Notes: generated by a model from the sequence alone, not told the origin. Counted from the stretch's first letter, positions 1 through 41,623 are shown. The stretch: 41,623 bases of DNA from Candidatus Roizmanbacteria bacterium (GCA_016214055.1 JACRPE010000015.1:1-41623), one strand, 5' to 3'. A program made the numbers and translations.

Positions 1-120
1 AGATCTCAAACTGAATAATCGAAAGACCTGTAAACCTTAATAGTTTCCCCGGATTGTCAAAGAACTTTTTATAGGTTAACATATACTATTAACCTATCAA
101 AATTAATAATTATTGTCTAA

Positions 121-327
121 TTACGCAATAGTTCTATTATAGAAGGAGAGACGGTTATTAACATTAATGGTACAGATTATCACGCAAAGCCGGGAGATGC
201 TTTTATCTGTGAACCCGGTGACAAACATTTTCTTTGGAATAAGACAAATAAAAAATTCAAACTGGTGGTATTTAAAATAAATATAAGTGAAGGTTCAGAC
301 GATACTGAATGGGATGAAAAAACATAA
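121..327 (+). pseudogene. cupin-domain remnant, no start codon
   Basis: The frame ending at the TAA at 325-327 reads as the conserved half of a small cupin barrel: a GETVININGTDYHAKPGD segment followed by an EPGDKHFLWN segment and an acidic tail. The G-D pair and the PGD..H spacing match cupin_2 domains. The frame is closed by a TAA at 118-120 and holds no ATG, GTG or TTG before the conserved part, so it cannot be expressed as a whole cupin. It is probably the decayed 3' end of a gene. The rest of the first 120 bases shows no coding signal. The family call is by eye and only moderately secure. Confidence 0.45.
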
Positions 328-332
328 GTACC

Positions 333-1142
333 CTAAGAAGAAGTTGTTACAGCATTTAGAAATTGACCTATTAATAGTCGTTCTTCATCAGAGAGTAAGA
401 TTTGTTCTCGAGAATAGTGAATTTGCCCTTTTAAAGCTTGCATTAAGAAATCATCATGTTTGTTTCCAAGAAAGCGATTTAATTGCAATAAAAAAAGATA
501 GGTTTGAATTTCCTCTTGTGTGCTGAATAAAGTCGCTGATAAGCGATAGAGATCCATAAATATACCTATTTTCTTCCTCAATTTATGAAATAATTTAGGA
601 GTTAAAAATGGTTTTTGCAATAATTTACCAATACTGTGAGTATATTTATTTAAAAACTCCCGGTAAGATTGATCAGTGCATAATTGATAGATTGGCATTT
701 GCTGACAAATAGGAACTGCATCCAGTACAATCTTTGCCCATTGCTCCGTAGGAACATCTTCATTATCGATTAGTTTACCAACTGCTTTTGTAAAGTGACG
801 GAGCTTTTCGGGTGGTCGATGTGTTTCATCAAATAATTGGTAAGCAGAACGACTTAATTTTGCAAAACCGCGCTTTTCTTTCAAGAAAATACGGTCTTCT
901 TCTGAAATCCTTCCACCATTAATTGCTTGTTGCAAACATAACTCAATTTTTGTCATATCCTGCTCTGTCCAAGCATTTATTGCAAGATTAAATAATGCAC
1001 CACGCTGATTCAGAGTTAATGAAAAAGGATCAAGTCTTCTTGGTAATAGAGGTCGTTGAGTATGAAGACTCAAATCTGTAACTGCTCTATTTCTCACGGC
1101 AACAAGAGTTGAAGTGATTGGTCCGTAAGTAACCTCAGTCAT
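333..1142 (-). CDS. hypothetical protein, 269 aa
   Basis: I do not recognise this protein. It is a soluble, helix-rich sequence with no signal peptide, no membrane segment and no obvious catalytic motif. The C-terminal half is rich in Leu, Phe and Lys in a pattern suggesting stacked helices. The ATG at 1142 is preceded by an extended -10 (TGG plus TATAAT, minus-strand 1158-1153) only 10 nt upstream, with no Shine-Dalgarno, so the mRNA leader should be about 4 nt. Its 3' end lies 5 bases from the cupin remnant. The small ORF at 287-526 on the opposite strand is its shadow. Confidence 0.6.
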   Translation of the reverse strand: MTEVTYGPITSTLVAVRNRAVTDLSLHTQRPLLPRRLDPFSLTLNQRGALFNLAINAWTEQDMTKIELCLQQAINGGRISEEDRIFLKEKRGFAKLSRSAYQLFDETHRPPEKLRHFTKAVGKLIDNEDVPTEQWAKIVLDAVPICQQMPIYQLCTDQSYREFLNKYTHSIGKLLQKPFLTPKLFHKLRKKIGIFMDLYRLSATLFSTQEEIQTYLFLLQLNRFLGNKHDDFLMQALKGQIHYSREQILLSDEERLLIGQFLNAVTTSS

Positions 1143-1162
1143 ATTTCTCAGAATTATACCAT

Positions 1163-1539
1163 TTATTGAAACAATGACTTCATCTCTTTTTGATTTTCAG
1201 GAGTTATGAATTCTTTTAATAAATTGCCACTTTGCGAAGGAGATAAAGGACTGACCTGCTTAAAAAGACTAATTGATAGCCAGATGCTTACGATAATTGC
1301 AAAAACGGTGAGCGCAAGTGAGATGAATCCTGCTTTTATATCTTCCTCAGATCCACCGACAAAAAATAAATATTTGAAAAAATAATATATTCCTATTGGG
1401 GGAAATAAGAGACTCAACATATAGGCTTTTGAGTATCCCTGCTTTGACTTCAGTCCGCGCTCTTTTTCGTCCAGTTCAAGAAGGGCTTGATATGCTTCGA
1501 TGTTTTTTTAGGTTCGGTTGGTATATTATTCTGCTCCAT
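1163..1539 (-). pseudogene. small membrane protein gene broken by a frameshift in an A7 run
   Basis: An open frame from an ATG at 1420 encodes 85 residues with two hydrophobic segments (about 1-20 and 30-52). Upstream on the same strand, the ATG at 1539 opens a frame MEQNNIPTEPKK that runs into seven A's (forward T's 1503-1509) and then ends early. One extra A would join it to the downstream frame through a charged segment (NIEAYQALLELDEKERGLKS) and give about 125 residues: a cytoplasmic N-terminus plus two membrane helices. TATAAT sits at minus-strand 1554-1549, 9 nt before the 1539 ATG. Either the gene is mutated, the run is miscounted, or slippage restores the frame. Family unknown. Confidence 0.6.
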
Positions 1540-1592
1540 AATATACTCATTATAGTCTCTTAAAAACAAAATTTGATAAAATGACGAGTAAT

Positions 1593-2258
1593 ATGGCATC
1601 CGTCAAGATTGAATCCAATTGGAAAAAAGCGCTGGCTAACGAATTTGAGAAATCTTACTTTACCGAACTTGCAACATTTATCAGAAGCGAATATCTCACC
1701 AAAGCGGTGTATCCTCCGGCCAAACACGTTTTCCGTGCATTTGACTTATGTCCTTTTGATAAGGTCCGCGTCGTCATCGTAGGACAAGACCCTTATCACG
1801 GGGCACGCCAGGCAAATGGTCTGAGTTTTGCGGTGGGAGAGGGCATCACCCTTCCTCCATCTCTTAAAAATATTTTCAAAGAAATAAAAAGTGATTTGGG
1901 AATTGAGCCGTATAACTCAGGAGATCTGTCACGATGGGCGAGTCAGGGAGTACTCATGTTGAATGCAGTTCTCACCGTACTCGCCAATACTCCCACATCT
2001 CATAAAGGCAAAGGGTGGGAGCAGTTTACGGACTCGGTTATCCAGACTTTAAACTCACAAAAAAAACACATCGTCTACATGTTGTGGGGAAAGTACGCGC
2101 AGGAAAAAGGAATGGTGATAAATCGTTCAGAGAATTTAGTCCTTGAATCCGGCCATCCGTCACCGTACTCTGCACATCTCTTTTTTGGGAGTAAACATTT
2201 CAGCAAGGGTAATGCATTTCTCAAGTCCCACGGATATAATGAAATTGATTGGAGATAA
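1593..2258 (+). CDS. ung: uracil-DNA glycosylase, family 1
   Basis: This enzyme removes uracil from DNA in base-excision repair. The water-activating motif GQDPYHG and the C-terminal HPSP...GSKHFSKGN motif are both present, and the 221-residue length is normal. In E. coli Ung the second motif is HPSPLS, with Leu191 as the intercalating residue; here that position is Tyr (HPSPYS). I prefer the ATG at 1593 over the one at 1581 because the -10-like TAAAAT at 1577-1582 would overlap the earlier start and lies 10 nt before the later one. It is followed after 1 nt by a small membrane protein gene and then a TauE/SafE permease, probably as one transcript. Confidence 0.93.
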   Translation: MASVKIESNWKKALANEFEKSYFTELATFIRSEYLTKAVYPPAKHVFRAFDLCPFDKVRVVIVGQDPYHGARQANGLSFAVGEGITLPPSLKNIFKEIKSDLGIEPYNSGDLSRWASQGVLMLNAVLTVLANTPTSHKGKGWEQFTDSVIQTLNSQKKHIVYMLWGKYAQEKGMVINRSENLVLESGHPSPYSAHLFFGSKHFSKGNAFLKSHGYNEIDWR

Positions 2259-2259
2259 T

Positions 2260-2529
2260 ATGGATAAAATAAAACAGCTCGAAAAAAGAATCAATGTTAT
2301 AGAACAGAGGAATAAGCGAGTTGAAAAAGATAAGGCATGGGAAACTTCCCTGACGCGCAAAATACTTCTCGTTCTTTTTACTTATTTGACACTTGCGATT
2401 TACTTCAAGTTTGTATTACAGATTAATCCCTGGTTAAATGCAATCGTTCCAACACTGGGATTTTATTTGTCTACGTTAACTCTTCCATTTTTCAGAAAGA
2501 TATGGGAGCAATTTTTAAATCATAAATGA
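2260..2529 (+). CDS. small membrane protein with N-terminal coiled coil, 89 aa
   Basis: The first 30 residues are a charged heptad-like helix (KIKQLEKRINVIEQRNKR), followed by two hydrophobic segments at about 35-54 and 60-80. A GGAG at 2251-2254 lies 5 nt before the ATG and supports this start rather than the in-frame ATG at 2143 inside ung. The gene starts 1 nt after ung stops and overlaps the next gene by ATGA, so it is translationally coupled in an operon. No family recognised; a scaffold or accessory role for the downstream permease is possible but not shown. Confidence 0.7.
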   Translation: MDKIKQLEKRINVIEQRNKRVEKDKAWETSLTRKILLVLFTYLTLAIYFKFVLQINPWLNAIVPTLGFYLSTLTLPFFRKIWEQFLNHK

Positions 2530-3272
2530 TATTTCTCATAATATTCATCACTGCAATTGTTTCAACCATACTCAGTTCGATGTCCGGGGCAGGCACTTCC
2601 ATAATCAATGTTCCCGTATTCTTAGCACTTGGAATATCATTACCCGCAACAGTTGCGATCAATCAAATAAGCGGCGCTTTTTGGGTACTTCCTGCGGCGC
2701 GCAATTACCTGAAAGGGAAAAAAGTTCATTGGTTATTTCTTGCGCTGTTTTGTGCCATTGGAATAGCTGGAGTTATAACCGGAGTTACCATTGCAATCAA
2801 TATCAATCAGCGATTATTAAGGGCGGTGATAGGCTACATCATCGTGTTTCTTGTATTTTATGCTTACTTTAACGAAACGTTAGGATTAAAGGATAAGAGT
2901 GCAACATACTCACCTCTCAGAAGATTTCTAGCGTATCCGATAGCGTTTTTATTGGGCTTTTATGAGGCAGTGTTCGGGTCGGGTAATGGCATCTTATTTA
3001 CGGTTGCCACTTTTTATACCCGGGGGTTTGATTTCATGGAAGCCCTCGGACATTATTACCTTGTAGTTTTTTTCTGGGTGATAGTCGCGGCAACTTTATA
3101 TGGTATACATGGTTATGTAAATATCTCCTATGTGATTCCCTCCGTCTTGGGCGGAATTGCGGGTGGATACATCGGCTCAAAATATGCCCGTCACAAAGGA
3201 AATAAATTCATCAAATTGTTATTTCTTATTTTGGGAAGCTTACTGGGAGTAAAGTTGATTATAGGGGTTTGA
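2526..3272 (+). CDS. TauE/SafE-family membrane permease
   Basis: A 248-residue hydrophobic protein with about eight transmembrane segments, a Gly-rich first repeat (SSMSGAGTSIINVP) and a second repeat (FGSGNGILFTV) in the two-fold arrangement typical of TauE/SafE permeases. Members export sulfite, organosulfonates or other small anions; the substrate here cannot be read from sequence. It overlaps the preceding small membrane gene by 4 nt. Its 3' end overlaps the convergent HIT gene by 14 bp. Confidence 0.82.
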   Translation: MIFLIIFITAIVSTILSSMSGAGTSIINVPVFLALGISLPATVAINQISGAFWVLPAARNYLKGKKVHWLFLALFCAIGIAGVITGVTIAININQRLLRAVIGYIIVFLVFYAYFNETLGLKDKSATYSPLRRFLAYPIAFLLGFYEAVFGSGNGILFTVATFYTRGFDFMEALGHYYLVVFFWVIVAATLYGIHGYVNISYVIPSVLGGIAGGYIGSKYARHKGNKFIKLLFLILGSLLGVKLIIGV

Positions 3273-3738
3273 TTGAAGATAGATACTCCATTATTTTATC
3301 CGCATATTTTTTTCTTTCCTCTGGAGTCGCAAGTCTTTTGTTCGTCATATGGTCGTATATTTTGTCATCGGTATAGCGGGGAAAAACATGCAGATGAAAG
3401 TGAAAAGCATGTTGGCCTCCGGCCGGTTCATTATTCTGCAGGAGAGTAATACCCTCACATTCGTAAACTTTTTTCATAATCCCCGCCATTTTTTTTGCCG
3501 TATCCATGATATTGTGCAATATTGTGGGTGGAACATCAAAGATATGTTCATAGTGTGAATTGGGAACGACCATGAGGTGTCCTTCATTCTTTCCAATAAA
3601 AAAAGAGTTTATAAACACAGAAGTTGACTCATCCTTGTAAACCAAATCGCCTTTCTTAAGAAGAGTATCTTCATTTTCAATTCCGGTAACTCCAAGACAG
3701 ATAGGACATTTATAATTTGACGGAGCATGATTGAACAT
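3259..3738 (-). CDS. HIT-family hydrolase with N-terminal CxxC
   Basis: This is a histidine-triad nucleotide hydrolase or transferase. The triad HFHLHVFPR follows a conserved NNEPAGGQHAFH segment. An N-terminal CPIC could bind zinc with other ligands, as in several HIT proteins. The length, 159 aa, is normal. The ATG at 3738 has TACAAT at minus-strand 3750-3745, exactly 6 nt upstream, so the transcript should begin at the start codon. It is divergent from the cyclophilin gene, with both promoters inside a 63-bp gap. Confidence 0.9.
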   Translation of the reverse strand: MFNHAPSNYKCPICLGVTGIENEDTLLKKGDLVYKDESTSVFINSFFIGKNEGHLMVVPNSHYEHIFDVPPTILHNIMDTAKKMAGIMKKVYECEGITLLQNNEPAGGQHAFHFHLHVFPRYTDDKIYDHMTNKRLATPEERKKYADKIMEYLSSIKPL

Positions 3739-3744
3739 GAAATT

Positions 3745-3770
3745 ATTGTACTAAAATATTTTGCTATAAT
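3745..3770. promoter_or_regulatory. divergent promoters for HIT and cyclophilin genes
   Basis: On the minus strand TACAAT (3750-3745) drives the HIT gene. On the plus strand an extended -10 (TGC plus TATAAT, 3765-3770) drives the cyclophilin gene with a leader of about 25 nt. No convincing -35 is visible for either. Confidence 0.55.
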
Positions 3771-3801
3771 GATGTCTCGGTATTATTAGTTCTCTTTTTC
3801 T

Positions 3802-4452
3802 ATGAAAAATGAACAGTTTATTGCTTTATTCGTCATCCTCGTCTTTTTCGGTTTTCTTGTTTTCATGTATGTGAATTCACAAAGAAATGCAAATACGGCC
3901 ACACAGCCCGAGACGAGTCAAAGCTCCTCAAGCGAGCAAAGCGTGGTACAATTACCAACACAACCTATGAAAATCAATAAAAACAAGACATATACCGCGG
4001 TACTTACCACCACGGAAGGAGATATAACTATTGCCTTAAACGCGAAGGAAACTCCAATCACGGTCAATAATTTTGTCACATTGGCTAAAAAGAAATTTTA
4101 TAATAACACGATCTTTCACCGCGTAATAAAAGGCTTCATGATCCAAGGAGGAGATCCTGAAGGAACCGGCCGGGGAGGTCCCGGATATAAGTTTGAAGAT
4201 GAGCCATTTGAAGGCGATTATATCCGTGGTACTGTTGCCATGGCAAATGCAGGCCCCAACACTAACGGGAGTCAATTCTTTATCATGCACAAGGATAACA
4301 ATCTTCCCAAGAACTACACCATCTTTGGCAAAGTTACCAAAGGACTTGATGTAGTTGACAAAATTGCTGAAGCACCAGTTGAGGCAGGAGGGGAAGGCTC
4401 AACTCCCAAGAAGCCGGTGACAGTTGAGAAAGTGGTAATCACGGAAGAATAA
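3802..4452 (+). CDS. membrane-anchored cyclophilin-type peptidyl-prolyl isomerase
   Basis: The protein catalyses cis-trans isomerisation of prolyl bonds, here outside the cytoplasm. One membrane helix (about residues 6-25) is followed by a Ser/Gln-rich linker and then a cyclophilin domain from about residue 60. Hallmarks are FHRVIKGFMIQGGDPEGTGRGG, MANAGPNTNGSQFFI and FGKVTKGLDVVD. Total length is 216 aa, compatible with a bacterial secreted PpiA-like enzyme. No Shine-Dalgarno is present before the ATG. The stop lies 2 bases from the convergent glycosyltransferase gene. Confidence 0.93.
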   Translation: MKNEQFIALFVILVFFGFLVFMYVNSQRNANTATQPETSQSSSSEQSVVQLPTQPMKINKNKTYTAVLTTTEGDITIALNAKETPITVNNFVTLAKKKFYNNTIFHRVIKGFMIQGGDPEGTGRGGPGYKFEDEPFEGDYIRGTVAMANAGPNTNGSQFFIMHKDNNLPKNYTIFGKVTKGLDVVDKIAEAPVEAGGEGSTPKKPVTVEKVVITEE

Positions 4453-4454
4453 GC

Positions 4455-5510
4455 TTACGCGATATAATACCCGCGGGCAAAAAATGCGAGTAATATAAAA
4501 GAAAGAACGATGCTAGCTCCTATGTATACTATTTGAAATACTTTATTCTTTACTCCTGACATCACAATAAATAGAGGAAAGAGTGGTAGTATATAACGGG
4601 GAAATCCGGTCAGCGTTCCAGACATCATGGGTATCAACATTCCCAAAATTGCAAAAACAAAATAGGAAAGACGGATCTTCTGCTTCCACATAGCATAAAT
4701 TAGAAATATCCCAAACCAAAACACTCCAAACTCCAATAACGCGATCCACCAGTCATATTGAATAGGTGACACGGTGAAAAGAATTTTAATGTATCGATAT
4801 ATCAGTTGAGGAGGGAGAATGATAGAGTTAACCGCGCGACCGTTGCTCAATTCCCCCTGGGCCTGCAAAAAATAGAGTGGGTTTCCCCAACGTACAAAGT
4901 TATAAGCCGCATAGAGAATCAATCCGAATGGGGCAAGTAATATACTGAGAAGATCTTTCATTGTCTTTTTCCTCAGTATTGCATATTCCACAAGGAGTGC
5001 CGGTAACAAGATGATTCCGACTACCCGAGTTGCCGACGTCAACGCTCCAAACAAACCCGCAGGTAACCATTGTTTTTTTCTTGCAAAATAAAAGGAAAGA
5101 AGAGTCAGGAGTAAAAAAAGACTCTCTGAATAAACAGATCCAAAGAAAAAGGAAGTGGGAAATAATAGTAAGAAAATAATCGTCCAAGTAATTCTTTTAT
5201 TTTCAAAATCAAGTTCTAATAATTTCCCCAACACAAATAAACTCATTAAGAAAAAGATATTTGACAAAATAAATCCCATAATAAAAGGTGAGGGAATTAA
5301 ATAAGAAAGTAGTTTGATGATTAGGGGGTAGAGCGGCATAAACCGTGCATCCGTTGTGTAACCCTGAGTTGCAATATCTAAATAATGAATTCCATCGAAA
5401 TTTGCCCACGGCGATGCATAAACGAACCCCGTCCGAATAGGTATAAAATGGGAGAAGAAGAGAGGAAGAAAAAGCACCACTCTCCAAATCAGAAAAAATA
5501 AGGCAATCAT
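4455..5510 (-). CDS. PIG-V-like integral-membrane mannosyltransferase
   Basis: A 351-residue polytopic GT-C type glycosyltransferase. The DGIHYLDIATQGY motif in the first extracytoplasmic loop carries the Asp expected to act as catalytic base. FFPTS-like, FGSVYSESLF and ATRVVG segments match bacterial PIG-V/PIG-M-like proteins, which transfer a sugar from a polyprenyl-phosphate donor, usually in cell-surface glycan assembly. The start is placed at the ATG at 5510 rather than 5537 because TATAAT at minus-strand 5523-5518 lies 7 nt before it; the upstream ATG would precede the promoter. Its promoter region abuts operator box A of the metal locus. Confidence 0.8.
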   Translation of the reverse strand: MIALFFLIWRVVLFLPLFFSHFIPIRTGFVYASPWANFDGIHYLDIATQGYTTDARFMPLYPLIIKLLSYLIPSPFIMGFILSNIFFLMSLFVLGKLLELDFENKRITWTIIFLLLFPTSFFFGSVYSESLFLLLTLLSFYFARKKQWLPAGLFGALTSATRVVGIILLPALLVEYAILRKKTMKDLLSILLAPFGLILYAAYNFVRWGNPLYFLQAQGELSNGRAVNSIILPPQLIYRYIKILFTVSPIQYDWWIALLEFGVFWFGIFLIYAMWKQKIRLSYFVFAILGMLIPMMSGTLTGFPRYILPLFPLFIVMSGVKNKVFQIVYIGASIVLSFILLAFFARGYYIA

Positions 5511-5537
5511 ATGTTTAATTATACACTTTGGAGGCAC

Positions 5538-5572
5538 TCTTCATAAAATCTTCATGATGGAGGAGATAAAAT
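5538..5572 (+). promoter_or_regulatory. direct-repeat operator (box A) and -10 of the DUF1573-CcdA operon
   Basis: Two copies of TCTTCAT (5538-5544 and 5549-5555) are separated by AAAA, giving an 11-bp period. The second copy ends 11 nt before a -10-like TAAAAT (5567-5572), so the repeats cover the -35 region. The ATG at 5583 lies 10 nt after the -10. The layout matches the E. coli PHO box, two 7-bp repeats with a 4-bp AT-rich spacer about 10 bp before the -10. The same repeat recurs at 9790, 11893 and 12725. Confidence 0.75.
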
Positions 5573-5582
5573 CTGACAAGAT

Positions 5583-6074
5583 ATGAAACCTATCATTGGG
5601 ATTATGCTGTTTTCATTCATATTTGTGGGAGGTGCTTATTTTGTCCTGACAAGCGGCACGACACCGGAAGTCCCCATAACCGCTTATTCCTCCCGAGATA
5701 AAGAGAAACCGACCGTTGAAATTAAGGAAAGTTATTATGATATGGGCACCATAAAAGTCAAGGACACATCGGTTAAAGAATTTACTATAAAAAATATCGG
5801 TTCAAAACCTCTTCAGCTTTCAAACGTCACCTCAAGTTGCGGATGTACCACCGGACAAATTATATATAAAGGTATATATAGTGCAGAATTCAGTATGCAT
5901 GCGCAAAGCGACTACGTCGTCGCAATTGAACCGCAAACTGAGGCGAAAATGAGGGTTGTCTACAAGCCGTATGTTATGCCGGTATATGGAGTGGTGGAGC
6001 GGCAGGTATTTGTAAGTACTAATGATCCGGCCCATGAGAAATTAGAGTTTAAAATTAAAGCCTTCGTACAATAA
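5583..6074 (+). CDS. DUF1573-family exported protein
   Basis: A 163-residue protein with an N-terminal membrane anchor or signal (about 4-23) and a DUF1573 domain, an Ig/ASPM-like beta fold of unknown function. The diagnostic NVTSSCGCTTGQ segment carries a Cys-Gly-Cys, and the C-terminal part (FVSTNDPAHEKLEFKIKAFV) is typical. The Cys pair suggests metal or disulfide chemistry outside the membrane. It is the first gene behind operator box A and ends in TAATG overlapping the CcdA-like gene, so the two are translationally coupled. Confidence 0.85.
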   Translation: MKPIIGIMLFSFIFVGGAYFVLTSGTTPEVPITAYSSRDKEKPTVEIKESYYDMGTIKVKDTSVKEFTIKNIGSKPLQLSNVTSSCGCTTGQIIYKGIYSAEFSMHAQSDYVVAIEPQTEAKMRVVYKPYVMPVYGVVERQVFVSTNDPAHEKLEFKIKAFVQ

Positions 6075-6898
6075 TGAATACTTCATTCATGTTTGGCATA
6101 TCGCTCACCGCGTCATTTCTTGCCGGGGTGCTTGCTTTATTTGCCCCCTGTTGCATTACCTTTCTTTTCCCTTCCTATTTGGGTACCGTATTTAAAGATC
6201 ACAAAAAAATCGTATTCTACACCTTTATTTTTGCCCTCGGACTTTCCCTCATTTTGATACCAGTGGCACTAGGATTCCGGTTTTTTGTTTACTTTCTTGA
6301 TGCTTATCACAAGCAAATTTATTATCTGGGCGCCTTTTTTCTCATGCTTATGGGTTTCATGACTATAAAGCCCATTTTCCATCTTCCCCAATTTTTTCAT
6401 GTGGAACCAAAAATTGATAAAAGCATCAATACGGGATCGGTATTCGGATTGGGACTCATGTCCGGGTTGACTTCTTCGTGTTGCGCTCCGGTATTGTTTG
6501 CGGCAATTACCTTAACGACTTTATCTCCTTCATTATTCCAGGCAGTCATCGTTTCCTTTGCCTATGTTCTGGGTATCGTGTTTCCCCTCTTTATCCTTTC
6601 TTTGAGTTATGAACGGTTTTCAGCAAAAATATCCGGACATAACAGGCAGAAAGTTTACAACATACTAAAATACTTGGGTGCCGGAGTATTTATGCTATCA
6701 GGTATTCTTATTGCCATATTTAATTACTTCGATAGAATCCAGATGAATCAAATGGAAGGATATGCCAACTCAATGCGGATCCTTGTATTTGAAATTGCAA
6801 AACGGTTTCAAAATCCTGCTGTAGATATCTCCGTATTTTTGTTAATCTTATTCATATTTTATAAATTATTAACCTATGCTAAAAAAAATAAAAAGTAG
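6074..6898 (+). CDS. CcdA/DsbD-like membrane protein with doubled cysteines
   Basis: A 274-residue membrane protein with about six helices in the two-fold CcdA arrangement. CcdA/DsbD proteins carry electrons from cytoplasmic thioredoxin to the outside through one Cys in helix 1 and one in helix 4. Here both places carry vicinal pairs: FAPCCITFLFP (Cys26-27) and TSSCCAPVL (Cys136-137). Vicinal Cys in a membrane helix also occurs in mercuric transporter MerT, so soft-metal transport is an alternative. It starts inside the DUF1573 stop and overlaps the next gene by 23 nt. Confidence 0.8.
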   Translation: MNTSFMFGISLTASFLAGVLALFAPCCITFLFPSYLGTVFKDHKKIVFYTFIFALGLSLILIPVALGFRFFVYFLDAYHKQIYYLGAFFLMLMGFMTIKPIFHLPQFFHVEPKIDKSINTGSVFGLGLMSGLTSSCCAPVLFAAITLTTLSPSLFQAVIVSFAYVLGIVFPLFILSLSYERFSAKISGHNRQKVYNILKYLGAGVFMLSGILIAIFNYFDRIQMNQMEGYANSMRILVFEIAKRFQNPAVDISVFLLILFIFYKLLTYAKKNKK

Positions 6899-7808
6899 AT
6901 TTAATAAATATTCCACACCTCTTTTGCTTATAAGTATTGCGGGTAACCTTCTACTAGGGTTTGCCATAGTAAAAAATACTAGCACTTCCATTCCTTCTCA
7001 AAACGTTACTAAAGTATCCACCGTCAAAGATCCGCTTTTTGATGAAATTAATCCGGTAAAGGGATATGAAATAAATGCATCCTACAAAGATCTAGGTCCA
7101 AAGATGCTGGCAATGGGAGTCGTCGATTACGATAAATTTAAAAGTACCTATGAGAAATCAGGACAAACTTTGCCGGCGGAACTTGATGGCATTTTGAAGA
7201 ATAGCTCCAATAAAAAAATAAAAATAACAAGCGAAAACTCCTACTTCCTATTGAACTTTTTTTGGGCAGTTGGGTTAGCCAATAAATCCCGCATTCTTGA
7301 TACGGGTGAAATTATGAAATACGGCGGGTTAAAGGAAGCCGGTAATTTCGCATCAACCGGCGGGTGGTCCCTTGCCAAGGGTAATGCGATGGACTATTTC
7401 TCAAAAGGAGACCTTATTTCTTTAACTCATGAACAGGAGGATTTGGTTGAAAAAGTTTCGTCAAACGTATACCGCCCCTGTTGCAATAATTCCACGGCAT
7501 TTCCGGATTGCAATCACGGCATGGCGTTACTTGGAGTATATGAGCTTATGGCCGCAAACGGTGCCACCGAAAATCAGATGTATGAGGCGGGCAAATATTT
7601 TAACTCGTTTTGGTTTCCGGGAAATTATTATGATTTAGCGCTATACTTTAAAAATAAGGAGGGAAAATCATTCAAGGATATGCCGGGTCAAACCATATTG
7701 GGCAAAGATTTTTCCTCGGCCTCAGGTTGGCAGAGTGCCAAGCAGTGGCTTTCCGGAAAAGGATTAATTAAGGCCCCCCCGAAACAAGGGGGAGGGTGTG
7801 GGGTTTAG
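6876..7808 (+). CDS. unrecognised exported Cys-rich protein of the metal/thiol operon
   Basis: I do not recognise the family. Residues 14-32 form a signal anchor, so the rest should be extracytoplasmic. The distinctive feature is a cluster at 202-217, RPCCNNSTAFPDCNHGMA, with Cys202, Cys203, Cys212 and His214, plus Cys308 in a Gly-rich C-terminal GGGCGV. These look like soft-metal or thiol-redox ligands. The rest is helical, with Trp/Tyr-rich stretches. It overlaps the CcdA-like gene by 23 nt and shares its operon, so it may be that protein's partner. The last residues are encoded by a C-run/G-run inverted repeat (7774-7792) that looks like an intergenic repeat absorbed into the gene. Confidence 0.7.
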   Translation: MLKKIKSRFNKYSTPLLLISIAGNLLLGFAIVKNTSTSIPSQNVTKVSTVKDPLFDEINPVKGYEINASYKDLGPKMLAMGVVDYDKFKSTYEKSGQTLPAELDGILKNSSNKKIKITSENSYFLLNFFWAVGLANKSRILDTGEIMKYGGLKEAGNFASTGGWSLAKGNAMDYFSKGDLISLTHEQEDLVEKVSSNVYRPCCNNSTAFPDCNHGMALLGVYELMAANGATENQMYEAGKYFNSFWFPGNYYDLALYFKNKEGKSFKDMPGQTILGKDFSSASGWQSAKQWLSGKGLIKAPPKQGGGCGV

Positions 7809-7827
7809 AGAAGGGAGGTGATATGAT

Positions 7828-8094
7828 ATGAAAATAAACAAGATGATGTACGCAAACGCATTTGCAATTACTGTGGCATTTGTTTGGACAATTTGTTCTC
7901 TCGGGGTTGCATTTTTCCCCGATCTTTCACTCATGATGAGTAAATGGTTTATGCATGGCCTAAGTATGACTACGCTCGGACTTTGGAAAGTAACTCTAGA
8001 CGGTTTTATTCTCGGAGGCATAGTGCTGGTAGGTTTCGGATGGGTAACCGGTTACGTGTTTGGAGGGAGTCTAGAATATTTTGGCAAGAAATAA
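7828..8094 (+). CDS. DUF5676-like small membrane protein
   Basis: An 88-residue protein with two long hydrophobic segments (about 8-32 and 55-80). The composition and Trp-rich middle resemble the DUF5676 membrane family, often found beside copper or mercury genes; this is recognition by eye. The ATG follows a near-perfect Shine-Dalgarno (GGGAGGTGAT, 7813-7822), one of the clearest in the window and typical of an internal operon gene. It lies 19 nt after the Cys-rich protein gene and just before the response regulator. Confidence 0.62.
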   Translation: MKINKMMYANAFAITVAFVWTICSLGVAFFPDLSLMMSKWFMHGLSMTTLGLWKVTLDGFILGGIVLVGFGWVTGYVFGGSLEYFGKK

Positions 8095-8106
8095 TACAAT
8101 ATAGGT

Positions 8107-8790
8107 ATGAGGATATTGCTGATTGAGGATGAGAAGAGACTTTCTCATTATGTAAAAAAAGGATTAACCGAGTCCGGATTTGCGGTTGATACCGCGTATG
8201 ATGGAGAAGACGGCCTATATTTAGCAAAGGAAGAGACCTATGATGCCATCATACTTGATGTAATGCTTCCTAAGTTAAGTGGTGTGGAAGTTTGTAAACA
8301 ACTTCGTGCAACTTCAAAAAATACTCCGGTAATCATGCTTACCGCCCGCGGGGAAACGGAAGATAAGATATCGGGACTTGAGTCGGGGGCAGACGATTAC
8401 CTCACCAAGCCATTTGTCTTTGCCGAACTCAAAGCTCGGATTAATGCACTCATCAGACGGAACTATCATCAGACATCTAACAATCTTTCTATTTCTGACT
8501 TGGAAGTTGATCCGCTCAAACATACGGTCAAAAGAAGTAAAATATTAATTAAATTAACTCCAAAAGAATTTGCAATTCTTGAATTATTACTTCGAAGAAA
8601 AGATGAGGTTGTAACTCGTACGCAAGTCATCGAGCATGTATGGGATTATAACTTTGACAGTATGTCCAATGTGGTCGATGTATTTATGGGGACACTGCGG
8701 AAGAAAATAGATCGCAGTCATAAAATAAAACTTATCCATACCTTACACGGAGTAGGCTACATGATTTCAGACAAACCGCCAAAAGTATGA
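8107..8790 (+). CDS. OmpR/PhoB-family response regulator
   Basis: A 227-residue two-domain regulator. The receiver domain (1-120) has the acidic pocket (EDE, residues 7-9), phospho-acceptor Asp51 (IILDVMLP), the LTARG switch segment and Lys101 (LTKPF). The C-terminal winged helix (about 128-225) has the TPKEFAILELLLR and VVDVFMGTLRKKID segments of the OmpR/PhoB type. That class binds direct repeats with an 11-bp period, matching boxes A-D around this gene. A TACAAT at 8095-8100, 6 nt before the ATG, suggests a leaderless transcript of its own; no TCTTCAT box precedes it. It overlaps the kinase by ATGA. Confidence 0.95.
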   Translation: MRILLIEDEKRLSHYVKKGLTESGFAVDTAYDGEDGLYLAKEETYDAIILDVMLPKLSGVEVCKQLRATSKNTPVIMLTARGETEDKISGLESGADDYLTKPFVFAELKARINALIRRNYHQTSNNLSISDLEVDPLKHTVKRSKILIKLTPKEFAILELLLRRKDEVVTRTQVIEHVWDYNFDSMSNVVDVFMGTLRKKIDRSHKIKLIHTLHGVGYMISDKPPKV

Positions 8791-9785
8791 AAATATTTTT
8801 TCAATCACTCCGTTTCAGACTGCTCTTTTGGTATATTTTGAGCCTTGCATTTTTAGGAACATTTATCGTTCTTACCGTACACATCTTACAGTACAAATAC
8901 AGCACTCAACTTATCATTGGATTATTTATCCTTCTTGCCATCATTGGTTTTATCGCCGTGTATAGGATCACCCGGTCCATAGGGTTTCTCTCTTCCCAGA
9001 TGATGAAGGTTTCAAGCAAGACACTTGACAAGAGAGTAACATCTTTCAAAGGAAATGATGAGATAGCGCAACTTGCAAAAACGATAAATGAATTGCTTGA
9101 CCGGTTGGATAAGGCATTCAAAAGGGAGCGGCAATTTATAGCCGACGTAGCTCATGAAATGAAGACACCGATTGCAACCCTGCGAAGCAGTTTTGAAGTT
9201 ACTCTGCAAAAAGAGAGGTCAAACGATGAATATAAAAAAATTATTAAAGATTCAATAACTGAAACAGATAGATTAACCACAACCCTTAAGGATGTGTTGG
9301 ACCTTGCATGGAGTGAAGTTCCGAATGAAAGTCTCAAGGGTATATTTGATTTGTCAGAACTCATAAATGAAATGGCTGAAATAGCGCAGAAACTTGGCTC
9401 AAAAAAACAAATCGAAATTACTCATTCCATTTCTCCCCATATTCAAATGATTGGTTTTCGTGAACGGTTGGGAAGAGCTTTGTTAAATATCGTCGACAAT
9501 GCAATAAAGTACACAAGGCACAACGGGAAGGTTCACATTTCTTTAATAAAAGAATATAACAATGCCCTAATTACCATAAAAGACAACGGGCAGGGGATTG
9601 AAGAAAGCGAGATTGAACATATTTTTGATCGATTCTATCGAGGCTCGAAAGCGGAGAAAATATTTGGCGCAGGATTAGGACTCGCTATTGCTCAGGCGAC
9701 GGTAAGCATTCATCGGGGCGTAATACAGGTAAAAAGCAAGCCCGGAGTGGGTTCGACCTTTTCAATCGTTCTCTCGCTTTCCTAA
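8787..9785 (+). CDS. sensor histidine kinase with almost no external domain
   Basis: A 332-residue kinase paired with the preceding regulator. Two membrane helices (about 11-31 and 42-59) are joined by only about ten residues (HILQYKYSTQ), followed by a HAMP-like linker, a dimerisation domain with phospho-acceptor His123 (DVAHEMKTPIA), and an ATPase domain with N box (NIVDNAIKYT), G1 (DNGQGIEE), F box (FDRFYRG) and G2 (GAGLGLAIA). Copper kinases such as CusS have a large periplasmic loop, which is missing here. Sensing must occur in the membrane or through another protein. Confidence 0.94.
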   Translation: MKIFFQSLRFRLLFWYILSLAFLGTFIVLTVHILQYKYSTQLIIGLFILLAIIGFIAVYRITRSIGFLSSQMMKVSSKTLDKRVTSFKGNDEIAQLAKTINELLDRLDKAFKRERQFIADVAHEMKTPIATLRSSFEVTLQKERSNDEYKKIIKDSITETDRLTTTLKDVLDLAWSEVPNESLKGIFDLSELINEMAEIAQKLGSKKQIEITHSISPHIQMIGFRERLGRALLNIVDNAIKYTRHNGKVHISLIKEYNNALITIKDNGQGIEESEIEHIFDRFYRGSKAEKIFGAGLGLAIAQATVSIHRGVIQVKSKPGVGSTFSIVLSLS

Positions 9786-9789
9786 GCTT

Positions 9790-9832
9790 CCTTCATCATT
9801 TCTTCATGGGGATCACGAAAAAAAATCATAAT
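9790..9832 (+). promoter_or_regulatory. direct-repeat operator (box B) of the CPD-type ATPase gene
   Basis: CCTTCAT (9790-9796) and TCTTCAT (9801-9807) are separated by CATT, again with an 11-bp period. The first -10-like sequence after it is CATAAT at 9827-9832, 19 nt away rather than the 11 nt of the other boxes. A second candidate is TATTCT at 9837-9842, 6 nt before the ATG. The promoter geometry is therefore less certain here. Confidence 0.6.
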
Positions 9833-9848
9833 ATTGTATTCTTAATAT

Positions 9849-11888
9849 ATGGAACACATGAATCATGATATGAAAAGCATGGATCATGAAACTGCCATGA
9901 CGGATCCCTCAATGGCAAAGACCATGGAAAAAGACATGCGGGACCGCTTTCTTTGGTCACTACTTTTTACTATTCCCATTATTCTTTACTCACCGATTTT
10001 TACGGGCTTATTTAAAATACAGCTACCAAGTCCTATTCCCATAAATTGGTTGCTTTTTATTCTCACCACACCGATTGTATTTAAGTTCGGTTCAATATTT
10101 CCGGTAGGAGCATATCAGGCTCTCAGGAAAAAAACATTAAACATGATGGTGCTCATCGCAATTGGTGTATTGACTGCATATGTTTTTAGTGTATTCATTA
10201 CGTTCATCGGAGGAGAGACGTTTTTTGACGCTGCCGCAATGCTTACCACCTTTGTCCTTTTTGGACATTGGATGGAGATGAAATCCCGCCGCGGGACATC
10301 AGATGCTTTGCGGGCTTTGTTTGATCTGGTTCCTCCCCAAGCACGGGTTATCCGAAATGGAAAAGAGATTCTTTTAGCAACATCTGAGGTAATGATTGGA
10401 GATGTGATTATGTTAAAGCCCGGAGATAAAGTTGCGGTTGATGGAGAGGTGTTGACAGGTGAAACTTCTATTGATGAGTCATTAGTTACCGGCGAATCAA
10501 TTCCTGTATTAAAAAAAGTTGGAGGCCGCGTAATTGGGGGGACAATAAATCAAACAGGTTCCATTACATTCAAGGCAACTAAAATAGGGTCTGATACTGC
10601 GCTTGCGCAAATCGTAAAGCTGGTTGAAACAGCACAAAATTCAAAAGCTCCCGGTCAACGTCTTGCGGATAAAGCCGCACAGTATCTCGTGATTTTAGCC
10701 GTTGGAGCAGGTCTCATCACTTTTGTATATTGGTATTTTCTTGCAGGAAAAGAGATGCTTATGGCACTCATGTTTGCGGTTTCAGCTATTGTTGTTGCTT
10801 GCCCTGATGCATTAGGATTAGCTACCCCTACTGCAGTTGCCGTAGGGACCGGACTTGGTGCAAAACACAACATACTCATTAAGGACGCTTCAACCCTTGA
10901 ACAAACTTCAAAAATTCAAGCAGTAGTTTTAGATAAAACAGGGACGCTGACTGAAGGGAAGCCAAAAATTACCGATATTGTAGTTACGCCGGACACAACT
11001 GAAAATGAAGTGTTGCGGATGAATGCGGCAGTTGAGGCAAAATCAGGACATCCGTTGAGTAAGGCGATAGTTGAGGAAGCGCAAAAAAGACAGATTATTA
11101 TTCCGGAAAAAGTTGAACAGTTTAATGCAATTTCAGGCCATGGAGTGGAAGGAGTAGTCGAGGGAAAACACATACTCGTCGGTAATATCCGATTGATGAA
11201 AGATAAAAATATCGATTTAACTTCTCTTCAAGAAAATATAGATAGATTACTCGATCAAGGAAAAACATTAATGTTGGTTGCAATTGAAGACAAGATAAAA
11301 GGCGTGATAGCTGTTGCGGATCCCATAAAAAACACGGCAAAAACTGCGATAGCAAAGATGAGGGAGTTGGGACTGGAGGTCGCTATGATAACGGGGGATA
11401 ATAAAAAAACAGCCGAGGCAATTGGAAAACAACTGGGAATTAGTCGGGTATTTGCGGAAGTGTTACCTCAGGATAAAGCAAATTATGTAAAAAAATTACA
11501 GGATGAAGGTAAATTTGTTGCGATGGTAGGGGACGGAGTGAATGATGCCCCCGCTCTAGCTCAAGCTGACATCGGTATTGCGATTGGGGCTGGGACGGAT
11601 GTAGCAATTGAAACAGCCAATATTGTTCTCATGAAGTCAGACCCTGCCGATATTTTGCGGGCCATACGATTGAGTAAAGCGACCGTTACCAAGATGAAAC
11701 AAAATCTCGTTTGGGCGAGCGTTTACAATGTCCTGGCAATTCCTGTTGCGGCAGGGGTGTTATATCCCCAATTTGGTATCACTTTACGGCCTGAAGTATC
11801 CGCTCTTCTCATGTCTTTATCATCTATCATTGTTGCGGTGAATGCGGTGTTACTTAAGCGAGCGGAAAAGGATTTAATATCGGTTTAA
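9849..11888 (+). CDS. P1B-type heavy-metal ATPase with CPD motif
   Basis: A 679-residue metal pump. Its N-terminus is Met/His/Asp-rich (MEHMNHDMKSMDHE), as in CopB-like pumps, and it has no HMA domain. Conserved parts are TGES (actuator), DKTGTLT with phosphorylated Asp362, the SGHPL nucleotide-binding motif and GDGVNDAPAL. The metal-site motif in helix 6 is Cys318-Pro-Asp320, not the CPC of CopA or CPH of CopB. Helices 7-8 keep YN and the MSLSS segment common in copper pumps. Copper or silver efflux is the likely role, but the Asp makes specificity open. It has its own promoter with box B, 63 nt after the kinase. Confidence 0.9.
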   Translation: MEHMNHDMKSMDHETAMTDPSMAKTMEKDMRDRFLWSLLFTIPIILYSPIFTGLFKIQLPSPIPINWLLFILTTPIVFKFGSIFPVGAYQALRKKTLNMMVLIAIGVLTAYVFSVFITFIGGETFFDAAAMLTTFVLFGHWMEMKSRRGTSDALRALFDLVPPQARVIRNGKEILLATSEVMIGDVIMLKPGDKVAVDGEVLTGETSIDESLVTGESIPVLKKVGGRVIGGTINQTGSITFKATKIGSDTALAQIVKLVETAQNSKAPGQRLADKAAQYLVILAVGAGLITFVYWYFLAGKEMLMALMFAVSAIVVACPDALGLATPTAVAVGTGLGAKHNILIKDASTLEQTSKIQAVVLDKTGTLTEGKPKITDIVVTPDTTENEVLRMNAAVEAKSGHPLSKAIVEEAQKRQIIIPEKVEQFNAISGHGVEGVVEGKHILVGNIRLMKDKNIDLTSLQENIDRLLDQGKTLMLVAIEDKIKGVIAVADPIKNTAKTAIAKMRELGLEVAMITGDNKKTAEAIGKQLGISRVFAEVLPQDKANYVKKLQDEGKFVAMVGDGVNDAPALAQADIGIAIGAGTDVAIETANIVLMKSDPADILRAIRLSKATVTKMKQNLVWASVYNVLAIPVAAGVLYPQFGITLRPEVSALLMSLSSIIVAVNAVLLKRAEKDLISV

Positions 11889-11892
11889 ATAT

Positions 11893-11927
11893 TCTTCATA
11901 ATTTCTTCATGTCATGTTTGATATCTT
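11893..11927 (+). promoter_or_regulatory. direct-repeat operator (box C) and -10 of the DsbA-like gene
   Basis: TCTTCAT at 11893-11899 and 11904-11910 flank AATT. Eleven nt later lies a -10-like TATCTT (11922-11927), and 7 nt after that the ATG at 11935. This spacing decides the start of the DsbA-like gene, because the earlier ATG at 11914 would lie upstream of the -10. Confidence 0.7.
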
Positions 11928-11934
11928 TTTCTTG

Positions 11935-12714
11935 ATGAATAGTCAATATATAACCACATACAAAGAAGAAGAAAAATCGGAACCGCCAAATATCCAACTT
12001 ATTCTTTTAATCATAATTATGATCTTTTCGGGATATCTTTATATGAAAGTAAAGGCGCTTGAACGCAGGACGGTGAGTGCTTTGACGACAAATACAACGC
12101 AGCAAATAGTAACTTCAGTACCCAATAGTCCTACTTTGACTCCTCCTACCCCTCAAACTTATGACGCCATACCAAGTGTAACAAGCAAAGATCATGTACG
12201 GGGAAACATAAACGCGAAAATTGTTTTGGTTGAGTACTCGGATCTTGAGTGTCCCTTTTGCAAAAAATTTCATCAAACAATGAAGCAAGTATTAAAAGAA
12301 TATGGGGATAAAGTAGCCTGGGTATACCGGCATTATCCGCTTTCATTCCATGAAAACGCACAAAAAGAAGCCGAGGCGAGCGAATGTGCGGCTGATCAGG
12401 GAGGCAGCATAACTTTTTGGAATTATGTCGATGAGCTCCTTGACAGAACAACGTCAAACGGTAAAGGCTTTGCTCTTAATAAATTAGTACCCCTCGCTGA
12501 GGAATTGGGCTTGGACGGAAAGAAATTCAAAGCCTGTCTTGATAATGGCACATACGAACAAAAGGTTAAAAAAGGAGTTGAAGATGCTGAAAAAGCGGGT
12601 AAGCTCGGGACGCCAACCATGATCATTATTCCCTCAACGGGGAAACGAAGTATTATACCGGGCGCACTTTCCTTTGACGAAATAAAAAAACAGTTGGATC
12701 AGATATTAAAATGA
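11935..12714 (+). CDS. membrane-anchored DsbA-like thiol oxidoreductase
   Basis: A 259-residue protein with a short cytoplasmic N-terminus, one membrane helix (about 19-40), a Thr/Pro-rich linker and a DsbA-type thioredoxin fold. The active site is CPFC (LECPFCKKFH), and the cis-proline loop is LGTPTM. It also has an extra Cys pair (ECAADQ and KACLDN) typical of this DSBA-like group. It should form or shuffle disulfides outside the membrane. It has its own promoter with box C, so it is likely co-regulated with the metal pumps. Confidence 0.9.
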   Translation: MNSQYITTYKEEEKSEPPNIQLILLIIIMIFSGYLYMKVKALERRTVSALTTNTTQQIVTSVPNSPTLTPPTPQTYDAIPSVTSKDHVRGNINAKIVLVEYSDLECPFCKKFHQTMKQVLKEYGDKVAWVYRHYPLSFHENAQKEAEASECAADQGGSITFWNYVDELLDRTTSNGKGFALNKLVPLAEELGLDGKKFKACLDNGTYEQKVKKGVEDAEKAGKLGTPTMIIIPSTGKRSIIPGALSFDEIKKQLDQILK

Positions 12715-12724
12715 AGCGTAAAAT

Positions 12725-12759
12725 TCTTCATGTTTTCTTCATGACCAATTTGGTATCAT
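12725..12759 (+). promoter_or_regulatory. direct-repeat operator (box D) and -10 of the HMA-SafE-cupredoxin gene
   Basis: TCTTCAT at 12725-12731 and 12736-12742 flank GTTT. The second repeat ends exactly 11 nt before TATCAT (12754-12759), the same distance as in boxes A and C. Unlike those, the predicted leader to the ATG at 12806 is about 40 nt, and no clear Shine-Dalgarno is visible in it. Confidence 0.7.
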
Positions 12760-12805
12760 CTCATCATAAGGGAAACAAACAATTAATAATTTCAAAAATG
12801 AAAAT

Positions 12806-14632
12806 ATGAATAAAGCAACCGTACATATCAAGGGCATGCATTGCCGATCTTGTGAGATATTGGTCGAGGATGAGCTCCGTAAAATAAGCGGAGTTACTGA
12901 CGTGAAGGTAAACGAAAAAAAAGGGAGTGCCTATGTATGTTATGAAGGGAATCTTGATAATCAAAAAATAGAAGAAGCAGTCCGCAACGCAGGATATGAA
13001 TTGGGATTTAAAGAGAAGGCACCTCTTTTTTCAAAACGGATGCAGGATTATAAAGAGCTGGGATTTGCCTTCTTGGTTATGGTACTTCTTTATATGATCG
13101 GCAAAGAGCTGGGAATATTTAATTTTGCGATAAAATCCGGCAGTAACTACAGCAGTCTTCCCATTGTATTTTTGGTGGGATTGACAGCCGGCATATCAAC
13201 CTGTATGGCTCTTGTGGGTGGATTGGTACTTGCGGCCTCTGCCCGATTTGTGGAAAAGCACCCACAGGCATCCACTCTCCAGAAATTTAAGCCGCACATC
13301 TCTTTTAATGCGGGTCGTATCATTTCCTTCTTCGTTTTTGGAGGAATCATTGGATTTGCCGGATCTTTTTTCCAACTATCGTCCACAACCCTTGGGATTT
13401 TAACTATTGCGGTCGGTGGTGTGATGGTCCTTATGGGTTTACAGTTAACTGAAATTTTTCCGCGACTCAATGGGCTGCAGTTTACCCTTCCAAAGGGAAT
13501 AAGCAGGGCGCTTGGGATTAAGGAACAGTCTGAAAAAGAATATAGTCATACGAACTCATTTATTTTAGGAGCATCCACCTTCTTTCTCCCCTGCGGATTT
13601 ACCCAGGCGATGCAACTTTTTGCGATCAGTAGCGGTAACCCGATAACGGGAGCACTCACCATGGGAGTATTTGCGCTCGGCACAGCTCCCGGTCTTCTGG
13701 GAATCGGCGGATTAACATCAGTCATAAAAGGAGCCTTTGCAAAACCTTTTTTCAAGTTCGCGGGACTGATTGTTATCTTTATGGCAGTCTTTAATATTTC
13801 AAACGGATTAAATCTCGCGGGTATTAATGTCAATGCATTTTTAAATCAAAGCCCGGCAGTTTCCACTCAAGCTGATCCAAATGTAACATTGGAAAACGGA
13901 GTACAGGTTGTGAAGATGACTCAAAACGCAAGCGGTTATTCCCCAAATTCATTCACCATAAAAAAAGGAATTCCGGTCAAATGGGTGGTGACATCTGAGG
14001 ACGCATTCACTTGTGCCGCAAGTATCGTTTCCTCAAAATTGGGAATACGAAAAAACCTTGAAGCGGGAGAAAATATCATTGAATTTACGCCAACTGAAGT
14101 GGGAGATATCCGCTTCACCTGCAGTATGGGTATGTATAGCGGTTCATTTAACGTGATAGATAGTAACTCTTCATCGAGTTCAAGCGAGCAGAGTAATATC
14201 GGTCAACCTACATCGGCTCCTCAGGCAACTGCCGTAAAAGCAGGTGCATCATGTGGAGGAGGTGGTGGAGGATGTGGTTGTGGTGCGAAGGTACAAAAGC
14301 AGGCGGCGGTGGACGCAGATAAAACTCCTCCGGTCAAAGCCGAAAAAAAAGATTCGGTTCAGGTTCTTAACGCAACATATTCGGTGAATGAAGATGTCAA
14401 ACCGAGTAAATTTACCGTGAAGGCGGGAAGCCCGGTCCGGTTTGATGTCCTTGCCAAAGAAGACGGGGCCGGCTGTATGGGAAGTATCATGATACCGGGA
14501 CTTGATAACAATCCACAAGGATTTGAAAAAGGCAAAACAACATCCCTCTCTTTCACTCCAACCAAGCCGGGAACATACACCATTACATGTGCGATGGGGG
14601 TTCCGAGAGGATCGATCATAGTCGAGTTATAA
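12806..14632 (+). CDS. HMA - SafE/DsbD-like - double cupredoxin fusion protein
   Basis: A 608-residue fusion. Residues 1-67 are an HMA domain with MHCRSC (Cys13, Cys16). About 75-340 form a SafE/DsbD_2-type membrane domain with TCMALVGG and the PCGFTQAMQ motif. Two cupredoxin-like domains follow (about 355-450 and 510-608). Each has a Cys near its start (FTC, AGC) and a late Cys plus Met (FTCSMGM, ITCAMG), ligands like those of blue-copper folds. Between them lies a Ser-rich stretch and a Gly/Cys cluster (CGGGGGGCGCG). It could pass copper from cytoplasm to outer binding domains. Similar HMA-SafE-cupredoxin proteins occur in other bacteria. Its promoter carries box D. Confidence 0.88.
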   Translation: MNKATVHIKGMHCRSCEILVEDELRKISGVTDVKVNEKKGSAYVCYEGNLDNQKIEEAVRNAGYELGFKEKAPLFSKRMQDYKELGFAFLVMVLLYMIGKELGIFNFAIKSGSNYSSLPIVFLVGLTAGISTCMALVGGLVLAASARFVEKHPQASTLQKFKPHISFNAGRIISFFVFGGIIGFAGSFFQLSSTTLGILTIAVGGVMVLMGLQLTEIFPRLNGLQFTLPKGISRALGIKEQSEKEYSHTNSFILGASTFFLPCGFTQAMQLFAISSGNPITGALTMGVFALGTAPGLLGIGGLTSVIKGAFAKPFFKFAGLIVIFMAVFNISNGLNLAGINVNAFLNQSPAVSTQADPNVTLENGVQVVKMTQNASGYSPNSFTIKKGIPVKWVVTSEDAFTCAASIVSSKLGIRKNLEAGENIIEFTPTEVGDIRFTCSMGMYSGSFNVIDSNSSSSSSEQSNIGQPTSAPQATAVKAGASCGGGGGGCGCGAKVQKQAAVDADKTPPVKAEKKDSVQVLNATYSVNEDVKPSKFTVKAGSPVRFDVLAKEDGAGCMGSIMIPGLDNNPQGFEKGKTTSLSFTPTKPGTYTITCAMGVPRGSIIVEL

Positions 14633-14660
14633 GTAGGGACAGGTCGCGACCTGTCCGTAC
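14633..14660. repeat. palindromic repeat, GTA-G-stem-G-TAC type (copy 1)
   Basis: A perfect 20-bp palindrome (14637-14656, starting GGACAGGTC) is flanked by G on both sides and by GTA/TAC. The same frame (GTA, G, stem, G, TAC) with a different stem recurs at 20332-20358. Each copy sits between two genes read in the same direction. There is no T-run after the stem, so it is not a standard terminator. Confidence 0.75.
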
Positions 14661-14684
14661 TCATTTATAAATTTATTTAAAAAT

Positions 14685-14900
14685 ATGATACAAACAACCA
14701 GATTGCAATTATCAGGAATGACATGTGGAGCTTGTGAGAAGGTGATTACAAAAAGATTAAAAACCATTGAAGGAGTACAGGACGTGTCAGTATCCGCACA
14801 AAGCGGTCAGACATCAATATCTGCCACCCGATCGATCACAAATGATGAAGTCACAAAAGCTCTGCAGAATACTCATTATAAAATTGTAAGCATAGGGTAA
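14685..14900 (+). CDS. copZ: CopZ-like HMA copper chaperone
   Basis: A 71-residue stand-alone heavy-metal-associated domain with the GMTCGAC metal motif and the beta-alpha-beta-beta-alpha-beta pattern of CopZ/Atx1. It should carry Cu(I) in the cytoplasm to the CopA pump, whose gene starts 4 nt after its stop. No Shine-Dalgarno precedes the ATG, and no TCTTCAT box was found in the 52-bp gap upstream, so it may be read through from the fusion-protein gene. Confidence 0.9.
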
Positions 14901-14904
14901 AAAT

Positions 14905-17589
14905 ATGAAGCATATTGTTTTTTCTGTGACCGGAATGCATTGTGAATCATGTGAGATCATCATCAAAGATGAACTTTCCGAATTAACCGGAGTAAGCGAA
15001 GTAAGAATAGACCATAAAACGGGGAAAGGCACCCTCATGCTTGATGAGAATAAGAATTCAAAAGAAGATATTTTAAAAGCGATTACGAAAGCGGGTTATA
15101 CTGCGATTATCGACGCGGTTCACGATATGGGTCAACAAAAAGAACAAGAAGTGGAAGTTATTAAAAGAACAGTAAAAGCAAACGAACCGTTGAGGGTTAT
15201 GTTTGAGTTGCATGTTGAAGGTTCGGATGGAAGCACACAGAAACGTGTATCACTTTCCCTCTCCGGAATGCACTGTACCTCATGCGCTCTCATCATCGAG
15301 AAATCATTGAATAAAGTAGCCGGTGTCAAAGAAGCGCATGTTAATTTTGCCGCAGAAAAAGCACTGGTGACTTATGATGAAACTACAGTAAAAAAAGAAT
15401 CATTCATTGACGCAGTAAAACGGACAGGATACTCTGCAACATTTATTGATGAAAAAGATACCGAGTTTGAAACAAAGAAAAGGAGTGCTGAAATAAAGAC
15501 GCTTTTCAATTCATTCTTCATCAGCTTTCTACTCAGTGTTCCTATGATCTACTTTATGTTATTTGACTTTTTTCCCTGGTTTCCGGGGGCCAAATTATTA
15601 CTTCCTTTTGTCGGTATTATTTCACTCATACTTAGTACGCCGGTTCAGTTCATCATCGGGCGGGGATTTTATAAGGGCATGTGGTCTGCCTTGCGGATGA
15701 AGACTTTCAACATGGACAGTCTTATTGCAATCGGCACGTCAGTTGCCTATTTTTACAGTTTAATAAATTATGTTTTCTACTATCTTAGTACTAAATCCCT
15801 GATTGGTTTGGGAGGAGAAAAAGTTCCTGAACTCTATTTTGAAACGGCCGCATTTCTCATCACTTTCGTTATTTTAGGAAAATGGCTTGAGGCACAGGCA
15901 AAAGGGCGGACGTCAGACGCCATAAAAAAACTCATGGGTTTACAGGCAAAGACCGCCCGGGTACTTCGCAACGGGCAGACTCTTGATCTTCCCATTGATC
16001 AGGTCGTGCATGACGATATTATTTTAGTCCGCCCCGGAGAAAAAGTTCCCGTTGACGGAATTATCGTAAAAGGTTCATCAGCCGTTGACGAATCCATGAT
16101 TACGGGTGAAAGTTTACCTGTAGAAAAACAGGTAAACGATACGGTGGTCGGAGGAACCATGAATAAAGTGGGAAGTTTTGAATTTAAAGCAACGCGCGTG
16201 GGATCGGAGACAACTCTTTCGCAAATTATTCGTCTGGTTGAGGAAGCTCAAGGATCAAAAGCACCGATTCAAGATTTTGCGGATAAAATATCGGCTTATT
16301 TTGTACCTGCCGTAATTGGGATTGCCATCCTCACATTTATTATTTGGTATTTTATTCTTGGAGCCACATTGTCATTTGCTCTTATGGCCTTTACGGCAGT
16401 TATCGTGATCGCATGTCCTTGCGCACTGGGACTTGCTACACCTACTGCCATCATGGTTGGTACGGGTAAAGGCGCAGAATACGGAATGTTGATTAAAGGA
16501 GGAGAGCCACTTGAATCGGCATGCAACATAAATGCGATTGTCTTTGATAAAACAGGTACTTTGACAAAAGGAAAACCGGAAGTAACCGATGTGGAAAGTT
16601 TTAGAGATATGGATGAGGATGATGTTCTTGCAATAGCCGCGTCTTTGGAAAAGCAATCAGAACATCCATTGGCCGAGGCAATTTATCAGCATGCCGATGA
16701 AGAAGGCGTTACTCTTAACACCGTTGAAGGATTTAAGGCAGTTCCGGGGCATGGAGTACAGGGATTAACTCATGGAGTGGAATATTATTTCGGTAATCGT
16801 AAACTCATGAGTGATATCGTTGGTTTATCCACTGAAAAGATTCACCGCAAAATGAGCAGACTGGAAGAGCAAGGAAAGACGGTGATGATTCTGTCCAATA
16901 AAACGGAAATATTAGGAATGATTGGGGTTGCGGACACCGTGAAAGAAACTTCAAAAGAGGCTGTTGAAAAATTAAAGAAACTCGGAATAGAGGTGTATAT
17001 GATAACGGGTGACAATGAAAGAACTGCAAAAGCAATTGCGTCTCAAGTCGGGATAACTAATGTTCTGGCCGAAGTTTTGCCGGAAGATAAAGCGAAGAAC
17101 GTGAAGAAATTACAGGATGAAGGAAAAAAGGTTGCGATGGTTGGGGATGGGATCAATGACGCCCCTGCCTTAGCCCAGGCAAATCTGGGAATTGCAATGG
17201 GGTCAGGGACTGATGTGGCGATGGAAGCCGGAGGTATTGTCATCATCAAAAATGATTTACGCGACGTGGCAAATGCCATCGATCTTTCCAAAACAACCAT
17301 GAGCAAAATAAAACAAAATATGTTCTTTGCTTTATTTTATAACGTGATGGGGATCCCTGTAGCCGCTCGATTATTCGCAGGAATCGGATTAGTCCTTAAA
17401 CCCGAACTTGCCGGACTTGCCATGGCGCTATCGTCCATTTCGGTCGTAACCAACTCATTGTTGCTTCGCGGATATAAACCGGGGAAGAAAAATTATATTT
17501 CAGCAATTGCACCCATCGTCATGGTTTTGCTTTTTTCATTCATGTTCTTTGAATTTGCACGTTTGAGCTCAGGAATGATGAAAAAATAA
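14905..17589 (+). CDS. copA: CopA-type P1B-1 copper ATPase with two HMA domains
   Basis: An 894-residue Cu(I) efflux ATPase. Two HMA domains come first, with GMHCESC (Cys13/16) and GMHCTSC (Cys124/127), joined by a charged linker of about 45 residues that is longer than usual. The pump core has TGESLPVEK, the CPC motif at Cys504-Pro-Cys506 ([11 protein letters not shown]), [19 protein letters not shown] and [10 protein letters not shown]. Helix 7-8 residues ([17 protein letters not shown]) are those of copper pumps. It exports Cu(I) from the cytoplasm, fed by the adjacent CopZ. It is the last gene of the metal locus. Confidence 0.96.
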
Positions 17590-17606
17590 CCTGTATAATA
17601 GTGGAC

Positions 17607-18089
17607 ATGACTAGAAATATTGTAGTTACTCTTGAGTGTTTTGTGAAAAAAGGGGATAAGTACCTCATGCTTCATCGGGGAATACATAAACGCATCATGC
17701 CTGATATATGGATGGCCCCAGGTGGACACCGAGAGTTCAATGAGGGGTTGTTCGAATGTGCCCGCCGCGAAGTGTTGGAAGAAACGGGGCTCACCATAAA
17801 AAATATTAAAGTTAAAGCAATCGGGAATGCCTTCGTAAAAGATATTGATCAGGAATTTTTCTTTCACATGCTTTTAGCAGATTATGCGGGGGGAAAATTA
17901 AGAACAAGTGATGCCGATGGAACCTTCTCATGGCTTACCAAAGAAGAAATCATCAAATTAGATAAACTGCTTCCCGAACTGAAGCACGTCATCCCGCATA
18001 TTTTTTCAAATAGTAGCAAAATTATTTCCTATAAGGCATACTATGAAAAGGGGACGGAGATGAGCCTTTTTGAATTAGAACAGAGTTAA
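17607..18089 (+). CDS. Nudix hydrolase
   Basis: A 160-residue Nudix pyrophosphohydrolase. The Nudix box GGHREFNEGLFECARREVLE continues into ETGL and has the full set of catalytic Glu residues. The N-terminal FVKKGDKYLMLHRG and the PDIWMAPGG segment are typical of MutT-like or 8-oxo-dGTP diphosphatase-like members; the substrate is unknown. The ATG at 17607 is preferred over the GTG at 17601 because TATAAT (17594-17599) lies 7 nt before it, giving a leaderless mRNA. Confidence 0.88.
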   Translation: MTRNIVVTLECFVKKGDKYLMLHRGIHKRIMPDIWMAPGGHREFNEGLFECARREVLEETGLTIKNIKVKAIGNAFVKDIDQEFFFHMLLADYAGGKLRTSDADGTFSWLTKEEIIKLDKLLPELKHVIPHIFSNSSKIISYKAYYEKGTEMSLFELEQS

Positions 18090-18093
18090 GTCC

Positions 18094-18128
18094 GTCATTC
18101 CCGCGGAGGCGGGAATCCAGTCTATAAA
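18094..18128. repeat. GTCATTCCC-type inverted repeat (copy 1) carrying a -10-like box
   Basis: GTCATTCCCGC, a GGAG loop and GCGGGAAT form an 8-bp stem (18097-18104 with 18109-18116), followed by CCAGTCTATAAA. It resembles the widespread ATTCCC-N8-GGGAAT elements known as dRS3 in Neisseria. The TATAAA at 18123-18128 lies 14 nt before the AlaX start and could be its -10. A related pair is at 25098-25184. Confidence 0.7.
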
Positions 18129-18142
18129 TTACATTTTTTTTC

Positions 18143-18874
18143 ATGACATCCACAAAACTTCTCTACATGGAAGACTCATACAAGCTGCAGGACACGGCGA
18201 CGTTTATTGATATAACACAGACCGAAGGCGGAAAAACTGCACTCGTATTGGATCAAACTATTTTTTATCCTCAAGGTGGAGGACAACCGTATGATACAGG
18301 GATCATCTCGCAAGGCGCGAACGAGTTTAAAGTTGAAGAGGTGCGGTTTAAAGATGGCATCGTGTATCACGTAGGAAACTTTACCCGAGGACTCATTGAA
18401 AAAGGTGCTCAAGTGACGTTAACAGTTGATGAGCCAAGAAGAAAATTGAACAGAAGAAATCACACGGCAGGCCACCTCATAGATATTGCGGTAAAGAATC
18501 TTGGTTTGTCTCTTACCCCTGCAAAAGGATTTCATTTTCCTGAAGGCGCATATGTTGAATATATTGGACTCATGGATGAGGCGCAAAAAGAGGAACTCAG
18601 ATTGAAAATTGAAAATGAAGTTAATCGTCTCATTCAATTGAAACTTCCCATGAAAGCAAGACAAGTAACATACGAAGAATTGAAAGAATTGTGCGATTTT
18701 GTTCCTGAATATCTTCCGAAAGACAAGCCAATTCGCATTGAAAAAATCGGGGAGTATAAAGCACATCCCTGTGGAGGAACGCACGTTTCCAACACTGAAG
18801 AAGTGGGAAAGGTTACCATCGAAAAACTGAAAAGCAAAAGTGGAAATACCCGGGTGAGTTATAAAATAATCTAG
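18143..18874 (+). CDS. stand-alone alanyl-tRNA editing protein (AlaX)
   Basis: The protein hydrolyses mischarged Ser- or Gly-tRNA(Ala). It corresponds to the editing and second-additional domains of alanyl-tRNA synthetase. Zinc ligands are visible as HTAGH (about residue 108) and CGGTHV (about 212). The N-terminal beta domain has the FYPQGGGQPYDTG signature of the longer AlaX-M/AlaX-II type, fitting its 243 residues. The last 4 bases overlap the convergent Lon-like gene. Confidence 0.93.
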   Translation: MTSTKLLYMEDSYKLQDTATFIDITQTEGGKTALVLDQTIFYPQGGGQPYDTGIISQGANEFKVEEVRFKDGIVYHVGNFTRGLIEKGAQVTLTVDEPRRKLNRRNHTAGHLIDIAVKNLGLSLTPAKGFHFPEGAYVEYIGLMDEAQKEELRLKIENEVNRLIQLKLPMKARQVTYEELKELCDFVPEYLPKDKPIRIEKIGEYKAHPCGGTHVSNTEEVGKVTIEKLKSKSGNTRVSYKII

Positions 18875-19941
18875 CTTACAAATTCTTTCATATTCTCCTC
18901 ATTTATCGTGAACGCAGTTCCTTGACCGGAGACTATTTTATAAGCGATTTTTCGTACTATGGTTTCAATTTCGCGTTCCAGAGAACGAATTCCTGGCTCA
19001 AAACCTAGAGGCCGTACCATTTTGGCCCACACTCCGTCTTCAATCTTAAGTTGATCGGGTAGGAGACCCGACTCTTTTAAAAATCGAGGAAATACAAAGC
19101 GTTTTCCGATCTCAATTTTATCCTGATCGTTATAGGAGGGCATCTGAACCAATTCCAAGCGGTCCATGACGGCGGTCGCGATTGAATTCGTATTGTTTGC
19201 AGTTGCCACAAACAGACATTGCGAAAGGTCAAATGGATAATCGATAAAGTAATCAACATACGCGGCATTCTGTTGTGGATCAAGCAGTTCAATCAAAACC
19301 CCCATGATTGATGAGCGGGATTCTGGCGTACACCGGTCAAGCTCATCAAGGAGTATTACCGGATTTTTTGTCCCGGCACGGCGGATGGCTTTCATAATCA
19401 TCCCCGGTTCAGCCTCGGGTGATGTTTTAGATTGGCCCCTTAGGTCTTGCGCAGAGGAGAGTCCTCCAAAAGGAATTCTCACCAATTTACGTCCCATTGA
19501 CTCCGCAATGGATTTAGCAAACGTTGTTTTTCCTGTTCCGGCAAGCCCCACAAAGAATAAATTTGGCGCATGAAACCTCTCAGCCTTCAGATTTTGTTTT
19601 TGAAGTGCAAGTACGGATAAATATTCAAGAACCCTTCTTTTGATTGCCTCAAGTCCATAATGATTTTGATCAAGAAACACTTTTGCTTTATTGATATCCA
19701 ACACATCTTCTGATTTTTTGTCCCAAGGGATGCTGGTTATCCAGTCGATATATTTTGCGGTAATATCAAGTTGTGCCAAATTCCCCCCATATTTAAGGGT
19801 AAGACTGATGCGATCAATCTGTTGAAGCGCCTTATCATGGAGACTAGCAGGCAACTGTGCCGATTGCAACTGAGCCCTCAGTTTCTCTATTTCTGACGGG
19901 CTGTTTTGCGGGTTTGTTTGATTAGCAGATGAATTATCCAC
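18871..19941 (-). CDS. Lon-type AAA+ ATPase lacking substrate-binding and protease domains
   Basis: A 356-residue protein that aligns by eye only with the middle of Lon. It begins with the coiled region, then IPWDKKSEDVLDINKAK and LDQNHYGLEAIKRRVLEYL, both Lon signatures. Walker A is GLAGTGKTT (132-140), Walker B VILLDE (195-200), sensor 1 ATANN and sensor 2 GIRSLERE. It ends exactly where Lon's Ser-Lys protease domain would begin, and the N-terminal LON domain is absent. The start is a GTG at 19941. The gene is divergent from groES across 80 bp. An unfoldase or chaperone role is inferred. Confidence 0.88.
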   Translation of the reverse strand: MDNSSANQTNPQNSPSEIEKLRAQLQSAQLPASLHDKALQQIDRISLTLKYGGNLAQLDITAKYIDWITSIPWDKKSEDVLDINKAKVFLDQNHYGLEAIKRRVLEYLSVLALQKQNLKAERFHAPNLFFVGLAGTGKTTFAKSIAESMGRKLVRIPFGGLSSAQDLRGQSKTSPEAEPGMIMKAIRRAGTKNPVILLDELDRCTPESRSSIMGVLIELLDPQQNAAYVDYFIDYPFDLSQCLFVATANNTNSIATAVMDRLELVQMPSYNDQDKIEIGKRFVFPRFLKESGLLPDQLKIEDGVWAKMVRPLGFEPGIRSLEREIETIVRKIAYKIVSGQGTAFTINEENMKEFVS

Positions 19942-19968
19942 TTGACAAAATGAGAAATATTTTATAAA
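19942..19968 (+). promoter_or_regulatory. groES-groEL promoter
   Basis: TTGACA at 19942-19947 and TATAAA at 19963-19968 are separated by 15 bp. The predicted leader to the groES ATG is about 45 nt. No CIRCE-type inverted repeat (TTAGCACTC) is present, so HrcA control is not indicated. The -35 touches the GTG start of the divergent Lon-like gene. Confidence 0.55.
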
Positions 19969-20021
19969 TTAAGTACCGTCACTATTATTAATCATATTAC
20001 AAGTTTTATTAAAATTATTCT

Positions 20022-20327
20022 ATGTCAAAACAAAAAGGTTCCACGATAAAACCCTTGTTTGATTTCGTTCTTCTTAAACCTCTTGCCAGTGAGGAAGTTA
20101 CCCCTTCAGGCATCGTACTTCCCGATTCAGTCAAGGAAAAGCCACAAATAGGTGAAGTGGTCGCGGTTGGTCCGGGAGCATATAATACGGAAGGCAAACT
20201 GATGCCCATGGTTGTCAAAGTTGGACAAAAGGTCATGTATAAAAAATGGGGTGGAAATGAAACTAAAGTGGGGACTGAGGAATGGTTGATTGTGGAGCAA
20301 AAGGATATTATGGCGGTAGTTGAGTAA
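20022..20327 (+). CDS. groES: co-chaperonin GroES
   Basis: A 101-residue Cpn10 subunit that caps the GroEL ring. The N-terminal PLFDFVLLKPLASEEVTPSG, the IGEVVAVGPG strand and the C-terminal YKKWGGNETKVGTEEWLIVEQKDIMAVVE segments are typical. Translation starts without a visible Shine-Dalgarno. It is separated from groEL by 61 bp containing a palindromic repeat. Confidence 0.97.
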   Translation: MSKQKGSTIKPLFDFVLLKPLASEEVTPSGIVLPDSVKEKPQIGEVVAVGPGAYNTEGKLMPMVVKVGQKVMYKKWGGNETKVGTEEWLIVEQKDIMAVVE

Positions 20328-20331
20328 ATGA

Positions 20332-20358
20332 GTAGGGGTCGGGTAACCCGACCCGTAC
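20332..20358. repeat. palindromic repeat, GTA-G-stem-G-TAC type (copy 2)
   Basis: GGGTCGGGT, a central A and ACCCGACCC (20336-20354) form a 9-bp stem, flanked by G/G and GTA/TAC exactly as in the copy at 14633. It lies between groES and groEL, where an RNA hairpin could affect stability or the ratio of the two products. Confidence 0.75.
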
Positions 20359-20370
20359 AAAATATTATAA

Positions 20371-22065
<1,695 letters not shown>

Positions 22066-22101
22066 GCTAGAAGGTAGAGTATTGAAGATAGAAAATAGAG
22101 A

Positions 22102-22127
22102 CCCTCTCCGAAAGGAGAGGGTTTTTT
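22102..22127 (+). terminator. intrinsic terminator of groES-groEL
   Basis: CCCTCTCC, a GAAA loop and GGAGAGGG form a perfect 8-bp stem, followed at once by six T's. It is 36 bp after the groEL stop. Confidence 0.92.
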
Positions 22128-22132
22128 GGTTA

Positions 22133-22158
22133 TTGACAAATTAATTAATTATTATAAT
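22133..22158 (+). promoter_or_regulatory. putative glutamine synthetase promoter
   Basis: TTGACA (22133-22138) is followed by a run of AT-rich sequence with TATAAT at 22153-22158 (14-bp spacer, short) and an overlapping AATATT at 22156-22161 (17-bp spacer). The remaining 40 bp up to the ATG at 22198 is almost pure A and T with no Shine-Dalgarno. Confidence 0.5.
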
Positions 22159-22197
22159 ATTTATATTAATTATTAGTATTTTTAATATAAAATTATT

Positions 22198-23634
22198 ATG
22201 AATAATGATAAACCCCTCAGAACCTTTCTTGAAATTCCGTATGACGAACTTGAAGAGATGAATGCCCGCACAGCCAAAAAGGCAAAGACAGAATCTTATT
22301 CTGTGCTTGAAAAGGAGTACCGCTCATATCTTCTTAAAGAAAAAAATATAAAAGCAATCACTCTTTGCTTTTCTGACATTGAAGGAAAATTTCACATGAT
22401 TGATTATGATAAAAAATTTCTTCTCAACTCTGCGGACAACCTTACCTTTGACGGTTCATCAGTACGGGGATTTACCGCCCTTCGTGAGTCTGATTTGCGA
22501 TTGAGGGTAGATTGGGCTAGTATTCGGTGGCTACCTTCTGACGTATTCGGTCCGGGTAAAATTGTGATGTTTGCAGACGTGCTCAACCGTAACAAAACAG
22601 CATATGAATCTGACATGAGGTTACAACTTAAACTATTAGTTGATGATATTCAAAAAAAACAAGGTCTCACGCCTTACGCATCTGTAGAGGTCGAAGGATT
22701 TCTGATGGAAGGAATAAATGCGGAACAGCATTATCATGCAGATACAGGATTCAAACTAGTGACCGGTGGAGGGTATTATCATTCGCTTCCTCTTGATAAA
22801 CTGCGTGTATTTATTGACCGTTCCGCCGAAGCCCAGCGTGCTATGGGATTTTCCAATGAGAAAGATCATCCCGAAGTTGCCCCCTCACAATTTGAACTAA
22901 ATTTCTCCTACGATGATGTTGTACGAATCGGTGATCAGATTCAGCTATATAAATTGGTATGCCGACAGGTTGCGAGCTCCATGGGTATGACAGCAACTTT
23001 TTTACCCAAACCGGTGACTGGAGTGAACGGGAGCGGAATGCACCTCAATCTCTCCTATTTCAAAAGTCAAAAAAATATTTTTTACAAAAAAGATGGAATC
23101 GAAGGCCTTTCCTCATTTGCATGGGAGGCTATTGAAAAGGTTCTCAATCACGCGTCTGAACTTTGTCTCATTCTAAACTCTAGTGTCAATGCATACCGAA
23201 GACTGGATCCCAAATTCGAAGCCCCGAATCAAATCAAAGTCTCCCCGATTGACCGCGGATCAATGATACGTATTCCTGTAGGGGACGAAAAAAGTTCGCG
23301 GATCGAAATCCGTTCAGTTGCGCCTGATGCCAATCCCTACCTAGTTCTTTTCTCCATTTTAAAGACGATACAAATGGGAAAGAGACTTCAAAAGGCTGAG
23401 GATAAAAGAGAGCGACTTCGGATATTACCAGATAATATTTATGACGCAATCAGAATTTTCAAGGGAAGCGATTTGATAGGTCAGATACTAGGGGAATCGA
23501 ATAAGGAAAAATATGTTGAGCACAAGCAGTTAGTTGCAGACCGGAGTCCAAAGAACCTGGGAACTCGTATCAAAACGGGGGAGATAATCTATCATCATGA
23601 GGTGACCAACCAGATGCTTTGGAATACATTTTAA
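22198..23634 (+). CDS. glnA: type I glutamine synthetase
   Basis: The enzyme makes glutamine from glutamate, ammonia and ATP. Visible motifs are FDGSSVRGF near the N-terminal barrel, HYHADTGFKLVTGGGYYH, NEKDHPEVAPSQFELNF (metal and glutamate site), GVNGSGMHLNLS, NAYRRLDP and SMIRIPVG. An extension of about 40 residues precedes the usual start. The length is 478 aa. I see no clear counterpart of the adenylylation tyrosine segment, so adenylyl regulation is unlikely. The His-x-His of the usual GMHxH segment is reduced to GMHLN. A role other than glutamine synthesis within the GS superfamily cannot be excluded. Confidence 0.85.
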   Translation: MNNDKPLRTFLEIPYDELEEMNARTAKKAKTESYSVLEKEYRSYLLKEKNIKAITLCFSDIEGKFHMIDYDKKFLLNSADNLTFDGSSVRGFTALRESDLRLRVDWASIRWLPSDVFGPGKIVMFADVLNRNKTAYESDMRLQLKLLVDDIQKKQGLTPYASVEVEGFLMEGINAEQHYHADTGFKLVTGGGYYHSLPLDKLRVFIDRSAEAQRAMGFSNEKDHPEVAPSQFELNFSYDDVVRIGDQIQLYKLVCRQVASSMGMTATFLPKPVTGVNGSGMHLNLSYFKSQKNIFYKKDGIEGLSSFAWEAIEKVLNHASELCLILNSSVNAYRRLDPKFEAPNQIKVSPIDRGSMIRIPVGDEKSSRIEIRSVAPDANPYLVLFSILKTIQMGKRLQKAEDKRERLRILPDNIYDAIRIFKGSDLIGQILGESNKEKYVEHKQLVADRSPKNLGTRIKTGEIIYHHEVTNQMLWNTF

Positions 23635-23643
23635 GAAAGTACT

Positions 23644-23760
23644 TTATTTGCCATTGCCTTTACCTGCTTCCATAATCCATATAAAAGGGAAGATGATAAA
23701 GTCTACGAAGAGTGAAATAAATTCTGACACTATGCCAGTGGTTGGTTCTTGTTCGACCAT
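23644..23760 (-). CDS. 38-aa single-span membrane microprotein downstream of enolase
   Basis: The ATG at 23760 opens a 38-codon frame: an acidic N-terminus (MVEQEPTTG), a strongly hydrophobic stretch of about 20 residues rich in Phe, Ile and Val (about 11-30) and a basic Gly/Lys tail. It starts 17 nt after the enolase stop on the same strand, so it is probably co-transcribed. No clear Shine-Dalgarno was found. The membrane-span pattern with charged ends makes chance less likely, but its size leaves doubt. Confidence 0.5.
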   Translation of the reverse strand: MVEQEPTTGIVSEFISLFVDFIIFPFIWIMEAGKGNGK

Positions 23761-23777
23761 AGCAAAATGGTACTCTT

Positions 23778-25064
23778 TTATTTCTCCAGAGTCAAATTAG
23801 CGTATACTGCTTTGCTCCCAAGCTCCCTCTCTATTCTCATGAGACGATTATATTTTGCCGTCCTTTCACTGCGTGAAGGAGCACCTGTTTTAATCTGCCC
23901 GGTGCCAAGTGCGACCACGAAATCCGCAATAAAAGTATCTTCTGTTTCTCCGCTTCGATGAGACACTATTGCCGTCATGTTATCTTTCCGTGCCAGTAAA
24001 ATAGCATCAATTGTCTCCGAAACCGTTCCGATTTGATTAAGTTTAATAAGTATAGAATTGGTTGATTTTTCCTCAATTCCTTTTTGGAGCCGTTTTACAT
24101 TCGTGACATATAAATCATCACCCACGATCTGTATTTTTCCCTGAGTTGTTTCCATGAATTTTTTATAAGCAATCCAGTCATCTTCTGCAAAAACATCTTC
24201 CATTGAAATTATTGGGTATTTTGAGGATAGAGATAATAAAAAAGCACTCAACTCATCGCTGGTTACCGTTTTTCCTTCCTTGTTCAATACATATTTACCA
24301 TCTTTGAAGAATTCTGTTGACGCGGCGTCTATTCCAAAACAAACATCTTTTCCCAAAACATATCCAGAAGAGCTAACCGCTTGACTCATGACCTGAAACG
24401 GTTCCTCATTTGAGATAAAAGAGGGCGCAAACCCACCTTCATCGCCCACAGCAATGGAGTATTTTTTTGATTTTAGTAATTTTTTTATTTGCATATAAAC
24501 TTCAGCATTCATTCTCACGGCTTCAGCTAGTGAAGGTGCGCCAATGGGAAAAAGCATATATTCTTGGATATCTGTTGCCCAGTTGCCGTGTTTGCCGCCG
24601 TTCATAACATTCATTTCCGGGATAGGCATAGTGAAGGATCCTTTGAAATTCGAATTAAATTTTGCCAGATATTCATAGAGAGGTTTTTTTTCAGAGACTG
24701 CCTCGGCTTGTGCGGTGCTCATGGAGATGGAAAGAATTGCGTTGGCTCCAAGTTTTGATTTATTTTCAGTCCCATCGGCTTCAATCATAGCTTTATCAAG
24801 CTCTTTTTGGTCTTCAGCGTTTTTACCTACGACTACTTTCGATAAAATATCATTCACATTTGACACAGCCTTTAAGACTCCAAGACCATCATACCGCTTT
24901 TCATCACCGTCACGAAGTTCAACTGCTTCATATTTTCCGGTCGATGCGCCGGACGGCACAGCGGCCCAACCCTGTGATCCATCCTCAAGCGTGGTAACGC
25001 ATTCGATGGTTGGATTTCCCCGGCTGTCAAGTATCTCTTGTGCTTTGACCGACGAGATTTTCAT
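23778..25064 (-). CDS. eno: enolase
   Basis: The enzyme converts 2-phosphoglycerate to PEP, the substrate of the PEP carboxylase encoded near the right edge. The 428-residue length and the motifs ILDSRGNPTIE, GASTGKYEAVELRDGD, VGDEGGFAP, ISMEDVFAEDDW, GDDLYVTN, LIKLNQIGTVSET and SHRSGETEDTFIADF cover the metal ligands and catalytic residues. The start at 25064 has no recognisable Shine-Dalgarno or close -10. A 38-aa membrane microprotein gene follows. Confidence 0.98.
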   Translation of the reverse strand: MKISSVKAQEILDSRGNPTIECVTTLEDGSQGWAAVPSGASTGKYEAVELRDGDEKRYDGLGVLKAVSNVNDILSKVVVGKNAEDQKELDKAMIEADGTENKSKLGANAILSISMSTAQAEAVSEKKPLYEYLAKFNSNFKGSFTMPIPEMNVMNGGKHGNWATDIQEYMLFPIGAPSLAEAVRMNAEVYMQIKKLLKSKKYSIAVGDEGGFAPSFISNEEPFQVMSQAVSSSGYVLGKDVCFGIDAASTEFFKDGKYVLNKEGKTVTSDELSAFLLSLSSKYPIISMEDVFAEDDWIAYKKFMETTQGKIQIVGDDLYVTNVKRLQKGIEEKSTNSILIKLNQIGTVSETIDAILLARKDNMTAIVSHRSGETEDTFIADFVVALGTGQIKTGAPSRSERTAKYNRLMRIERELGSKAVYANLTLEK

Positions 25065-25097
25065 AAAAAAGTGATTTATTCAATTAATAATTTAACC

Positions 25098-25184
25098 TTG
25101 TCATTCCCGCGTAGGCGGGAATCTATGCTATAATTTCAAATTTTGTAATTTTAGTCTGGATCCCCTCCTTCGAGGGGATGACAA
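25098..25184. repeat. MITE-like element: two GTCAT-type hairpins facing each other
   Basis: The element starts TTGTCATTCCCGC and ends, reading the other strand, TTGTCATCCCCTC, so it has inverted ends. Each end forms its own hairpin (CCCGC/GCGGG and CCCCTC/GAGGGG). The centre is AT-rich and contains TATAAT on the plus strand (25129-25134). It lies between the Nudix gene and enolase, both on the minus strand. It is related to the single hairpin at 18094. Bases 25185-25260 hold only a weak CCTCA/TGAGG hairpin. Confidence 0.75.
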
Positions 25185-25260
25185 AAAAACAATTAAAAAT
25201 ATTATCACACCTCATAGCCCGCTGAGGGGTATGTCATCTTAATGATATCAAAATTAATTA

Positions 25261-25701
25261 TTATTTATATTTCTCCAAATACTTTTGATAATTACTTAAA
25301 ACAATTTTTAATCCCGGATGAAGTGGATAGGGAAGATGTGAGAGTTTAAACCATCCGAGTTCAGCAATTTTCTCAGGGTCATTATTTTTAACCTCGTTTG
25401 GGTTAACCAGAATTATAAACGGAATTGCTATCCAGTGAGTTTTTTGGCCGTTATTATTTCTTATTAACGAATAGGAGGGAAGCTGTTCTTGAATTCTTCC
25501 ATCACATCCAAGCTCTTCTTTTAATTCCTTCAAGACATTTTCTTCAAGTGTTAATCCATACTCCAGTTTTCCTCCCCCGTTATCCCAGACGCCTTGTTCA
25601 TCTCTGCATTTATTACTTCGTTTATGAAGAACGAAGTTACCCACACCGTCGTGACAGTAAAAGGCTGTGGTGACACCAATAATATCAATTCCAGCTTTCA
25701 T
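25261..25701 (-). CDS. Nudix hydrolase
   Basis: A 146-residue Nudix protein. The box reads GGKLEYGLTLEENVLKELKE followed by ELG, which keeps the Glu residues of REUxEE but has Lys for Arg and Leu for the first Glu. The substrate is unknown. I place the start at the ATG at 25701, 1 nt after the stop codon of the YbaK gene; an earlier in-frame ATG at 25734 lies inside that gene and would add 11 residues. The two genes form an operon. Confidence 0.85.
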   Translation of the reverse strand: MKAGIDIIGVTTAFYCHDGVGNFVLHKRSNKCRDEQGVWDNGGGKLEYGLTLEENVLKELKEELGCDGRIQEQLPSYSLIRNNNGQKTHWIAIPFIILVNPNEVKNNDPEKIAELGWFKLSHLPYPLHPGLKIVLSNYQKYLEKYK

Positions 25702-25702
25702 A

Positions 25703-26188
25703 TCAGGTGATATCAACAACGGTAGGATTAACAAGATTTTTATAATCTTTGGAAAACATTGCTACGGAGTATCTTCGGTCTCCTGCGTTGAATACAATCT
25801 TTTCATTCAAAAATAGTTTGGGATCGACGATTGTTTTGATATGAAAAATATTCCCAAAAGGGGGGACTCCACCCACAAGCACACCGCCGGTAACTTTCCC
25901 GACTTCCTCCTCAGTCGCAAAGCGCAGATCTTTTATCTGAAGATATTTTTTTGCTTTTTTTGTATCAAGTCTCAAGTGGGCCGGCATGACAAGCATAACG
26001 AATTCTTTTCCTTCTTTTGTTTTTACACAGACAATAAGTGCTTTCGCGCCCTGCTCAAGAGAATATCCGTGTCTCACCTTAGCCGCATCCAAACTGGTAC
26101 GAACCGGTTCATGCACGAATGTTTCATACAAGAGGTGATTTTGATTTAATAAATCGACAATTTGCTTTGTCACCGGGTGATAATCCAT
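25703..26188 (-). CDS. YbaK/ProX-type aminoacyl-tRNA deacylase
   Basis: A 161-residue YbaK-domain protein, the fold that hydrolyses mischarged tRNA(Pro). The conserved Lys is in GAKALIVCVK, and the GGVPPFG loop and FNAGDRRYSV segment match the family. The exact specificity (Ala, Cys or other) cannot be told. The start is moved to the ATG at 26188 because an extended -10 (TGT plus TATAAT, minus-strand 26201-26196) lies 7 nt before it. The longer reading from 26212 would start upstream of the promoter. Confidence 0.87.
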   Translation of the reverse strand: MDYHPVTKQIVDLLNQNHLLYETFVHEPVRTSLDAAKVRHGYSLEQGAKALIVCVKTKEGKEFVMLVMPAHLRLDTKKAKKYLQIKDLRFATEEEVGKVTGGVLVGGVPPFGNIFHIKTIVDPKLFLNEKIVFNAGDRRYSVAMFSKDYKNLVNPTVVDIT

Positions 26189-26272
26189 AGAGTTTATTAT
26201 AACATCCGTCATAACTCAGGTTGCTAATATCGACATAACCTGTTATTGTTACATATACTTATTCTGTAATAT

Positions 26273-26374
26273 ATGAAAAAACTAAAACAAGGGTCAGTCA
26301 GGAAGGCAAAATCACTTTTAAAGAAAAAAATGCACGGGGCTATCAGAAAGCTTATCAGAAGGAGAAAAGCCTAA
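26273..26374 (+). CDS. 33-aa highly basic microprotein
   Basis: A short frame, MKKLKQGSVRKAKSLL followed by a KKK..RKLIRRRKA tail, with 17 Lys/Arg and no acidic residue. It would be a basic amphipathic helix able to bind RNA, DNA or the ribosome. A TATTCT at 26260-26265 lies 7 nt before the ATG, the same leaderless spacing as other genes here. The next gene encodes an RNA-binding RRM protein. No family recognised. Confidence 0.55.
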   Translation: MKKLKQGSVRKAKSLLKKKMHGAIRKLIRRRKA

Positions 26375-26395
26375 AGGCCCCACTTTTCTCTTCTA

Positions 26396-26406
26396 TTTGG
26401 TATAAT
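26396..26406 (+). promoter_or_regulatory. extended -10 promoter with long leader for the RRM gene
   Basis: TGG plus TATAAT (26401-26406) lies 114 nt before the RRM start codon, so the leader should be about 108 nt. This is far longer than for other genes in the window. The leader ends in a purine-rich GGAAGGGGGTG Shine-Dalgarno. Long leaders of this kind are typical of cold-shock mRNAs. Confidence 0.5.
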
Positions 26407-26520
26407 GAAGGATATCTTGCACAACCATACATCAGTAAGCTGCTTTGAACAAATACAGTTTATAGAAAACAATACATACATGGAAATATCAGTTCATCTA
26501 ATGGGAAGGGGGTGTTAACT

Positions 26521-26817
26521 ATGGAAAAAAACAAATTATTTATAGGAAGTTTGCCTTGGTCAGTAACTAATGATTCATTGCGAGAAATGTTTGCTCAATA
26601 TGGAGAAATTACTGAAGCTATCATCATAAATGATCGTGAAACAGGTCGATCAAAGGGCTTTGGTTTCGTTACTTTCGCTAAAGAAGAAGACGCACAAAAA
26701 GCACTTGAAATGCACGGAAAAGAGATTGAAGGAAGGACAATAGTCGTAAATATGGCTAAACCTAGAGAAGAGAGAACAGGTGGATTTAGACGCGACAATA
26801 ATAGAAGAAGCTATTAA
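26521..26817 (+). CDS. RRM-domain RNA-binding protein
   Basis: A 98-residue single RNA-recognition motif with RNP2 (LFIGSLPW) and RNP1 (KGFGFVTF), followed by a short Arg/Gly/Asn-rich tail. It resembles the cold-induced RRM proteins of cyanobacteria and probably acts as an RNA chaperone. The ATG at 26521 is chosen over the GTG at 26512 because the purine-rich Shine-Dalgarno (about 26504-26513) is correctly spaced for it. A long hairpin follows the stop. Confidence 0.93.
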   Translation: MEKNKLFIGSLPWSVTNDSLREMFAQYGEITEAIIINDRETGRSKGFGFVTFAKEEDAQKALEMHGKEIEGRTIVVNMAKPREERTGGFRRDNNRRSY

Positions 26818-26833
26818 TCTTTAACGCTTGTAT

Positions 26834-26868
26834 CCGCTGTGCTTGGAGCTTGCTCCAAGCACATGCGG
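26834..26868. repeat. long hairpin with CTTG loop between RRM and zinc-ribbon genes
   Basis: CCGC and TGTGCTTGGAG pair with CTCCAAGCACA and GCGG around a CTTG tetraloop, with one bulged T (26864). There is no T-run after it, so it is more likely an mRNA-stability or processing hairpin than a standard terminator. The apparent earlier start of the next gene (26839) lies inside it. Confidence 0.7.
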
Positions 26869-26883
26869 GTCAGTGTAAAAATT

Positions 26884-27132
26884 ATGAAAAAAACTTACAG
26901 TAACCCATGCGTACGTTGCGGAACCGAGCGGATAGTAGCGCGTACGTGGAAGGAGAAAATGGACAATTCAACCATCGTGAATACCGAGATGGTCTGTCCG
27001 AATCCCGATTGCCAAAAACAGGTAGTCAAAGAAAATAAGAAGCAGACGGACCGCTATGCCGCCCTCAGATTGAAAAGTGAACAAAGAGCAACCCTACGAA
27101 AAGCAGCACTCCATGAAAAAAGAAAAAAATAA
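26884..27132 (+). CDS. small zinc-ribbon protein, 82 aa
   Basis: The N-terminal half is a zinc ribbon with CVRCG and CPNPDC knuckles about 30 residues apart; the C-terminal half is a Lys/Arg-rich helix. It may bind RNA or DNA. I choose the ATG at 26884 because the in-frame upstream ATG at 26839 falls in a hairpin and adds residues of no conserved character. It follows the RRM gene. Confidence 0.75.
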   Translation: MKKTYSNPCVRCGTERIVARTWKEKMDNSTIVNTEMVCPNPDCQKQVVKENKKQTDRYAALRLKSEQRATLRKAALHEKRKK

Positions 27133-27147
27133 CTGTATAGTATATAT

Positions 27148-28167
27148 ATGGACCTCGTAAAAGCGATCGTTTTTTTTACCATCATCGCCTTTGATGTATT
27201 CATACCTGCGCATAGCATATCCCGTGCTTCATCTAACAATGCATCCAAGCCTCAAGTATTGGGAGAAAGTACCGAATCTGCACGCATAAGGAATGAAGAA
27301 GTAAGAAAAGCTCTTGGGTGCGACTATGAGACAACGTGCGCGGACTTTTGCAGTAAGACGGAAAATAATAGGAAATGTGTAGAGTTTTTTACAAAAACAA
27401 AGATAAGTACATCGGGTATGAATGTTGTGAAGCAGACAAAAAAAACAATGACCCCGACTCCTTTTGAATCAAAGACTTCAACGGCCACCAGATCTTCTGA
27501 AATCGCAAACATTTATCGTAATCTGGAGATGAATATAAGAGCCATACAAAACAGCAGTGATTCAGCCAAGGAAGAAAAAATAAAAAGGATAAAGGAAGAA
27601 TACCTAAAGTTAATCAACGGAAAACAGGCTCAAATCCCCAACGCAACCGATGAGGCTAAAAGAAATATTCCAAATAAGGTTCTTGAGATGGAAAAAATCA
27701 GTAAAGAAAAGGAACTGTTTAAATCAAGGGTTGAAACAATACGAGACGCAAAGAAAAAACAAACGGTACTTACCATAAGTTCCAAAATTGCAAGCATCAA
27801 TAAAAATGTGACAGACAAAATGAGTACCGCATTGGACAGATTAGACACAATTCTTAAAAATCTGATCAATCAAACCGCAACATTAAAGAGTGAAAATAAA
27901 GACACATTAAGTATTGAAACAGATACTGTCGACGCTCAGGTTGCCTTAACAGAGGCACAGACTGAAGTGCTTGCACAGGCAAGTAAGGAGTATGTGCTAC
28001 AGATTTCAAGCAATGAGGCGACCCTTAAAGAGTCGATTTCCCCGATGATTTCCGGTCTGAATAAAGAAATCAATCTCGTCCATCAATCAGTCATAAAAGC
28101 AAAGGACTCAGTAATAAAAATATATAGAGAGATATCGGAGTTAAAATTACCTACTCCCACACCGTAA
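27148..28167 (+). CDS. exported coiled-coil protein with Cys cluster, 339 aa
   Basis: No recognised family. A signal peptide (about 1-27, ending near HSISRASS) is followed by a short Cys motif, GCDYETTCADFCSKTE, with a fourth Cys in NRKCVEF (about 58-78). Then come a Thr/Pro linker and a long Lys/Glu-rich helical region (about 110-330) with heptad character. It ends in a Pro/Thr tail. A TATAGT at 27136-27141, 6 nt before the ATG, indicates a leaderless transcript. The next gene follows after 3 nt, so both belong to one operon. Confidence 0.75.
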   Translation: MDLVKAIVFFTIIAFDVFIPAHSISRASSNNASKPQVLGESTESARIRNEEVRKALGCDYETTCADFCSKTENNRKCVEFFTKTKISTSGMNVVKQTKKTMTPTPFESKTSTATRSSEIANIYRNLEMNIRAIQNSSDSAKEEKIKRIKEEYLKLINGKQAQIPNATDEAKRNIPNKVLEMEKISKEKELFKSRVETIRDAKKKQTVLTISSKIASINKNVTDKMSTALDRLDTILKNLINQTATLKSENKDTLSIETDTVDAQVALTEAQTEVLAQASKEYVLQISSNEATLKESISPMISGLNKEINLVHQSVIKAKDSVIKIYREISELKLPTPTP

Positions 28168-28170
28168 ACT

Positions 28171-28512
28171 ATGGAACAAAACTTTACACCATTACCGGCA
28201 AGATTTGAAGAAAAAGGTGCATCTATCAGTCTGAAATACATATTTGGATCTTTTATTGTTTTTTTTATCGTGGGCGCAACCATCTTAACAGGAATATTCT
28301 TCATTCTTAAGAAGAATGTATCTGAACCCTCCTCAAGCATCAAATCACAGGTGGTAACTCCGACATCGTCGCCTTCGGCAACTCCAACACCAAAATCCTT
28401 TATAACGGCAACGGAAAAAGAAATAAAAGATGCGGGTCTACCCGAGACATACAGCATCGGAAGTGTTGAGGCAGATTTATCAGATCTTCAAAAAGATCTC
28501 AATAGTCTCTGA
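28171..28512 (+). CDS. single-span membrane protein with Ser/Thr/Pro linker, 113 aa
   Basis: Residues 1-22 are cytoplasmic. A hydrophobic helix follows at about 23-46, then an SSSIKSQVVTPTSSPSATPT linker and a short acidic C-terminus. No family recognised. It starts 3 nt after the exported coiled-coil gene and may be its membrane partner. The last 14 bases overlap the convergent malic enzyme gene. Confidence 0.68.
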   Translation: MEQNFTPLPARFEEKGASISLKYIFGSFIVFFIVGATILTGIFFILKKNVSEPSSSIKSQVVTPTSSPSATPTPKSFITATEKEIKDAGLPETYSIGSVEADLSDLQKDLNSL

Positions 28513-29644
28513 TTGACTGAGCAACCGACTTCATAACTCTTTCGTCGAATATTGAAGGAATGATTTCCTCAGGGGTTGGGTCTGCAACCAACTGGCTCAG
28601 GTTTTCAGCAACATGCATAAGCATTTCGGTAGTTATTTTTTTAACGTGGTGATCAAGAGCACCACGGAATATTCCCGGAAAGGCGAGCGCATTGTTTACC
28701 TGATTTGGGTAGTCAGATCGGCCTGTAGCAATGATATAAGCTCCGGCCTTCTTTGCCAAGTCGGGCATGATTTCAGGAGTCGGATTCGCAAGGGCAAATA
28801 CAATGGCCTGTTCATTCATGGATCGGACCATGTCCTCAGATACTAAACCAGGCGAGGAAACTCCTATAAAAACATCCGCTTTCACAAGTGCATCTTTAAG
28901 TGTTCCTTTTTGTTGCTTGGGATTCGTAATCTGCGCCAATTCTTGTTTGTGAGAGGAATTTCCCGGCCGGGAATCATAGATGATTCCCTCTCGGTCACAC
29001 ACCAATATATTTCTCGCTCCTTTGGTGTGAAGAATTTTTACGATTGCAGTACCCGCGGCACCGGCTCCCGATACCACAATCTTGGTATCTTTTATTTCCC
29101 GGCTCGTGATTTTTAAGGCATTTATGAGAGCGCCAAGTACGACGACCGAAGCTCCCCACTGATCATCATGGATGACGGGAATATCCAGTTTTTCCCTCAA
29201 TGTTTTTTCAATGATGAAACAACCGGGCGCTTTGATATCTTCTAAATTAATTCCTCCAAGAGTCGGGGCAATTGCCAAAACAGCTTCAATTATTTTTTGA
29301 GGATCTTGGGTTGATAGTACGATTGGTATGGCATCAATCCCTGCAAAGTGTTTAAACAGTACACATTTTCCCTCCATCACGGGAAGAGCTCCTTCGGGTC
29401 CAATATTCCCCAGACCCAGCACTGCCGAGCCGTCCGATATAACTGCCACGAGATTACCCCGCATGGTATAGTTGTTTGTCTCATACTTATTATTTGCAAC
29501 ATAGGTACTGACTGCGGCAACTCCCGGAGTATAGATAAGTGCGAGATCGTATTTATCTTTAATTTGCGTCTTGGAACATATTTCCATTTTACCCCTCAAT
29601 GATTTATGAAGTTCAAGTGCCAGTTGATTTACATCCTTTTTCAT
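28499..29644 (-). CDS. NAD(P)-dependent malic enzyme
   Basis: The enzyme decarboxylates malate to pyruvate. The 381-residue length fits the short bacterial form. Motifs are [59 protein letters not shown] (nucleotide fold) and [10 protein letters not shown]. The usual HDDQ(H/Q)GTA metal-site segment is HDDQWGAS here. TATAAT (minus-strand 29658-29653) lies 8 nt before the ATG, giving an almost leaderless mRNA. Confidence 0.93.
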
Positions 29645-29729
29645 ATTTGAATATTATACAACCATCTTTCCGATTTAAAAAAGCGGATTAGATGGGTGGA
29701 TACTGAAAAAACTAATAACGAGTACGAGT

Positions 29730-29759
29730 TTTTTTAGTATACATTATCATACTAAAAAA
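29730..29759. promoter_or_regulatory. 11-bp inverted repeat between malic enzyme and the PLP enzyme
   Basis: TTTTTTAGTAT and ATACTAAAAAA flank an 8-bp loop in the 311-bp gap between the two divergent genes. It has no T-run after the stem on either strand, so it is not a standard terminator. An operator for a dimeric regulator is possible. Confidence 0.4.
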
Positions 29760-29912
29760 TACATCTCCGGTATGTGTTTATTATGCAGATACTACAATAC
29801 TGTTGAATACGGGGACAGATGTTTATATACTTATTTCGAACATGAAAACCATATTGTCATTGTGTTGTTGCGCCCCCTCTTTTTAGGAGGCGTATTTATT
29901 TGGCAAAATATA

Positions 29913-29936
29913 CCCTCCGCAAGGAGGGCTTTTTTT
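29913..29936 (+). terminator. terminator hairpin just before the PLP-enzyme start (possible attenuator)
   Basis: CCCTCC, a GCAA loop and GGAGGG followed by C and seven T's form a strong intrinsic terminator 19 nt before the ATG of the gene read in the same direction. A GGAGG at 29886-29890 could pair with the CCTCC arm instead and break the terminator. No known riboswitch (SAM or T-box) was recognised in 29760-29912. Confidence 0.75.
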
Positions 29937-29955
29937 ATTAATTTAATATTTTCTT

Positions 29956-31092
29956 ATGAAAGGTTTTACCACCCGTGCTCTGCACACCCATTACAAACCA
30001 AACAAAGAAGACGGAGCGATTATACCACCCCTTCATCTCAGCACCACCTTTCAATTCGGAAATAAGGGTGGGTTTGATTATTCCCGCACCGTAAACCCGA
30101 CGCGGGTCATTCTGGAAAAAACTCTTGCAGAACTTGATAATAATCTTTATGGATTCGCCTACAGTTCCGGTTCTGCCGCTCTGGCAAACGTTGTAGCGCT
30201 TCTTGGGAGAGGCGAAAAAATATTATTTTCAACTGATGCTTATGGGGGGACGTACCGTTTTATTGCACAAGTTGCGGGTAATCAGGGGGTAGGCTATGAA
30301 ATAGCCGATCTGACCAATCATAAAAAGACTGAAGAATCATTGAAGCGGGGAAATATAAAAATAATCTGGGCCGAAACGCCCACAAATCCCCTTATGAAGG
30401 TGGTTGATATCGTCGGGTTGGCTAAACTGTCAAAACAATTTGGCGCATTGCTTGTGATTGATAATACATTTTCTTCCCCATTCATCCAACAACCGGCTGA
30501 TCTTGGTGCGGATATGGTTGTGTATTCAACTACAAAATATGTCAACGGTCACAGTGATGCAATCGGAGGAGCGCTCACCACGAGCAATAAAGACGTCTAT
30601 ATAAAGCTTAAATTTCTGCAGAATGCAATCGGAGCCATTCTTTCACCTTTTGACTCATGGTTAACTCTGAGGGGATTGAGAACTCTGGAGCTTCGGATGA
30701 AGAGACATTGTGATAATGCTGAAAAAATTGCTAACTTTTTAAGTAAACATAAGAAAATAAAAAAAGTATTTTATCCCGGTCTGTTTACTGGGGAGCAAAA
30801 GGAAATTGTGGATCGACAGATGAAACGACCCGGGAGTATGATGTCGATTGAGATAAAAGAGAAATATGATGTCAAGAAATTTCTTTCCTCTTTGGTTTAT
30901 TTTCCTCTTGCGGAAAGTTTGGGGGGAGTTGAGTCTCTTATAGATCATCCGGCGTCCATGACCCACGCTTCAATACCGAAGAAGGAGAGAGAAAAAATTG
31001 GATTGTCAGACGGGTTATTACGCGTATCAGTGGGGATTGAAAATGTTGAAGATCTCATAGGAGACCTCAAACAAGCACTAGACAAGACATAA
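29956..31092 (+). CDS. Cys/Met-metabolism PLP enzyme (cystathionine gamma-synthase/lyase type)
   Basis: A 378-residue fold-type I PLP enzyme. Visible features are the N-terminal TRALHTHYKPNKEDGAI and PPLHLSTTF, the substrate-loop region FDYSRTVNPTRV, YSSGSAALANV (phosphate binding), VIDNTFSSPF and the PLP lysine in YSTTKYVNGHSDAIGG. Gamma-synthase, gamma-lyase and methionine gamma-lyase cannot be separated by eye. A terminator hairpin directly upstream suggests control by attenuation. Confidence 0.9.
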   Translation: MKGFTTRALHTHYKPNKEDGAIIPPLHLSTTFQFGNKGGFDYSRTVNPTRVILEKTLAELDNNLYGFAYSSGSAALANVVALLGRGEKILFSTDAYGGTYRFIAQVAGNQGVGYEIADLTNHKKTEESLKRGNIKIIWAETPTNPLMKVVDIVGLAKLSKQFGALLVIDNTFSSPFIQQPADLGADMVVYSTTKYVNGHSDAIGGALTTSNKDVYIKLKFLQNAIGAILSPFDSWLTLRGLRTLELRMKRHCDNAEKIANFLSKHKKIKKVFYPGLFTGEQKEIVDRQMKRPGSMMSIEIKEKYDVKKFLSSLVYFPLAESLGGVESLIDHPASMTHASIPKKEREKIGLSDGLLRVSVGIENVEDLIGDLKQALDKT

Positions 31093-31106
31093 TAAGTGAC
31101 AGGATA

Positions 31107-31631
31107 CTATTGGTTTTTATCAGGGATAAATTTTAAGGCAACAGAATTCATGCAGTATCTTTTTCCTGTTGGAGCAGGACCATCATCAAACACATGGCCC
31201 AAATGACTTCCGCACTTGTCTAGTACCTCAATTCGGTCATCATTACCCGACTCTTTTCTCAGGATGACAGAGTCCATATTAATGGGTGCCCAGAAACTCG
31301 GCCAGCCGGTACCCGACTCAAATTTCTGCTCAGAACGAAATAGAGGAATATCGCATCCGACGCTATAATATGTCCCTTTTCTTTTTTCTCCATTAAGAAT
31401 ACCTGAAAAAGGAGCCTCGGTACCTGCTTCACGCAGTATGTAGTACTGCTTTGGAGTTAGGATCTCCCTCCACTTCGTATTAGATTTTAACCTGTTTTGG
31501 TCGAAGGTTCCTGAAACAACAGTGCCTGTTATCTCTTGGGAAGTAATGTCAGAAATCGATGAATTTTTTACCTTTAAAAAGATGAATCCAACCGCCGCCA
31601 CAATTAGCATTCCAAAAATAATTTTCTTCAT
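31107..31631 (-). CDS. msrB: exported MsrB-type methionine-R-sulfoxide reductase, zinc site lost
   Basis: A 174-residue protein with an N-terminal membrane anchor (about 1-20) and an MsrB domain. The catalytic Cys is in RYCMNSVALKF, and FESGTGWPSFWAP and SHLGHVFDDGP are conserved. The two CxxC zinc knuckles are incomplete: each keeps only one Cys (VGCD and DKCG). This suggests a zinc-free, externally located enzyme reduced through the DipZ protein of the same operon. TATAAG lies 7 nt before the ATG and may be an internal promoter. Confidence 0.9.
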   Translation of the reverse strand: MKKIIFGMLIVAAVGFIFLKVKNSSISDITSQEITGTVVSGTFDQNRLKSNTKWREILTPKQYYILREAGTEAPFSGILNGEKRKGTYYSVGCDIPLFRSEQKFESGTGWPSFWAPINMDSVILRKESGNDDRIEVLDKCGSHLGHVFDDGPAPTGKRYCMNSVALKFIPDKNQ

Positions 31632-31639
31632 AACGTGTC

Positions 31640-32125
31640 TTATAAATAACTATCAAAATATATTCTATGACAAGTATATCCATGAGGATTTTTTACCAGA
31701 TAATCCTGGTGATAGTCTTCTGCCTCAGTGAAATTTATGAAAGGCTCCAAAGAAGTAACCACTGGATTTTCCCAACGTTTTGATTTGTTGACGATATTGA
31801 TTATATCGTTAGCTTCTTTTTTCTCTTGCTCATCGTTGTAAAATATTACTGATCGATATGATGTCCCTCGATCATTTCCCTGCTGGTTCATAGTCGTTGG
31901 ATTGTGTATCTGAAAAAAGAAATCAAGTAATTTCTTAAAGGTTGTTTTTTCAGAATCATATTCAATCTTAACGACTTCAGCATGACCTTCATGATTATCA
32001 TATGAAGGATTCTCAATTTTTCCACCAGAATATCCGACGATAGTCTTAATGACTCCTTCCTGTTTTCGGATTAGATCTTGTAAACCCCAGAAGCAGCCGC
32101 CACCCAATACGATATTTTTAATCAT
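31640..32125 (-). CDS. msrA: methionine-S-sulfoxide reductase MsrA
   Basis: A 161-residue MsrA. The GGGCFWGLQD active site contains the catalytic Cys, and VGYSGG, GHAEVV and the downstream Tyr/Glu residues match the family. No signal peptide is seen, so it acts in the cytoplasm. It starts 3 nt after the stop of the cytoplasmic msrB gene and precedes the exported msrB by 8 nt: a four-gene operon. Confidence 0.96.
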   Translation of the reverse strand: MIKNIVLGGGCFWGLQDLIRKQEGVIKTIVGYSGGKIENPSYDNHEGHAEVVKIEYDSEKTTFKKLLDFFFQIHNPTTMNQQGNDRGTSYRSVIFYNDEQEKKEANDIINIVNKSKRWENPVVTSLEPFINFTEAEDYHQDYLVKNPHGYTCHRIYFDSYL

Positions 32126-32128
32126 AAA

Positions 32129-32485
32129 TTATTTTCTTGGAATAAATCTCATCGATATTGAATTCACGCAATGCCGAAGATTTTTAACAGTCAGTCCCTC
32201 TCCTGTAAATAGGTGACCCAAGTGGCCGCCACATTTTGCGCAAGCTATTTCTGTACGAATTCCATCCTGATCTAAAGTTTTTTTTACTGCACCAGGGATC
32301 TCATCATCAAAACTGGGCCATCCACAAGAAGATTCAAGTTTATCATTTGAGTTATAGAGACGTGCACCACACTGTCGACAAACATATACACCGGCATCTT
32401 TTGTACTAACATATTCACCAACAAAAGGTGTCTCAGTGCCCTTATCAATTATGACTCTTTTCTCTTCCGCGGTTAAAGCATTCAT
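32129..32485 (-). CDS. msrB: cytoplasmic methionine-R-sulfoxide reductase MsrB with zinc site
   Basis: A 118-residue MsrB with both zinc knuckles (CRQC and CAKC) and the catalytic Cys in [11 protein letters not shown]. It has no signal peptide. With MsrA it covers both sulfoxide stereoisomers in the cytoplasm. It follows the DipZ gene by 5 nt. Confidence 0.95.
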
Positions 32486-32490
32486 ATGGC

Positions 32491-34185
32491 TTATCCAAAA
32501 GTAAACGCAAATAGTTGAGCGTTTGAGTCTTCGAATTGAAGTTTAAGTTGATGCTTCCCGGGGGAGGGAAGAAGAATCAACTTATAGAGCTTATCTGAAT
32601 CTACTATGACTATACCATTAATATTATGCTCACCAAAATACTGCATTTTATCATCAACATACACTTTAACTTTTGTTGGATTGCCCACTATTTTCATGAC
32701 GAGAAACACTTCTTTTGCGTCAAAGTTAAAAACCAACTCCGAACCCTTTTGCGGAACCGCATAATCAGCCATGATATTCCATTTACCTTTTAGAGCGAAT
32801 GCATTGTCAGATAGTGAACTCGGATAAGAATAGGCAATAAATGAATTTTTTTGAATAGTCTCAGGAGATGAAAAATAAGCTATTCGATTAGCCCCCAGAT
32901 ATGTTTCCGGCGTTCTTCCAAAGGTTTGCGTGGTCATATTTCCTACAGTCGAGGGTATATTCTTTGCTCCCGTTTCTTTCAAAAGTTCCTGGATTATCTG
33001 TTCTGTTTCATCATAATCTCCCTCTCCAAAGTGAGTGCTACGAATGACGCCATCTTTATCAATAATATATTTGGCTGGCCAATAATGATTATCATATGCT
33101 CGCCATGTAGAAAATTCATTGTCCTGAACAATCGGGTAGGTCAGACCAAAGTCGGCAATTGCTTTTGCAAGATTATTTTTGTCTTTTTCAAATTCAAATT
33201 CAGGTGCATGGACGCCGATGATAACAAGCCCGTTATCTTTATACTTTCTCCACCACTCTTTTAAGTAAGGGAACGTTCTTTGACAATTAATACAGGTATA
33301 AGTCCAAAAATCTATTATTACGACTTTTCCTTTCAACTCAGTAAGAGTAAGAGGTTTACTGTTAAACCATTCTCCACCCGGAATTATTTCTGGAGCCAAA
33401 GGGCCTCGTTTTGTTTCATCCATTTTTTTGGTGCTAATTTTTTTTAACTCCTGCTTGATTATCTTATTGTCTTCAAATTTTGTGAGGCCAACCCCATATT
33501 GAGGGAAGGTATTTAAAACGTATGTTTGGAATGTTCGATCAACATTAAAAAAAATGCCAATTGCGGTCACGATCATAACGACGCCAAAACCCTTTTGAAT
33601 CTTTGCCGTGTTTGAAACCAGCCAGGGAATTTTTTGTAGCAAGTTATTTCCCCCAATCATGACAAAAAACATAGGAATTGCCGTGCCAAGGGAATAGGCA
33701 AAGGTGATAATAAAAGCATCAAACGTCACCGTTCCTGTAATGGCAAGGGAGATAACTGAAGCCAAGATTGGTCCAACGCATGGCGTCCAGAGAAGACCAA
33801 GGGAAAGACCGATGAGAAGACCGGGGACAAGTCCTGCTCGCTTATTTCCCTGAGGAAGTAAACGTGTAACCTTAGAAAACAATCTTTCAATAAATAATTG
33901 AAACGGAGAAATAAGTAATGTGATTCCAAATCCTGCTATGACAAAAACCGACGCGGTTCGTAAGACATCTGGAGATATACCGACCATCTTAACTAGAGTA
34001 GAAAGAAAAAGAGTGAAAAAAGTAAAACTTAGGATAAATCCTACCACTACTCCCACAGGTCGTGCACGATCCGTCTCTTTTCCTCCAATTGAAGAAGAAA
34101 GTATGATGGGAAGAATGGGTAAAATACAGGGTGAAAGTATCGTAATAATTCCAGCCAGAAATGCAAATGCAATAAGAATAATCAT
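32491..34185 (-). CDS. DipZ-type CcdA-thioredoxin fusion
   Basis: A 564-residue protein with three parts. Residues 1-235 form a CcdA membrane domain with SPCILPILP and TPCVGP cysteines. About 265-400 form a TlpA/thioredoxin domain with the CINC active site ([11 protein letters not shown]). The C-terminal 150 residues match the carbohydrate-binding-like domain of mycobacterial DipZ ([15 protein letters not shown]). It should move electrons from cytoplasmic thioredoxin to outer thiol proteins; as first gene of the msr operon, the exported MsrB is the obvious client. TATAAT at minus-strand 34205-34200 lies inside an inverted repeat. Confidence 0.92.
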
Positions 34186-34193
34186 TTTAAACT

Positions 34194-34213
34194 ACTATTA
34201 TTATAGTAATAGT
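34194..34213. promoter_or_regulatory. inverted repeat over the -10 of the DipZ-msr operon
   Basis: ACTATTA, a 6-bp centre and TAATAGT form a perfect 7-bp inverted repeat that encloses the minus-strand TATAAT (34205-34200). The start codon is 14 nt downstream. Its position suits an operator for a repressor, possibly redox-responsive; AT-richness makes chance possible. Confidence 0.45.
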
Positions 34214-34413
34214 TAGGAGGCAAAGTCAAGGGAGATGTTTTTTTCCTGGAAGTCTATCATCGTCAGTTGATTTATTGATAAAGCAAAACAATCATTACAC
34301 CCGTTGATCCAATGGCTTCGGTAAAATACCTCAGTTTTTTTTGAGGATATAATATTAAGTCTGCAAAAAGGACAGGTATAGGTGGGGTGAATTTTCTGTA
34401 TTTTTTTATGCAT
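34213..34413 (-). CDS. small zinc-ribbon-like protein, 66 aa
   Basis: A basic N-terminus (MHKKIQKIH) is followed by CPFC and, 23 residues later, CNDC, an arrangement typical of a zinc ribbon. The C-terminus is unremarkable. It sits 27 bp upstream of the DipZ gene on the same strand. A TATACT at minus-strand 34436-34431 may be its -10. No family recognised; a regulator of the msr operon is one possibility. Confidence 0.55.
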   Translation of the reverse strand: MHKKIQKIHPTYTCPFCRLNIISSKKTEVFYRSHWINGCNDCFALSINQLTMIDFQEKNISLDFAS

Positions 34414-34486
34414 GATTATTGTCTACATTAAGTATAGTCCTTTTATTTGATTTGTGAGGACGGTAGAAATACGAGTATAATCAAGT

Positions 34487-34981
34487 ATGGAAATAACTAT
34501 AATAACCGGGCCGCCGGGTGCAGGGAAAAGCACCATAAGTAAACTATACGCTCAGAAACAACCAAACTGCGTCCGAATCGAAACGGATGATATGCGCCAC
34601 ATGGTAGTATCTCCTCACAAGGCTCCATGGCAGGGTGAAGAAGGTAATAGACAACTTAAGCTTGGAATTCGCAATACGTGTTTATTAACACATGAGTTTA
34701 TAAAAGAAGGTTTTGAAGTTGTCATCGTCGATTTTTTAACTGAATATACATTTCCCTTTTATAAAGAATCTCTTGAAAAATATAACCTAAAAATTATCCA
34801 ACTTACCGCAACATTTGATGAATTGAAAAAGAGATTTATTCAACGGGGGAAAAGCGTAACTGAGGAGGAGTTTAAAATGTTATACGACATGCAAAAACTG
34901 TTTACCCACTTTGACTATCTAATTGACAACACCGCTCTTTCTCCGGAAGAAACAGTAGATCAAATAATGAAAGTTACTTAA
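34487..34981 (+). CDS. P-loop kinase, AAA_33/zeta-toxin-like fold
   Basis: A 164-residue ATP-binding protein with Walker A GPPGAGKST near the N-terminus, an ETDDM segment and a Q-RGKSV lid-like region. These belong to small kinases such as chloramphenicol phosphotransferase, gluconate kinase or zeta toxin; the substrate is not evident, and no antitoxin is next to it. TATAAT (34476-34481) lies 5 nt before the ATG, fitting a leaderless mRNA. An MFS transporter gene follows after 10 nt. Confidence 0.8.
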   Translation: MEITIITGPPGAGKSTISKLYAQKQPNCVRIETDDMRHMVVSPHKAPWQGEEGNRQLKLGIRNTCLLTHEFIKEGFEVVIVDFLTEYTFPFYKESLEKYNLKIIQLTATFDELKKRFIQRGKSVTEEEFKMLYDMQKLFTHFDYLIDNTALSPEETVDQIMKVT

Positions 34982-34991
34982 ATACGAAAAT

Positions 34992-36158
34992 ATGTTATCA
35001 AATATAAGAAAATACTATTTATTTCAATTCTTCAATAATCTTGCTTTTTTCTCTCCTGTCATAGTCCTCTTTTGGCAGGCGAATGGATTGAGTATGACTC
35101 AAATAATGCTCCTTCAATCGATTTATTCTCTTGGAGTAGTCATTTTGGAGCTTCCAACGGGAGCCTTTGCAGATTATTTTGGAAAAAAGAAAAGTTTAAT
35201 TCTTGGTTCATCATTATGGACAGTTGGACTGATAGGGTATGGACTAAGCCATACATTTTGGCAGTTCGCATTAGGTGAGCTAATTGTTGGAATGGGTGCG
35301 GCATTTATATCAGGTGCCGACCGCGCATATATTCATGAGCTACTCAGAGAAATTGAGAGGGAAAAGGAATTTAAAAAAGTTGAAGGAAAAGCAAGAGGAA
35401 TAATTCAAATCGCTCAAGCAATGGGGAATTTATTAGGCGGCTTCATCGGTTCAATATCACTCGGATTGTCCCTAATAGCAACAGGTTTTTCGACTTTTAT
35501 GGGTTTCCTTATTGGATTTTCATTTCCTCGAATTAAGAGGGAGCCAAAGGAGCATAGGCAAAGCTATATACAAATAATCAAGGAGAGTATTAGACTAGTA
35601 AGAAGTAATAAGAGACTTTTATGGCTTACTCTATTTTTTGCTTCATTTAATGGCTTGGTATGGCCTTTGATTTTTTATTCACAACCGTATTTACAAATGC
35701 TAGGTATTCCCGTATTTTTCTTTGGATTTATTTTCGCAGGATTTAATCTCATCTCAGCGCTGGGCTCTGCCCACACTCACCAGTTTGAAAAGATGATGAA
35801 AAATTGGACGTTTTTTACCATGTGTCTTATCATCGTCGCATCATTATTATTGCTAGGACTCTTCCCGAGTATATATATTTTTCCTTTATCATTGCTGTTT
35901 TTAATGTTTGCCTTCATGAATCAAACAATTATTACTGATCAAGTATTAAAGATAGTGCCTTCACAAAAAGCGGCAACGATTCTTTCCTTCCAAAGCCTAG
36001 TAAGAAGAATACTTTATGCCATCGTTGGACCAATTTTAGGCGTAATCACCGATAATTTTGGCCTACAAAACGCCCTAGTGAGTTATGCGTTTTTAATATT
36101 TATTATCCTCATTCCACTTGTTATTACAGAAAGGAGATTTTCAAGAACCCATCTTTAA
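34992..36158 (+). CDS. MFS transporter
   Basis: A 388-residue protein with about 12 membrane helices in two halves. The loop after helix 2 reads GAFADYFGKKKSL, the major-facilitator signature region. The first helix (FNNLAFFSPVIVLFWQANGLS) resembles the group of uncharacterised MFS permeases and drug exporters. The substrate is unknown. It is in an operon with the P-loop kinase, which could modify a compound that this pump exports. Confidence 0.88.
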   Translation: MLSNIRKYYLFQFFNNLAFFSPVIVLFWQANGLSMTQIMLLQSIYSLGVVILELPTGAFADYFGKKKSLILGSSLWTVGLIGYGLSHTFWQFALGELIVGMGAAFISGADRAYIHELLREIEREKEFKKVEGKARGIIQIAQAMGNLLGGFIGSISLGLSLIATGFSTFMGFLIGFSFPRIKREPKEHRQSYIQIIKESIRLVRSNKRLLWLTLFFASFNGLVWPLIFYSQPYLQMLGIPVFFFGFIFAGFNLISALGSAHTHQFEKMMKNWTFFTMCLIIVASLLLLGLFPSIYIFPLSLLFLMFAFMNQTIITDQVLKIVPSQKAATILSFQSLVRRILYAIVGPILGVITDNFGLQNALVSYAFLIFIILIPLVITERRFSRTHL

Positions 36159-36174
36159 AACAAAGGATATATAC

Positions 36175-36274
36175 TGTCATTGCGAGGAGTCCTCCGATTC
36201 GGAGGACGACGCGGCAATCTTATGAGTTAGAAAGATTGCTTCGTCCACGACTAAAGTCGGGACTCGCAATGACA
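36175..36274. repeat. MITE-like repeat with TGTCATTGCGAG ends
   Basis: A 100-bp element with perfect 12-bp inverted ends (TGTCATTGCGAG and CTCGCAATGACA). Inside is a second inverted pair (GCAATCT and AGATTGC) and two small hairpins (GTCCTCC/GGAGGAC and GACT..AGTC). Very similar GTCATTGCGAGGAG elements are scattered in many bacterial genomes. It fills most of the gap between the convergent MFS and DUF2000 genes, where it may end transcription. Confidence 0.85.
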
Positions 36275-36303
36275 TAAGGGCACGTTTTGAGTCAATTTCT
36301 TGC

Positions 36304-36738
36304 TCATCTCCAGAGAGAAAATTTGCGAGTTAATTCATTCACTTTGTCTATTTCTCCAAAAAGGCAGATTCCGTAATATTCCAGTTCTATTTCAGGCGTT
36401 TCTTTTGTTCTTTGTTGTTGTTCCAAGTAAGTTCCCACAGTCATGGTCGATGTAAAATCCACAAAATGAATGTTTTTCTCAATTAGCCCATTCCGCAAAG
36501 TTCTTATCTTATTTGAGTTATCAGCGGCTAGGATAATAAAGGGATTATCAGAAATACTCTTGTGATTTCCGCCGTCATAATCGATATAACTATCAAATCT
36601 CATTTCAATAATGCTAGGGTAAGAAGCAGTGAGGCCCGCCGTCATGTGACCCAATGCATTCATAAGTAAACTCACGGGAATCTTCTTATTTAATACTGCA
36701 ACAAATTTGTGTGTGAAAGGTCTAAGTGATGCGTCCAT
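36304..36738 (-). CDS. DUF2000-family protein
   Basis: A 144-residue DUF2000 protein, a fold related to peptidyl-tRNA hydrolase 2 but of unknown function. The N-terminal KFVAVLNKKIP, the NALGHMTAGL segment and the late MTVGTYLEQ segment match the family. It is the last gene of a four-gene operon of small hydrolase-like proteins, 2 nt after the preceding stop. Confidence 0.82.
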   Translation of the reverse strand: MDASLRPFTHKFVAVLNKKIPVSLLMNALGHMTAGLTASYPSIIEMRFDSYIDYDGGNHKSISDNPFIILAADNSNKIRTLRNGLIEKNIHFVDFTSTMTVGTYLEQQQRTKETPEIELEYYGICLFGEIDKVNELTRKFSLWR

Positions 36739-36740
36739 AG

Positions 36741-37262
36741 TTATAAATAATTTTTAACTAATTTTTTCATCTCTTCAATATTTGAATAATGATGATCACT
36801 TCCCGCGACCTCGAAGATTTGACTATTTTTAACAGAAAATCCATTTAAATATGACTTCAATTCCTTGAAAGAATAATAAAGATCGTTTGTTTGTTGGATG
36901 AAAAGTGTTGGTATGGAGTAGTTCTGTATCCAAGCATCAATGTTAAACTTGTAATGATATGCCCAATTGATGGGGACTCCCAGAAAAATACATTTTTGAG
37001 GGTTTAATACCCCCTCGTGTATTCCTTTTATTGTAAGTAATGTTCCGGCAGATTTTGCAAATATAACGTAGTCATCAATTTTCTCTGTTTGTATCAATTT
37101 ACTCAAAGCATTCAGTTCATAATTTAAGTCAATAAGATATTTTCCTTTAGCATGATGTGCGTATTCGATGAGATATAAGTTATCAAAAAATGAGAAAATA
37201 TTTTTTTCAACTTCCTTGATCCATACTTGGTCAGTATTGCCAGGGAGAAGAATAAGATTCAT
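36741..37262 (-). CDS. alpha/beta-hydrolase-like protein
   Basis: A 173-residue compact alpha/beta hydrolase. The N-terminal LILLPGN strand-loop, a nucleophile elbow FAKSAGT (Ala for the usual first Gly), an Asp in QQTNDLYY and a His in GSDHHYSN give a plausible Ser-Asp-His triad. The substrate is unknown. The start is taken at 37262, where ATGA overlaps the stop of the HAD gene; the upstream ATG at 37274 lies inside that gene. Confidence 0.78.
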   Translation of the reverse strand: MNLILLPGNTDQVWIKEVEKNIFSFFDNLYLIEYAHHAKGKYLIDLNYELNALSKLIQTEKIDDYVIFAKSAGTLLTIKGIHEGVLNPQKCIFLGVPINWAYHYKFNIDAWIQNYSIPTLFIQQTNDLYYSFKELKSYLNGFSVKNSQIFEVAGSDHHYSNIEEMKKLVKNYL

Positions 37263-37855
37263 AATAAATTCCAATCTTCCAAATTTTCCTTAAGTCTTTC
37301 GGGTGAGGTGAAAAGAATAGTTTTCATCCCCATTTTTGCGGCCGGATCCAACATCTTTTGTTTATCATCAATAAATACCGTTTCATTGGGTAAAGATCCG
37401 CTTACTGACAGTGCATATTCGTATATTTTTGGATCAGGCTTTCTGACTCCAACCTCATGGGAAAATATTCCACCTTGAAATAATTTCTTGAAATCGAATT
37501 TCTTGTCTAAAGCATCGACTCTTTCTTTTACGTTATCCGATAAATAATATATTTTGTACTTCTTGGACAAATCTTCAATTATTTGCCTCGTTCCTGAGAT
37601 TAATTCATAACCATCAATCCACTGCTTTTCCAAAAGGTTCACGTCATTATCTATTTTTAAATTTTCTTTTACCTGCCTCCAAAACTCATCTCTTGTTATT
37701 TTTGCTTCCCGGTATTGAGATCCAATATCTCCATCAAGCATATCTTTAACTTTTTCTTCAGGAATAGAATAGCTAGTGCTCAGTTGATGAATAAAGATTT
37801 TTGTTCCATTAGTGAATAAAACTCCTCCTAAGTCAAATAAGAATGTTGTTATCAT
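37259..37855 (-). CDS. HAD-superfamily hydrolase
   Basis: A 198-residue haloacid-dehalogenase-like phosphatase of subfamily IA. Motif I is FDLGGVLF (the first Asp only; the usual second Asp is replaced by Gly), motif II YLSDN, the motif III Lys is in VRKPDPKIYEYAL, and motif IV FIDDK. The DxG form of motif I (Asp, Leu, Gly) is common in HAD-IA proteins of unknown substrate. It overlaps both neighbouring genes by ATGA-type junctions. Confidence 0.88.
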   Translation of the reverse strand: MITTFLFDLGGVLFTNGTKIFIHQLSTSYSIPEEKVKDMLDGDIGSQYREAKITRDEFWRQVKENLKIDNDVNLLEKQWIDGYELISGTRQIIEDLSKKYKIYYLSDNVKERVDALDKKFDFKKLFQGGIFSHEVGVRKPDPKIYEYALSVSGSLPNETVFIDDKQKMLDPAAKMGMKTILFTSPERLKENLEDWNLL

Positions 37856-38475
37856 GTAGATATTATATCAACATTTCCCACTCCAATTTTCTCCCATTTC
37901 GCTGGAAATTCTTGAGGGTCGACTACCAAGGCGGTTATGCTGTCAATTCCTACTCCATACTTCATACCAGATAGTTTAATCTCATCCTTCAATAACTGCT
38001 GGCGGCCTCTTTCAGTATAGTGTGGCTCAATGATGGTATTTTTTAATATTCCCAAGCCGTCAATAATTTTATGTTCATTATTTCCTCCTCTTTGACCTTC
38101 TCCCATAAGCTTAGATCCTGCCGATTCGGCAACGATATACTCTGCGATCAATATCAACTGAAGAATTCTTTTATCATTTCTTACTCCATTTAATAAGTCG
38201 TAACATCCGTGGCCGCCATTAATAAATATAAGAGGGTTGGTTGCTTTCAGGATATCTTTCTCAATTCTTGCATCTAGGATTTCAACTCCCGAATCTTTCA
38301 TAGTTTCTTTAAACCATCCTTCTTTCCACACTTCCTCAGATGGATGAAGTCGAGCAAAGGGTACGTGGAAGATTTGTTGTGGTTTTAATGAAAGGATAAC
38401 GTCTTTTATTTGTTTCTTGAGCAGAGGAGCTTGATTGAGTTGCGTTTCCGCTCCTCCGAATAGATACAGTTTCAT
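37852..38475 (-). CDS. peptidase S51-like protein (PepE/cyanophycinase type)
   Basis: A 207-residue protein with a KLYLFGGAE start, an FINGGHGC segment and a nucleophile region VAESAGSKLMG matching the S51 family, which cleaves aspartyl dipeptides or cyanophycin-type bonds. The PHYTERGR segment supplies the expected His. TATACT (minus-strand 38487-38482) lies 6 nt before the ATG, so the mRNA should be leaderless. It is the first gene of the hydrolase operon. Confidence 0.8.
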   Translation of the reverse strand: MKLYLFGGAETQLNQAPLLKKQIKDVILSLKPQQIFHVPFARLHPSEEVWKEGWFKETMKDSGVEILDARIEKDILKATNPLIFINGGHGCYDLLNGVRNDKRILQLILIAEYIVAESAGSKLMGEGQRGGNNEHKIIDGLGILKNTIIEPHYTERGRQQLLKDEIKLSGMKYGVGIDSITALVVDPQEFPAKWEKIGVGNVDIIST

Positions 38476-38500
38476 AACAAAAGTATAACAAAAAGATATA

Positions 38501-39991
38501 TCAACCGAGACTTTTTCTCAGGACTGCCGCTTTCTTAATTGAAGATTGTGGATTCACTCCTTTTTTCATTTGAGATACAATTTGAGCTACTAATTGACAA
38601 TGTTCTATTTCAGTTTTAGTTTTTGGTCCCAAGCTCTCACCTACATAATCTTCAATAATTTTTATATCTTTTTTAAGATCTTTTAAACAAAGCTCATTAG
38701 CACTTTCTTTACGGAGGTATCTACCAGCCTTAAGAAGCATAGGTTTCAAGCCGGTATATAAAGACTCGATAAGCTTTATCTTATTTTCTTTTATAGCTTT
38801 TTTTAGACCTTTTCCCATTCCCAGTAATTCAGGGGGGATACCTAATGAGTAACAACAAGCTGTAAAACCAATAGCCCGGGGAAGTTTTGTACCACCTACC
38901 TCCCGTGAATACCCAAAAAGTCCAATATGCTGGAAACGCTCACGTCTTTTGGGAATATAACGACTGAGATTGTTTACAAAGGGAGCAATTTGTATAACCA
39001 TTTCTTTATAAGATGTTTCAAACCACGGGATAATGGAATTTATGTCTTTCCCCGTTTTATCTGAAAGGATTACTGATTTCGATAAAGGAAGTTCCTTTAT
39101 CATTTTTTGTATAGCAGATCTAACTTTTTGAACGGGAAAATCATAGCGAAAAGATGATTGGATAACGACTGTTTTTATTCCTTGAAATTCCTGCATAAAT
39201 TCATCTACGATCTCAGGTGTTAATCCACCACGAAAGGGGAGAGCTCCCGGGGCTATGATAGGGTAAGTTAAAATTCCTGTATCTTGGGTAAATTTCGCAT
39301 ACTCTGAAAGGGCCCATTTGATAGCTAAAGTGGTTGGGACGATGCCGGAATTTAGTGCGGGGTCTGAGCGGGCACAGAAGGGTCTTAAATATATGGGTAC
39401 AGAGTGAAATTTATTTTTAGTGAATTCAATATATTTCTTTAATATTTTTCCTGAATTCAAAAGGGTTCGTACATCCTCGAAAGTTGGAATTACTTCTATT
39501 GAGTCAAAAGGGAGATGAGTTCCCTTGAATGTAATATGTACCGTTCTTGCAAGTCTTTGAAAACTTTTTTGAATATAGGACATATCTTCAGCTTTTTCAG
39601 TTAATGGCAAAATGACTTCAAATAAGGGAGGCGAGTGTATTTCATGTGATAACGCCAATTGGCGGGCAGATAATATGACCATAAATGCCCGTGCAAGTCG
39701 AAATCCAGTTTCGACCGCGGGATTGGGAATCCGAAACGTAATAAATACTTCCTTTCCAATTGGTTTTTTTTTAAAAAATTCTGAATAATCTTGTAACAGT
39801 CTTTCAATAACGGATTCATCCACTAGTTTTCCTTCCCAATCCCACATATATTCTTGAGCCCCCAATTCCTTGAACATCAGATAACATTCAAATAATTCAT
39901 GATGAGTTTCAATATATGGTTTGTTGTGCCAATAAGGAGTCGAGGCGTTATCTGGGTGTTGTGAGAACATTACTGAAGGAATCTTCCTCAT
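38501..39991 (-). CDS. ppcA: archaeal-type phosphoenolpyruvate carboxylase
   Basis: The enzyme carboxylates PEP to oxaloacetate. It is the short archaeal type (PpcA), here 496 residues, not the 900-residue bacterial Ppc. Signatures are the N-terminal PSVMFSQHPDNA and EEL-like KELGAQEYMWDWEGK, the central RPFCARSDPALNSG, and GFSREVG-like GYSREVGGTKLPRAIGFTA. This form is common in archaea and sporadic in bacteria. It overlaps the aminotransferase gene by ATGA, so oxaloacetate made here would be aminated to aspartate by its operon partner. Confidence 0.95.
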   Translation of the reverse strand: MRKIPSVMFSQHPDNASTPYWHNKPYIETHHELFECYLMFKELGAQEYMWDWEGKLVDESVIERLLQDYSEFFKKKPIGKEVFITFRIPNPAVETGFRLARAFMVILSARQLALSHEIHSPPLFEVILPLTEKAEDMSYIQKSFQRLARTVHITFKGTHLPFDSIEVIPTFEDVRTLLNSGKILKKYIEFTKNKFHSVPIYLRPFCARSDPALNSGIVPTTLAIKWALSEYAKFTQDTGILTYPIIAPGALPFRGGLTPEIVDEFMQEFQGIKTVVIQSSFRYDFPVQKVRSAIQKMIKELPLSKSVILSDKTGKDINSIIPWFETSYKEMVIQIAPFVNNLSRYIPKRRERFQHIGLFGYSREVGGTKLPRAIGFTACCYSLGIPPELLGMGKGLKKAIKENKIKLIESLYTGLKPMLLKAGRYLRKESANELCLKDLKKDIKIIEDYVGESLGPKTKTEIEHCQLVAQIVSQMKKGVNPQSSIKKAAVLRKSLG

Positions 39992-41163
39992 GTTGATTGA
40001 TTTTTATTTTTTATAAATGTATTTATATTCTTAACTCCCTCTGATAAATTTTTTATGGATGTAGTAAAACATATGCGTATATAGCCAGGTGCATAAAATG
40101 CCTCTCCAGGTATAACCGCAACAGATGCCACACTAAGAAGTGCCTCTGCCCATTTTTCTGACGTAGGATATTTTTTATTTAATAACTTTTGAATATTAAC
40201 AAAAAGATAAAACGTTCCCTCAGGTTTCTCCCATGACAGATCAGTCATCTGAGTCAAAGCTCGACATAAAAAATCCCTTCTTTTTTTAAATTCCTTTATC
40301 ATTTTTTTAATCGGTAATTGATCACCGGAAAGTGCTACTACAGCAGCTTTTTGTGAGATTGAAGAAGTATTAGAAGTTGTTTGTCCCTGAAGATTAATCA
40401 TTGCCTGAATTATCTTTTGCGGACCAGCCGCGTAGCCTATGCGCCAACCAGTCATCGCGTATGTTTTAGAAAATCCGTTGATGATAATAGTTAACTGTTT
40501 AATTTTTTCTCCAAAAGAAGCTATGGAATAATGCTTTTTCTCATAAATAATTTTTTCATATATTTCGTCCGAAATGACATAGATACCTTTTTCAACTGCA
40601 ATCTGTGCTATTTTTTTCAGCTCATTTTTTTCAATTAAGGAACCTGTCGGGTTAGATGGAGAGTTGAGGAGGATAACTTTTGTTTTGTTTGTTATGTGTT
40701 TTTTTATATTGAGAGCTGTTATTTTGAACGGAAATTTCAGCGGTATCAATATTGGCTTTGCACCTGTAAGTATAATCTGTTCTATATAGGTACTCCATGT
40801 GGGTGTGGGAACAATTACTTCATCCCCCGTCTCACATAATACTTGAAAAACATGATACAGAAGTTGTTTGGCACCGACTCCCACCGCAATTTCCTGAGGT
40901 GTATAATTAACTCCGTTTTCCTGAGCTAATTTAGCCACAATTGCTTTTCGTAAATCTAATATTCCTGCAGTTGCTGTATAGTGAGTAAACCCATCTCGAA
41001 TTGCGCAAACGCCGGCTTCCTGAATATATTTTGGTGTAGGAAAATCGGGTTCACCCAAGGTAAGATTAATAACCGGAATACCCTCAAGTTGCATCTGTTT
41101 AACCTTTGCATCAATTGCAAATGTCGGCGAGGGCTGTAATTTTAGAATTCGTTTACTTAACAT
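39988..41163 (-). CDS. class I aspartate aminotransferase (AspB type)
   Basis: A 391-residue PLP enzyme. The N-terminal INLTLGEPDFPTP, the HYTATAGILDLRKAI segment, NSPSNPTGS, the PLP lysine in NGFSKTYAMTGWRIGY and the Arg in YIRICFT are typical of bacterial subgroup Ib aspartate aminotransferases. With ppcA it forms a PEP to oxaloacetate to aspartate operon. Expression is controlled by the T-box leader upstream. Confidence 0.93.
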   Translation of the reverse strand: MLSKRILKLQPSPTFAIDAKVKQMQLEGIPVINLTLGEPDFPTPKYIQEAGVCAIRDGFTHYTATAGILDLRKAIVAKLAQENGVNYTPQEIAVGVGAKQLLYHVFQVLCETGDEVIVPTPTWSTYIEQIILTGAKPILIPLKFPFKITALNIKKHITNKTKVILLNSPSNPTGSLIEKNELKKIAQIAVEKGIYVISDEIYEKIIYEKKHYSIASFGEKIKQLTIIINGFSKTYAMTGWRIGYAAGPQKIIQAMINLQGQTTSNTSSISQKAAVVALSGDQLPIKKMIKEFKKRRDFLCRALTQMTDLSWEKPEGTFYLFVNIQKLLNKKYPTSEKWAEALLSVASVAVIPGEAFYAPGYIRICFTTSIKNLSEGVKNINTFIKNKNQST

Positions 41164-41175
41164 ATTTTTCCAAAT

Positions 41176-41394
41176 AAAAAACCTCGCCTCTATCTACTAA
41201 CACAAATGTAGTAGACAAGGACGAGGTTTCTCGTGGTGCCACCTTGTTTTTCCTGTAATATCCAGGACTCATGCATCTGATCTCTCAGTATGTATTACTT
41301 CTGTTACGGGAATTCCCGGCAAGGTTCTACTTTCTCAATTTTTTGAGATTTCTTCCTGCGGCTTAGGAGTGTTAACTCCCTCATTGCCTTCACG
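41176..41394 (-). ncRNA. T-box riboswitch upstream of aspartate aminotransferase-ppcA
   Basis: On the minus strand a T-box bulge TGGCACC (41241-41235) is enclosed by ACAAGG/CCTTGT and ACGAG/CTCGT, the antiterminator. The same CCTCGTCC strand instead forms the terminator (CCTCG..CGAGG with an inner TCTACTA/TAGTAGA stem) ending in six T's at 41181-41176. A stem I base is visible (CCCG and GGCAA with TTGCCGGG at 41322-41315). The bulge TGGC pairs with tRNA ending GCCA, so discriminator G73, as in tRNA Asn and Asp. A candidate specifier is AAC (41326-41324), weakly supported. Confidence 0.88.
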
Positions 41395-41400
41395 GGCTTC

Positions 41401-41429
41401 ATTGTAGATTAAGTAAAATATTTTGTCAA
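41401..41429 (-). promoter_or_regulatory. sigma-70 promoter of the T-box leader
   Basis: TTGACA (minus-strand 41429-41424), a 17-bp spacer and TACAAT (41406-41401) form the best consensus promoter in the window. The -35 overlaps the stop codon of the transposase remnant. Confidence 0.85.
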
Positions 41430-41623
41430 GTTAATGTATAAGTCACATACATTTGAGACTCTTGAGGAAGAACTTGTAAGAAGTAATTAATAGGTGTCAC
41501 ATTGCCCAATGCTTTATGTACCCTTTTTGTATTGTACCAAAGAAGATAATCAATAAGGCGGGAGTTAAATACGGAGAGACCATCATGAATGAGGTCAATG
41601 TTGCCATCTACAAACTCCTCCTG
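41426..41623 (-). mobile_element. 3' end of an integrase-core transposase (partial, runs off window)
   Basis: The last 65 codons of a transposase on the minus strand continue past the right edge. FNSRLIDYLLWYNTKRVHKA followed by LGNVTPINYF is the C-terminal end of the rve integrase core used by IS3/IS481-type elements (YN..R.H.ALG..TP..Y). The N-terminal part with the DDE residues is outside the window. The stop TGA is embedded in the -35 of the T-box promoter. Confidence 0.88.

Follow-up and report, generated by a model that had tools for sequence, protein, structure and literature searches.

In Candidatus Roizmanbacteria bacterium, an operon for aspartate formation, comprising the genes of a probable aspartate aminotransferase (AspAT) and of the archaeal-type PEP carboxylase PpcA, is preceded by a T-box with an ultrashort stem I, which we judge, with a probability of about 0.9, to sense uncharged tRNA-Asn and to control the operon by transcription antitermination. 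We infer tRNA binding and antitermination in the cell from the anatomy of the leader, the covariation of its helices, the agreement between specifiers and downstream genes, and a matching tRNA with G73. The window analyzed here was a whole contig of 41,623 nt (GCA_016214055.1 JACRPE010000015.1:1-41623). Its genome, labelled G000, measures 1.2 Mb in 26 contigs and is 97% complete; it is related to MAGs of Gottesmanbacteria, Roizmanbacteria, Woesebacteria and the like, which places this tiny, uncultured bacterium in the class Microgenomatia of the Patescibacteria (Candidate Phyla Radiation).

The leader and its operon

On the minus strand at the contig end, a promoter, the T-box leader, a terminator, the aminotransferase gene and the PpcA gene follow one another from 5' to 3', and each element lies where a preliminary description of this DNA had placed it. 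The sigma-70-type promoter TTGACA-17-TACAAT (41401-41429, minus strand) has 11 of 12 consensus letters and a predicted start at about 41394; it is the best promoter of the region, in which promoter-like sites overall are no commoner than in shuffled sequences. The C-terminus of an integrase-core transposase (rve_2, about 41433-41623, minus strand) ends a few nucleotides before the -35 box of this promoter, at the contig end. From the start, which is only predicted, to the AspAT start codon the leader spans about 230 nt (41164-41394, minus strand), with a minimum free energy of -77 kcal/mol (z = -5.97) that was reached by none of 200 shuffles.

The first gene (39988-41163, minus strand) encodes a class I aminotransferase (PF00155, 9.5e-74), which stands beside PpcA in several relatives too. 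Its best NCBIfam model is the archaeal aspartate aminotransferase, at 415 bits and thus below the 550-bit cut-off of that model, and aspartate is its probable substrate. The second reading frame (38501-39991, minus strand), overlapping the first by 4 nt, encodes PpcA (TIGR02751, PF14010), with a full-length TIGR02751 match of 462.5 bits versus a curated cut-off of 146. After a gap of 25 bp, from which operon membership is suggested, a gene at 37852-38475 (minus strand) may be the third of the operon; its product is weakly similar to cyanophycinase (S51-type; PDB 7uqv, E 6e-7) and carries an ESAGS nucleophile-like motif.

The T-box model RF00230 matched positions 41214-41393 (minus strand) across its whole length in an Rfam covariance search, with 51.7 bits and an E-value of 1.7e-10. 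The gathering-score scan of the window gave nothing above cut-off, which is 93 bits for RF00230, and a score under the threshold formally speaks against the T-box proposed in the preliminary description; this was outweighed by the E-value, by covariation and by homologous leaders on the same operon. The 93-bit cut-off misses most Microgenomatia T-box matches: 18 of 373 genomes have one above it versus 173 of 373 at E <= 1e-5, many of the latter with an ultrashort stem I and a transcription terminator. Only two of five control genomes with T-box matches have one above the gathering cut-off. At the level of sequence, the leader is confirmed as a genuine T-box.

Stem I (41360-41388, minus strand) is 29 nt in total and consists of a basal helix GGC/GCC, a kink-turn-like element AAUGA/AA, and above it a single hairpin of 4-5 bp, GGGAG-UUAACA-CUCCU. 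The AAUGA/AA element aligns to the kink-turn of RF00230, with one of the two canonical G-A pairs replaced by A-A (AA for GA). The window leader has neither the distal stem I nor the elbow-binding double T-loop module that characterize canonical transcriptional T-boxes. A short stem I without the canonical long arm, as first noticed, is therefore upheld, and it proved to be a recurrent ultrashort type in Microgenomatia. In 16 leaders, 97.3% of the stem I alignment cells were paired, 24 of them with both sides changed, which none of 500 shuffles matched; both-side changes occurred in six of seven pairs, and slid controls were only 21-44% paired.

Downstream, stem II (41319-41359, minus strand), identified from sequence and model alignment, carries the S-turn motifs GAA (41352-41350) and AGUA (41331-41328), and the motif is conserved in the leader alignment. 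It is followed by the stem IIA/B element CGGGAAUUCCCGUAAC (41303-41318, minus strand; sequence and model alignment), which would form a pseudoknot, and by a folded stem III (UCCUG...CAGGA; 41251-41267, minus strand). In some rows of a MAFFT alignment of the leader 5' halves, stem II and IIA were out of register, so base pairs of IIA and of the antiterminator were tallied on segments cut by hand, and the formal covariation test covered stem I only. The covarying helices, together with an antiterminator, bulge and specifier that are specific to T-boxes, leave hardly any probability for leader-peptide attenuation or for an attenuator under protein control that only looks like a T-box, even though a leader AUG opens a frame of 26 codons. 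This frame, the only one in the leader, has no Asn or Asp codons, and leader-peptide attenuation was rejected.

tRNA-Asn as the probable ligand

The triplet AAC (Asn) lies in the hairpin loop of stem I (41371-41373, minus strand) and is followed by the purine A41370. Across leaders with recognizable genes, the triplet next to a purine on the 3' side of this loop agrees with the downstream gene's amino acid in 27 of 28 cases, the exception being a SerB leader (L277); when genes were permuted, the mean agreement was 7.1 and the maximum 16 in 20,000 trials. The agreement spans Asp/Asn (AspRS, PpcA, AspAT-PpcA and asparaginase), Pro (ProRS and proB), Ile, Val, Trp, Gly and Arg. Loops were delimited by hand, loci were picked for recognizable genes, and a few genes, L002, L024 and L273 among them, were named by reading only, which makes the test strong but not blind. 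The earlier suggestion that AAC is a possible specifier thus stands, with a tRNA-Asn(GUU) in the genome.

That tRNA was found in an unusual form. Among the 45 intact tRNA genes of G000 there is no intact tRNA-Asn, and a tRNA-Asn pattern search found an intact gene in four relatives and none in the genus of the window. A single group I intron was found in the genome (RF00028; G000:C24:5820-6033, L151 1501-1714; 83.2 bits versus a gathering cut-off of 50); it lies between TCCCCTGTAGCTCAATTGGTAGAGCAGGTCGCTGT and TAACGACAAGGTTACTGGTCCGAGTCCAGTCGGGGGAG, and ARAGORN recognizes the joined exons as tRNA-Asn(gtt), with G73. The intron sits inside the anticodon, between positions 35 and 36 (U35 and U36), so that the split gene is missed by standard tRNA finders, and the tRNA would become functional by splicing. 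A genus-mate assembled as a single contig (G002) has the same intron-split tRNA-Asn; the loci noted for this split in the genus are L151 and L152. Other unusual tRNAs of G000 are a tRNA-Ile(UAU) (L047 1501-1573) and a tRNA-Ser whose anticodon is ACU, in addition to one with GCU (L088 22-110).

G73 of tRNA-Asn pairs with the UGGC bulge of the antiterminator. The preliminary description had predicted G73 from this bulge, and a tRNA matching both it and the specifier does occur in the genome, but as the intron-split gene only. A second T-box of G000, in front of proB (L002, G000:C18:45955-46181), served as an internal control: it also has an ultrashort stem I, with CCC and UGGU, to which the A73-bearing tRNA-Pro(GGG) of this genome corresponds. 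The preliminary description had left the ligand as Asn or Asp; Asn is the reading here, and the same position is GAC (Asp) in two relatives. A switch that responds to tRNA-Asp, or to tRNA-Asp and tRNA-Asn both, would suit an operon that makes aspartate, and tRNA-Asp also has G73; it is nevertheless improbable, since AAC has no full codon-anticodon match to the GUC anticodon of tRNA-Asp. The two related leaders that read GAC are PpcA leaders, but AAC is kept in five PpcA leaders of diverse lineages, and GAC is kept in AspRS leaders.

The charging route of tRNA-Asn bears on why an aspartate operon would respond to it. No AsnRS scored above cut-off in any of ten genomes (G000 and nine relatives), versus seven of 14 control genomes, and the class II D/K/N synthetases found in G000 are AspRS, LysRS and an EpmA-like protein. 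In bacteria without AsnRS, it is established biochemistry that tRNA-Asn is loaded with aspartate and then amidated (PMC2494555). With no detectable AsnRS and with GatB present, Asn-tRNA-Asn is probably made via aspartate in G000, and its AspRS, which is of the bacterial type, would then be non-discriminating. That no AsnRS is detectable thus accounts for the tie between tRNA-Asn and aspartate formation. Two AsnB-like proteins are also encoded in G000.

Probable antitermination and the role of the hairpin

The antiterminator CAAGG-UGGCACC-ACGAG-AAAC-CUCGU-CCUUG (41216-41246, minus strand; -8.3 kcal/mol) was identified by model alignment and folding, and its bulge UGGC (41241-41238, minus strand) is complementary to the tRNA 3' end GCCA. 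An intrinsic terminator with a U6 tail (41176-41227, minus strand) folds to -24.1 kcal/mol versus -8.5 +/- 2.4 for shuffles. Because both structures, the antiterminator with its UGGCACC bulge included, use the strand CUCGUCCUUG, they are mutually exclusive. The complete antiterminator/terminator pair and the consensus promoter of the preliminary description are thus both present. A generic terminator scan of the region did not have the window terminator among its listed sites, and microRNA matches over the terminator in the Rfam search were dismissed as chance matches of a long hairpin.

The hairpin could instead act mainly on translation, with the antiterminator as an anti-sequestrator and the hairpin hiding the ribosome-binding site, as in the actinobacterial ultrashort ileS T-boxes. 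An ultrashort stem I has otherwise been described for translational T-boxes (PMC7583486), and about half of the ultrashort leaders place ATG directly after the U-run, with purine-rich, Shine-Dalgarno-like letters in the 3' arm of the hairpin. In the window leader, however, the ATG lies 18 nt past the start of the U-run, with a weak GGA between, and the hairpin leaves the start codon uncovered; this larger distance makes termination the likelier mechanism there. Furthermore, a stable hairpin with a run of at least five T after it, as expected for intrinsic termination, is found in 45 of 51 ultrashort leaders (among the RF00230 matches listed, from which all class-wide leaders were taken). We therefore regard control mainly at translation as unlikely in the window.

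Elsewhere in the class the two levels may be combined. In 25 of those 45 leaders the T-run starts no more than 14 nt from the ATG, mostly as TTTTTTTATG, and the letters in the hairpin 3' arm of leaders with ATG near the T-run are AGGA/GAGG-like. Where ATG stands right after the terminator, as in about half of the ultrashort leaders (L001-L030 and L238-L315; e.g., L255, L252, L272 and L275), the run has seven T. The arrangement suggests that in leaders of this kind a single hairpin may control transcription and translation alike, as a combined terminator and sequestrator. The window leader itself is best described, from its sequence, as a transcriptional T-box variant with an ultrashort stem I.

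According to the antitermination reading, AAC in the loop would pair with the anticodon GUU of tRNA-Asn once the latter is spliced, and the S-turn of stem II would support this pairing. The free 3' end GCCA of an uncharged tRNA would pair with UGGC and stabilize the antiterminator, so that RNA polymerase reads on; a charged tRNA would make no such pairing, the terminator would form, and transcription would stop. Since tRNA-Asn is probably charged with aspartate first and amidated afterwards, its uncharged form would signal a shortage of aspartate, which the operon would relieve by converting PEP and bicarbonate to oxaloacetate and then to aspartate. Counting against this reading are the RF00230 score below the gathering cut-off, the absence of an elbow-binding long stem I, the lack of the second canonical G-A pair in the kink-turn-like element and the two AsnB-like proteins.

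Related leaders, known T-boxes and implications

Six further PEP carboxylase operons have such leaders, with AAC in four of them (L158, L161, L176 and L183) and GAC in two (L173 and L255). L158 and L183 are two copies within one Gottesmanbacteria genome, L176 belongs to Woesebacteria, and L161 is on a contig binned, possibly wrongly, as Exilispira; a Wirthbacteria T-box (L201) is of another form. The AspRS leaders L011, L249, L253 and L262 and the asparaginase leader L279 carry GAC. The order is T-box(GAC)-PpcA-aminotransferase-AspRS in G115 (L318) and T-box(AAC)-PpcA-aspartate--tRNA(Asn) ligase in G085 (L319), where the PpcA frame is broken in the assembly. In this Gottesmanbacteria operon the ligase is fused to a tRNA_edit (YbaK/ProX-type) domain (L319 1087-2880, minus strand). 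Tandem T-boxes stand ahead of one transcription unit in L013/L026 (G049:C3) and in L005/L028 (G003:C13).

In the PpcA tree, the window falls together with L158, L161 and L183 in one supported set of eight. The tree does not support a common origin for the T-boxes of PpcA operons, as the label needs about seven changes, at least four of them forced by supported branches. In one relative of the same family the AspAT-PpcA pair lacks a T-box, and the genus-mates G001 and G002 have neither T-box nor PpcA, so the switch is not conserved at the genus level. Most PpcA loci in other Patescibacteria are without a T-box; for several of these the contig begins so near PpcA that a T-box could have been missed. 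The scattered label, the relative without a T-box and the genus-mates without PpcA thus indicate that the T-box on PpcA operons was gained or lost repeatedly. If the T-box were decayed or silent and travelled with a mobile segment at the end of the contig, this would fit both the genus-mates that lack the operon and the integrase C-terminus just upstream of the promoter, but every part is intact (promoter, all stems, bulge, specifier and terminator) and the arrangement is found again at other loci, which makes decay very improbable.

A review associates an ultrashort stem I with translational and a long stem I with transcriptional T-boxes, which generally need the tRNA-elbow-binding motif of a long stem I if they are to capture tRNA in time (PMC7583486). 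The actinobacterial class II ileS T-box (Mycobacterium smegmatis, Nocardia farcinica and M. tuberculosis) has a kink-turn, to which the kink-turn-like element of the window leader would correspond, and shares with this leader the short hairpin, the stem II S-turn, stem IIA/B and the lack of an elbow module (PMC7583486; PMC10651847). That T-box is translational and binds tRNA-Ile, whereas the window leader has an Asn specifier and, in place of the class II Shine-Dalgarno sequestrator, a terminator of -24.1 kcal/mol with U6. The specifier of the ileS T-box, too, reportedly lies in the loop, according to Sherwood et al. in 2015 and 2018. With the canonical class I T-box (RF00230, Firmicutes) the window leader has in common the promoter, the UGGN-bulge antiterminator, the exclusive U-run terminator and the specifier-tRNA logic; it differs in having no distal stem I or double T-loop elbow module, in its score under the Rfam cut-off and in its phylum, Patescibacteria. 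The T-box of the Clostridium acetobutylicum transamidation operon, said by Saad et al. in 2013 to bind tRNA-Asn and to be a two-codon T-box, likewise couples tRNA-Asn to the indirect Asp-to-Asn-tRNA route, but the window leader has a single codon, an ultrashort stem I and a PEP carboxylase operon.

A 2008 survey placed T-boxes in Firmicutes, Actinobacteria, Chloroflexi, Deinococcus/Thermus and Proteobacteria (PMC2494555). In the openly readable literature, as distinct from Rfam full alignments and TBDB entries, we found no report of T-boxes in the Candidate Phyla Radiation, Patescibacteria or Microgenomates, and they are likely, if not proven, to be new for this taxon. TBDB mentions class I hits whose stem I is truncated (PMC7778990), and single cases may therefore already be recorded in databases. 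The readable literature assigns an ultrashort stem I and a transcription terminator to different classes, and their combination would be new. No tRNA-controlled expression of archaeal-type PEP carboxylase (PpcA, TIGR02751) was found in the literature searched. We see an even chance that Microgenomatia possess a large, apparently undescribed regulon of transcription-terminating T-box leaders with ultrashort stem I, the start codon often being fused to the U-run and a single hairpin thus able to block transcription as well as translation, and that in the lineage of the window the ligand is a tRNA-Asn whose own anticodon is interrupted by a group I intron that has to be removed first.

Minimal stem I elements ahead of intrinsic terminators across a whole class make the requirement for a long stem I (PMC7583486) directly testable, and the smallest working transcriptional T-box may be among the ultrashort leaders of Microgenomatia. 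Archaeal-type PEP carboxylase would be tied to amino acid demand via the indirect Asp-to-Asn tRNA route, and the Candidate Phyla Radiation, in which regulation is nearly unexplored, would gain a tRNA-based layer of control over amino acid metabolism.
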